42,094 bases of DNA from contig PMYN01000052.1 of the NCBI GenBank assembly GCA_003171215.1, positions 19,336 to 61,429 on the forward strand, in the 5' to 3' direction. Position 1 is the first letter of the stretch. Each line of letters starts with the position of its first letter. Made by a program: the position numbers and the translations under genes. The stretch is from Gemmatimonadota bacterium (GTDB taxonomy: Bacteria > Gemmatimonadota > Gemmatimonadetes > Gemmatimonadales > Gemmatimonadaceae). Positions 1 to 42,094 of this stretch are shown piece after piece. The notes under the pieces are model-generated. The model was not told where the DNA came from. It made no database searches and was given only the letters and a program-made list of their open reading frames with translations.

Positions 1-524
1 ACGAGATGCGCCCCCTCGTCGTCCATCGCTTCCGTGACGACGGCGAGGCCCGTTTCGCGCTTGGCGAGCGCAAGCAACTCGAGTCCCTTGCGGCCGAGTC
101 CCTGGAAGGAGTAGGGCGAGCTGCGCGGCTTGAATGCACCGCCGCGGAGGGCGACCGCACCGGCGGCCTTCACCGCGCGCGCGGATTCGAGAATCTGCTG
201 CTCGGTCTCGACGGAGCACGGGCCGGCGATCACCGGGATCTCCTCGCCGCCGAACGCCACGCCGGGCGCGATCGTGACGATCGTGTTCTCGGGGCGCCAT
301 TCGCGCGACACCTGCTTGTACGGATTCGACACGTGAATCACACGCGCGACGCCGGCGAGCTCGATGATCAGCGAATCGTCGACGCGCCCGTCGTTGCCGA
401 CGAGCCCGACCGCCGTACGCTGCGCGCCGGGCATCGGGGCGGGCGTGTATCCCATCGCCCGAATTGCTTCGCACACGTGATCGACGTCTTCCTGCGTGGC
501 TTGGTGCGACATCACAACGAGCAT
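1..524 (-). CDS. aroF: 3-deoxy-7-phosphoheptulonate (DAHP) synthase, type I-beta, 3' end cut by the window edge
   Basis: This enzyme condenses phosphoenolpyruvate with erythrose 4-phosphate, the first committed step of the shikimate pathway to aromatic amino acids, in the cytoplasm. Only the N-terminal 174 residues are visible; the rest lies beyond position 1. Residues 1-75 form the ferredoxin/ACT-like regulatory domain of the Thermotoga-type enzyme. The barrel then begins, with GPCSVE at 101-106 and RGGAFKPR at 127-134, both family hallmarks that bind PEP. The ATG at 522-524 is chosen because it opens the regulatory domain. A second in-frame ATG four codons later is possible. It is the last gene of the leftward run and is separated from the FlgD-like gene by a hairpin, so it may have its own promoter in the A/T-rich stretch at about 555-585. 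Family assignment is firm; the symbol follows common usage for this subtype. Confidence 0.93.
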   Translation of the reverse strand, partial: MLVVMSHQATQEDVDHVCEAIRAMGYTPAPMPGAQRTAVGLVGNDGRVDDSLIIELAGVARVIHVSNPYKQVSREWRPENTIVTIAPGVAFGGEEIPVIAGPCSVETEQQILESARAVKAAGAVALRGGAFKPRSSPYSFQGLGRKGLELLALAKRETGLAVVTEAMDDEGAHL

Positions 525-593
525 CGGTCCTCAGTGGGGCGGGGGGCAGTATGCTTGAAATATAAACGGTTACGGGCTCTTAAAACGGCGAGG

Positions 594-624
594 AGCGACG
601 CCGTTCGTGCCGTCGCCCGTCGCT
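594..624 (-). terminator. Hairpin after the smc operon
   Basis: Arms agcgacg (594-600) and cgtcgct (618-624) pair perfectly over 7 bp and overlap the stop codon of the FlgD-like gene. On the minus strand a short T run (582-585) follows within about ten bases. This looks like a Rho-independent terminator or an RNA-end stabiliser separating that gene from aroF. The T run is short and offset, so the call is tentative. Confidence 0.4.
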
Positions 625-1660
625 ACTTGCCCTTGAAGAGCAGCTTCTTGGTCGAGGTGACTCCATCCCCCACAAACCGCACCAGATACACGCCCGGCGG
701 CACGGTACGGCCGGTGTCGTCGCGGCCGTCCCACGTGAGCCGGTCATCACAGCCGCTGTCGCTGCCCACGGCTGCCCTGCCGTAGCGGCCGGGCGGATAG
801 GTCGGGCCGAGCCCGCGGCCCGGTGTGACCTGCGCGACGTGATTGCCGCGGAGGTCGAGGATGTCGATGCGCACGTTGGACTGGTTCTTGAGGTCGAACC
901 AGATGCAGGTCGTGGACACCCGCGCGTTCGGGAACGGGTCGGGAAAATTCTGGTAGAGCACCGTCGCGAACGGGGAGTTGGCGCTGAGAATCACGAACGT
1001 CGAGAAGCTCTGCACGCGGATGCTGTCGCCCGTCGAGAGCCACGCCGTCACGGACCAGAGGTACGACGTATTCGTCTCGAGCGGCGCCGGCGCTTTGTAC
1101 ACGGTCTCGGGCTGAAAGCTCGTCTGCACCGGAAAACCATCGGCCCTTCGCGAGATCACGATCTCGAAGTTCCACGGCTTGACCGGCGCGTGCGTCGCGA
1201 CCGCAGTCCACAGGAACGACGGGAAGGTGGTGTCGACCGTCGAGCCGTTGAGGCCGTTCGGCGAGATCAGCGTGAGCCACGCCTGTGTCTGTCGCGGCCC
1301 GACGGCGTCGGTGACCAGATTCACGCCCTGCGCGGTGCGAATCCGGGCGCGCCACCAGATGCTGATCTTCTGCGGAAGCAGGCGCGGAATGACGATCGAG
1401 GCGGACGTGCCGACCACCGTGGTGTCTGCGAACAGCGCGCTGAAGTCCGCCGCCGTCGCGACCTGCAGGTCGATCTGGAGCGGCAGTTCCGTGGGCAGGA
1501 AGCCGGAGGTGGTCACCGTGAATGCGGGCGTGCCGTCGTGGATCGGATTGCCGGCGGGGCCCGTGACGACGACCGAGCCGGAGGTCTGGGCGCCGGCGGG
1601 CTGCGCGGCCAGCAGGACGGCCATGGCGAGCGCGCACGCCCGCAGCACGGCGCGCATCAA
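623..1660 (-). CDS. Secreted protein with C-terminal FlgD-Ig-like domain
   Basis: A 345-aa exported protein. Residues 1-24 are a signal peptide (RAVLRACALAMAVLLAAQP then AGA-Q). The middle region reads like fibronectin/Ig-type beta-sandwich repeats. The last 100 or so residues match the FlgD-Ig/CHU_C pattern, with NVRIDILDLRG near 260, LTWDGRDDTGRTVPPGVYLV near 315, and a basic tail ending KKLLFKGK. In Bacteroidota-like lineages such tails often act as sorting domains for outer-membrane secretion; whether that applies here is inference. The ATG at 1658-1660 overlaps the smc stop as ATGA, implying translational coupling, so it is the last gene of the smc operon. The substrate or partner is unknown. 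It may be a surface or matrix protein rather than a flagellar-hook cap, since no other flagellar gene is present in the window. Confidence 0.75.
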   Translation of the reverse strand: MMRAVLRACALAMAVLLAAQPAGAQTSGSVVVTGPAGNPIHDGTPAFTVTTSGFLPTELPLQIDLQVATAADFSALFADTTVVGTSASIVIPRLLPQKISIWWRARIRTAQGVNLVTDAVGPRQTQAWLTLISPNGLNGSTVDTTFPSFLWTAVATHAPVKPWNFEIVISRRADGFPVQTSFQPETVYKAPAPLETNTSYLWSVTAWLSTGDSIRVQSFSTFVILSANSPFATVLYQNFPDPFPNARVSTTCIWFDLKNQSNVRIDILDLRGNHVAQVTPGRGLGPTYPPGRYGRAAVGSDSGCDDRLTWDGRDDTGRTVPPGVYLVRFVGDGVTSTKKLLFKGK

Positions 1661-4600
1661 GCCGGTGCGGCCGCCAGCGGCTCCGCTCCGTCGACAGCCG
1701 GGCCGCGCATCCGCACGCTCACGAGCGACGACACGCCGGGCTCCTGCATCGTCACGCCGTACACGGCATCGGCCGCTTCGGTCGTCGTCCGCGGATTGTG
1801 CGTGATGACGATGAACTGCGTGTGGGTCTTGAACTGGTTGAGCATCTTCACGAAGCGGCCGATGTTGGCGTCGTCGAGCGGCGCGTCCACTTCGTCGAGC
1901 AGGCAGAATGGGCTCGGCTTGGTGAGGAAAATTCCGAACAGGAGTGAGAGCGCGACGAGTGCTCGTTCCCCACTAGAAAGCAGGTGGATCCTCTGCGTCT
2001 TCTTGCCGCGCGGCGACGCGTGGATCTCGATGTCGCAGTCGAGCGGCGCCTCCTCGTTCTCGAGGCGCAGGTCGCAGTCGCCGCCGCCGAAGAGCGTGTT
2101 GAAGATGTGCCGGAAGTGACTGCGCACTTCCTCGAACGTCTTCAGGAACATCTCGCGAGCCGTGACGTCGATCTCCTTGATCGCCTGCTGGAGCGAGACC
2201 TGCGCGTTCGCGAGGTCGTTGCGCTGCGACTGGAGGAACTCGAGTCGCTTCGTCTCCTCCTGGTGCTCCTCGATGGCGAGCGGGTTCACCGGTCCGAGCG
2301 ACTCGATGCTCTCGCGCAGCTGCTCGGCTTCGCTCCGCAGCGCGTCGTCTTCGGCGTCGACGGCGGTGTAGTCGGCGAACAGTTCGTCGAGGGGGCGGCG
2401 CCACTCGGTCTCGAGGCGCTCGCGGATCGCGGCGCGCCGGCCGGCGAGTTCGGTATGGCGAAGCTCCGCGTGGTGCAATCCGTCGCTGAGCGCCGTGGCC
2501 TCGTGTCGCGTGCGGTCGAGCGTGTGCTCGGCGTCCGCGAGCGCCGCATCGGCGGCGCGGACGCCGGCTTCCGCGCCGGCCTGGGCGGCTTCCGCCTCGG
2601 TCAGCGAGAGTTGACGGGCGGTGAGCTCGGCCCGCCACGCGTCCATCTGCCGCTCGAGCGCTGCATCGTCCTCCGAGAGCGCGGCGAGCTCTTGCTGCAG
2701 CGTCTGAAGCCTCAGCAGGGCACTTGCCTGCTCGCGCTCCAGGCGTTCACGCCGCTCGGATGCCACCTCACGCCGGGCCTGCGCCTGCGCGTGCGTCACC
2801 TGGGCGGCGGCACGTGCCTCTCGCGCGGCGTCCTGCCGGCGATCGGCGTCGCTCAGGGTGTCGCGGGCGGCGACGTCGGCACTCTCGGCTTCCGTGAGCG
2901 CCGCGGCCTCGCGATCCTGCGTCGCGATCCCCTCGGTGACTCTGGCGGTGAGTTCGTCGCGGCGGCCGGCGAGGCGCTCGGACAAGGCGACCGCATCGGC
3001 GAGCTCGCGCGTCGTGCGGAGGTGCGTGCGCTCGTGTTCGGCGCGTGCCTGCGCCGCTTCCTGAGAAACTCTATGGGCGCGCGTCGCCGCGTCCGCCGCG
3101 GCGCTCGCGGCCGCTTCGGCCTGCTCGAGGCTCGCGTGCACGCTCTGCAGCGTGGCGGCCGCCTGCGCGCGCGTCGCGTCCATGGCCGCCGAGGCGGCAC
3201 GCAGTTCGGAGAGCTCGGCGCGGCGGCGCAGCGGGCCGGCGCCGGCCTGCGTACCCGGAAGCCACACGGCTCCGCGCGCATCGACGAAGGCGCTGCCCGA
3301 ATCTTCCGCGTGCACGTGACCGAGGAGCGCGCCCACCCAGTCGCGCACGGGACCGTCGCTCTGCACGAGCGCTGAGAGCGCGCCCTCATCCGCGCCGCCG
3401 CCGTACGGCGACGGCTTCGCGTCGAGCGGGAGGAGCAGCAGCGGGCCCGGATTGGCCTGCGCGTGCCAGCGGCGCACGGCGTCGGCGGCGGCGCGATCGC
3501 GAACCACCACGGCGTGCACCGACGGTCCCAGAAAACGCTCGACGAGCAGCGCGGTGGCCGCGTCGGCGCCGATGTAGTCCGAGAGCGGACCGAGCACGGC
3601 GCCCGCGCCGAACTGCTCGCGGTCCCGCAGCAGGCGTGCCGCCGCCGGAGCGAGCCCGACGCGCTCGCGCTCGAGCCCCTCGAGTGCGCTCAGCTTGCCG
3701 TGCATGCCGGCGTGCTCTTCCTCGATGCGCCGCAATTCCGAACGAGCGGCGGCGTCGCGGTCCCGCCCGTCGTGCGCCGCGTCGTGCGCGGCGGCGAGGG
3801 TCGCATCGGCTTCGGCCGCTGCGGTGGCCGCGACGGCGAGCTGCTCGTCGGCGATCGCCAAGTCGCGCTGCGCAAGCCGCTGCTGCGACGCGAGCTGCTC
3901 GTGCTCCGCCGCCAGCGTGTGCGAGCGCTGGGCGACGTCGGCGAGTTCACGCTCGGCCCCTTCGCGCTCCAGCTCGAGACGGCGCAGGCGGTCGCGCAGC
4001 TCGCGCACGAGCTTGTCGGCGCGCTCGAGTCCATCACGGCGCATGGCGACGGCGCCGCGCGCTTCTTCCTCGGCGCCGACCTGACGCTGCAGCGCCTCGA
4101 CGGCCTCGCCGAGCGATGCGCCGGTGCGTTCCTCTTCTTCGCGAGCCGCGGCGAACTCGGCGACCACGCGCTCGCCGAGCGACGCTCCCTCACTGCGTTC
4201 CTGCTCGGCGCGCGTGCGGCGGTCCAGGGCATTGCGGTGCCGCTCCGCGGCCACGGCGATCTCGCCCTGCAGGGTGAGCGACGCCTCACGGGCATCGCTC
4301 ACGACCTTGTCGCGCTCGTGACGGCGGGCTTCCGCCGCGGCGCGCGCGGCGTGCGCGGCATCGCGAGCCTGCTCGGCGGCGTGCACCTGCTGCTGCGAGC
4401 CCGGCGCGCGGCCGCGCAGCTCCTCCAGCGCCAAGTCGAGCTGGCCGAGTTCGTCCTTCCACGCGGCCATCTCGCGCGATGCGAGCGTGAGCTCGACGGC
4501 GAAGCGCCGCGTGGTGATCTCGCCGTGACGCTCGGCGCGCTTGCGCTGGCGCGCGAGCGAACGCACCTGGCTCGTGACCTCGTTGACGAGATCGTCGAGG

Positions 4601-5169
4601 CGGGAGAGATCGGCGGTCGTCTGCTCGAGGCTGCGCTCGGTGCTGCGGCGGCGGTCACGGTACAGTCCGACGCCAGCGGCTTCCTCGAACAGCTCGCGAC
4701 GGTCGTCGGGGCGATCCGAGAGCAGCGCGTCGATCATGCGGCTCTCGATCACGACGCCGCTGTCGGCGCCGAGTCCGGTGCCGCGCACGAGGTCGTGGAT
4801 GTCGCGGAGGCGGCAGGGCGCACGGTTCAGGAAGTATTCGCTCTCACCCGCGCGCGAGAGGCGGCGCGTGATGACGACTTCCTGGAACGGCACGGGGAGC
4901 CCGCCGTCGTCGTTCGAAAAGTGCAGCGAGACCTCGGCGAGGTTGACCGCCTTTCGCGCGGACGACCCCTGGAAGATCACTTCCTCCATCTTCGCGCCGC
5001 GCAGCATGCGCGCGCGCTGCTCGCCGAGCACCCAGCGCACGGCGTCCGAAACGTTCGACTTGCCGCAGCCGTTCGGTCCGACGACCGCAGTGACGCCCGT
5101 GTCGAAGAGCATCTCGGTGGGGTCCGCGAACGACTTGAATCCGTGCAACTCGAGTTTCGTCAACTGCAC
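1657..5169 (-). CDS. smc: Chromosome segregation protein SMC
   Basis: SMC is the ATPase of the bacterial condensin complex; it works with ScpA and ScpB to organise and segregate the nucleoid. The 1170-aa length is typical. The Walker A motif GPNGCGKSN lies at residues 31-39, with the partner motif AVRWVLGEQ just after. Long Ala/Arg/Glu-rich coiled coils flank a hinge at roughly 500-620. The ABC signature LSSGERALVALSLLFG begins at 1064 and the Walker B LLDEVDAPLDD ends with DE at 1092-1093. The start is GTG (5167-5169), immediately left of the stop of the SPOR membrane protein gene; no ATG fits the conserved N-terminus. It sits fifth in the leftward operon. The scpA/scpB genes are not in the window. 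Confidence 0.97.
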   Translation of the reverse strand: MQLTKLELHGFKSFADPTEMLFDTGVTAVVGPNGCGKSNVSDAVRWVLGEQRARMLRGAKMEEVIFQGSSARKAVNLAEVSLHFSNDDGGLPVPFQEVVITRRLSRAGESEYFLNRAPCRLRDIHDLVRGTGLGADSGVVIESRMIDALLSDRPDDRRELFEEAAGVGLYRDRRRSTERSLEQTTADLSRLDDLVNEVTSQVRSLARQRKRAERHGEITTRRFAVELTLASREMAAWKDELGQLDLALEELRGRAPGSQQQVHAAEQARDAAHAARAAAEARRHERDKVVSDAREASLTLQGEIAVAAERHRNALDRRTRAEQERSEGASLGERVVAEFAAAREEEERTGASLGEAVEALQRQVGAEEEARGAVAMRRDGLERADKLVRELRDRLRRLELEREGAERELADVAQRSHTLAAEHEQLASQQRLAQRDLAIADEQLAVAATAAAEADATLAAAHDAAHDGRDRDAAARSELRRIEEEHAGMHGKLSALEGLERERVGLAPAAARLLRDREQFGAGAVLGPLSDYIGADAATALLVERFLGPSVHAVVVRDRAAADAVRRWHAQANPGPLLLLPLDAKPSPYGGGADEGALSALVQSDGPVRDWVGALLGHVHAEDSGSAFVDARGAVWLPGTQAGAGPLRRRAELSELRAASAAMDATRAQAAATLQSVHASLEQAEAAASAAADAATRAHRVSQEAAQARAEHERTHLRTTRELADAVALSERLAGRRDELTARVTEGIATQDREAAALTEAESADVAARDTLSDADRRQDAAREARAAAQVTHAQAQARREVASERRERLEREQASALLRLQTLQQELAALSEDDAALERQMDAWRAELTARQLSLTEAEAAQAGAEAGVRAADAALADAEHTLDRTRHEATALSDGLHHAELRHTELAGRRAAIRERLETEWRRPLDELFADYTAVDAEDDALRSEAEQLRESIESLGPVNPLAIEEHQEETKRLEFLQSQRNDLANAQVSLQQAIKEIDVTAREMFLKTFEEVRSHFRHIFNTLFGGGDCDLRLENEEAPLDCDIEIHASPRGKKTQRIHLLSSGERALVALSLLFGIFLTKPSPFCLLDEVDAPLDDANIGRFVKMLNQFKTHTQFIVITHNPRTTTEAADAVYGVTMQEPGVSSLVSVRMRGPAVDGAEPLAAAPA

Positions 5170-6480
5170 TTAGTACGTTCTCCCAGTTCGAAAGGCGAGG
5201 ACCGGCGCCACTCCCGCCGCGCGCAGCGCGGAGGCCAGCGGCGCGGCCTGAGCCGGCGTCTCGAAAGCGCCCGCGAACAGGCGAACGCTTCCATCGTGCT
5301 GCACCAACAGGTACGGGTTGAATCCGCGCTTCCGCCACGATTCGTGGAGACTCATCGCCTGCGTTCGCTCGATGTTGTCCACAAGCACCAGCGCGTACGG
5401 CACCTTCACCACGCGTCCCTCACCGCTGCGCACCAGCCGCTCGCGTCGCATTGCGCCGAGGAGCGAGTCGGCACCGGCGCGATCGTGCGACGCGCCGATG
5501 ATCACCTTGTACCACACGCTCGTCGAACCGCCGACGGTGACCGGCGAAACCGTCGCGCCGTTCTGTGAGGTGCCCTCTCCGTTATCCGCGAGAAATGAAT
5601 TTGCACCCGCGAGGGTGTTCGCCGCCATCACTTCCACTGCGAACGGCGCCGTACTGGACGTGTCCGCGGGGTTGACAGGATCGGTGAGCCGCACAGTGTC
5701 CGCGGGTGGAATTACCGTGGCTGGCGCGGCGGGAGCCGGAACAGCAGCGGTTCCCGCGGCCGCCTGAGGCATGGAGCGCTTCGCGATTGCCGCGCGATAA
5801 ATCGAGCTGATGCTGCTTCGTGCGAACCAACCCACGGCGACAATTGCAAGCAGCGTGGCGATCACCATGAGTGCCGCGCGCTGCCGGCCGCGATCGGCCG
5901 GCGCGCGCAGCGCATCGCGCGCCGGTTCCGGCGACGTGATCGTCGCGAGCACCTTGAGGCCTCGCGCGAACGATGGCGGCACGTCGACCAGCACGGTGCC
6001 ACCCGTGGCAGCGGCGAGCGCCGCCAACCCCGGAGCGTCCGCAGGAACCACCAGCATCAGGAACGCGCCGACCTTGGCGAAGCCGTTCACCAGTCGCGGC
6101 CAGCGCTCGTGTGCGAGGATCTCCTCGCATGCCACGGGCGGCGAGCCGGCGGGAAGAATGAAAAGCGAATCGCGGTCGGGCGCGGGGCGCGCGATGTCGT
6201 TGAGCGGCAAGCCTTGACGAAGGCAGTCCGAGAGGCCGAATGCGTCCTCGCCGCCCGCAACCGCGTACAGCGGCGCCGCCTCGCCGGTGAGGTCGCCGAG
6301 CGCGACGTGCCGGTGCTCGCTCTCCACCTGCGCGATCGCCAGCGCGACCCGCGCCGAATGTTCGGCGTTCGAGCCCACGATCAAGACCGCGGAGATTTCG
6401 CGCAACTGCCCGGCGATCCTGCGCCCTTCGTCTTCCCACCAGGTTGTTCCAGTCTGCCGCGGATCGAGCGGTGGTGTCAC
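5170..6480 (-). CDS. SPOR-domain single-pass membrane protein with degenerate P-loop-like N-terminus
   Basis: A 436-aa inner-membrane protein. The cytoplasmic part (1-200) resembles a RecA/BY-kinase-type fold: AVLIVGSNAEHSARVALAIA at 31-50 sits where a P-loop would be, but it lacks GKS/T. A single membrane helix spans about 202-220, and a Pro/Ala-rich periplasmic linker follows. From about 315 to the end are SPOR-like sequences, including YLLVQHDGSVRLFAGAF and a paralogous stretch near 320. SPOR domains bind glycan strands stripped of peptides at division septa. The start is GTG at 6478-6480, overlapping the upstream stop as GTGA; longer in-frame readings run through the neighbouring gene and are shadows. 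The gene directly precedes smc, which suggests a cell-division or septal-wall role (inference). Confidence 0.75.
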   Translation of the reverse strand: MTPPLDPRQTGTTWWEDEGRRIAGQLREISAVLIVGSNAEHSARVALAIAQVESEHRHVALGDLTGEAAPLYAVAGGEDAFGLSDCLRQGLPLNDIARPAPDRDSLFILPAGSPPVACEEILAHERWPRLVNGFAKVGAFLMLVVPADAPGLAALAAATGGTVLVDVPPSFARGLKVLATITSPEPARDALRAPADRGRQRAALMVIATLLAIVAVGWFARSSISSIYRAAIAKRSMPQAAAGTAAVPAPAAPATVIPPADTVRLTDPVNPADTSSTAPFAVEVMAANTLAGANSFLADNGEGTSQNGATVSPVTVGGSTSVWYKVIIGASHDRAGADSLLGAMRRERLVRSGEGRVVKVPYALVLVDNIERTQAMSLHESWRKRGFNPYLLVQHDGSVRLFAGAFETPAQAAPLASALRAAGVAPVLAFRTGRTY

Positions 6481-7991
6481 GGCGCGCCCTCGTAGACCCA
6501 GTAGGGAAGGCCAGTGCGCCTGCCCGCGCGCTCGGCCTCCTCCTTCGTGTCGAACGGTCCGTACACCACGCGATATACCGGTGTGCGATCGCTCACGCCC
6601 GGTACGACGCGCACCGCATGTCCGTCCACGGTGATCGACGCGGCCAGCGTCTTCGCCCGGTCTTCCGAGAGCAGCGCGGCGAACGAGAGCGTGAACGTGC
6701 CGTGTTTCGGCGCGCCGACGATCGCGCGCGGCGGCGGAACCGGCTCCGCAGCGCCCGGCGCGGGCTCGAGCGAGCGGGCAGCGCCCGGCGCTGCAGATGG
6801 AGCCGCAGATGGAGCCGCAGGCTGCGGCGCGGCGCGCGTGCTGTCCGCGGCGGCGGTGGCATCGGGGTCGGAGCCGAAGCTCACCGGCACGTCGAGCCCC
6901 TTGGCACGGGGACGGAATCCGTTCCAGCGGATGAGTGTCCACATGTCCGTCGCGCCCGCGAGAAAACGCGTGCGTTCCCGTTGCGATTCGGCACCGACGA
7001 TCACGACGTCGCTGTCCTGCAGCACCGCGAGACCGCCGTCGGGCCCCACCAGCGGCAGGTCGGCGCGCCACCGCGAGCGGACGGTGCCGATCGCACGCGA
7101 CGTGCCGATCGCGACGATGCGCACGGAATCGCCGGCGGCGCTGCGGGCGAGGAGGTAGCGGCCGTCGGGATCCATCCGCAGGGCGGTCGCGGTCCCCGCG
7201 ATGTCGATCGTGCGCTCGATCTCCTCCGTGAAGCGATCGACCACGGTGATCGACTTCTTTCCTTTCAGCGCGACGAAGATCCGGTCTCCGCTTGGCGTCG
7301 CCACCGCGTCCACCGCCTGGCCGGGAAGCCACACGGTGCGCGTACGCGTGAGGTCACGCGTGCGCACGCCGGCGAGTCCCGAATCGCCGATGAAATAGAG
7401 GCGGTCTCCGAGATCGGTGCGGACGAGCAGGTCGGCGTGCGGAACCGACGTCGTCTCGGTGACGCGCGGCTCCGGCGGATGCAACCGGCGGAGTTCGTGC
7501 CGGTTGCCGCTGTCGGTCAGCAGCACGAGCGAGCCGTCGGGCAGCGGCAGGAGCCCGCGCGGCGGCTGCTCCGGCGTGAACGTCCAGGTGCCGCTCGGCG
7601 TGAGCCTGCTGACGTCGTGCTTGGGCGTGAGCCCGTAGATCGCCCAGCCGTCGGCGCTTGCGAGGCCGGTCAGCGCGGTGGTCGCGGCGGCTCCGGCACT
7701 GCCCATGCGCAGGTCGAGCCGGCCGGGGACGCCGCGCGCGTCAACGTAGGCGAGCGAGCCCTGTGCGTCGTCGAACGCGAGCGTACGCGAGAGCACGGGC
7801 ACGCGCTGCGGCGACGACCAGAGCACCGAGTCGGAGCCCCAGCGATACGCCCTCGCCGTTCCGCCGTTTCCGGCGAGCCTGATGAAGACGGCGTCGGGAC
7901 CATTCGTCCCGCCCGCGAGCGGAGGGTACGCGCCCGTCGAGCCGCGCGAGCACGCGGCGAGGGCGAGAACGAGCAGGAGCGGGTAGCGCAC
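6477..7991 (-). CDS. Lipoprotein with beta-propeller-like repeats and C-terminal SPOR domain
   Basis: A 504-aa exported lipoprotein. The signal peptide ends in the lipobox LALAAC, with the acylated Cys at 14. Residues 30-340 contain repeated strand patterns such as VATPSGDRIFVALKGKKSIT and ALRMDPDGRYLLARS, typical of YVTN/WD40-like propellers. An Ala/Pro-rich linker follows, then a SPOR domain at about 430-504 (VYRVVYGPFDTKEEAERAG). The SPOR fold binds denuded peptidoglycan, so the protein is probably tethered to a membrane and drawn to the septum. It starts with GTG at 7989-7991, and its ribosome-binding G run lies inside a small hairpin. It overlaps the next gene by 4 bp, and the two SPOR proteins may act together. 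The exact function is unknown. Confidence 0.78.
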   Translation of the reverse strand: MRYPLLLVLALAACSRGSTGAYPPLAGGTNGPDAVFIRLAGNGGTARAYRWGSDSVLWSSPQRVPVLSRTLAFDDAQGSLAYVDARGVPGRLDLRMGSAGAAATTALTGLASADGWAIYGLTPKHDVSRLTPSGTWTFTPEQPPRGLLPLPDGSLVLLTDSGNRHELRRLHPPEPRVTETTSVPHADLLVRTDLGDRLYFIGDSGLAGVRTRDLTRTRTVWLPGQAVDAVATPSGDRIFVALKGKKSITVVDRFTEEIERTIDIAGTATALRMDPDGRYLLARSAAGDSVRIVAIGTSRAIGTVRSRWRADLPLVGPDGGLAVLQDSDVVIVGAESQRERTRFLAGATDMWTLIRWNGFRPRAKGLDVPVSFGSDPDATAAADSTRAAPQPAAPSAAPSAAPGAARSLEPAPGAAEPVPPPRAIVGAPKHGTFTLSFAALLSEDRAKTLAASITVDGHAVRVVPGVSDRTPVYRVVYGPFDTKEEAERAGRRTGLPYWVYEGAP

Positions 7992-8010
7992 CCCCCAAAC
8001 TAACGGGGGT
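7990..8010 (-). promoter_or_regulatory. Hairpin covering the ribosome-binding site of the SPOR lipoprotein gene
   Basis: Between the stop codon at 8011 and the GTG start at 7989-7991, the message reads ACCCCC, nine bases, then GGGGGT. The 6-bp stem holds the G-rich Shine-Dalgarno-like run and the first bases of the start codon. Ribosomes finishing the upstream cistron would melt it, so it could enforce translational coupling. The structure is seen; the function is inferred. Confidence 0.35.
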
Positions 8011-11000
8011 CTAGAACGATTGCCCGATCGACCAGTTCCAGTAGCCCTTGTTGTTGAATGAGTCGCGCGGGATTGCGTAGTCGAACTTCAGGAGTGCGAT
8101 GTTGAAGACGTTGATCCGGACGCCGTAGCCGAAGCTTCGCAGCGGATAGCGCATCGTGGTCGGATCGTAGTTCGCCGGCTTCGTGAGGCTGAGAGACTGT
8201 CCGCCCGTCCACGCCATCCCGGCGTCGTAGAAGAAGACGCCGTCCACCGGGGGCATGGTGATGGGCAGGAAGCCGAGGTCGAACCTGCGGATGAGCGGGA
8301 ACCGGAGCTCCACGCTTCCGAGCGCAGTCCTGCTTCCGAGCAGCTGTTCGGCAGAGCAGGTCGAAGTGGTGGGCGCTCCAGACGTTGTCGTCGTCTGGAG
8401 CGCGCCGCAGTTCGACGAGGTATAGGCCTCCCGGTCGTATCCTCGCACATAGTTCGGAGAATATGGATTGGCGATGAACTGCGGGAACAGCGTCTCGCCG
8501 CTGCCGACATTGACGTTCGCGTAGAGGTGTGTGGCGACCGTCAGGAAGCTGAAAACCACTGCATCGTACCGGCGGATGTCGGCGATGTAGCTCATCCAGT
8601 TCTGTGTGCCGGCATTCGTTCCCACCTCCAAGCGGTACCGGTGACCGTAGATTCCGGTTCCGGTGCCGTTGAAAAGCGCGTTGTCCGCCACGTACGCCAC
8701 GTACGGCGATGCGTAGTCGAACGAGCCGGTCCCCTTGATGCTGTCGACGTAGTAGCCGGTATTGTAGCCCGTCGTAAAATCCGCGACCTGGCTCACGAAT
8801 TCCGCCGACTTGTCGATGTTGGTCAGTGACGCGCCGATTTCGAACCGCTCGAAGCGGTTGCGCGGATAGATCGAGGAGAAGAACGCGCTCCGGATGATAA
8901 AGCGGTCGAGCTCCTCCGAGATCTGGGACTGGTTGTTGCCGAGGTCGGCCTGCGTCGCATTGGCCAGGAAGAAATAGGGCTGCTGCTGAAACCCGGCCGA
9001 CCAGCTGAGCCGGCGGGAGAGGCTTATGTAGTCCACAAACACCTGCGCCTCTTCCACGCGGCCGTTGATCGCCGCGGCCGTGATGAGCTGCCTGTTGCCG
9101 AGCAGGTCGCCGAAGATGATCGCCGTGCCGCCGAACACCCCGCGCCCGTAGTTGTTCTGCGCGTAGCCGATCTGCGGCCGCTGCACGGCCTCGGCTTTCA
9201 GCGACGGCTTGTACGGTTCGTCGGTGAACGTCGCAGGATTCGGCAGCGCGAGCGTCGTGCTGTCGAGCAGCGCCGCCACCGACACCGCGGACTGCGCGCC
9301 GGGCTGGCCCGCCGCCGGCAGCTCACCCGACGCGCGGAGTCCGGCGGGGCCGCGATACACGGAGACCCGCCGCCCACTCGTCGTGTCCTTCGGCGCGGCG
9401 GCCCCGACGGCCTGCCTGTTCTTCTCTTCCTGCTGCTGCGCGATCGCCTGGAGCGCGGCGGCGGCCTGCGCGGCGCGCTGCGCGGCCGAATCGCTCGCGG
9501 TCATCTTCGCCACCACGGTGACCCTCGGCGGCTCGCGATACGGATCCTTCTTCAGCTGCCGCGGATTGGCGAGCGACCAGATCGTGAAATCGCCGTTGTC
9601 CATGTACGTAAACGCGATCTTGTCCGCCTGTCGCGCCCACGAGATGGCCGGGCTGTTCTCCGTCACCGACTGCACGCCGCCGATGAACTTGGTGATCTGG
9701 TAGTGCTCCTTCGCGTCGAAGTCGTAGAGGAACAGCTGCGCGATGCCCGTGCGGTCGCTGATGTACGCGAGCGACTTGCCGTCGGGAGCCCACTGCGGAT
9801 TCAGGTTCTTCCCCGCCTGTCCGGGAATCACGTCGATGTTGCCGGTCTGCAAGTCGAGCGTGTTGATCTGCCACTTGCCGAACTTGAGCGTCTGGAAATC
9901 GGTGGACGGCCCGCGATCGCTGACGAATGCGACCCGGCGGCCGTCGGGCGACCAGGCCGGCATGAGCGCCGCCCAGTCGCCGGTCGTGATCTGTTGCAGG
10001 TTCCGGCCATCGGAATCGATCTTGTAGAGATTCGTGAAGCCGCCCTTGGCACCGCTGAACACGATCTGCTTGCCGTCCGGCGACCAGGTCGGCCCGATCA
10101 TGCCGTCGAGGCCGGTATCGAGACGGCGCACGATGCCGAGACTCCTGACGTCCACGAGATATATGACGTCCTTGCCGCCCGTTTGCGCCGTGAAGGCGAG
10201 CGTGCGCCCGTCGGGCGAGAACGCACTCTGCGAGTAGGCGTAACGCAGCTCCTCGAACTCCGGATTGAGCGTGCTCGAGGTGAGGCGCTTCAGGCGCTTG
10301 CCCGTTGTCGCATCGGCGAGGTACAGGTCGAGGAACACCTCCGCGCGCAGCAGGTTGCCCGTGGAGATGTAGGCAATCTGGCGGCCGTCCGGGGAGAACG
10401 CCGGCGCGACGTACACGGGAATGATCCCGCCCGTGCGCTTCGCGTTGAGCAGCGGCTGCGCGATCTTGCGCGGACGGTCGAGGCTGGCGACGGCCGGCAG
10501 GTATGTCGTCTGCAACGTCTCCTTCCACTCGTCGCCGAGCTCGGAGAGGTCGAAGCCGGTGTGGCGCTTGAAGGCGCGATCCACGCCGAGCGTGGGTGTT
10601 GCGGCGAGGATCTCGCCGATGATCTCGTCGCCCCACCGCTGGCCGATGAAACGCCAGAACGCCTCGCCGTAGCGGTACGCGAAGTACTGGTCCGGGCGTT
10701 CCGTCAGTTGCTTCATCGTCGGCAGCCTGCCGTTGAGCGCCGCATCGCGCATGACCGCGTCGGTGGCGGGGTGGTCGGGGCCGATCGAGAGATACTCGGC
10801 CATGCCTTCCATGTACCACTCGGGCGGGCCGTTCTGCGCGAGCGTCTGCAGGCCGTTGCCCGAGTGGCCGCGCGCGTACACGTCGAACTGGAACTGGTGC
10901 ACCATCTCGTGCGTCATCACGTGCTCGGTCTCCGCGAGGTCGGCCCCGAGGAAGAACGTGTTGCGCTGGTGAACGACGTCGGTCGCTCCGCCGGTGGTTT

Positions 11001-11340
11001 CGCCGAGGTCGCCGAAGACGTTGCTCTGCGCGAAGTCGCCGCGCGACGCGAAGATGACGATCGGCTTGCGCTCCTTGAACGTGTAGCTCAGCAGCCGCGA
11101 GAGGCGCGCGTACGAGCGCTCGGCCATGCGCGCCGCGATCTGCACGGCCGCCGCTTCGGAGGGGTAGTAGTGCACGTCGAAGTGTTCGGTGCGCAGGATG
11201 CGCCAGTCGAACTTCTGGTACTGGACCTGGTTCTGGCCGAAGTAGCCCTGTTGTGCGCCCGCAGCGGGCGCCCCGACGAGCGCGGCGGCGGTGAGCGAGG
11301 CGGCGGACAGCAGGCGGTGAAGATCGCGACGCGTGTGCAT
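8011..11340 (-). CDS. Fusion of MA-type zinc protease, TolB-like propeller and outer-membrane beta-barrel
   Basis: A 1109-aa exported protein. Residues 1-29 are a signal peptide ending AAGAQ. A gluzincin-like protease domain follows, with HEMVH at 144-148 and the downstream WYMEGMAEY at 175-183 supplying the expected third zinc ligand. Residues of about 360-650 carry PD40/WD40-like repeats (FSPDGRQIAYIS, WSPDGKQIVFSG, WAPDGKSLAYIS), as in TolB. After a Gln/Ala-rich linker (about 690-730), the final 370 residues form an Omp85/BamA-like barrel (GSVELRFPLIRRFDLGFLPI) ending in a terminal Phe, the usual barrel-assembly signal. The ATG at 11338-11340 is chosen because it opens the signal peptide; longer in-frame readings run into rsfS. 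The protein would sit in the outer membrane with protease and propeller in the periplasm or outside. Domain calls are firm; the substrate is unknown. Confidence 0.85.
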   Translation of the reverse strand: MHTRRDLHRLLSAASLTAAALVGAPAAGAQQGYFGQNQVQYQKFDWRILRTEHFDVHYYPSEAAAVQIAARMAERSYARLSRLLSYTFKERKPIVIFASRGDFAQSNVFGDLGETTGGATDVVHQRNTFFLGADLAETEHVMTHEMVHQFQFDVYARGHSGNGLQTLAQNGPPEWYMEGMAEYLSIGPDHPATDAVMRDAALNGRLPTMKQLTERPDQYFAYRYGEAFWRFIGQRWGDEIIGEILAATPTLGVDRAFKRHTGFDLSELGDEWKETLQTTYLPAVASLDRPRKIAQPLLNAKRTGGIIPVYVAPAFSPDGRQIAYISTGNLLRAEVFLDLYLADATTGKRLKRLTSSTLNPEFEELRYAYSQSAFSPDGRTLAFTAQTGGKDVIYLVDVRSLGIVRRLDTGLDGMIGPTWSPDGKQIVFSGAKGGFTNLYKIDSDGRNLQQITTGDWAALMPAWSPDGRRVAFVSDRGPSTDFQTLKFGKWQINTLDLQTGNIDVIPGQAGKNLNPQWAPDGKSLAYISDRTGIAQLFLYDFDAKEHYQITKFIGGVQSVTENSPAISWARQADKIAFTYMDNGDFTIWSLANPRQLKKDPYREPPRVTVVAKMTASDSAAQRAAQAAAALQAIAQQQEEKNRQAVGAAAPKDTTSGRRVSVYRGPAGLRASGELPAAGQPGAQSAVSVAALLDSTTLALPNPATFTDEPYKPSLKAEAVQRPQIGYAQNNYGRGVFGGTAIIFGDLLGNRQLITAAAINGRVEEAQVFVDYISLSRRLSWSAGFQQQPYFFLANATQADLGNNQSQISEELDRFIIRSAFFSSIYPRNRFERFEIGASLTNIDKSAEFVSQVADFTTGYNTGYYVDSIKGTGSFDYASPYVAYVADNALFNGTGTGIYGHRYRLEVGTNAGTQNWMSYIADIRRYDAVVFSFLTVATHLYANVNVGSGETLFPQFIANPYSPNYVRGYDREAYTSSNCGALQTTTTSGAPTTSTCSAEQLLGSRTALGSVELRFPLIRRFDLGFLPITMPPVDGVFFYDAGMAWTGGQSLSLTKPANYDPTTMRYPLRSFGYGVRINVFNIALLKFDYAIPRDSFNNKGYWNWSIGQSF

Positions 11341-11353
11341 CAGCAAGGCCCCC

Positions 11354-11719
11354 TCAGGGCGAAACGGCGAGAGCCGGGGCATCACCCCACAGCCGCTCGA
11401 GTTGGTAGAACGAGCGCAGCGACGGATGAAACACGTGCACCACGAAATCGACGTAGTCGAGCAGCACCCAGCGGCCCTGCGAAAGCCCCTCCACCGACTG
11501 CACGCGCACACCGTCCTTGGCGAGCGTCTCGACCACGTGCTGCGCGACGCTGCGGACGTGCGTGTCCGACGTGCCCGACGCCACGATGAAATAGTCGGTC
11601 ATGTCGGTCACCTCGTGCAGGTCCAGCAGCACGACGTCGTCGGCCTTGTTGTCCGCGCAAATCGCCGCGGCGCGGCGAGCGAGCCTTGTCACGTCTTTGG
11701 GAACGGGAGTGGACCCCAT
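11354..11719 (-). CDS. rsfS: Ribosomal silencing factor RsfS (Iojap family)
   Basis: RsfS binds ribosomal protein uL14 on the large subunit and blocks subunit joining, lowering translation during starvation. The 121-aa protein has the full family pattern: KADDVVLLDLHEVTDMTDYF near 26-45, IVASGTSDTHVRSVAQHV near 46-63, and GRWVLLDYVDFVVHVFHPSL near 85-104. It starts at ATG 11717-11719 and lies 13 bp upstream of the protease-barrel gene, making it the first gene of the smc operon. In many bacteria rsfS neighbours nadD or rlmH; here it heads an envelope/segregation operon instead. The spacer upstream holds a palindrome that may be regulatory. Confidence 0.95.
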   Translation of the reverse strand: MGSTPVPKDVTRLARRAAAICADNKADDVVLLDLHEVTDMTDYFIVASGTSDTHVRSVAQHVVETLAKDGVRVQSVEGLSQGRWVLLDYVDFVVHVFHPSLRSFYQLERLWGDAPALAVSP

Positions 11720-11766
11720 GTCAGGCGAAGCGATCGGCCTCTCGGAATGTCAGATAGTAGACGCGT

Positions 11767-11789
11767 CAACCGGGAAAGTTCCCCGGTTG
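11767..11789. promoter_or_regulatory. 8-bp inverted repeat upstream of rsfS
   Basis: CAACCGGG (11767-11774) and CCCGGTTG (11782-11789) are perfect inverted arms around seven bases, about 50 bp upstream of the rsfS start. It could be an operator-like palindrome or a hairpin. On the minus strand, TTGACG overlaps the repeat, but no convincing -10 element lies at the right distance. Confidence 0.3.
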
Positions 11790-11905
11790 CCTGCACAATA
11801 ACGATTTGAACCGCGGTTGGTGAGGCGGAATACTACGGACAGACCGCAACGGCGCAGGGGGCCGTCGGACGACACCTCTCAGACCAGCGGCTGTCAGACG
11901 GCGAA

Positions 11906-11933
11906 GCGGCCCGGGGAATCTGCCCCGGGCCGC
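11906..11933 (-). terminator. Strong GC hairpin downstream of rplI
   Basis: Arms gcggcccgggg (11906-11916) and ccccgggccgc (11923-11933) pair perfectly over 11 bp with a 6-nt loop, about 60 bp after the rplI stop. No clear T run follows on either strand. It probably ends the rpsF-rplI operon and could also block readthrough in the other direction. The 272-bp spacer at 11720-11991 otherwise holds the rsfS upstream palindrome and words such as gctgtcag and cagctgac repeated imperfectly around 11890-11970. Confidence 0.55.
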
Positions 11934-11991
11934 CTCTCTGTCTGGAAGCTTTCAGCTGACCGCTGTCAGGTGAGAGCCCCCGGCAGTGCTC

Positions 11992-12435
11992 TCACGCCTT
12001 GATGACCCACACCTTGATCTCCGGCTTCACATCCGCGTGCAGCTTGATCGGAACCTTGTAGACTCCGAGCGCGCGAATGGGTTCGTGCAGGTCGATCATG
12101 CGCTTCTCGATGTCGATTCCCTGCGCCTTCAGCTGCTCGGCGATGTCGGAAGGCGTGACGGAGCCGAAGAGCTTGCCCTCTTCGCCCACGCGTGCCGAGA
12201 ACGTCAGGGAGACCTGCTCGAGCTTCGCCGCGAATTCCTGCGCCGATGCGACGCGGGCATTCTCGGCCGCCTCGAGGCGGTCCTTCTCCTGTGCGATGCG
12301 CTTCTTGTTGCCCGTCGTGGCCTCGTACGCGACGCCACGCGGCAACAGGAAGTTGCGCGCATATCCCGCCGAGACTTTCACGATGTCGCCCGGATGTCCG
12401 AGCTTCTCTACTGCCTGCCGCAGAATGACTTCCAT
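11992..12435 (-). CDS. rplI: Large-subunit ribosomal protein bL9
   Basis: bL9 binds 23S rRNA at the base of the L1 stalk and helps keep the reading frame. The 147-aa product has the expected two domains. The N-terminal rRNA-binding domain begins MEVILRQAVEKLGHPGDIV and includes VSAGYARNFLLPRGVA. A charged connecting helix (about 45-75) follows, then the C-terminal domain with GKLFGSVTPSDIAEQL. The ATG at 12433-12435 matches the conserved N-terminus; longer in-frame readings upstream are shadows of the membrane-protein gene. It is the last gene of the rpsF-rpsR-DUF2232-rplI operon. Confidence 0.97.
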   Translation of the reverse strand: MEVILRQAVEKLGHPGDIVKVSAGYARNFLLPRGVAYEATTGNKKRIAQEKDRLEAAENARVASAQEFAAKLEQVSLTFSARVGEEGKLFGSVTPSDIAEQLKAQGIDIEKRMIDLHEPIRALGVYKVPIKLHADVKPEIKVWVIKA

Positions 12436-12449
12436 CGTATCCTCAATCG

Positions 12450-13487
12450 TTAGGTTTTCGGCTTGGCCCGCGCGCGCCAGTTCAGCCACGTATCCCCGAC
12501 TCCGAGCCCCACGCCCAGTACGCCCAGCACGAGGGGGAACACCACAGCGAACACGATCAATAACGCCATCATCACGCGGCCGGGCGACAAGAACCACAGG
12601 CCCACGCCCACGCCGCGCAGTACATACAGAGCGCCGAAGAACACGAGCAGGTTCGCTCCAACCACGCTCATGGAACCGAACCCGGGCACGACGACCATTG
12701 CGAGCCCCGCGACCAATCCCCACACGAACTGGTCGCTGAAGCGGAAATCCTTCAAAGCGGCGAGCGGCGGTCCCAGCCGTTCGCGTCCCATCCGGTGATA
12801 CACGGCCCATGCGATGGCCAGCGCGATCAATGATTCGAGCGCGAGCATCGATGGAAACAGCGCCGACGCCAATGCCGGGGCGGCCTCCAGTTGCGCCTCC
12901 ATCGTGGTGGCGATCGTCTTCGCGTCCGGGTTGCCCGCGAACAGGTTGCCCCACTCCTTCGATCCCGTCGTCTGGCGCCATTCCGCGAGCGACTGCTCGC
13001 TGCGCTTCGAGGCTTCAGCCGACACCATCTGTGCCACCGTCGTCGCGCCCTGCTTCGTGGCGAGCGTCGCACCCGCGGCGAGCACCAGCGTGACGCCGAT
13101 CGCCGCGAAGGCCTGCGACGAAAACGGCCGTGGTTCCTCACGACGCGTGAGGATCACGAGACTCGCGAACGACGCGGCCAGCAGCACCGCCCATCCGCAC
13201 GCGAGATAGGCGAACGAGCCGCCCGCCGACGTGAACATCACCAGCACCCAGCCCGCGAGCGCGATCCACATGAGCGCCAGCGGAAGCCGCCCTCCGGCCC
13301 ACCATCCGGCCACTGCGCAGGCCGCAAGGGCCGGTGCGAGGAGCACGAACGCCTGGTCGATCGGCAACACGATGCGAATGACCGGTGTCATCGGCACGAA
13401 CAGGAAGAGCAGCGTAGCCAACACGACGCGCCACCATCCCCGCTCTCGAACCGCTTCGGGCGCCGGTTCGGAGGCGACGTCGGTCAT
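12450..13487 (-). CDS. DUF2232-type multi-pass membrane protein
   Basis: A 345-aa integral membrane protein with about eight to nine hydrophobic helices, such as VVLATLLFLFVPM, FVLLAPALAACAVAGWW and LIALAIAWAVYHRM. It contains a soluble, Gln/Thr-rich loop around residues 150-205. The family (DUF2232, YybS-like) is commonly found between ribosomal protein genes rpsR and rplI, exactly as here, but its function is not known. The ATG at 13485-13487 is chosen because it leaves a 10-bp gap to the rpsR stop. A longer in-frame reading would overlap rpsR. The C-terminal helices (about 230-330) are the best conserved in this family. Confidence 0.75.
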   Translation of the reverse strand: MTDVASEPAPEAVRERGWWRVVLATLLFLFVPMTPVIRIVLPIDQAFVLLAPALAACAVAGWWAGGRLPLALMWIALAGWVLVMFTSAGGSFAYLACGWAVLLAASFASLVILTRREEPRPFSSQAFAAIGVTLVLAAGATLATKQGATTVAQMVSAEASKRSEQSLAEWRQTTGSKEWGNLFAGNPDAKTIATTMEAQLEAAPALASALFPSMLALESLIALAIAWAVYHRMGRERLGPPLAALKDFRFSDQFVWGLVAGLAMVVVPGFGSMSVVGANLLVFFGALYVLRGVGVGLWFLSPGRVMMALLIVFAVVFPLVLGVLGVGLGVGDTWLNWRARAKPKT

Positions 13488-13497
13488 CGTTTCCAGC

Positions 13498-13719
13498 TTA
13501 CGTCTGAGCCCCGCGGGTGTACGGCAGCAGTGCGAGGTAGCGGGCCTTCTTGATGGCCTTCGCCAGCTGACGCTGGTGTCGAGCATCCACGCCGCTCAGG
13601 CGGCTGGGGAGGATCTTTCCGTTGTCGGTGATGAAACGGGCGAGAAGGCGCTCGTCCTTGTAATCAACGAAGCGGATGCCCGCCTCGGTGATCGGACACG
13701 ACTTCTTGGCCCGCCGCAT
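13498..13719 (-). CDS. rpsR: Small-subunit ribosomal protein bS18
   Basis: bS18 pairs with bS6 on the platform of the small subunit. The start is placed at ATG 13717-13719 ([12 protein letters not shown]), giving 73 aa, a normal length. A GAGGA Shine-Dalgarno lies eight bases upstream, inside the end of rpsF, and the gap to the rpsF stop is only 4 bp. Upstream in-frame ATGs at 13749 and nearby would overlap the Asp-rich rpsF tail and are less likely. The signature segments [20 protein letters not shown] and [20 protein letters not shown] are intact. A single Cys remains near the N-terminus. Confidence 0.95.
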
Positions 13720-13723
13720 GGTG

Positions 13724-14086
13724 TCAGTCCTCATCGTCATCGTCGTCATCGCCCTGTTTGCGCGCGGCTAGTTGTTCTTCGGTCATCGGCGGCGCGCCGA
13801 GCTCGTGCTCGTGCACCGAGATGAGGTAGCGAACCACGCCATCGTCGAGCTTGAGCGCGCGCTCGAACTCGGGAAGCGTCTTCGATTCGGCATGGAAGCG
13901 GGCGACCAGGTAGTAGCCGGTCTCGCGCGTACCGATCTTGTACGCGAGTTGACGGCGACCCCAATGGTCGAGCTTGATCTCCTGGGACGAGCCCAGGAGC
14001 GCGTGATGCTTCGCGATCTTGTCGTTGATGGCGGCGTCTTCGAGAGCAGAATCGAAGATGTACACCGCCTCGTATTCACGAGACAA
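13724..14086 (-). CDS. rpsF: Small-subunit ribosomal protein bS6
   Basis: bS6 forms a heterodimer with bS18 and in several bacteria binds its own mRNA leader. The 120-aa product begins [20 protein letters not shown] and contains [20 protein letters not shown], both typical. It ends in an acidic Asp/Glu tail (DDDDDDED), as in many bS6 proteins that receive added glutamates. The start codon is TTG (14084-14086), supported by an ideal Shine-Dalgarno AAAGGAGG at 14096-14103 with nine bases between. It heads the rpsF-rpsR-DUF2232-rplI operon, with a promoter about 120 bp upstream. Confidence 0.96.
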
Positions 14087-14204
14087 TGCGGCAATCCTCC
14101 TTTGGTCGTTTCGCCCCCCGCGGGTTGCCAGCGCAGGAGGAGGGTGGTTGCCGAGGACAGGCGTCGCGGGGCAGGGCCACTATTTGGTTTGGTTACAGTC
14201 ATAA
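14087..14204 (-). promoter_or_regulatory. rpsF operon leader with anti-Shine-Dalgarno segment
   Basis: The leader of roughly 110 nt contains TCCTCCT on the message strand (14135-14141), perfectly complementary to AGGAGGA (14095-14101) within the rpsF Shine-Dalgarno. The two are 33 nt apart. A competing outer stem joins CCCCGCG (14165-14171) with CGCGGGG (14116-14122). Alternative folds could expose or hide the ribosome site. bS6:bS18 autoregulatory leaders are known in many bacteria. Whether this is one of them is inference; I could not match the published consensus by eye. Confidence 0.45.
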
Positions 14205-14233
14205 AACTTAGCCCGGCGGGGGGCGCTGGTCAA
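14205..14233 (-). promoter_or_regulatory. Sigma-70-like promoter of the rpsF operon
   Basis: On the minus strand TTGACC (14228-14233) is followed after exactly 17 bases by TAAGTT (14205-14210). This is the best -35/-10 pair in the spacer, with transcription expected to begin near 14198. It is well placed to drive rpsF-rpsR-DUF2232-rplI. Confidence 0.6.
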
Positions 14234-14249
14234 CGGCCGGGACGACGAA

Positions 14250-14276
14250 AAGCAGGTAATCGGTACTCGGTCATTG
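14250..14276. repeat. Degenerate spacer repeat, GGTAATC...CGGTCATTG family
   Basis: Positions 14255-14276 match 19620-19641 at 19 of 22 bases in the same orientation. The reverse complement (ccaatgaccgag, accgattacc) matches the ATGACC words found in other spacers of the window. It lies just outside the rpsF promoter. No function is evident. Confidence 0.5.
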
Positions 14277-14278
14277 GC

Positions 14279-14327
14279 CTTTGCCCACCGACCTCACCAC
14301 TCCTTTCTCCTTCGCGCCCTTCCAGCC
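14279..14327 (-). pseudogene. Duplicated fragment of the ychF 3' end
   Basis: These 49 bp match 15319-15367, inside ychF, at 46 of 49 positions in direct orientation exactly 1040 bp apart. Read on the minus strand it still encodes [13 protein letters not shown], the same peptide as near the end of YchF, and then diverges to a stop. No start codon or full domain accompanies it, so it is a gene fragment. Together with the intact ychF end it brackets the methyltransferase gene. The 332-bp stretch at 14087-14418 holds this fragment, the rpsF promoter and leader, a spacer repeat, and no other gene. Confidence 0.7.
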
Positions 14328-14418
14328 CACGTAGATTAGCTCGAAGTTGCCGCGCGGCACTTCGCGCCGCGTTCCAGCGAGCGCTGGACTGCCTCCTGTG
14401 CACGAACGGCTTGATGAC

Positions 14419-15279
14419 ATGAATCAGAAAGACAGGACCCGCATCAAGGCGTTCATTCAGCGGCGACTGCCGGCGCTGCACTCGTGGCTCGTACTTCCGT
14501 GGCTCACGTACAGTCATCGCCGGGCGATGCGACGATTGGAGACCGTGACCGCGATGGTCTTCGAGCGATTTGGTCCGGTCGTGCAGGACGGACCCTTCAA
14601 GGGGCTCAAATACCTGCCCGAGGCCACGAATAGCGGATTGACCCCGAAGATTCTCGGCTGCTATGAATCTGAGATTCAGCACCTCGTTCGGCAGGAGGCG
14701 GCTGCCGGTTACGAAGTCATCGTGGACGTGGGCTGTGCAGAAGGGTATTACGCTGCCGGCTTCGCCATGGCGTCGGCCGGCTGCGCGGTCTACGCGTACG
14801 ATATCGACCCGAAGTGCCGTGAATTGTGCTCCCGGCTCGCCGAACTGAACGGCGTCTCGTCTCGTGTCCACGTTGGCGCGGAGTGCGACCACGCACGACT
14901 CAACGCATTGCGGGCGACGTCGGTCTTCATCCTGTGTGACTGCGAGGGATTCGAACTCCATCTCCTCGATCCTGCCGCGGTCCCCGCGATGGCAGGTTGG
15001 GACATTCTCGTCGAACTGCACGACAGCATGGTCCCTGGTGTCACCGAAGCGATCGTAGGACGATTCCAGGCGACGCACGAGATCGAACTCATCGACTCCG
15101 TCAGGCGCGACCCGGACGATTTTCCCATCTCGCGCTTCCTTCCGTCGTATCGAGATCGCTTTCTCGCGGTGTCCGACCGACGCGGGTCGTGGCAACAGTG
15201 GGCATGGATGCGCGTTCGTCGGAAATCAGATAACCGACAACCGTCGACCGATCACCGTCTACCTGCGTCTAGACGTTGA
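14419..15279 (+). CDS. Class I SAM-dependent methyltransferase, FkbM-like
   Basis: A 286-aa Rossmann-fold methyltransferase. The SAM-binding motif I is VIVDVGCAEGYYAAGFA at about 100-116, and the motif II acidic segment is YAYDID at 125-130. CDCEGFELHLLDP near 175-187 resembles the FkbM family's D-x-E-G-x-E motif. FkbM-type enzymes usually O-methylate sugars or small metabolites, but the substrate here is unknown. The ATG at 14419 is preferred; an upstream in-frame ATG at 14347 would add an unconserved 24 residues. The gene is plus-strand amid minus-strand housekeeping genes and is flanked by a duplicated ychF fragment. Its codons look somewhat less GC-biased than its neighbours by eye, so recent insertion is likely. 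Its last residues (about 268-286) are encoded by spacer-repeat sequence and overlap the ychF end by 11 bp. Confidence 0.78.
   Translation: MNQKDRTRIKAFIQRRLPALHSWLVLPWLTYSHRRAMRRLETVTAMVFERFGPVVQDGPFKGLKYLPEATNSGLTPKILGCYESEIQHLVRQEAAAGYEVIVDVGCAEGYYAAGFAMASAGCAVYAYDIDPKCRELCSRLAELNGVSSRVHVGAECDHARLNALRATSVFILCDCEGFELHLLDPAAVPAMAGWDILVELHDSMVPGVTEAIVGRFQATHEIELIDSVRRDPDDFPISRFLPSYRDRFLAVSDRRGSWQQWAWMRVRRKSDNRQPSTDHRLPASRR
15224..15275. repeat. Degenerate spacer repeat, ACCGAC/ACCGATCACC family
   Basis: Imperfect short units (ataaccgac, aaccgtcgacc, gatcaccgtc) run through the 3' end of the methyltransferase gene to the ychF stop. The words resemble those at 18393-18440 and 19702-19740. Here the repeat is translated as the C-terminal tail of the methyltransferase. 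Confidence 0.45.
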
Positions 15280-16369
15280 ATCTGAACAGCAGGACATCCC
15301 CATCCGCCACGATGTACTCTTTGCCCTCCGATCTCACCACTCCTTTCTCCTTCGCGCCCTTCCATCCGCCGTTCGCGATGAAGTCGTCGAAGCCCACCGT
15401 CTCGGCACGAATGAAGCCGCGCTCGAAGTCCGTATGGATGACTCCCGCCGCTGCCGGGGCGGCGTCGCCGCGGTGGATCGTCCACGCGCGCACTTCCTGC
15501 TCGCCGGCCGTGAAGTACGTCTGCAGCCCCATCAGGTGATACCCCGCGCGAATCAGGCGGTCGAGTCCGGCGGACTCGAGGCCGAGCGACGCGAGAAAAT
15601 CGTGGCGGTCCTCCGGCGGCAGCTCGGCGAGTTCCGCTTCGATGCGAGCGGAGAAGGGAACCACCTCGGCCGGTTCATCCGACGCGGCGATCGCCTCGCG
15701 AAGCGCCTTGATGTGCGGGCCCTCGTCGCCGGCGAGCTCATGGTCGGTGACGTTCGCCGCGTACAGCACCGGCTTCACGGTGAGCAGCTGAAGCGGCGCG
15801 AGCGTGGCCTTCTCCTCTGCGGTGAGCTTCGCATGCCAGAGGGCCCTGCCCTCGGCGAGCGATGCATTCGCCTTCTCGAGGGCAGGCAGCTCGGCGAGCG
15901 CCTCCTTCTCACCCGTGCGCGATGCACGCTTCACTTTGTCGAGGCGCTTTTCGACCGCCGCGAGATCGGAGAGCGCGAGCTCGAATTCGATCACCTCGCG
16001 ATCGCGAACGGGATTCACCGCGCCCATCACGTGCGTGACGTCGGGATCCTCGAAACAGCGAACGACGTGAACGATGGCGTCGGTTTCGCGAATGTTCTGG
16101 AGGAACTTGTTGCCGAGGCCTTCTCCCTCCGCGGCGCCCTTGACCAGCCCTGCTATGTCAACGAACTGAACCACGGCGGGCACCGTGCGCTTCGGCTGAA
16201 CAATCTTCGCGAGGGCATCCAACCTTGGGTCGGGGACCTCGACCATGCCGACGTTCGGTTCCACGGTGCAGAATGGATAGTTCGCGGCTTCTGCTTTCGC
16301 CGAGGTGAGGGCGTTGAACAGGGTGGATTTTCCTACGTTCGGCAGGCCGACAATTCCTAGTCTTAGCAT
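15269..16369 (-). CDS. ychF: Redox-regulated ribosome-associated ATPase YchF (Obg family)
   Basis: YchF is a conserved P-loop ATPase of the Obg/TRAFAC class that binds ribosomes and is linked to translation quality and stress response. The 366-aa product has a G1 motif GLPNVGKST at 8-16, G3 [10 protein letters not shown] near 70, and the family-typical FCTVEPNVG. In place of the GTPase NKxD, the family motif appears as YAANVTD, fitting ATP preference. The C-terminal TGS domain includes [17 protein letters not shown] and ends near LLFRFNV. The ATG at 16367-16369 is the conserved start. A 49-bp piece of its 3' end is repeated about 1 kb downstream. Confidence 0.97.
15319..15367. repeat. Parent copy of the 49-bp direct repeat inside ychF
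   Basis: This segment of the ychF 3' end, encoding [13 protein letters not shown], is repeated at 14279-14327 with three mismatches. The two copies lie in direct orientation on either side of the methyltransferase gene. Confidence 0.75.
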
Positions 16370-16535
16370 TCTCTAAAAGCGAGTTGAAACGTTCTTTAGT
16401 TGGTGGGTTAACCGAGGTTCTTTGTCCGGGCATCGAACGCCGCAACTAGCCCTGCGTGGAAAGCTAACCGGCGGCGGCGAATCGATGACGCAGACGCTCT
16501 GCTCGCAAGACAACCTCCCTGCAAAGGAGGCCGCG

Positions 16536-16958
16536 ATGCAAGACTTTCGGAAGCTGAGCGTTTGGACCAAGTCGCACCAACTGGTGCTGCTGATTTACGA
16601 GGCGACCGCGACCGTGCCCGATCGAAAATTTCCGGGACTGACCTCACAGGTTCGGCGGGCCGCCGCCTCGATTCCGGCCAACATTGCCGAGGGATGCGGT
16701 CACGCGGGATCGCGAGAACTGTCGCGATTTCTCGGAATCGCCGTCGCATCCGCCTTCGAGCTCACCTACCACCTGCAGCTGGCGGCGGATCTGGGGATGC
16801 TGTCGAAGTCGGATTATGCGAGGCTCGATGCGCGAACCGAACTTGTGACAAGAATGCTGAGTTCTCTTCTGTCGAAGGTCCGCCACAACGCCGATCTCCG
16901 TGAAGGCAAGCGCCCCGCAAGAGTGCCAACCCCGCCATCGTTAACGAAGAACCATTAA
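16536..16958 (+). CDS. Four-helix-bundle protein (23S rRNA intervening-sequence protein family)
   Basis: A 140-aa protein of the widespread four-helix-bundle family first noticed in intervening sequences of 23S rRNA genes. It begins MQDFRKLSVWTKSHQLVLLI, and the hallmark RRAAASIPANIAEGCG lies at 40-55, followed by SRELSRFLGIAVASAFEL. A perfect AAAGGAGG sits five bases before ATG 16536, which decides the start over longer in-frame readings. No biochemical function is established for the family. These genes often occur as small mobile-looking inserts between housekeeping genes, and this one lies between ychF and pth on the opposite strand. Its stop codon lies in the hairpin that separates it from pth. 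Confidence 0.88.
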   Translation: MQDFRKLSVWTKSHQLVLLIYEATATVPDRKFPGLTSQVRRAAASIPANIAEGCGHAGSRELSRFLGIAVASAFELTYHLQLAADLGMLSKSDYARLDARTELVTRMLSSLLSKVRHNADLREGKRPARVPTPPSLTKNH

Positions 16959-16981
16959 CCAACTGACAGTTAGTGGTTAAC
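16956..16981. terminator. Inverted repeat between convergent four-helix-bundle gene and pth
   Basis: TTAACC (16956-16961) pairs with GGTTAA (16976-16981), and AACTG pairs with CAGTT inside, with a three-base bulge. The structure starts at the stop codon of the plus-strand gene and ends just beyond the pth stop, a good place for a two-way terminator. T runs are lacking. Confidence 0.45.
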
Positions 16982-16985
16982 GATT

Positions 16986-17582
16986 CTACTCGTCCTTGGT
17001 CTTCTCTTCTCTCCCTGTAAACCGGTTCATCACAGGCAAAATCCCCTCAGCAACCCACAGCTCGATCGCCTCGACGAACTCGGGAAGCAACCCGCGAACC
17101 GTGCCCGCTTCCGACTTTCCGAAGTTGCCGAGCACGTAGTCCTTCATCACCGAAACCGAGCGCTCCTCGCCAGAGGGCCCCACGCCCACTCTCAGCCGCG
17201 CGTACTCCATCGTCCCCAGCTGCCCCTGCACGCTTTTCAACCCGTTGTGCCCGCCCGCCGAACCTTTCGCGCGGAAGCGGTAGCGCCCGACCGGTAGCTG
17301 CACCTCATCCGAAATCACGAGCAGATCCTGCGCGGCCGACCAGAACGGCCGCCGCGCGTACCGCACGAGCACGTTGCCGCTGAGATTCATGAACGTTTGG
17401 GGCTTCACCAACCGCACGCGCTTCCCGTGCACCGTGCCGGTCGTCACGTGGGCCTCGCCGTCCTTCTTCCAGCCATCAAAACGCCAAACGTCGGCCAGGT
17501 GGTCGATGACCCACCAGCCGACGTTGTGACGGGTTCCGGCGTACTCGCGGCCGGGGTTTCCCAGCCCGATGATGACCTTCAC
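16986..17582 (-). CDS. pth: Peptidyl-tRNA hydrolase
   Basis: Pth releases tRNA from peptidyl-tRNAs that fall off ribosomes. The 198-aa product begins MKVIIGLGNPGREYAGTRHN, placing the catalytic His at 19 and a substrate-binding Asn at 9. QTFMNLSG, the acidic VISDEVQLP and GSAGGHNGLKS complete the active site. The start is GTG (17580-17582), as the conserved N-terminus begins exactly there. It follows rplY by 26 bp, in the usual prs-rplY-pth order. A C-terminal charged tail is unremarkable. Confidence 0.97.
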   Translation of the reverse strand: MKVIIGLGNPGREYAGTRHNVGWWVIDHLADVWRFDGWKKDGEAHVTTGTVHGKRVRLVKPQTFMNLSGNVLVRYARRPFWSAAQDLLVISDEVQLPVGRYRFRAKGSAGGHNGLKSVQGQLGTMEYARLRVGVGPSGEERSVSVMKDYVLGNFGKSEAGTVRGLLPEFVEAIELWVAEGILPVMNRFTGREEKTKDE

Positions 17583-17608
17583 CGGAACCCGATCTTGCCG
17601 TTACGCGA

Positions 17609-18301
17609 TTACTTCTTCTTCTCTGCCGCCGGCGCCGCGCCGCCCTCACCCTCGGCGCCCTCTTCATCTTCCTTCGCCTTGCGGATGAGCTCCGGCTCCG
17701 CGGGTGCCGCTGCCGCTTCGGCCGGCACTTCCTCGACCACCGCCTTCGGAATCGAGCAGACGCAGACCGGTGCCGCGCTGTCGTCGAGAACCTCGACTCC
17801 AGCCGGAACCTTGACCTCGCCCACGTGGATCGAGTGTCCGATCACGAGCTGGCTGACGTCCACGTCGATGTGGTTCGGGATATCGGCCGGATCGCACGAG
17901 ATTTCCATCTCGTGCATGACCTGGTCGAGAATGCCGCCGCCGGTGCGGACGCCCTCGGGCGTTCCGACGAAGACGAGCGGAACGCGCACGGTGACCTTCT
18001 CGCCGGCAACCAGTTCCTGAAAGTCCACGTGGAGGATGTGGCGCTTGAACGGGTGGCGCTGGATCTCACGGATCAGCGTCCTCGCGGTGGAAGCCCCGGC
18101 GACCTCGAGCTCGATGACGGTCGTCTTGTACGAGACTTTCTCGAGCATGCGCTCGAGCGTGTACGTGTTGATCGCGAGCGATTGCGGCTCGCGGCCGTGT
18201 CCGTAGACGATGGCGGGAACTTCACCCACCGCGCGGAGCTTGCGCGCTGCGCCCTTGCCGGCGGTGCTGCGGACCTTCGCGGCGAGATTTGCGGTTGCCA
18301 T
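17609..18301 (-). CDS. rplY: Large-subunit ribosomal protein bL25 (CTC/TL5 form)
   Basis: bL25 binds 5S rRNA. At 230 aa this is the long general-stress CTC/TL5 type. The N-terminal 5S-binding domain is at about 1-95 (GKGAARKLRAVGEVPAIVYG, RHPFKRHILHVDFQEL near 82-97). The C-terminal beta domain follows at about 100-190 (VRVPLVFVGTPEGVRTGGGI). The final 35 residues are Glu/Ala-rich with a Lys end, variable in the family. It starts at ATG 18299-18301. It lies between prs and pth, a conserved order, separated from prs by a 140-bp spacer containing a degenerate repeat. Confidence 0.95.
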   Translation of the reverse strand: MATANLAAKVRSTAGKGAARKLRAVGEVPAIVYGHGREPQSLAINTYTLERMLEKVSYKTTVIELEVAGASTARTLIREIQRHPFKRHILHVDFQELVAGEKVTVRVPLVFVGTPEGVRTGGGILDQVMHEMEISCDPADIPNHIDVDVSQLVIGHSIHVGEVKVPAGVEVLDDSAAPVCVCSIPKAVVEEVPAEAAAAPAEPELIRKAKEDEEGAEGEGGAAPAAEKKK

Positions 18302-18389
18302 ATCAGAATGCCTTCTGGATCAAAAATCGTGCGCAACGTGGGTTCCCGGTCATTCGCCGGCCCGGCGGCGCAAGTTGTACCGCTTTTAA

Positions 18390-18440
18390 AGTTCTCGAAC
18401 CAATCACCAAAAACCAACGACCAAAAACAGATTACCGGCG
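18390..18440. repeat. Degenerate spacer repeat, ACCAA/GACCAAAAAC family
   Basis: Short imperfect units (aaccaatcacc, aaaaaccaacgacc, aaaaacagattacc) fill the prs-rplY spacer directly after the prs stop. The composition is unlike the surrounding high-GC DNA. The words resemble those at 15224-15275 and 19702-19740. Confidence 0.5.
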
Positions 18441-18441
18441 G

Positions 18442-19395
18442 TTACTCGAACAGCGAAGACACACTCTGGTCCGCGTGAGTGAATCGAATCGCCTTCGCCA
18501 GCAGCTCTCCCACGCTCAGCACGCATAGCTGGGGAAAGCGACGCTCTTCTGGAATCATGATCGAATTCGTGACCGCCACCTCGGTGATCGGCGCCGCCGC
18601 GAGCCGTTCGCGAGCCGGCCCCGACAACAACGCATGCGTCGCGCAGACATAAATGTCCTTGGCGCCCAACGCCTTCAGCGCCCGCGCCGCCTCGCTCACC
18701 GTCCCCGCCGTATCGATCATGTCGTCGGGAATCAGACAATCCATCCCTTCGACTTCACCAACCACGTTCACCACTTCCGCGACGTTCGCCTTCGGCCGCC
18801 GCTTGTCGATGATCGCGAGCGACCCGTTCAGCCGTTTCGCGAACCCCCGCGCCATCTTGGCACTCCCGACGTCGGGCGCGACCACCACCAGGTTCTGCAG
18901 CTGCTTCTTGCGGTAATGCGCCGTGAAAACGGGTGCCGCGTAGAGATGGTCGACCGGAAGGTCGAAAAACCCCTGCAACTGGTGCGCGTGAAAGTCGAGT
19001 CCGAGAACACGATCCGCACCCGCTGTTTCGATCATCCGCGCCATGAGCTTCGCGCCGATGGCGACTCGCGGCTGGTCCTTTCGGTCCTGCCGTCCGTAGC
19101 CGAAGTACGGCATCACGCACGTGATGCGTGCCGCGGACGCTCGCCTCACCGCGTCGATCAGGAGCAACAGCTCCAGGATGTTCTCGGCCGGCGGGTTGGT
19201 CGGCTGAACGATGAACACATCCGCCCCACGGACGTTCTCATCGATCCGGACGAACACTTCGCCGTCGGCGAAGCGATTGATAGTTGCCTTGCACAGATCC
19301 ACGCCGAGCTGTCCCGCGATTGATTCCGCGAGTCCTCGGTTTCCGGTGCCCGTGAGGACCCGGAATCCGTGCATTGGAACCGAAAGACCGTCCAT
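18442..19395 (-). CDS. prs: Ribose-phosphate pyrophosphokinase (PRPP synthetase)
   Basis: Prs makes PRPP from ribose 5-phosphate and ATP, feeding purine, pyrimidine, histidine, tryptophan and NAD synthesis. The 317-aa protein shows NRFADGEVFVRIDENVRGAD, the ATP-binding YFGYGRQDRKDQPR, the metal-binding LDFHAHQLQGFFDLPVDHL, and the PRPP loop DDMIDTAGT. The ATG at 19393-19395 is used; an ATG seven codons downstream (MHGFRVLTG) is an equally plausible start. If the predicted promoter is right, the first ATG would leave only about eight leader bases and the second about thirty. It lies between tRNA-Gln and rplY, as in many bacteria. Confidence 0.96.
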   Translation of the reverse strand: MDGLSVPMHGFRVLTGTGNRGLAESIAGQLGVDLCKATINRFADGEVFVRIDENVRGADVFIVQPTNPPAENILELLLLIDAVRRASAARITCVMPYFGYGRQDRKDQPRVAIGAKLMARMIETAGADRVLGLDFHAHQLQGFFDLPVDHLYAAPVFTAHYRKKQLQNLVVVAPDVGSAKMARGFAKRLNGSLAIIDKRRPKANVAEVVNVVGEVEGMDCLIPDDMIDTAGTVSEAARALKALGAKDIYVCATHALLSGPARERLAAAPITEVAVTNSIMIPEERRFPQLCVLSVGELLAKAIRFTHADQSVSSLFE

Positions 19396-19409
19396 TGGCT
19401 TAGCCTTGT

Positions 19410-19438
19410 AACCTAGTTGATTGCATTGCCTTAGTCAA
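19410..19438 (-). promoter_or_regulatory. Sigma-70-like promoter of prs
   Basis: Minus-strand TTGACT (19433-19438) is followed after 17 bases by TAGGTT (19410-19415). Transcription would start near 19403, very close to the annotated prs ATG. The same -10 hexamer occurs in the candidate promoter at 24126-24154. Confidence 0.55.
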
Positions 19439-19445
19439 AGGCGGC

Positions 19446-19488
19446 GGTCGTTTCTTCCGGCTTCGGGCTCTCGTCTTCCGGCTTCCCC
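19446..19488. repeat. Degenerate spacer repeat, CTTCCGGC family
   Basis: Units cttccggcttcgg and cttccggcttcc recur within 43 bp just downstream of tRNA-Gln. The 13-base word cttccggcttcgg is also present in the spacer at 23361-23391. Confidence 0.5.
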
Positions 19489-19490
19489 CA

Positions 19491-19561
19491 TTGCCCCCGG
19501 TGGATTCGAACCACCATTCGCGGATCCAAAGACCGCTGTCCTGCCATTGGACGAGGGGGCA
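19491..19561 (-). tRNA. tRNA-Gln (UUG anticodon)
   Basis: A 71-nt cloverleaf. The acceptor stem TGCCCCC (19555-19561) pairs with GGGGGCA (19492-19498), with an A discriminator and no encoded CCA. The T arm is GGTGG-TTCGAAT-CCACC. The anticodon loop CTTTGGA gives UUG, reading CAA and wobbling to CAG. The D arm is short, as usual for Gln. It lies between ispE and prs, matching a gene order seen in many bacteria. Confidence 0.93.
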
Positions 19562-19617
19562 GCGCACTAAACGTAACCCGAAAGTGACGGGGATGGCAGA
19601 GTGGCAATGCAAAACTA

Positions 19618-19740
19618 CGGGTAATCAGTCGTCGGTCATTGCTACTTGGTAATCGGCGTTCGCATGAGGAGATCACTGAGCGATTATCGACTCCCGACTT
19701 TCTAATGACCAATGACCAACAACCAATGACCGATGACCGC
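19618..19740. repeat. Degenerate spacer repeat array, ATGACC family
   Basis: The ispE-to-tRNA-Gln spacer holds two parts. At 19620-19677, words such as ggtaatc, tcggtcattg and atcactgag recur. At 19702-19740, a heptamer-like array runs with aatgacc, aatgacc, aaccaatgacc and gatgacc. The second part is close to the reverse complement of the first in wording. It reaches the last codons of ispE. It has no spacer/repeat regularity of a CRISPR. Confidence 0.6.
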
Positions 19741-19743
19741 CGT

Positions 19744-20649
19744 TCATGTCAGCTCAACGACTGCGACCGTCTCCACTGTCGACGTCGTGATCAGGCGCGC
19801 GCCAGCGCGCTGGATCTCGCCGGCCAATGAGGTCACCGTCGCCCCCGTACCGTCGAAGACGCCAAACACCGTCGAGCCCGACCCAGTCATCTGCGCGAGG
19901 AGCGCTCCGGACGTTCGCAGTGCATCGTGCAACGCTCCGATCTCGGGGTGATGCGAGGTCACCACGCCTTCGAGGTCGTTCGCGGCGAGCGCCGCGATCA
20001 TCCTCCACTCGAGCTTCCTCCCCACGGGCAGCGTCGCTCGCGTCCCGGAATGCCGCGACGACTTTTGCTCGGCGAACCAGCCGAACGCGTCGGCGCTGGA
20101 AACTCCGAAGGGCGGTACGGCGAGAAGTACCTGGCGTGCCGGCAGCGCCTCGAGCGGAAAGAGCCGCTCTCCGCGGCCCGAGCCGAGTGCGAGCGAGTGC
20201 ATGGAGAGCAGGTACGGCACGTCGGCTCCGAGCGAAAACGCGATGGCGGCGAGCGTCGTGGCATCGAGCGGCTGCACCGCCAGCGCATTGAGGGCCCGCA
20301 GCACGGCCGCCGCGTCCGCGCTTCCGCCGCCAAGCCCGCCGCCGACAGGAATGCGCTTCACGATTTCAATCTGGAAGTTCGTGGGCCCTCCGGCTGCCGC
20401 GGCGAACGCCACCGCCGCACGCCACGCGAGATTTCTCTCGACCGGCCCCGTGTCCGCGCCTGTGCAGTCGAGCGATCGTCCCGCACCGCCGGTGCCCACC
20501 GTAACCGAATCGGCGAGCGCGATGCGCTGAAAAAGCGTCTCGAGCTGGTGGTATCCGCCCGGCTCCCGCGCGAGAATCCGCAGGAAGAGGTTGAGCTTGG
20601 CCTGTGCCTCAACGCGCGCGGTGCGACGGGCGCGGACGAGCGCGCTCAC
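19744..20649 (-). CDS. ispE: 4-diphosphocytidyl-2-C-methyl-D-erythritol kinase
   Basis: IspE is the GHMP-family kinase of the MEP pathway to isoprenoid precursors; it phosphorylates CDP-methylerythritol. The 301-aa product has the N-terminal AKLNLFLRI (Lys18), the ATP loop PVGGGLGGGSADAAAVLRAL near 104-123, and the C-terminal MTGSGSTVFGVFDG. GTG at 20647-20649 overlaps the stop of the flippase-like gene as GTGA; longer in-frame readings run through that gene. It begins the ispE / tRNA-Gln / prs / rplY / pth order conserved across many phyla. Confidence 0.95.
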   Translation of the reverse strand: MSALVRARRTARVEAQAKLNLFLRILAREPGGYHQLETLFQRIALADSVTVGTGGAGRSLDCTGADTGPVERNLAWRAAVAFAAAAGGPTNFQIEIVKRIPVGGGLGGGSADAAAVLRALNALAVQPLDATTLAAIAFSLGADVPYLLSMHSLALGSGRGERLFPLEALPARQVLLAVPPFGVSSADAFGWFAEQKSSRHSGTRATLPVGRKLEWRMIAALAANDLEGVVTSHHPEIGALHDALRTSGALLAQMTGSGSTVFGVFDGTGATVTSLAGEIQRAGARLITTSTVETVAVVELT

Positions 20650-21662
20650 GATGCCGGCTTGCTCGCGGCGCCGGTGAGGTCGCGGAAATGCAACTTGAGA
20701 CGGGTGAGGTACCAGGCGCCCATCACGGTTATCGGAATGAACGTGAGCACATGGAAGCCGATCACCCAGCTCACGGCCTCCGTGTTGCTGATGCCATAGA
20801 TCGCGAGCCCGGCCTTGCCGACGGCTTCGAACGGACCGAAGAATCCCGGCGAGGACGGGATCGCGACCCCGATTGCGATCAGTCCCTGCAGCAACAAGGC
20901 CGCCGAGAACGGAGCGCTGAGGTGAAGCGCCTTGAATCCGAGCCAAAAGGCGAACGCGTTGCAGAGCCAGTGCAGCACGGTCCAAAAGAACACTTCAGCC
21001 AGCAGGCGCGGGCTGCGCAGCACGTGCAGTCCCGAGACGAATCCCTCGAGATGCGCACGCATGGTCGGCTCGAAGCGAGGTGCGACCCGTCGCATGATCG
21101 CGTCCGCTATCGCGAACACCCTGTCGGGGGCGATCAGGAATATCACGAGTCCGACGAGCACACCCGAGAACAGCACCGCCGGCACGGCCAGGTAGAATGC
21201 GAGCGTGTGATCGCCGATCATCTTCTGCGATGGAAACGCCGGATCGAGCGTCGCAACGAGCATCATGAGGAGCAGGACGACGGTGTCGAACAGGCGGTCG
21301 ACCGCGATCGAGGCGACCGCCGCCGTGAAGCGCACGCGCGGTTCCGCGCGCGAGAGCGCGAAGGCGCGCACGAATTCACCCGGCCTGAACGGAATGACAT
21401 TGCTCGACATCATTCCGATCGCCGTGGACTGCCAGAGCGGACGAAATGGAAGGCGTCCTGCCACGGGCGCAAGAAGAGCCCGCCACCGACGGGCGCGCAG
21501 CGGAAAGATCGCGGTGCCGAACACCATGCACCCGACCCACAGCGGAAGGCTCGACTTCGAGAGCACCTCCCACACCGCGCTCACGCTGGTGCCCTTCATG
21601 GTCCACCAGAGCAGCAGCGCGCTCAGGAGCACGCCGAGCGCGGCGCGGACGCCGTTTTTCAT
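20646..21662 (-). CDS. Flippase-like integral membrane protein (LPG synthase TM family, UPF0104)
   Basis: A 338-aa protein with about eight membrane helices. Family features include RARRWRALLAP near 57-67, MMSSNVIPFRPGEFVRAFAL near 84-103, and the C-terminal IAIGVAIPSSPGFFGPFEA. This is the membrane domain of lysylphosphatidylglycerol synthase (YbhN/AglD-like) without the soluble transferase part. Members are thought to move lipids or lipid-linked sugars across the membrane; the substrate here is unknown. It starts at ATG 21660-21662, six bp after the pseudo-Hpt gene stop, and overlaps ispE by 4 bp, so the three genes are probably co-transcribed. Confidence 0.85.
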   Translation of the reverse strand: MKNGVRAALGVLLSALLLWWTMKGTSVSAVWEVLSKSSLPLWVGCMVFGTAIFPLRARRWRALLAPVAGRLPFRPLWQSTAIGMMSSNVIPFRPGEFVRAFALSRAEPRVRFTAAVASIAVDRLFDTVVLLLMMLVATLDPAFPSQKMIGDHTLAFYLAVPAVLFSGVLVGLVIFLIAPDRVFAIADAIMRRVAPRFEPTMRAHLEGFVSGLHVLRSPRLLAEVFFWTVLHWLCNAFAFWLGFKALHLSAPFSAALLLQGLIAIGVAIPSSPGFFGPFEAVGKAGLAIYGISNTEAVSWVIGFHVLTFIPITVMGAWYLTRLKLHFRDLTGAASKPAS

Positions 21663-21668
21663 CCTGTG

Positions 21669-23246
21669 CTACTCCGCTTCTGCGAGCTCGAGCAGGTCGT
21701 AGAGCTCCGCGAGCTCGTCGGCGTTCGGCGTCGAGCCCGAACGGCGGAACGACTGCCCCAGCTGCGCGGCGCGGCGAAGCGCGGCAGGTCCGCGATAGAG
21801 CAGGTCCTGGATCGGCACGACGCCGTCGTCCTCGAGCTCGGTGGGTTCGGCGAGCGGTGTGTCGGCGAGACTCGAGAGCCCGCTGATGCCCGCGCCGAGC
21901 AGCTCGTGCAGCGCCGCGCCGGACGGTGCGGCGGCGAGCGGTCCGGATTCGACCGGCGTTGCGACCGCCGGCGTCGCTGCGCGCACCGGCGTTGCGGTGA
22001 TGACCGGCGTTGCGGCAACGACCCGCGTCGCGGCGATCGGAGTGGCCGAACGCATCGGCGTCGCGCGACGAACGATCTCCGCGATGCGCGTCGCGAGCGG
22101 CTCATCGGCTCGCGACGCGAGGAGGCCCGCGGCCTCATCGAGCCCGGTGAGCGCCATCGGGTCCAGCGCGGCCGCGCCCTCGACGAGCGCGTTGAGCGAG
22201 TTGGCGACGACGGATTCACCGAAACTCCCCGCAGACCGCGAGAGCGCCCGGATGGCGCCGCGCAGCTCGTGGCCGAGCCGCTGTCGCGACGGTGCATCGG
22301 CCGCGCGGCGCGCGTCGCCGACGAGACGGCGCAGGTGCTCGGCCTGGCTCACGACCTCGAGCTTGAAACGCTGGGCGGGCGTCGTCGGCGGATTGGGCTC
22401 GGCGCGCACGATGTTATCGCCGCCGCCGTCCGGGAACAGCGTGTGGATCGGCACCACCTGGTCGTCGTCGCCCGCGCCCTCCACGAAGCTCTGCGCGGCG
22501 ACCGTGAACGCGAACACCGCCGGGGTTCCGGCGTCAGGGCGGCCTCCGGCCTGGATCGCGTAGGAGCCTTCGCGCAGCACGACCGCGGCCGCGCGGAAGA
22601 GTTCGCGGAGCGCGTCGGTCGCGGTGGTCGAGCCGATCTCGAGTCCCTTCGCCGCGTCGTCGACGGCGGCGACGACCTCGGCGAGCGGAGGAAGATCGAG
22701 CAACGCGGCCACGCCGCGGAGCGCGCGAATCCGCGCGAGCGTGTCGACGAACGTGGCCGGCGGCCCCGGCGCGTCGGCGAAGCGCTGAAGACCGGCGGCA
22801 ACGTCGGACGTCTGCATCGCGAGGAACGCGGCGCTGCCCGCGGCGGCCACCGGCGTCGGCGCGGCGGCGCGCTGCGGCGGTGGTGCCAGTCCGCTCAGTT
22901 CCCTCGTGCGCTCGGCGGCGCGCGCATCCTCGGCGCTGCCCCACGCGCGCACGCCCCGGAGCAGGATCTTGAGGTCGTCGACGGCGGCGATGATCGCGCC
23001 GCGCAGCTGCGGCGTCCACTGGAGACGTCCGTCGCGCAGCCCCTTCACGATGCGCTCGAGCGCATTGGCGACGTCGGTGATGCCCTGGACCTTCGCCATC
23101 GTCGCGCTGCCGCGGAGCGCGCGCGCATTCCGCGCGAACGCGTCGAAGTCGGGCGCGCCGGAAGCCGCGCGTGCGAGGAGTCCGTCCAGCTGCTCCACAC
23201 ACTCGCTGCCTTCGAGGACGAAGAAGTCCAACAAGCCGGTGCTCAT
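21669..23246 (-). CDS. Protein with three Hpt-like segments lacking the phospho-accepting histidine
   Basis: A 525-aa cytoplasmic protein rich in Ala/Arg helices. Three regions align by eye with the Hpt core H-x-L-K-G-S-A: ARALRGSATM (Arg42), IRALRGVAALL (Arg174) and IRALSRSAGSFG (Arg333). In each, Arg replaces the phosphorylatable His. A nearby HELRG at 326-330 is the only His-containing alternative. Residues of about 390-430 are a low-complexity linker with repeated ATPV/ATPM units. DDGVVPIQDLLYRG near 475 echoes DDQVVPIHTLFPDG near 262. ChpA/PilL-type hybrid proteins carry several Hpt domains, so a chemotaxis- or pilus-type scaffold is one possibility, but no kinase or CheW gene is nearby. 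It starts at ATG 23244-23246. The similarity is moderate and the function unknown. Confidence 0.6.
   Translation of the reverse strand: MSTGLLDFFVLEGSECVEQLDGLLARAASGAPDFDAFARNARALRGSATMAKVQGITDVANALERIVKGLRDGRLQWTPQLRGAIIAAVDDLKILLRGVRAWGSAEDARAAERTRELSGLAPPPQRAAAPTPVAAAGSAAFLAMQTSDVAAGLQRFADAPGPPATFVDTLARIRALRGVAALLDLPPLAEVVAAVDDAAKGLEIGSTTATDALRELFRAAAVVLREGSYAIQAGGRPDAGTPAVFAFTVAAQSFVEGAGDDDQVVPIHTLFPDGGGDNIVRAEPNPPTTPAQRFKLEVVSQAEHLRRLVGDARRAADAPSRQRLGHELRGAIRALSRSAGSFGESVVANSLNALVEGAAALDPMALTGLDEAAGLLASRADEPLATRIAEIVRRATPMRSATPIAATRVVAATPVITATPVRAATPAVATPVESGPLAAAPSGAALHELLGAGISGLSSLADTPLAEPTELEDDGVVPIQDLLYRGPAALRRAAQLGQSFRRSGSTPNADELAELYDLLELAEAE
21948..22072. repeat. In-frame degenerate repeat encoding ATPV units
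   Basis: The word accggcgttgcg and close variants recur about every 24-27 bp, encoding ATPV, ATPM, ATPI and ATRV in the linker of the pseudo-Hpt protein. The array probably grew by slippage and makes a flexible Ala/Thr/Pro spacer. Confidence 0.6.
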
Positions 23247-23331
23247 GAGAACTCAAACACTAAGGTTGTGCCACGGAGGCGGCAATCCATATGACGAATT
23301 GGCCACGCCGCTGGGCACGGCGTCGGCCGGA

Positions 23332-23390
23332 AGCCGGAAGCACGGAAGCCGGAGCTGAGTTTCCGGCTTCCGGCTTCGGTGCTTCCGGCT
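23332..23390 (-). terminator. Long hairpin built from CCGGAAG repeats, after pdxJ
   Basis: Two 22-base arms (23332-23353 and 23369-23390) are inverted repeats with one mismatch around a 15-base loop. The right arm ends one base before the pdxJ stop codon. The arms consist of agccggaag units, part of the CTTCCGGC spacer family also seen at 19446-19488. It probably ends pdxJ transcription before the pseudo-Hpt gene. No T run follows. Confidence 0.55.
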
Positions 23391-24107
23391 CTATCGCGCC
23401 GCATCCATCGCGCGGCGCATGGCTCGCACCGAATTCGCGAGCCCCTCGAACACCGCGTTCGACACGATCGAATGGCCGATGTTGAGTTCTTCGATCTCCG
23501 GAATCGCGGCCACGGCGCCGACGTTCTTCACGGTGAGGCCGTGGCCCGCGTGAACGGCGAGACGAAGTGCGGCGGCCTGCTTCGCGCCATCGCGAAGGGC
23601 GCCGATGGTCCGGGGGTCGTCGGGGTGATGTGCGTATGCGCCGGTGTGCAGCTCGATCGCGTCGGCGCCGAGCCACGCCGCGCGCTCGATGATCATCGGA
23701 ACGGGATCTATGAACAGGCTCGTTCGCATGCCCGCGCGTATCAGCCGCGCGATCGCGGCCGAAAGCACTTCGGGCTCGCGCGTGACGTCGAGTCCCCCTT
23801 CCGTCGTGATCTCCTCGCGTTTTTCCGGCACGAGCGTCACCTGATGCGGCTTCAGCCGCTCGGCGATGCCGAGCATTTCCTCGGTGCACGCCATCTCGAG
23901 ATTGAACGGCTTGCGCAGCACGCGGAGCAGGCCCTCGACGTCCGCATCCTGGATGTGGCGCCGGTCCTCGCGCAGGTGCGCGGTGATGCCGTCGGCGCCG
24001 GCGTCCTCGCAGAGCCGCGCCGCCGCCACGGGATCGGGCTCGTCGGCCTTGCGCGCCTGACGGAGCGTGGCGACGTGATCGATGTTGATGCAGAGGCGAA
24101 GAAACAT
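23391..24107 (-). CDS. pdxJ: Pyridoxine 5'-phosphate synthase
   Basis: PdxJ closes the pyridoxine ring from 1-deoxyxylulose 5-phosphate and 3-amino-2-oxopropyl phosphate in the DXP-dependent vitamin B6 pathway. The 238-aa product carries LCINIDHVATLRQAR at the start, DGITAHLREDRRHI with catalytic His and Arg residues, FNLEMACTEEML, VTLVPEKREEITTEGGLDV, and IELHTGAYA. The C-terminal segment HAGHGLTVKNV binds phosphate. The ATG at 24105-24107 is conserved. It is divergent from the lipoprotein gene, and pdxA is not in the window. Confidence 0.96.
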   Translation of the reverse strand: MFLRLCINIDHVATLRQARKADEPDPVAAARLCEDAGADGITAHLREDRRHIQDADVEGLLRVLRKPFNLEMACTEEMLGIAERLKPHQVTLVPEKREEITTEGGLDVTREPEVLSAAIARLIRAGMRTSLFIDPVPMIIERAAWLGADAIELHTGAYAHHPDDPRTIGALRDGAKQAAALRLAVHAGHGLTVKNVGAVAAIPEIEELNIGHSIVSNAVFEGLANSVRAMRRAMDAAR

Positions 24108-24125
24108 GTTTGGGGAATCTAATGC

Positions 24126-24154
24126 TTGCTGGCTTTCACGTGTCCGATTAGGTT
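24126..24154 (+). promoter_or_regulatory. Sigma-70-like promoter of the lipoprotein gene
   Basis: TTGCTG (24126-24131) is followed after 17 bases by TAGGTT (24149-24154). Transcription would begin near 24161, about 22 bases before the GTG start at 24183. The -10 matches that of the prs promoter. Confidence 0.5.
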
Positions 24155-24182
24155 CGCTTCATACACCGCATGGGAGCCGAGA

Positions 24183-24623
24183 GTGAAGCGAATCGCCCTG
24201 TTGCTCGTGCTCGCCGCCGCGTGCAAGACGGTGGTGGTCCGCGATACCTCGATGACTGGTGCGGCCACACCCCGAGCCTCGATCGACAGGCTGCTCGCCG
24301 CGGCGAAGGCTCAGGACATACAGGCGCTTGGTGCCATTTACGGCAACGAGAAAGGTCCGCGCCGCGACCAAGACCCTCGCCCGCTGATTGAACGTCAACT
24401 CCTCATCCAACTGCAGTGCCTGCGGCACGACAAGGCGGTGATCGCCGAGCCGACTCGCGGTGAGGGCGGACGTCAACTCTTTGTCATCGACTTCACCCAA
24501 GGATCGCAGAAAGCGTCCGTGTCGTTCACCACGGTCAAGGGGCCTTCCGACCGCTGGTATGTCGAGTCGTACGAAATCGTGGTGCTTCAAAACAAGGGCT
24601 TCTGCAGCAAGAGCGGCGGCTGA
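24183..24623 (+). CDS. Small lipoprotein of unknown function
   Basis: A 146-aa exported lipoprotein. The signal KRIALLLVLAAAC places the acylated Cys at 14. The mature part has ASIDRLLAAAKAQDIQALGAIY near 33-54 and a beta-rich C-terminal half with VIDFTQGSQKASVSFTTVKG and RWYVESYEIVVL. This is reminiscent of NTF2-like or DUF4878-type lumenal folds, though I do not recognise a specific family. GTG 24183 is chosen over an ATG 19 codons upstream because it opens the signal peptide and has GGGAG about ten bases before it. It is divergent from pdxJ and convergent with the epimerase gene. Confidence 0.7.
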   Translation: MKRIALLLVLAAACKTVVVRDTSMTGAATPRASIDRLLAAAKAQDIQALGAIYGNEKGPRRDQDPRPLIERQLLIQLQCLRHDKAVIAEPTRGEGGRQLFVIDFTQGSQKASVSFTTVKGPSDRWYVESYEIVVLQNKGFCSKSGG

Positions 24624-24655
24624 GCCATCCTCGCACACCGGCCTTCCCGGTTCCG

Positions 24656-25051
24656 TTAGTATTCAGACAGTTCGATGAGGATGCCGCCCGTGGATTTCGG
24701 ATGCAGGAAGGCGATGCGCTTGCCTTCGGCGCCCAGGCGCGGAGTTTCGTCGATCAGCGTGATATCCGCCGTTCGGCAGCGCGCGAGCGTCGCGTCGAGG
24801 TCGTCGACGGTGAAGCAGATGTGATGGATGCCGGGTCCTCGCTTCTCGAGGAACTTCGCGATAGGCGATCCCGCGTCCTTCGGTTCGAGCAGTTCTACGA
24901 GTGCGTCGCCGGCCGCGAGGCCGGCAATGCGGGCGCCGTCGCTGTCGTCGAGCGGCGCGTCGGGCAGGCCGAGCACGTCGCGGTAGAAGGGGATCAGTGC
25001 ATCGATGCTCTTCACGGCGATGCCGACGTGGGCGATGCGGGTTGGAGTCAT
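24656..25051 (-). CDS. mce: Methylmalonyl-CoA epimerase
   Basis: This vicinal-oxygen-chelate enzyme interconverts R- and S-methylmalonyl-CoA in propionate and odd-chain or branched-chain catabolism. The 131-aa length is typical. Metal ligands fit the family: His8 (RIAHVGIAV), a His at 76-77 (GPGIHHICFTVDD) and Glu127 (GGILIELSE). The segment PRLGAEGKRIAFLHPKSTGG near 104-123 is also characteristic. The ATG at 25049-25051 is chosen; it faces trxA, 45 bp away and divergent. No mutase gene is present in the window. A generic glyoxalase is the alternative, but the motifs favour the epimerase. Confidence 0.93.
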   Translation of the reverse strand: MTPTRIAHVGIAVKSIDALIPFYRDVLGLPDAPLDDSDGARIAGLAAGDALVELLEPKDAGSPIAKFLEKRGPGIHHICFTVDDLDATLARCRTADITLIDETPRLGAEGKRIAFLHPKSTGGILIELSEY

Positions 25052-25096
25052 GCGGTTAAGGGTAGCGACAGTCTCACCGTGGGAGAATGTGGCACA

Positions 25097-25423
25097 ATGG
25101 CGAATGCAATCGCGGTAACCGACGCCGATTTCGAGTCGCAGGTGGAGAAACACACCGGCGTCGTGGTGGTGGACTTCTGGGCAACGTGGTGCGGGCCGTG
25201 CCGGATGATCGCCCCGATCCTCGAACAGCTCGCAGTGGAATACGAGGGGAAGGTGAAGGTCACGAAGCTCGACGTGGACAACAACCAGAAGACGGGGATG
25301 CGTTTCAACGTGCGCTCGATCCCCACGCTGCTGTTCTTCAAGAACGGCAAGCTCGTGGACCAGGTGATCGGCGCAGTACCGAAGGCGCAGCTGGTGGCAA
25401 AGTTCGACCAGCACGCGGCATAG
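25097..25423 (+). CDS. trxA: Thioredoxin
   Basis: A 108-aa thioredoxin that reduces protein disulfides using its WCGPC site (Cys32, Cys35). FWATWCGPCRMIAPILEQLA, the buried Asp in VVVVDFW, and the cis-Pro segment RSIPTLLFFKNG are all intact. The ATG at 25097 is used; longer in-frame readings overlap the divergent epimerase gene. No signal peptide is seen, so it is cytoplasmic. It is followed after 32 bp by the unrecognised 328-aa gene and rsmI and may be co-transcribed with them. Confidence 0.96.
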   Translation: MANAIAVTDADFESQVEKHTGVVVVDFWATWCGPCRMIAPILEQLAVEYEGKVKVTKLDVDNNQKTGMRFNVRSIPTLLFFKNGKLVDQVIGAVPKAQLVAKFDQHAA

Positions 25424-25455
25424 GAACTCCGGCGGGGAGGTAGCGCCCTCAAACG

Positions 25456-26442
25456 ATGCCCCTTCCCGCCGCGACGCTGCATTATCCGCACGACCGTGTG
25501 CTGCTCAACCGCACGCGCCTCGCGTACGTACATCTGCGCAACCTCCTGACCGACGCCAAGCGCGATCGCGCGGCGAAGGTGTACGGCTACGTCGCCGTGT
25601 GGCTTCCGGAAGAGCTGCTGCTGCTCTACCTCCAGGAAGGCGAAGTGGTGAACGCTACGGCGACCATCGACGGCGCCCATTTCCGCTCGCTGTCGATCGC
25701 GGAAGCCGTCGCGATGGTGCCGTCGGCGGCGGAGTTCGGAGAGATCTGCTTCTACGAGGCGGATGACGAACAGCTCGCGACGATGTACTGGTCACAGGTG
25801 CTCGAGCCCGTCTCCTGGCCCGCCGAACTGAACGTGCACGATCCCGCCGCCGTGTTCGCGTTCCTGAGCGCCACGATGCACGACGGGGTGGTGGAAGTGC
25901 ATGCCGAGGACGGGGGCGTGAACTACGGCATCGTGCGCAACGGGAACATCGCACGCGGATTCTTCGCCGATCCGGGCACCGGGAGCGCGGAAGCGCGCCT
26001 GACCGCGCTGCTTGTGGGTGGCCGGAATGCGGCGCGCAAGAACACGCGGCTCTGGCCCTTGCCGGCGCCGCTGCCGGTGCAGGCGCCGCCCGCCATGATC
26101 CAGGCATATCGCGACCTCATGGCCGCGGTCGTGAAGCGCCTCGTGGACGGCGGGGTCGACGGGGCGCCGTCGGTGGCCGAGAGCGCGCGCAAGATGCTCG
26201 TGGATCGCCATCCGTGCCTCGACCGTTTCTCGCTGACGCATCCGCATCCGCGCGATCCGGTCACGGAAACGCCCGCGCTGAGCGCGGCGATGGGGGCGTG
26301 GATCGGCGAACTGCTCTGGACGGTCGCGCCGCAGGACGGCGCCACGCCCGAGCAGCTCATCGGCGAACTGGCCCGCGAGCGCCGGCACATGTTCCAGTCC
26401 GCGGGTCTCTTCGACGCGCTTCCGTGGAAGGTCGAGTGGTAG
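25456..26442 (+). CDS. Conserved-looking protein of unknown function (DUF4388-like N-terminus)
   Basis: A 328-aa soluble protein that I do not recognise with certainty. Residues 40-75 (GYVAVWLPEELLLLYLQEGE then VVNATA) recall the DUF4388/PATAN pattern of a small beta fold followed by 'G-E-V-V-x-A'. A second similar unit may lie near 140-170 (MHDGVVEVHAEDGGVNYGIV, NIARGFF). The C-terminal third is helical, ending LFDALPWKVEW. There is no signal peptide or membrane helix. DUF4388 proteins are often partners of small GTPases or two-component systems, but none is encoded here. It lies between trxA and rsmI and overlaps rsmI by 7 bp, suggesting coupling. It uses ATG 25456. Confidence 0.6.
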   Translation: MPLPAATLHYPHDRVLLNRTRLAYVHLRNLLTDAKRDRAAKVYGYVAVWLPEELLLLYLQEGEVVNATATIDGAHFRSLSIAEAVAMVPSAAEFGEICFYEADDEQLATMYWSQVLEPVSWPAELNVHDPAAVFAFLSATMHDGVVEVHAEDGGVNYGIVRNGNIARGFFADPGTGSAEARLTALLVGGRNAARKNTRLWPLPAPLPVQAPPAMIQAYRDLMAAVVKRLVDGGVDGAPSVAESARKMLVDRHPCLDRFSLTHPHPRDPVTETPALSAAMGAWIGELLWTVAPQDGATPEQLIGELARERRHMFQSAGLFDALPWKVEW

Positions 26443-27281
26443 GCGGTTCCACCGGGGCAGCCGCACCGGGAACGCTGTTCCTGGTGAGCACGCCGATCGG
26501 GAACATGTCGGACCTGAGCGCGCGCGCCGTGGAAACGCTCGCGGCCGTCGGCGCGGTGCTCGCCGAGGACACGCGCCATTCGCGGCCGTTGCTCGAGAAG
26601 CACGGGATCTCGACGCCGCTCGTCGCGTATCACGAACACAACGAGGCGAAAACGACGCCTGCGCTGGTCGCGCGCCTCGCGGCCGGCGAATCGTTCGCGC
26701 TGATCTCGGACGCGGGAACGCCGCTGCTCTCCGACCCCGGGGCACGACTGGTTCGTGCCGCCATCGACGCGGGCATCACGGTCTCGCCCGTGCCCGGCGC
26801 GTCGGCGCTGCTGGCCGCCCTCGTGGCGTCGGGGATCGTCGCCGATCGCTTCACGTTCTTCGGATTTCTCGCTCGGAAGGGCAAGGAGCGCGCGGAGACC
26901 GTTCGCGAGATCGCCGCCCTCACGCACACCGCCGTGCTGTACGAGGCGCCGGCGCGCGTGGGTGAGACGCTCGCGGCGCTCGCGGCCGCGGGTGCGGGCG
27001 CACGCGAGGCCGTCGTCGCCCGCGAACTCACCAAGCACTTCGAGGAGTTTCGGAGGGGAACCGTTCAGTCGCTGGCGGAGTCTTACCTGGAGGTGGCACC
27101 GCGCGGGGAAGTGGTGCTGGTCATCGCGGGCGCCGAGACGCCCGAGCCGGACGAGGCCACCCTGCGCGACCGCGCACACGCATTGCGCGAGCAGGGCCTG
27201 AGCGCGCGGGACGTGGCGCGCGTACTCACCGAGGAGTCGCACGCCCCGCGCAACCTGGCCTACCGGCTGGCTCACGAGTGA
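26436..27281 (+). CDS. rsmI: 16S rRNA (cytidine(1402)-2'-O)-methyltransferase
   Basis: RsmI adds the 2'-O-methyl group to C1402 in the decoding centre of 16S rRNA. The 281-aa SAM-dependent tetrapyrrole-methylase-fold protein shows TLFLVSTPIGNMSDLSARAV near 13-32, VLAEDTRHSRPLL, ISDAGTPLLSDPG and the long ELTKHFEEFRRG near 205. GTG at 26436 is chosen, with GGAAGG just upstream and a 7-bp overlap with the previous gene; longer in-frame readings overlap it heavily. The DUF4159 gene follows 5 bp after its stop. Confidence 0.95.
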   Translation: MVGGSTGAAAPGTLFLVSTPIGNMSDLSARAVETLAAVGAVLAEDTRHSRPLLEKHGISTPLVAYHEHNEAKTTPALVARLAAGESFALISDAGTPLLSDPGARLVRAAIDAGITVSPVPGASALLAALVASGIVADRFTFFGFLARKGKERAETVREIAALTHTAVLYEAPARVGETLAALAAAGAGAREAVVARELTKHFEEFRRGTVQSLAESYLEVAPRGEVVLVIAGAETPEPDEATLRDRAHALREQGLSARDVARVLTEESHAPRNLAYRLAHE

Positions 27282-27286
27282 CCTGA

Positions 27287-27946
27287 ATGTTCCGACTTCT
27301 TCTTGCCGCCCTCGTTCTCACCCTGTCGACGGCGCCTGCGCCGCGATTGACGATTGCCCGCCTGCAATACGACGGCGGCGGGGACTGGTACGCGAACCCG
27401 TCGAGCATCCCGAACCTGCTCCGCGCGATTCGCGAGCGCACCTCGTTTCCGGTGGAGGCCGCCGAGGCGCGTGTGACGCTGATGGACGACCGGCTCTGGG
27501 ACTACCCGTTCCTGCACGTCACGGGCCACGGCAACATCAAATTCAGCGACGCCGAGGTGGTGCGGCTGCGCGAGTACCTCACGCGCGGCGGATTCCTCCA
27601 CGTCGACGACAACTACGGCATCGACGAGAGCTTCCGCCGCGAGATCAAGCGGGTGTTTCCGGACCGCGAACTGGTGGACGTGCCGCTCTCGCACCCGGTC
27701 TACCACGTCGTGTATGATTTTCCGAAGGGGATTCCGAAGATCCACGAGCACGACGGCCATCCGGCGCGCGGCTTCGGGATCTTTCTCGGCAACCGGCTGG
27801 CGGTGTACTACAGCTGGGAGAGCGACCTCGGAAATGGCTGGGAGGACATGGGCACGTACAACGATCCGCCGGAACTGCACGAGGCCGCGCTGCGCATGGG
27901 CGTGAACCTGTTCGTGTACGCGATCACGAGCCGGCCGGCATCGTGA
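27287..27946 (+). CDS. DUF4159 secreted protein
   Basis: A 219-aa exported protein with a short signal peptide (MFRLLLAALVLTLSTAPAP). The body matches DUF4159: TIARLQYDGGGDWYANPSSI near 22-41, YPFLHVTGHGNIKFSDAEV near 72-90, LREYLTRGGFLHVDDNYGID near 94-113, and a C-terminal YYSWESDLGNGWED. The fold is thought to be glutamine-amidotransferase-like, but no activity is known. It ends in a GTGA overlap with the DUF4175-type gene. These two families co-occur in Bacteroidota and relatives near gliding, aerotolerance or MoxR-type loci, although no MoxR gene lies in this window. It starts at ATG 27287. Confidence 0.85.
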   Translation: MFRLLLAALVLTLSTAPAPRLTIARLQYDGGGDWYANPSSIPNLLRAIRERTSFPVEAAEARVTLMDDRLWDYPFLHVTGHGNIKFSDAEVVRLREYLTRGGFLHVDDNYGIDESFRREIKRVFPDRELVDVPLSHPVYHVVYDFPKGIPKIHEHDGHPARGFGIFLGNRLAVYYSWESDLGNGWEDMGTYNDPPELHEAALRMGVNLFVYAITSRPAS

Positions 27947-30900
27947 CCATCTTCGAGCTCATCGCCCGCGAGCGCGCCCGCGTCGCGCAGCTGGTGCGCG
28001 CGGAGGCGTGGACGCGCGCGACCGTCGCCCTCGTCGCCGCGCTCACGCTCGGCGCGCTCCTGCTGGGCGGATCGCGGTGGATCGCGCTGCCGCGCATCGT
28101 GCCGTTCATGGTATGGGCCGTGGCGATCGCCGCCGCGGCATTCCTCGTTCGCCGTGGCGCCGGGGCCATGCGCCGGGTCGCCGCGAGCGCGGCGGTCGCC
28201 GACGCCGTCGAGCACGAGCAGAAGATGCGGCGCGGCGCCGTGCGCGGAATCATCGAGCTCTCCGGCGACCAGAGCGCGTTCGTCGCGCGGGCCGCGCAGC
28301 GGCTCGGCGACCGGCTTGCGAGCCGCGGCAACGCGCTCGCGCCCGCACTGCGGCGCGGGCTGCGCCGCGGTGCGCTCGCCGGAGTCGCGGTGCTCGTGCC
28401 GGTTCTCCTGGTCGCGACGTTCGTCGCGGCGCGGCGGCCCGACGGATTCCGCGCGCTCGCGCATCCGGTGGATGCGTGGCGCGGCGCGCTGCTGCCGCGC
28501 CTGCAGATTTCCGACGCGCCCTCGCGTGCGCTGCGCGGCTCGACGCTCAAGCTCACGGTGCGCGCGAGCGGACGCTCGACGGTGTCGCTTCGGCGGCGCA
28601 CGACGGGCAACGCCTGGGTCGAGACCGCGCTCGCGGTGTCGAACGGCACGGTGAGCACCGAGCTCGGCCCGCTCGACGCCGACCTCACGCTCGTCGCGAG
28701 CGACGGCCGCGCGGTGAGCGATACCGTCGTCGTCCGCGTGGTGGACCGGCCGTTCCTCGGCGACGTGGCCGTGCGCGCGACGTATCCGGCGTACCTGCAT
28801 CACGCGAGCGAGACACTTCCCGGCGACGCGCCGATTCGCGTGCCGAAGGGCACCGAGCTCGCGATCGAGGGACACGCGTCGGAGACGCTCGCGTCGGTGT
28901 GGCTCGTGCAGGAGCGCGACAGCATCAGGCTCGCGCCCGCCGAACGGCGGTTCAGCGGCCGCTTCACGCCGGCTGCGAGCGGGAGCTGGGCATGGAGCGC
29001 GCGCGGCGCGAGCGCCGCGATCGCCGACGTGCCGCCACCGCTCTCGGTGGAGGTCGTGCCGGATTCGGCGCCCGTCGCGGAGATCCTGCAGCCTGCGTCG
29101 GACAGCCTCGTGCTGCCGACCGCGAAGATCGAGATGCAGCTGCTCGCGAGCGACGATCACGGGCTGCAGTCGGTGACGCTCAGGACGTGGCGCGTGAGTC
29201 GCGACGGCAAGGCGCTGCCGGCGAACGCGCAGAAGCTCGCGGGCGGCGGGTTGCCCGACTGGGCTGGTGTCGTCTCGCTCGATCTCGGCGCATGGTCGCT
29301 CGATCCGGGCGACGCCGTGCACGTGCAGCTGATCGCGCGCGACGAATCGCCGGCCGGACAGGAAGGCATGAGCCGCGAGCTGATCCTGCGCGTTCCGGCG
29401 AACGACGAGCAGCGCTCGGCGGCGCGCGCCGCTGGAGATTCCGCGGCGGCACGCGCAGCTTCCGCCGCGAAAGCGCAGGCCGGCCTTCAGCAGCGCACGA
29501 GCGACGCCGCGCTCGCGGCGAAATCGTCGAGCCAGGCCGGCGGCGGAAAGCCGGGCGATCCCATGAAGTACGAAGGCGCGCAGCAGGCCAAGGCGCTGGC
29601 CACCGAGCAGAAGGAGATGGCGTCGCGCGTGCAGCAGTTGCAGCAGGCGTCGAAGGCGCTCGAGGATCGCCTCCGCGCGGCCGGCGCGCTCGACACGAAC
29701 CTGTCGGCCCAGCTGCGCGAGGCGCAGAAACTCTTGCGCGAGGCGCTCACGCCCGAGATGCTCGATGCGCTGAAGAAGCTCGACAACTCCGCGCAGCAAC
29801 TGTCGGGCGACCAGGCCAGACAGTCGCTGCAGCAGCTCGTGGAGCAGCAGAAGAAGATGCGCGAGGCGCTGGAGAAGAGCGCCGAGATCCTGAAGCGCGC
29901 CGCGCTCGAGGGTGCAATGCAGACGCTGAAGGACGAGGCGGCCGAGCTCGCGAAGGCCGAGCGTGCGCGTGGGGACAGCGCGAAGTCGGGGCAGATGCCG
30001 GACGAGGCGAAGCGCCTGCAGCAGCGCACCGACCAGCTCACGAAGGACATCGAGGCGCTCAAGGAACGGCTCAAGCAGGAGAACGCGGATCCCGCCGCCA
30101 AGAAGGCCGACGAAGCGCTGAAGGACGCCGAGCAGGCGAAGGACGCGCTCGCACAGCAGCCATCGACGGGCGGCGCGCAGGGCCAGCAGCAGAAGAACCA
30201 GCAGAGCGGCCAGCAAGGCAGCCAGCAAAGCGGCCAGCAGGGCAGCCAGACGGGGGCGCAGGGCAAGCCGGGCGGCCAGCCGCAGCCCGGTCAGCAGGGA
30301 TCGCAGCAAGGCGGAACGCAGGCTGCGAACCAGGCCGCCGATGCGATGGAGCGCGCGTCGAAGGCGCTTGGCGAAGGCCGCAAGCAGCAGGTGGACGAGT
30401 GGAAGCAGGAGCTGACCGGCGAGCTCGACCAGTCGCTGCAGGAGATGCTGCAGCTCGCGCGCGAACAGGACGGCCTCGCCGACAAGGCGAAGAAGAACCC
30501 GACCGATCCGAACCTTCGCGGCGAGGAGAGCGCGCTGCAGCAGGGCGTGGCGAAGGCCTCGGAGCGTCTCGGGTCGCAGGCGAAGCGTTCCGCGCTGGTC
30601 TCGCCGCGCTCGACCCGGGCGATGAGCGAGGCGGAACAGAAGGTTGCGCAAGCCGCGCGGGACGCGGGCGATCCGCGCACCGCGAGCCAGGCCTCGCAGT
30701 CGATGACCGACGCGGCGAACGCGCTGCGCCAGACGGCTGCGGCGCTCGCCCGCGACCGCGAGCGCGCGGGCGCCTCGCAATCGGCGTCGGGGCTCCCCGA
30801 ACTGCTGGCGCAGCTGCAGGCGCTCGCACAGCAGCAGGGTTCGCTCAACGGGCAGATGCAGAGCCTCGTGCAGCAGGCGGGCGCGCAGCGGGGTGGCCAG

Positions 30901-31338
30901 GGCGTCTCGCCAGACATTCAGGCGAGCGCGCGCTCCATGGCGAAGACGCAGCGCGACGTCGCGAACCAGCTCGACGAGGTCGGCGACGCCGACGCGAGCG
31001 GGCGCGCGGCCGAACTCGCGCGCGAGGCGCGCCAGCTCGCGCAGACGCTCGAGCAGGGCGCCGTGGATCCGACGGTGCTGGAGCGTCAGCAGCGACTCTT
31101 CCGGCGCATGCTCGACGCCGGACACACGCTCGAGAACGACCAGAAGGAAGAATCGGGCAAGCGGGAGTCGCGGCCGGGCGACCAGACCAATCCGTTCCTG
31201 CCGCAGGGCGCGTCGGCGTCGGGAAGGGCGGCGCTCAAGTATCGCGTACCGGAGTGGAATGAGCTTCGCGGGCTCAGCGCGGACGAGCGCAGGCTCGTGA
31301 TCGAGTACTTCCGCCGGCTGAACGGCGATAAACCTTGA
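27943..31338 (+). CDS. DUF4175-like large membrane protein with coiled coils and Gln-rich linker
   Basis: A 1131-aa membrane protein. Hydrophobic helices lie near 27-45, 47-70 and 145-165. A beta-rich region follows (about 180-480) with RGSTLKLTVRASGRSTVSLR and FLGDVAVRATYPAYLHH. Residues of about 500-1080 are long Ala/Gln/Lys-rich coiled coils interrupted by a low-complexity segment at 746-796. The C-terminus includes YRVPEWNELRGLSADERRLV. The arrangement matches DUF4175-type proteins. The start is GTG at 27943, in a GTGA overlap with the DUF4159 gene. The next gene starts within the TTGA at its stop or 51 bp later. It is probably a periplasm-spanning scaffold; its function is unknown. Confidence 0.75.
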   Translation: MTIFELIARERARVAQLVRAEAWTRATVALVAALTLGALLLGGSRWIALPRIVPFMVWAVAIAAAAFLVRRGAGAMRRVAASAAVADAVEHEQKMRRGAVRGIIELSGDQSAFVARAAQRLGDRLASRGNALAPALRRGLRRGALAGVAVLVPVLLVATFVAARRPDGFRALAHPVDAWRGALLPRLQISDAPSRALRGSTLKLTVRASGRSTVSLRRRTTGNAWVETALAVSNGTVSTELGPLDADLTLVASDGRAVSDTVVVRVVDRPFLGDVAVRATYPAYLHHASETLPGDAPIRVPKGTELAIEGHASETLASVWLVQERDSIRLAPAERRFSGRFTPAASGSWAWSARGASAAIADVPPPLSVEVVPDSAPVAEILQPASDSLVLPTAKIEMQLLASDDHGLQSVTLRTWRVSRDGKALPANAQKLAGGGLPDWAGVVSLDLGAWSLDPGDAVHVQLIARDESPAGQEGMSRELILRVPANDEQRSAARAAGDSAAARAASAAKAQAGLQQRTSDAALAAKSSSQAGGGKPGDPMKYEGAQQAKALATEQKEMASRVQQLQQASKALEDRLRAAGALDTNLSAQLREAQKLLREALTPEMLDALKKLDNSAQQLSGDQARQSLQQLVEQQKKMREALEKSAEILKRAALEGAMQTLKDEAAELAKAERARGDSAKSGQMPDEAKRLQQRTDQLTKDIEALKERLKQENADPAAKKADEALKDAEQAKDALAQQPSTGGAQGQQQKNQQSGQQGSQQSGQQGSQTGAQGKPGGQPQPGQQGSQQGGTQAANQAADAMERASKALGEGRKQQVDEWKQELTGELDQSLQEMLQLAREQDGLADKAKKNPTDPNLRGEESALQQGVAKASERLGSQAKRSALVSPRSTRAMSEAEQKVAQAARDAGDPRTASQASQSMTDAANALRQTAAALARDRERAGASQSASGLPELLAQLQALAQQQGSLNGQMQSLVQQAGAQRGGQGVSPDIQASARSMAKTQRDVANQLDEVGDADASGRAAELAREARQLAQTLEQGAVDPTVLERQQRLFRRMLDAGHTLENDQKEESGKRESRPGDQTNPFLPQGASASGRAALKYRVPEWNELRGLSADERRLVIEYFRRLNGDKP
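30178..30330. repeat. In-frame Gln/Gly/Ser low-complexity repeat
   Basis: Imperfect repeats of ggccagcag, agcggccagca and ggcagccag encode GQQ/SGQQGSQ units in the DUF4175-like protein. The array is in frame and probably varies in length between strains. Confidence 0.65.
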
Positions 31339-31342
31339 ACAA

Positions 31343-31388
31343 GAGAGGGGAGTGGGAGCGGCGAGTGGGGAGGGTGAGTGGCGAGACC
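31343..31388. repeat. Purine-rich degenerate spacer repeat, GGGAGTGG family
   Basis: Units such as gagaggggagtgg, gcggcgagtgg and ggagggtgagtgg fill the stretch before the TPR gene start. The 13-base word gagaggggagtgg recurs exactly at 38419-38431. It could supply Shine-Dalgarno-like sequence. Confidence 0.5.
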
Positions 31389-33074
31389 ATGAGGTACGTC
31401 CTCATCCTCATCGTCGGGGTCGCGTTGCTTGCGAGTCCGAAACCAGTTCTTGCCCAGGCGCAGACGGCGGCGGCGAACCGCGCGTTCGACCTCGAACAGG
31501 CGGGGCGCTGGCGCGACGCGATCGCGGCGTGGCGGCAGGTCATCGCGACGGGCCTCACGGGGCAGGGCGTGCTCGGGCTCGAGCGCGTGTTCTCGCAGCT
31601 CGCGCAGGACGACTCCGTGCTGCCGACGCTCGACTCGCTGCTCGTGCAGACGCCCGCCGACAAGATCCTGCGCGGCGTGCAGCTGCGCGTGCTGCGTTCG
31701 CTCGGGCGCGAGCGCGACGCGCGTGCGGCGTTCGACGCGTGGCTGACGCTCGCGCCGCACGATCCGGTTCCGTACCGCGAGTACGCCGGGCAGCTGCTCG
31801 CCGACGGACGCGCGGCAGCGGCCGATACGGTCCTGCAGCAGGCCTCGGCATCGCTCGGCTCCACGAAAGCGCTGACGATCGAGGTTGCCGAGCTGCGCGC
31901 GGCCCTCGGGCTCTGGGCGGCCGCGGCCGCGGCGTGGCGCGATGCGATGACGACCGAGGAATATCTCGAGCAGACGGTCGTGTATTCGCTGCAGGCCGCG
32001 CCGATCGCGCAGCGCGATTCCGTGCGCGCGGTGCTGCGCGCATCCCCCACCGCGTCGTCGAAGAAGGTGCTCGGCACGCTCGAATTGCAGTGGGGCGCGG
32101 CGCGCGACGGGTGGCGGGCGATCGCGACCCTCACGGCAACCGACTCGGCGTTCGACACCTGGAACGATTTCGCGCAGGAGGCCGAGCGTCAGGGCGCGTG
32201 GCTCGCCGCGCGTGATGCGTTCGGCGCGATGAACCGCCTGAGGCCGGCGCCCTCGACCGCCATTCGCGCGGCCTCCTCGGCGATCTCCGGCGGAGAGCCG
32301 GCGTCGGCGCTCGAGCTGATCGCATCGGCTCGCTCGCAGCTGCAGCCGGCGGCGATCCGCACGCAGGTGCTTCCGCTGCAGATTCGCGCGCTCACGCAAC
32401 TCGGCCGCGCCGCGGAGGCCGAGGCGCTCGTCGCGCGCGACAGCGCGATGCTCGACGCCGGGACGCGACGCGGGTATGCCCGGCAAATTGCGTGGGGGTG
32501 GATCCGCGCCGGTCAAGTGGAGAAGGCGCGCGCCTCGCTCGCCGGCGCGAGCGGCGACGACGAGGACGAAGTGGGGGCGTGGATCGCGCTGTACGACGGC
32601 GACCTGGCCAAAGCGCGCGCCGGACTGCGCCATCCGACGGAGACCACTGCCGAGATCGTGACGGCGATGGCTTTGCTCAGCCGCACGAAGGCGGACAGTT
32701 CGCGCGCGGCGGGCGCCGCGTTCCTCGCGCTCGCCCGCGGAGACAGCGCACAGGCCGCCATGCGATTGGAGCACGCGGCCGATGAGCTGCCCGACGCCGC
32801 TCCGCTCCTTCTCGCGCTCGCCGCCCGCGTGCAGAGCGCGCGCCATCAGGACGCTCCGGCCATCGCCATCTGGCATCGCATCCTCACGCAGTACGCCACC
32901 GCTCCCGAGGCGGCCGAGTCCGACCTCGAATGGGCGCGCACGCTTCGCCGGAAGGGAGACGTCGCGGGCGCCGTCGACCATCTCGAGCATCTCATCCTCA
33001 CGTATCCGCAGAGCGCCCTCGTGCCGCAGGCCCGTCGCGAACTCGAGGCCGTGCGGACGGGAAACGCGCAATGA
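31389..33074 (+). CDS. Secreted tetratricopeptide-repeat protein
   Basis: A 561-aa exported protein. The signal peptide MRYVLILIVGVALLASPKP ends near VLAQA. The rest is a solenoid of Ala-rich helical pairs typical of TPRs, for example AFDLEQAGRWRDAIAAWRQV near 30-49, LRSLGRERDARAAFDAWLTL near 100, and ARTLRRKGDVAGAVDHLEHL near 525. ATG 31389 is chosen because it opens the signal peptide. A TTG at 31335 would add 18 residues read from spacer-repeat sequence. The stop overlaps the AsnB-like gene start as ATGA, so the two are coupled. Being periplasmic or surface-exposed, it probably assembles with neighbouring DUF4159, DUF4175 and AsnB-like proteins. Confidence 0.8.
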   Translation: MRYVLILIVGVALLASPKPVLAQAQTAAANRAFDLEQAGRWRDAIAAWRQVIATGLTGQGVLGLERVFSQLAQDDSVLPTLDSLLVQTPADKILRGVQLRVLRSLGRERDARAAFDAWLTLAPHDPVPYREYAGQLLADGRAAAADTVLQQASASLGSTKALTIEVAELRAALGLWAAAAAAWRDAMTTEEYLEQTVVYSLQAAPIAQRDSVRAVLRASPTASSKKVLGTLELQWGAARDGWRAIATLTATDSAFDTWNDFAQEAERQGAWLAARDAFGAMNRLRPAPSTAIRAASSAISGGEPASALELIASARSQLQPAAIRTQVLPLQIRALTQLGRAAEAEALVARDSAMLDAGTRRGYARQIAWGWIRAGQVEKARASLAGASGDDEDEVGAWIALYDGDLAKARAGLRHPTETTAEIVTAMALLSRTKADSSRAAGAAFLALARGDSAQAAMRLEHAADELPDAAPLLLALAARVQSARHQDAPAIAIWHRILTQYATAPEAAESDLEWARTLRRKGDVAGAVDHLEHLILTYPQSALVPQARRELEAVRTGNAQ

Positions 33075-34336
33075 GGAATGTCCTGCGCCGGGCGCTCGTG
33101 ATGTGCACGCTGCTGTTCGCCTCGCCGCTGGCGGCGCAGCACCTGCTCGTGCCGATGGATGACGCGCAGCAGAATCACCTCAAGGCGTACGGTCTCGCGT
33201 TCTTCGCCCTCAAGGCCGGCGACAAGGCCGAATGGTTCCTGAATTACCGGGGCGGAAGTTTTCTCCTTCCCGACGACGCGGCGCTGCGCCGGAAGGCCGC
33301 GCTCGACGGCGTGACCGTCGTGCCCATCGACGACGGCGCGGTGGTGCAAGCGCGGAAGGAAATCGCGGCCGGCAACATGGACGCCATCACGCTCGAAAAG
33401 GCGCCGCACATCGCGATCTACGCGCCGGCCAAGTCGCCGCCGTGGGACGACGCCGTCACGCTCGCGCTGCGGTACGCGGGAATCGAGTACACGCAGATCT
33501 GGGACGACGAGATCCTCAAGAGCGACCTCTCGAAATTCGACTGGATCCACCTGCACCACGAGGATTTCACCGGCCAGGAGAACAAGCTGCATCTCGGATT
33601 TCGCGACGCGCCCTGGTTCATCGAGCAGCGCGACAACGACCTCGCGGCCGCGCAGCGGAACGGCTACTCCAACATTCCCGCGCTCAAGAAGGCCGTCGCC
33701 GGCCGGCTGCACGATTTCGTCGAGAAGGGCGGCTTCCTGTTCGCGATGTGCGGCGCGACGGAGACGCTCGAGCTCGCGATGGCGGCGCAGAACGTCGACA
33801 TCGCGGGTCCGTTCTTCGACGGCACGCCCATGGATCCCGACGCCGACGCCAAGATGGACTGGGTCCGCGCCTTCGCCTTCCAGAATGCGCACCTCGAGAT
33901 GTCGCCCGGCGTGAACGCGATGAGCGACATCGACGGGCATCAGGTGAACGTGCCCACGCGGCGCCAGCCGCTCGGCCAGTTCACGCTTTTCAATTTCTCG
34001 GCAAAGTTCGATCCGGTTGCTTCGATGCTCGTGCAGAATCACCGGCAGGTGATTCCCGACTTCTACGGCGTGACGACGTCCTTCAGCAAGGCCGTGCTGA
34101 AACCCGGCGACGTGATCCTGGCGACCGAGGACGGCGCGCCCTGGGTGAAGTACCTGCACGGCGACTACGGCAAGGGTTCGTGGACCTATCTCGGCGGCCA
34201 CGACCCCGAAGATCCGCAGCACAACATCGGAGCCCTGCCCACGGACCTCTCCCTGCACCCGAATTCGCCCGGGTACCGGCTCATCCTGAACAACGTGCTC
34301 TTTCCGGCCGCGAAGAAGAAGCCGCTCAAGACGTGA
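33071..34336 (+). CDS. Secreted protein of the family often misnamed asparagine synthetase B
   Basis: A 421-aa exported protein with signal peptide MRNVLRRALVMCTLLFASPL cut near AAQ. The mature start HLLVPMDDAQQNHLKAYGLA and LNYRGGSFLLPDD (58-70) mark a family common in Bacteroidota whose members are labelled asparagine synthetase B. It lacks the N-terminal catalytic Cys and the ATP-pyrophosphatase motif of real AsnB. Instead WIHLHHEDFTGQ (159-169) and GGFLFAMCGATETLE (Cys227) suggest a glutamine-amidotransferase-like or alpha/beta fold with a possible nucleophile; this is inference. ATG 33071 overlaps the TPR gene stop. Its substrate and role are unknown, and its place next to a TPR protein is a recurring arrangement. 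Confidence 0.75.
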   Translation: MRNVLRRALVMCTLLFASPLAAQHLLVPMDDAQQNHLKAYGLAFFALKAGDKAEWFLNYRGGSFLLPDDAALRRKAALDGVTVVPIDDGAVVQARKEIAAGNMDAITLEKAPHIAIYAPAKSPPWDDAVTLALRYAGIEYTQIWDDEILKSDLSKFDWIHLHHEDFTGQENKLHLGFRDAPWFIEQRDNDLAAAQRNGYSNIPALKKAVAGRLHDFVEKGGFLFAMCGATETLELAMAAQNVDIAGPFFDGTPMDPDADAKMDWVRAFAFQNAHLEMSPGVNAMSDIDGHQVNVPTRRQPLGQFTLFNFSAKFDPVASMLVQNHRQVIPDFYGVTTSFSKAVLKPGDVILATEDGAPWVKYLHGDYGKGSWTYLGGHDPEDPQHNIGALPTDLSLHPNSPGYRLILNNVLFPAAKKKPLKT

Positions 34337-34343
34337 GCGCAGG

Positions 34344-36884
34344 GTGAGTACTGCCGCGGCTCGCGAAGAAAAACGGATCGGGAGCGGACCCGCGAAGGCG
34401 ATGCGCACGACCATCGCGCTCGCGGGCGGCAACGAGGTCTGTTTCGCCTGCCAGGTCGGACCCGACGGCGTGATCATCGGCGCGCGTCCGGTCGCGCGGG
34501 GCGACGTCAGCTGCGTGCTGGCGCTTCCCGGATTCGCGCAGCGCGGCGAGATGCTGGTGCACAACCATCCCAGCGGCGTGCTCGAGCCGTCGGGCCCCGA
34601 CCTCGAGATCGCCGCGCGGGTGCACGGCGACGGCATCGGCTTCGGCATCATCGACAATGCGGCGAGCGAGATCTACGTGGTCGTCGAAGTTCCTCGTGCG
34701 AGAGAACGGGTGGCGATCGATCCCGCGGAGATCGGCGCCCTGCTCGGGCCCGATGGGCCGGTCGCGGCTCACCTCGGGCGCTACGAAGACCGGCCAAGCC
34801 AGCGCGAGATGGCGGAGCGCATCGCGCGGCTGTATTCGCTCGGCGGCATCGGGCTGATCGAAGCGGGCACCGGCGTCGGCAAGTCGCTGGGATATCTCGT
34901 TCCCGCCCTGCGATGGGCCGCCGCGAACGAAGAGCGCACGATCGTCTCCACCAACACGATCACGCTGCAGGAACAGCTCGTCGGGAAGGACCTGCCGTTC
35001 CTCAGGGACGCGCTCACCGATCAGCCCGTGCGATTCGCGCTGCTCAAGGGATGGCGGAATTATCTCTGCCTGCAGCGGCTCGAGCAGGCACGCACCGCCG
35101 GACACACGCTCTTTTCCGACGACGCCGACGCGCAGCTCGCCGCGCTCGAGGCGTGGGCGGCGCGCACGACGGACGGCTCGACCGCCGACCTTCCCGCGCC
35201 GCCGCGCCCCGACGTGTGGGACGAAGTGGCGGCGGAGCCCGACCTGTGCACGCGCCTGCGCTGTCCGCACTTCGACCGGTGCTTCGTGTTCGCCGCGCGC
35301 CGCGTGGCCGCGCAGGCCGACGTGGTGGTGGTGAACCATCACCTGCTGATGGCCGACATCGCGGTGCGCCGCGCGTCGGGGAACTGGAGCGAGTCCGCCG
35401 TGCTTCCCGCGTACTCGCGACTCGTGATCGACGAGGGACATCACCTCGAGTCGGCGGCGTCGGCGCACCTCGGACAGACCGTCACGCGCCGCGGCCTTCA
35501 GCGGCTCTTCTCCCGCCTCGAGCGCCGCGGCAAGGGACTGCTTCCGGCGCTCGAGCGCCGCCTGGCGTCGGCCAACGATCTCCTCAGCGTCGCGAGCCTC
35601 GATCTCGTGCACGCGGGGCTCTCTCCGTCCGCCGAGGCGGCGCGGCGTCTGGGCGCACAGTTGTTCGACCTGCTCGACGAGTGGCTCAACTCGAAGACCG
35701 ATTCGCAGGTGCGCCTCACCGACGCGTTCGACGACGAGCCCATTTGGAAGGCCGGACTGGACGCAACCCTACAAGACTTGCTTCGCGAGATCGAGCTCAT
35801 CGCCGACGGCCTGCGCATGGTGCGCGAGCGCCTCGAGACCGACACGCGCCGCGCCGAGGAACTCGCGCCGCTGCTGAACGAGTTGAGCGGTGTGTCGCGG
35901 CGCCTCGCGAACGCGTCGGATGCGCTGCGCAGCGCGCTGCGGCCGGGCGTGGAGGCGAGCAAACGCGTGCGCTGGATCGAAGCCTTGGGAGGAGCCCGCG
36001 AAGGGGGTGCCGAGAGCCGCAACGTGAGCGTCGCCTCGGTGCCGCTCGATCTCGCGCCGATCCTACGCGAAGACCTGTTCCGTCGCGTCGAAACCTGCGT
36101 CGTGACGAGCGCGACGCTGGCGGTCGGCGACGGGTTCGCGTTCGTCGAGGGACGCCTCGGTCTCGACCAGGACGACGTCGAGCCCGTGACGGCCGTGCTG
36201 CCGTCGCCGTTCGATTATGCGCGGCAGGCGGTGCTCGCGATCCCGTCAGACTTTCCCGCTCCGAACGAGGACGGGCCGCTCCACTTCAGGAGAACGGTGC
36301 AGGCCGGTGCCGACCTCATCGAAGCGGCGGGCGGCGGCGTATTTCTCCTGTTCACGAGCCACCGCGACGTGCGCGAGGCCGCGCAGGTGCTGCGCGCGCT
36401 CGGAGCCGAGGGGCGCTGGCCGCTGCTCGTGCACGGCGAGGCGTCGCGCGATGTGCTGCTGCGGCGCTTTCGTGAGCAGGGAGACGCGGTGCTCGTGGGA
36501 ACGGCCTCGTTCTGGGAGGGCGTGGACGTGCCGGGACGCGCCCTGCGTGGGTTGCTGCTCTCGCGGATTCCGTTTCGCGTGCCCACGGAGCCGGTGACCG
36601 CCGCGCAGTGCGAGGCGATCGAGGCCGCGGGCGGCGACGCGTTCGCCGAGTACATGGTGCCCCATGCAGCATTGCGACTGAAGCAGGGTTTCGGCAGGCT
36701 CATCAGGACGGCGACGGACCGGGGCGCCGTGGTGCTCTGTGACCCGAGAGTGCTCCGGAAGTCGTACGGACGCGCACTGCTGAGCGGACTGCCGCCGGCG
36801 CGACGGCTGGAGGGAGCGTGGGCAACGCTCAAGGTCGAATTGTCACACTTTTACGCGGAATCCATTTCACATACTTCGGGGTAG
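34344..36884 (+). CDS. DinG/XPD-type helicase with N-terminal JAMM (RadC-like) domain
   Basis: An 846-aa fusion. Residues 20-118 form a JAB/JAMM domain: Glu31, then HNHPSGVLEPSGPD at 73-86, fitting H-x-H-P-x6-S-x2-D, the zinc motif shared with RadC. After a linker comes a superfamily-2 DinG/XPD helicase: GTGVGKS (175-181), STNTITLQEQL (202-212), and Fe-S cysteines at 242, 302, 307 and 313. The DEGH box is at 363-366. Later come VTSATL, TASFWEGVDVPG and QGFGRLIRT. DinG unwinds DNA 5'-3' and clears R-loops and G-quadruplexes. GTG 34344 gives the full reading; ATG 34401 (MRTTIALAGGNE) is a close alternative that keeps the JAMM domain. The JAMM domain could be a protease or deubiquitinase-like module; its target is unknown. 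Confidence 0.88.
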   Translation: MSTAAAREEKRIGSGPAKAMRTTIALAGGNEVCFACQVGPDGVIIGARPVARGDVSCVLALPGFAQRGEMLVHNHPSGVLEPSGPDLEIAARVHGDGIGFGIIDNAASEIYVVVEVPRARERVAIDPAEIGALLGPDGPVAAHLGRYEDRPSQREMAERIARLYSLGGIGLIEAGTGVGKSLGYLVPALRWAAANEERTIVSTNTITLQEQLVGKDLPFLRDALTDQPVRFALLKGWRNYLCLQRLEQARTAGHTLFSDDADAQLAALEAWAARTTDGSTADLPAPPRPDVWDEVAAEPDLCTRLRCPHFDRCFVFAARRVAAQADVVVVNHHLLMADIAVRRASGNWSESAVLPAYSRLVIDEGHHLESAASAHLGQTVTRRGLQRLFSRLERRGKGLLPALERRLASANDLLSVASLDLVHAGLSPSAEAARRLGAQLFDLLDEWLNSKTDSQVRLTDAFDDEPIWKAGLDATLQDLLREIELIADGLRMVRERLETDTRRAEELAPLLNELSGVSRRLANASDALRSALRPGVEASKRVRWIEALGGAREGGAESRNVSVASVPLDLAPILREDLFRRVETCVVTSATLAVGDGFAFVEGRLGLDQDDVEPVTAVLPSPFDYARQAVLAIPSDFPAPNEDGPLHFRRTVQAGADLIEAAGGGVFLLFTSHRDVREAAQVLRALGAEGRWPLLVHGEASRDVLLRRFREQGDAVLVGTASFWEGVDVPGRALRGLLLSRIPFRVPTEPVTAAQCEAIEAAGGDAFAEYMVPHAALRLKQGFGRLIRTATDRGAVVLCDPRVLRKSYGRALLSGLPPARRLEGAWATLKVELSHFYAESISHTSG

Positions 36885-36893
36885 ATTCAGGCT

Positions 36894-37508
36894 ATGGAAC
36901 GTCCGGGGAAAATCATCTGTGTGGGCCGCAACTATCGCGAGCACGCGAAGGAGCTTGGGAACGAGGTGCCGGCCGAGCCGCTCCTGTTCTTCAAGCCGCC
37001 GTCCTGCGTGATCGCGAACGGCGCCCCGATCGAGCTGCCGGCAGACGCCGGCCGCGTGGATTTCGAGGGTGAAGTTGCCGTGGTGATCGGCGCGAAGCTG
37101 ACGAAAGCGAGCGAGGCACAGTGCGCGGCGGCGGTGCGGGGCATCGTCGCCGCGAACGACGTCTCTGCTCGCGAGTGGCAGAAGAACGACGGTCAGTGGG
37201 CCCGCGCGAAGGGAACCGACACCTTTCTTCCGCTGGGAGAGGAGTCGCGGAAGCCGCACGATCTCGCGGCGCTGACCGTCGTGACGCGCGTGAACGGCGT
37301 GGAACGCCAGCGGGCGACGACGGCCGACCTCGTGTTCCCCATCCCGACGCTGCTGTCGTTCATTTCGCGATATATTACGCTGTATCCGAACGATCTGGTG
37401 CTGACAGGGACGCCGGCCGGCGTGGGGCCGCTCGCAGCAAACGATGTGGTGGAGGTGGAGATCGTGGGGCATTCGCAGGTGCGCAGCCCCGTCGTGGCTC
37501 TCTCGTGA
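36894..37508 (+). CDS. Fumarylacetoacetate hydrolase (FAH) family protein
   Basis: A 204-aa FAH-domain protein of the short FahD1/YcgM type. It begins KIICVGRNYREHAKELGNEV, typical of acylpyruvate hydrolases and oxaloacetate decarboxylases. The metal-binding acidic residues lie in VDFEGEVAVVIG (55-66). DVSAREWQKNDGQWARAKGTDTF near 90-112 and LTGTPAGVGPLAANDVVEVE near 168-187 are also hallmarks. It probably cleaves small beta-keto acids or decarboxylates oxaloacetate; the substrate cannot be told from sequence. It starts at ATG 36894, nine bp after the helicase stop. Confidence 0.88.
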   Translation: MERPGKIICVGRNYREHAKELGNEVPAEPLLFFKPPSCVIANGAPIELPADAGRVDFEGEVAVVIGAKLTKASEAQCAAAVRGIVAANDVSAREWQKNDGQWARAKGTDTFLPLGEESRKPHDLAALTVVTRVNGVERQRATTADLVFPIPTLLSFISRYITLYPNDLVLTGTPAGVGPLAANDVVEVEIVGHSQVRSPVVALS

Positions 37509-37521
37509 GCGTGCTGCCGCA

Positions 37522-38409
37522 GTGAGCCGAGCACGTCGTCGCGCCATCAGCACGCCGGGCGAGCGGGTCGATCCCGCCCGCCGCGGGCCGGCGAGCATTC
37601 TCGTCTCGATCGCCATCCACCTGGTGGCGATCGCGATCCTCGTGCGCATTGCCATCGTGCCGCTCAGCTGGCTCGGAGCGCCACGCCCTGCGGAACCCGA
37701 GGCGACGCACGTGGACTACATGCGCACGGCCGCCGACTCCGCAAGGCAGCAGCGTGCCGGGGGAGACAACCGCCGCGCCACGAACACTCCCGAGGCTGCG
37801 CCGCTCGTGGCGCCGTCCGCTGTTCCGTCGGAACTCCCGCCCGAGCCGCCGAAGAAGGCGGCACCGGCCGCGCAGGCGGAGGGCGGCACGGGGCCGGTCA
37901 TCGGCGGCGGCGGACCCACCCGAGGCGTGACGCCGGCGTTCACCGATCCGCGCCTCTGGGCACCGACCGACCCCGCGCCGATCAGGCCCAAGACACCAAC
38001 GGAAAGACTCGACAGCGCGATCGCGTCGCGCGTGCATCACCTCGAGGATTCGCTCAGGGCGCTCGGCCCTCAGCGCGCGGACGGGGACTGGTCGTGGACG
38101 GGCAAGGACGGCAAGAAATACGGCATCGACCAGAAGTACATCCACCTCGGCCCCTTCTCGCTTCCTACGGCGCTGCTCGCGTTGCTGCCGCTCAACGTGC
38201 AGGGCAATCCGACGACGTACGGCGAGGCGAGGCGAATCGGCGCCATCCGCGCCGAGATTCTCGAGCAGTCGGCCCGCTCGGCGCGCGACAACGACTTCAA
38301 TCAGGCGGTTCGGGAACTGCGCGACCGCAAGCAGAAGGAGCGCGCCGACAAGGCGAAGGCGGATCAGACGCTGCCGGAAGCGCCGCCGCCGGTCCGCATC
38401 ATTCCGTAG
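37522..38409 (+). CDS. TonB-like membrane-anchored, proline-rich periplasmic protein
   Basis: A 295-aa protein. A basic N-terminus is followed by one membrane helix near 31-52 (SILVSIAIHLVAIAILVRIA), with the His that TonB/TolA-type anchors often carry. A Pro/Ala/Glu-rich stretch follows (about 60-130: SELPPEPPKKAAPAAQ). A helical C-terminal half has KKYGIDQKYIHLGPFSLPTA and a Lys/Glu-rich end. The C-terminal TonB box-binding domain is not evident, so it is not a standard TonB. GTG 37522 is the likeliest start; longer in-frame readings overlap the FAH gene. The function is unknown; energy-transducing or envelope-spanning roles are possible. Confidence 0.65.
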   Translation: MSRARRRAISTPGERVDPARRGPASILVSIAIHLVAIAILVRIAIVPLSWLGAPRPAEPEATHVDYMRTAADSARQQRAGGDNRRATNTPEAAPLVAPSAVPSELPPEPPKKAAPAAQAEGGTGPVIGGGGPTRGVTPAFTDPRLWAPTDPAPIRPKTPTERLDSAIASRVHHLEDSLRALGPQRADGDWSWTGKDGKKYGIDQKYIHLGPFSLPTALLALLPLNVQGNPTTYGEARRIGAIRAEILEQSARSARDNDFNQAVRELRDRKQKERADKAKADQTLPEAPPPVRIIP

Positions 38410-38410
38410 G

Positions 38411-38476
38411 GCAGAAGGGAGAGGGGAGTGGCGAGATTCGGCCCGATGCAGAATGCAGAAAAGGAATGCGGGATGC
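38411..38476. repeat. Degenerate spacer repeat, GGGAGTGG plus GATGCAG families
   Basis: The spacer begins with the purine motif gagaggggagtgg (38419-38431) and continues with gatgcagaatgcag and ggaatgcgggatgcgggg. Positions 38437-38474 match 40657-40694 at 32 of 38 bases. It lies between the convergent TonB-like and LexA-like genes. No gene is seen at 38410-38525. Confidence 0.6.
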
Positions 38477-38525
38477 GGGGCAGGATCTCGCCACGGTTCT
38501 GGTCGTTCGCCGTGAAGTGATCGGG

Positions 38526-39161
38526 TCAGCCGTCGCTGCCGTCCGCCCTCTGCCGTCCGCCGTCTGTCGTCCTAAACACCCCCGCCAGCACGCCGAGCAC
38601 GACGTAGTCATCGCCCTGGCCGAGTTCGAAGTCCTCGCCCTGACCGGGTGCCGCGAGGTGCAGGGTGGCGCCCCTGCGCGTCATCGCGCGTACGACCACC
38701 ACGTTCGCCGCGCGCACGATCACGACGTCACCGTCCTTCGCGCGTGACGACGGGTGCACGAGCACGAGGTCGCCGAGCCTCACGCCGTGCGCGGGAGCGG
38801 CTTCGCGCGTGGCGCGCACGAGAAACGCATCGTCCGCCGGCACGAGCCGCCGGTCGAGCGTGATGTGGTCTTCCGTTCGCAGCTCCGCGTGTCCGGCTTC
38901 CGCGCGCATCACGGGAACGGGGATCGTGCCGGCCCCGCCGGCGAACCCCACGATGGTCACGCCGCGCGAGCGGCCGGCCTCGCGTTTCACGTATCCCTTC
39001 TTCTCGAGCGACGCGAGAAGGTCGGCGACCGATTTTGTGGATGGAATCTTCAGCTGCTTCGCAATCTCGCGCACGCTCGGCTGGAACGTGTGCTCCGAGA
39101 GGAAGTCGAGCAGGAAGTGGTAGACCTGCTGCTCGACCGGCGAGAGCGGGGCGCGCGTCAC
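38526..39161 (-). CDS. LexA-like repressor lacking the self-cleavage dyad
   Basis: A 211-aa LexA-family protein. The N-terminal winged helix matches LexA well (PSVREIAKQLKIPSTKSVAD at 28-47, LEKKGYVKREAGRSRGV at 52-68). The C-terminal S24 fold keeps the Ala89-Gly90 cleavage dipeptide in VMRAEAGHAEL. However, the catalytic Ser aligns with Ala121 (FLVRATREAAPAHG at 113-126), and the Lys aligns with Arg158 (VVVVRAM). It should bind DNA but not cleave itself after RecA activation. GTG 39161 overlaps the gltX stop as GTGA. The last 14 residues, with TTDGGRQRADGSDG, are encoded by spacer repeats. A regular LexA may exist elsewhere. The alignment was done by eye without gaps. Confidence 0.82.
   Translation of the reverse strand: MTRAPLSPVEQQVYHFLLDFLSEHTFQPSVREIAKQLKIPSTKSVADLLASLEKKGYVKREAGRSRGVTIVGFAGGAGTIPVPVMRAEAGHAELRTEDHITLDRRLVPADDAFLVRATREAAPAHGVRLGDLVLVHPSSRAKDGDVVIVRAANVVVVRAMTRRGATLHLAAPGQGEDFELGQGDDYVVLGVLAGVFRTTDGGRQRADGSDG
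38531..38571. repeat. CCGTCTGC-type repeat at the end of the LexA-like gene
   Basis: Units ctgccgtccgcc, ctctgccgtccgcc and gtctgtcgtcc run across the 3' end of the LexA-like gene and are translated as its tail. The array resembles that at 40761-40802. Confidence 0.55.
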
Positions 39162-40618
39162 GTGCTGAGCGCCGCCGCCTCTTTCAGGCGTTTCACCGAG
39201 ACGTCGCGCCCGAGCTGCACGAGCACGTCGAAGATGCCCGGGCTGACCGTGCTGGCGGTGAGCGCGATGCGCATCGGCTGGAAGACCTTGCCGGCCGCGA
39301 CGCCATGCCGCTCGGCGACCGCGCGCACGGCCGGCTCCATCGCTTCCGCGGTCCAGTCGGTGAGCGCTTCGAGCGCAGACGTGGCGTCGGTGAGCAGCGC
39401 CTTCGTCACCGCCGCGTCTTTGCGCAGATGCGCGTCGATGAGTGCCTGGTCGATCACGAACGGAGGCGGCGCCATGGTCGTCGTCGTGGTCGTGAAATAC
39501 GGTTTCGCGAGCCGCGCGAGATCGCTGAGCGTCCGGCAGCGTTCCTTCACGAAATCGAGGATCTTGTAGAACTCGGGTGACGTCGCAAACGGATCGCCAC
39601 TCTTGAACAGGCCTTCCTGCACGAACGTCGGCGCCGCGAGCGGAGCGAGCTCCGCCGCGGGAAGCCGCGAGAGATGCTGCCCGTTCATCCACTCGAGCTT
39701 CTTGGTGTCGAACACCGCCGCCTTCTTCAGCAGCCCCTTCTCGGAGAAGAGCTCGACCATCTCGTCCATCGACATCACTTCGCGATCGCCTCCCGGACTC
39801 CAGCCGAGCAACACGAGGAAATTGTTCATCGCCTGCGGGAGGATGCCGAGGTGCTGATAGTCGCCTACGGCGGTCGCGCCGTGCCGCTTGGAAAGCTTCT
39901 TGCCGTCGAGCCCGTGGATCATCGGGAAGTGCGCGAAGCGCGGCAGCTCCGCCCCGAGCGCGCGGTAGAGCAGGATCTGCTTGGGCGTGTTCGAGATGTG
40001 GTCGTCGCCGCGCATGACGTGCGTGATGCGCATCGCGATGTCGTCGGAGACGACGGCCATGTTGTAGATCGGCGTGCCGTCCGAGCGGAGGATGACGAAA
40101 TCCTCGATGTCCTTGCCGGGAAAGCTGATCGTCTCGTGGACGATGTCGTCCCACGACGTGTCGCCCACGGGCACGCGAAAGCGAATGACGAACGGCGTTC
40201 CCGCCGCCACGCGCCGCTGCACTTCGTCCGGCGCGAGGCGATCGCAGCGGCGGTCGTACTTGAACGCATCCTTGCTGGCCGCGGCGAGCTTGCGGCGCTG
40301 GTCGAGCTCCTCGGGCGTGCAGAAGCAGCGGTACGCGGCGCCCGCGTCGAGCATCCGCCGCGCGTCGGCCTGGTGCCGCCCGAGATTCGCACCCTGATAG
40401 ACGACCTCTTCATCCCAGTTGAGGCCGAGCCAGTTCAGCCCCTCGAAGATCGCGCGCGTGGATTCGTCGGTGCTGCGCGCCTTGTCGGTGTCTTCGATGC
40501 GCAGCAGGAACTGGCCGCCGTGCTCGCGGGCGTAGAGCCAGTTGAAGAGCGCGGTGCGGGCGCCGCCGACGTGGAGGTAACCGGTGGGGCTGGGGGCAAA
40601 TCGTACTCTGACGGACAC
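39158..40618 (-). CDS. gltX: Glutamyl-tRNA synthetase
   Basis: GltX charges tRNA-Glu and, if GatCAB is present, mis-charges tRNA-Gln for later amidation. The 486-aa class I enzyme has the HIGH-type motif PSPTGYLHVGGA at 9-20, the zinc-binding CFCTPEE with later YDRRC, LRSDGTPIYNMAVVSDDI, and KLSKRHGATAV near 255. The C-terminal anticodon-binding helical domain is present. An odd run of six Thr followed by MAPPPF lies near 395-405, where the family is variable. The start is GTG 40616-40618. It is translationally coupled to the LexA-like gene downstream. No clear Shine-Dalgarno is visible upstream, where spacer repeats begin. Confidence 0.96.
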   Translation of the reverse strand: MSVRVRFAPSPTGYLHVGGARTALFNWLYAREHGGQFLLRIEDTDKARSTDESTRAIFEGLNWLGLNWDEEVVYQGANLGRHQADARRMLDAGAAYRCFCTPEELDQRRKLAAASKDAFKYDRRCDRLAPDEVQRRVAAGTPFVIRFRVPVGDTSWDDIVHETISFPGKDIEDFVILRSDGTPIYNMAVVSDDIAMRITHVMRGDDHISNTPKQILLYRALGAELPRFAHFPMIHGLDGKKLSKRHGATAVGDYQHLGILPQAMNNFLVLLGWSPGGDREVMSMDEMVELFSEKGLLKKAAVFDTKKLEWMNGQHLSRLPAAELAPLAAPTFVQEGLFKSGDPFATSPEFYKILDFVKERCRTLSDLARLAKPYFTTTTTTMAPPPFVIDQALIDAHLRKDAAVTKALLTDATSALEALTDWTAEAMEPAVRAVAERHGVAAGKVFQPMRIALTASTVSPGIFDVLVQLGRDVSVKRLKEAAALST

Positions 40619-40620
40619 GC

Positions 40621-40712
40621 GATTCGGGATGCAGGGTGGGATGCGGAGTACGGAATTTCGACCCGATGCAGGGTGCAGAAGAGGAACGCGGAATTCGGGA
40701 ACGAGCGGAAGC
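40621..40712. repeat. Degenerate spacer repeat upstream of gltX, GATGCAG family
   Basis: Words ggatgcaggg, gggatgcgg, cgatgcagggtgcag and ggaacgcgg recur through this spacer. The segment at 40657-40694 matches 38437-38474, the spacer on the other side of the lexA-like/gltX pair, with only transition differences. Confidence 0.6.
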
Positions 40713-40716
40713 GGAA

Positions 40717-40743
40717 ACGGGAGACGTGACTACCGTCTCCCGT
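40717..40743 (-). terminator. Perfect 10-bp hairpin downstream of tRNA-Ser genes
   Basis: ACGGGAGACG (40717-40726) and CGTCTCCCGT (40734-40743) pair perfectly around a 7-nt loop. On the minus strand it follows tRNA-Ser(GCU) and precedes a modest pyrimidine-rich run (TTTCC). It probably ends the tRNA transcript before gltX. Confidence 0.55.
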
Positions 40744-40760
40744 CAACTGCTTGGATCTGT

Positions 40761-40802
40761 CGTCCGCCGTCTGCCTTCTGCCGTCTGCCGTCTGCCGTCT
40801 GC
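40761..40802. repeat. CCGTCTGC short tandem array
   Basis: About six imperfect heptamer copies (ccgtctg, with ccgccgt and ccttctg variants) lie immediately downstream of tRNA-Ser(GCU). The same words occur at 38531-38571. The period is too short and there are no spacers, so it is not a CRISPR. Confidence 0.65.
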
Positions 40803-40808
40803 AAATCA

Positions 40809-40898
40809 CGGAGCGGGAGGGATTCGAACCCTCGATACAGGTTGACCCCGTATGCCGGTTTAGCAAACCGGTGCCTTCAGCCTCTCGGCCACCGCTCC
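40809..40898 (-). tRNA. tRNA-Ser (GCU anticodon)
   Basis: A 90-nt class II tRNA with a long variable arm. The acceptor stem GGAGCGG (40892-40898) pairs with CCGCTCC (40810-40816), with a G discriminator and no encoded CCA. The anticodon stem-loop is CCGGT-TTGCTAA-ACCGG, giving GCU for AGC/AGU codons. The T arm is GAGGG-TTCGAAT-CCCTC. Confidence 0.95.
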
Positions 40899-41006
40899 CA
40901 CCCACCAAACACAACCTGCGTAACTTAGCGTCCGGTCGCCCCGAAGGAAGTATCGCGGTGATTCGTTCGCATCCCTGCGCTTCGTCGCTCGATGCTGCGC
41001 AATGTA

Positions 41007-41091
41007 CGGAGGGCACAGGATTCGAACCTGTAAGCGGCTTTCGCCGCGCCAGTTTTCAAGACTGGTGCAATAGCCATTCTGCCAGCCCTCC
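41007..41091 (-). tRNA. tRNA-Ser (UGA anticodon)
   Basis: An 85-nt class II tRNA. The acceptor GGAGGGC (41085-41091) pairs with GCCCTCC (41008-41014). The anticodon stem-loop CCAGT-CTTGAAA-ACTGG gives UGA for UCN codons. A long variable arm (GCGGCGAAAGCCGC) supports serine identity. It is about 110 bp upstream of tRNA-Ser(GCU), probably in the same transcript. Confidence 0.93.
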
Positions 41092-41181
41092 CTGAAACCA
41101 CACTGGACTTCAACATCTTCGCACCACCGCCCGACAAAGCCAAGTGGCGAAGGCACGTGCGGCGACCGTAAGTTAACGCAT

Positions 41182-41535
41182 ATGGCTCAAATCCCGGACG
41201 ACGCCAAACCCGCGCTCGATATGCTTCGGAGCGTGGGCGGCGACGAAATGCTCGCCATGATGATGCAGACCTTCCTCCAGTTTGCCGAGGAGCGTCTCAC
41301 GAAAATGGTCGAGCAGGCGAACCTCGGGAACATCTCGGAGGTCGCGAGCATCGCGCACTCGCTCAAGTCGAGCGCGCGCCAGCTCGGCGCGCTCGCGCTC
41401 GGCGAGGCGTGCGCCGTCACCGAGTCCGCTGGCAAGGCCGGCAAGACGGAACTCGCGCTGGACGGCGTGGGGGCCATCCAGCGCGAGTTCGTCACGGCAA
41501 AGCCGTGGCTCAAAGCCCTCGCGGGCGAACCCTAG
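41182..41535 (+). CDS. Histidine-containing phosphotransfer (Hpt) domain protein
   Basis: A 117-aa stand-alone Hpt protein that relays phosphate between response-regulator-type receiver domains in multistep phosphorelays. The helical bundle has the canonical core ASIAHSLKSSARQLGALAL with His59 as the phosphate acceptor. This contrasts with the pseudo-Hpt protein at 21669-23246, which carries Arg at the matching places. No kinase or receiver gene is adjacent, so its partners are unlinked. It uses ATG 41182, downstream of and divergent from the tRNA genes. A hairpin overlaps its stop. Confidence 0.88.
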   Translation: MAQIPDDAKPALDMLRSVGGDEMLAMMMQTFLQFAEERLTKMVEQANLGNISEVASIAHSLKSSARQLGALALGEACAVTESAGKAGKTELALDGVGAIQREFVTAKPWLKALAGEP

Positions 41536-41543
41536 CGCGAGGG
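41516..41543. terminator. Hairpin between convergent Hpt and DUF2723 genes
   Basis: CCCTCGCG (41516-41523) pairs with CGCGAGGG (41536-41543) around a 12-nt loop that contains the Hpt stop codon. It lies between two convergent genes and may terminate both. There is no strong T run. Confidence 0.5.
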
Positions 41544-41563
41544 TAGTTCCGGTCGGCGCCGGG

Positions 41564-42094
41564 TCATCGCTTCGTCGGCGGAGCGGGCTGCTTGCCCACC
41601 GGCACCGTGGTCTTTCTCACCGAGTCACCCGACGGAACCGCGGGCGCCGGCGGCACCACCGGTTCCGGCCCGAAGAACTCCTGCAGTTGGGTCGCGTTCG
41701 CGATCTTTTTTGCCTCGCCGAGAATGTCCGCCGCCTCCTTCGACTTCCCCTGCTGCTGCAGCGACTCGTAGAGCAGGACGCCGGTGGAGACGTACAGATA
41801 GGGAATGCCGACCGACGGACGATCGACCCAGTCGTTCTTCTTGATCAGCGACGCCGGCGCCTTGAAGTCCTTCCACAGTTCCATCGTGCGGGGCACGTCC
41901 ACCATGCCTTCCCCCGGCACCGCGAGCGTGTCCCGGCCGGCGCGCACGGAGTCGGGCATGAGCTTCCGCGCGAGTCCCTGCGTCAGCATGTAGCCGCCGA
42001 GGCCGAGCTCGTTCGCGTAGTTGCCCGACGTGCGGCTGAGGTAGATCTGGCGGACGCCGTCCTGGATCATCTTGAGCACGAACCAGTCGGCACG
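41564..42094 (-). CDS. C-terminal part of a DUF2723-family membrane protein, cut by the window edge
   Basis: Only the last 176 residues are visible; the reading frame stays open to the right edge at 42094, so the start lies outside. The visible part includes WFVLKMIQDGVRQIYLSRTS and LGLGGYMLTQGLARKLMPDS. These resemble the 'G-L-x-x-Y-x-L-x-G-L-A-x-x-L-x-P' region near the C-terminus of DUF2723 proteins, which are multi-pass glycosyltransferase-like membrane proteins. A TPR-like helix pair with GVLLYESLQQQGKSKEAADI follows, then a Pro-rich tail ending near APPTKR. The function is inferred from the family only. Confidence 0.6.
   Translation of the reverse strand, partial: RADWFVLKMIQDGVRQIYLSRTSGNYANELGLGGYMLTQGLARKLMPDSVRAGRDTLAVPGEGMVDVPRTMELWKDFKAPASLIKKNDWVDRPSVGIPYLYVSTGVLLYESLQQQGKSKEAADILGEAKKIANATQLQEFFGPEPVVPPAPAVPSGDSVRKTTVPVGKQPAPPTKR

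Follow-up and report, generated by a model that had tools for sequence, protein, structure and literature searches.

The gene at 34344-36884 on the forward strand of the window (the whole 42,094-nucleotide stretch of Gemmatimonadota DNA that was analysed) encodes, by its sequence features, a RadC-like DinG. One open frame spans these positions and translates into a single 846-aa protein, in which a JAMM domain is joined to an Fe-S helicase, and this fusion is real and strongly conserved. The coordinates and residues named in the initial annotation proved correct on translation, the N-terminal residues reading E31, H73-N74-H75-P76-S77-G78, S83 and D86. The gene and its parts are as follows.

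34344..36884, + strand: RadC-like DinG gene, 846 aa, JAMM domain plus Fe-S SF2 helicase; GTG start, stop within the coordinates
34374..34697, + strand: RadC-clade JAMM/MPN domain, residues ~11-118, from PF04002, conservation, predicted fold and PDB matches
34434..34436, + strand: codon of the predicted catalytic Glu31, from the reading frame and family conservation
34560..34601, + strand: JAMM core HNHPSGVLEPSGPD with H73, H75, S83 and D86, from the reading frame and conservation
34704..34793, + strand: linker, residues 121-150, retained in members without the JAMM domain
34794..36857, + strand: DinG/YoaA-type helicase, residues ~151-838, with Walker A, Fe-S cysteines, DEGH and Helicase_C_2

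Inspection of the N-terminal sequence gave a complete EX(n)HxHX7SXXD motif (E31...H73-N-H75-x7-S83-xx-D86), which lies within a predicted MPN fold. Against Pfam, the N-terminal piece scored 23.0 bits for the RadC-like JAB family PF04002 (cut-off 22.1), falling to 19.9 bits when the whole protein was the query. This assignment, weak from one sequence, became firm once relatives were added: all 51 sequences of an alignment of Gemmatimonadota and spirochaete members matched PF04002, a profile of the domain family found the RadC structure 2QLC at 2.7e-8, and hhalign paired it with standalone Gemmatimonadota RadC at 97.1% and 7e-11. The resemblance to RadC noted in the initial annotation is therefore upheld. 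The domain shares the HNHPSG..PS..D core of standalone RadC (PF04002, 2QLC) but is missing the HPREVF stretch and the late D-H, both invariant in the aligned Gemmatimonadota RadC proteins, and the NCBIfam models for full-length RadC were not reached (NF000642/TIGR00608; 18.5 bits against a cut-off of 180, and 15.3 against 133.85). The absence of HPREVF and the late D-H suggests that the fused domain forms a distinct branch within the RadC clade.

Structure prediction gave a mean pLDDT of 86.2 for the full-length protein and 95.5 for the JAMM domain modelled alone, which supports the JAMM fold expected from the motif. RadC 2QLC was the first-ranked PDB match to the domain model in Foldseek as well as the top match by profile, and VIA-align returned Z scores of 10.9 for BubCD, 10.1 for Caldiarchaeum Rpn11 and 9.9 for PfJAMM1 over model residues 1-105, which are protein residues 11-115, so that the nearest solved folds by this method are JAMM peptidases. 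The likeness to the JAMM/MPN+ isopeptidases (PfJAMM1, CsRpn11, AfJAMM and BubCD) extends to the fold (Z 8-11) and the full motif, but identity is 11-20%, the fused domain has HNHP rather than HS/THP, and no known ubiquitin-like partner system is tied to it. The domain profile also gave a weak match to AfJAMM in which the HxH and SxxD columns lined up. PMC300881 describes zinc binding by AfJAMM, which has the same motif, and from the complete motif and fold we infer that the site in the fusion would also bind zinc.

The residues of this putative zinc site are strongly conserved. E31, H73, N74, H75, P76, S83 and D86 were invariant among 25 diverse Gemmatimonadota and remained so among 51 sequences with spirochaetes included. 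The complete zinc motif of the initial annotation (E-H-H-S-D) was retained in 196 of 200 recovered domains and S83 in 199, a set drawn from two collections that includes near-duplicates and does not represent 200 independent cases. One of the four exceptions (L092) merely lacks the beginning of the domain, and the other three (L080, L267 and L268) have KHRLE, SIHSE and RLQSE in place of EHHSD with the helicase motifs intact. Among close relatives, dN/dS was 0.08-0.29 for the JAMM domain and 0.07-0.20 for the helicase, and this similarity indicates that the domain is maintained by selection. On these sequence comparisons, selection preserves the predicted zinc site wherever it occurs, and the site is separable from the helicase.

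The helicase half carries a Walker A motif (GTGVGKS, residues 175-181), a DEAH-type box (DEGH, 363-366) and Fe-S cysteines at 242, 302, 307 and 313. It matched Helicase_C_2 (PF13307) at 1.4e-42 and, in Foldseek, E. coli DinG (6FWR) at E 3e-40, as expected of a DinG/XPD Fe-S helicase. An intact Fe-S helicase, as first annotated, is thus well founded, but the four cysteines do not hold across the family: only 302, 307 and 313 were invariant in 25 members, and the first, C242 (window 35067-35069), is Ser in 13 of them. The best NCBIfam match was YoaA at 560.3 bits, followed by DinG, all under the equivalog cut-offs (680 bits for YoaA sensu stricto, NF053712). The C-terminal ~700 residues thus form a YoaA/DinG-type Fe-S DNA helicase, which by analogy with these families would have 5'-3' polarity and the substrates of its relatives.

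The architecture has a name already. Cheng 2025 (PMC11981726) called it 'RadC-like DinG', with a type protein from Desulfuromonas soudanensis, and modelled its zinc centre from E, H, H and D residues; that work also described a YoaA-like architecture and the absence of HolC, and stated that no research had been done on the subgroup. Our protein agrees in having the N-terminal RadC-like domain, conserved E/H/H/D residues of a predicted zinc centre, and an Fe-S helicase with YoaA as its top NCBIfam match. HolC (chi) was found in 0 of 61 Gemmatimonadota genomes, the source genome among them, and a YoaA acting with a HolC partner was rejected on this basis. The Gemmatimonadota differ in that the phylum is unmentioned in the main text of PMC11981726 and in that about half of the sampled members have Ser for the first Fe-S cysteine. 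A literature search for the subgroup name returned the Cheng paper alone. Aravind and colleagues (PMC5512222) had discussed RadC fused to DinG/RAD3 helicases before it. The initial annotation had proposed a new kind of repair enzyme, and this claim of novelty fails, the fusion being a member of a named subgroup; the published description covers the architecture and not the role. The contrast it drew with Firmicute DinG proteins bearing an exonuclease was sound. In ExoDinG (for example Staphylococcus aureus DinG, 9II8; Foldseek E 6e-31) a catalytic domain likewise precedes an SF2 XPD-like helicase, but it is an exonuclease domain where the fusion has JAMM, in line with PMC11981726 and the NCBIfam names. 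What is new here is the phylum-scale distribution, the inferred domain and site losses, the coexistence with RadC, and the absence of Pup ligase and HolC in the sampled Gemmatimonadota.

The initial annotation had also raised the question of how widespread the fusion is. A protein search of 298 Gemmatimonadota genomes detected homologues in 249 of them, and among the matches listed most cover residues ~10-840, including those of a divergent family (f5). In an independent genome collection the JAMM motif was present in 80/80 loci and shared one open frame with the helicase Walker A in 79; the remaining locus (L156) is apparently frame-broken. In the Spirochaetota the domain heads a long open frame in 56-58 of 100 genomes (about 57 with the fusion), a count taken from the results table with the fusion inferred from frame length where the sequence was not retrieved. 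Two fused loci, L155 with the label Vicinamibacteraceae and L138 with the label Planctomycetota, fell within the Gemmatimonadota on the helicase tree and lie on contigs with a Gemmatimonadota-type fusion and Gemmatimonadota-type neighbours. They are probably misassigned bins and were left out of the phylum tally. That a RadC fragment was joined to a helicase through an error of assembly or gene prediction, or by chance, was rejected as exceedingly improbable given the same one-frame architecture in hundreds of genomes of two phyla and in a published subgroup.

Some members have lost the domain altogether (L044-L051, L269 and L270) while retaining the helicase. A tree built from 55 helicase sequences requires four changes to account for these, at least three of which cannot be avoided because the branches concerned are well supported; two changes are required for the zinc-dead members (L080, L267 and L268). 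Taking the JAMM domain as ancestral, we infer at least three whole-domain losses and two losses of the zinc site. The linker that follows the domain persists in JAMM-less members of family f1, and L044 and the zinc-dead proteins retain Walker A, DEAH/DEGH and the Cys triplet, the motifs being intact where checked. Losses of site or domain with the helicase left in place are as expected of separable accessory JAMM catalysis. These sequence comparisons make the JAMM domain look like an accessory that selection maintains but that the helicase can do without, and its loss in several lineages suggests that its activity is not essential to the core role of the helicase.

The neighbourhood of the fusion in Gemmatimonadota is conserved and chromosomal. 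Two flanking genes recur among the 80 loci, where absences often coincide with contig ends:

32930..34336, + strand: upstream neighbour, unannotated, with no Pfam match; adjoins the fusion in 68/80 loci
36894..37508, + strand: downstream neighbour of the FAA_hydrolase family; near the fusion in 53/80 loci

A search of plasmids with the domain gave no match, and viral contigs gave only weak, short RadC-like matches (28-60% identity, E >= 6e-7). Together with the chromosomal synteny, these results led us to reject an origin in a mobile element or phage, and the tie to mobile elements suggested in the initial annotation was not borne out. An anti-phage system was also rejected, as PADLOC matches were confined to the helicase half, nearly all of them to type IV CRISPR DinG models. 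A separate RadC coexists with the fusion in most Gemmatimonadota genomes and was found in 15 of 17 genus relatives searched. In the window's own assembly (G000, with the fusion on contig C33) no standalone RadC was found beyond the fusion, and in an assembly of 162 contigs this may reflect either loss or a gap.

Further along the window, a LexA-like protein lies at ~38526-39160 on the reverse strand within the ORF 38526-40154 (LexA_DNA_bind 4.8e-14, Peptidase_S24 1.6e-6). The S24 region of LexA usually contains GDSM and the lysine of VxVKR. Here the corresponding sequences are 'FLVRATREAAPAHGV' and 'NVVVVRAMTRR', and because both elements are replaced the Ser-Lys dyad looks to have been lost. 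A better-scoring LexA domain is found elsewhere in the source genome (G000:C50).

What might the JAMM domain do on such a helicase? Sequence and prediction establish its identity, fold, motif, conservation and dispensability; what follows from them for catalysis, substrate and coupling to unwinding is a proposal. Tethered to the helicase, the domain would act on something on the DNA being unwound, and the single likeliest chemistry would be hydrolytic cleavage of a DNA-associated protein at a peptide or isopeptide bond. On the strength of sequence and model we give an accessory zinc (iso)peptidase with DNA-bound protein as its substrate a little less than an even chance. It is favoured over a nuclease because the full JAMM catalytic set, including S83, is retained and the nearest folds are peptidases, and the preference is a slight one because no tag system was found and the domain sits in a position equivalent to that of nuclease domains. 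Domain loss in several lineages also weighs against it, as does the published argument on the ubiquitin-tail groove given below. The protease or isopeptidase put forward in the initial annotation is thereby a candidate. Removal of a Pup-type tag was rejected, since Pup ligase was found in 0 of 61 Gemmatimonadota genomes; of the ubiquitin-like fold families looked for in the host genome, ThiS/MoaD alone turned up, in two copies. A narrower version, in which a tag-independent zinc protease would remove proteins, such as one that is stalled or covalently trapped, from DNA during unwinding, we regard as doubtful.

Perhaps the RadC-like JAMM domain instead cuts or otherwise processes a nucleic acid strand during unwinding, as the equivalent of the ExoDinG exonuclease. 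We know of no JAMM protein that cuts phosphodiester bonds, and the nearest folds are JAMM peptidases, so that we consider this a serious contender but somewhat unlikely. It would need no ubiquitin-like tag, in keeping with the missing Pup ligase, and ExoDinG and EndoDinG carry their nuclease domains in the same N-terminal place, although the DALI search by Cheng returned no nuclease for the RadC-like domain (PMC11981726). Aravind and colleagues pointed out that RadC JABs occupy the place where other DinG proteins have nucleases, and argued that JABs of the RadC clade have no groove to take a ubiquitin tail (PMC5512222). Because RadC is found fused with HhH and DinG, they proposed that it processes nucleic acids. 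The three zinc-dead members, which keep the domain with its zinc ligands mostly or wholly gone, and the loss of the domain elsewhere while the helicase stays, could also point to a module that chiefly binds or regulates, docking a partner, ssDNA or a nucleotide, with hydrolysis secondary. E31 and S83 are needed for JAMM catalysis and not for the fold. With every catalytic residue retained in nearly all recovered domains, such a chiefly binding role seems to us improbable.

RadC is very widespread in bacteria and there is no agreement on its function. A RadC-type JAMM domain tethered to a helicase with guessable substrates gives a way into the question of what RadC domains cleave, and the JAMM-less and zinc-dead lineages beside intact ones provide natural controls. 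If such removal of proteins from DNA were true, this would be a bacterial helicase-protease in a single polypeptide, alongside a separate RadC, in two phyla.
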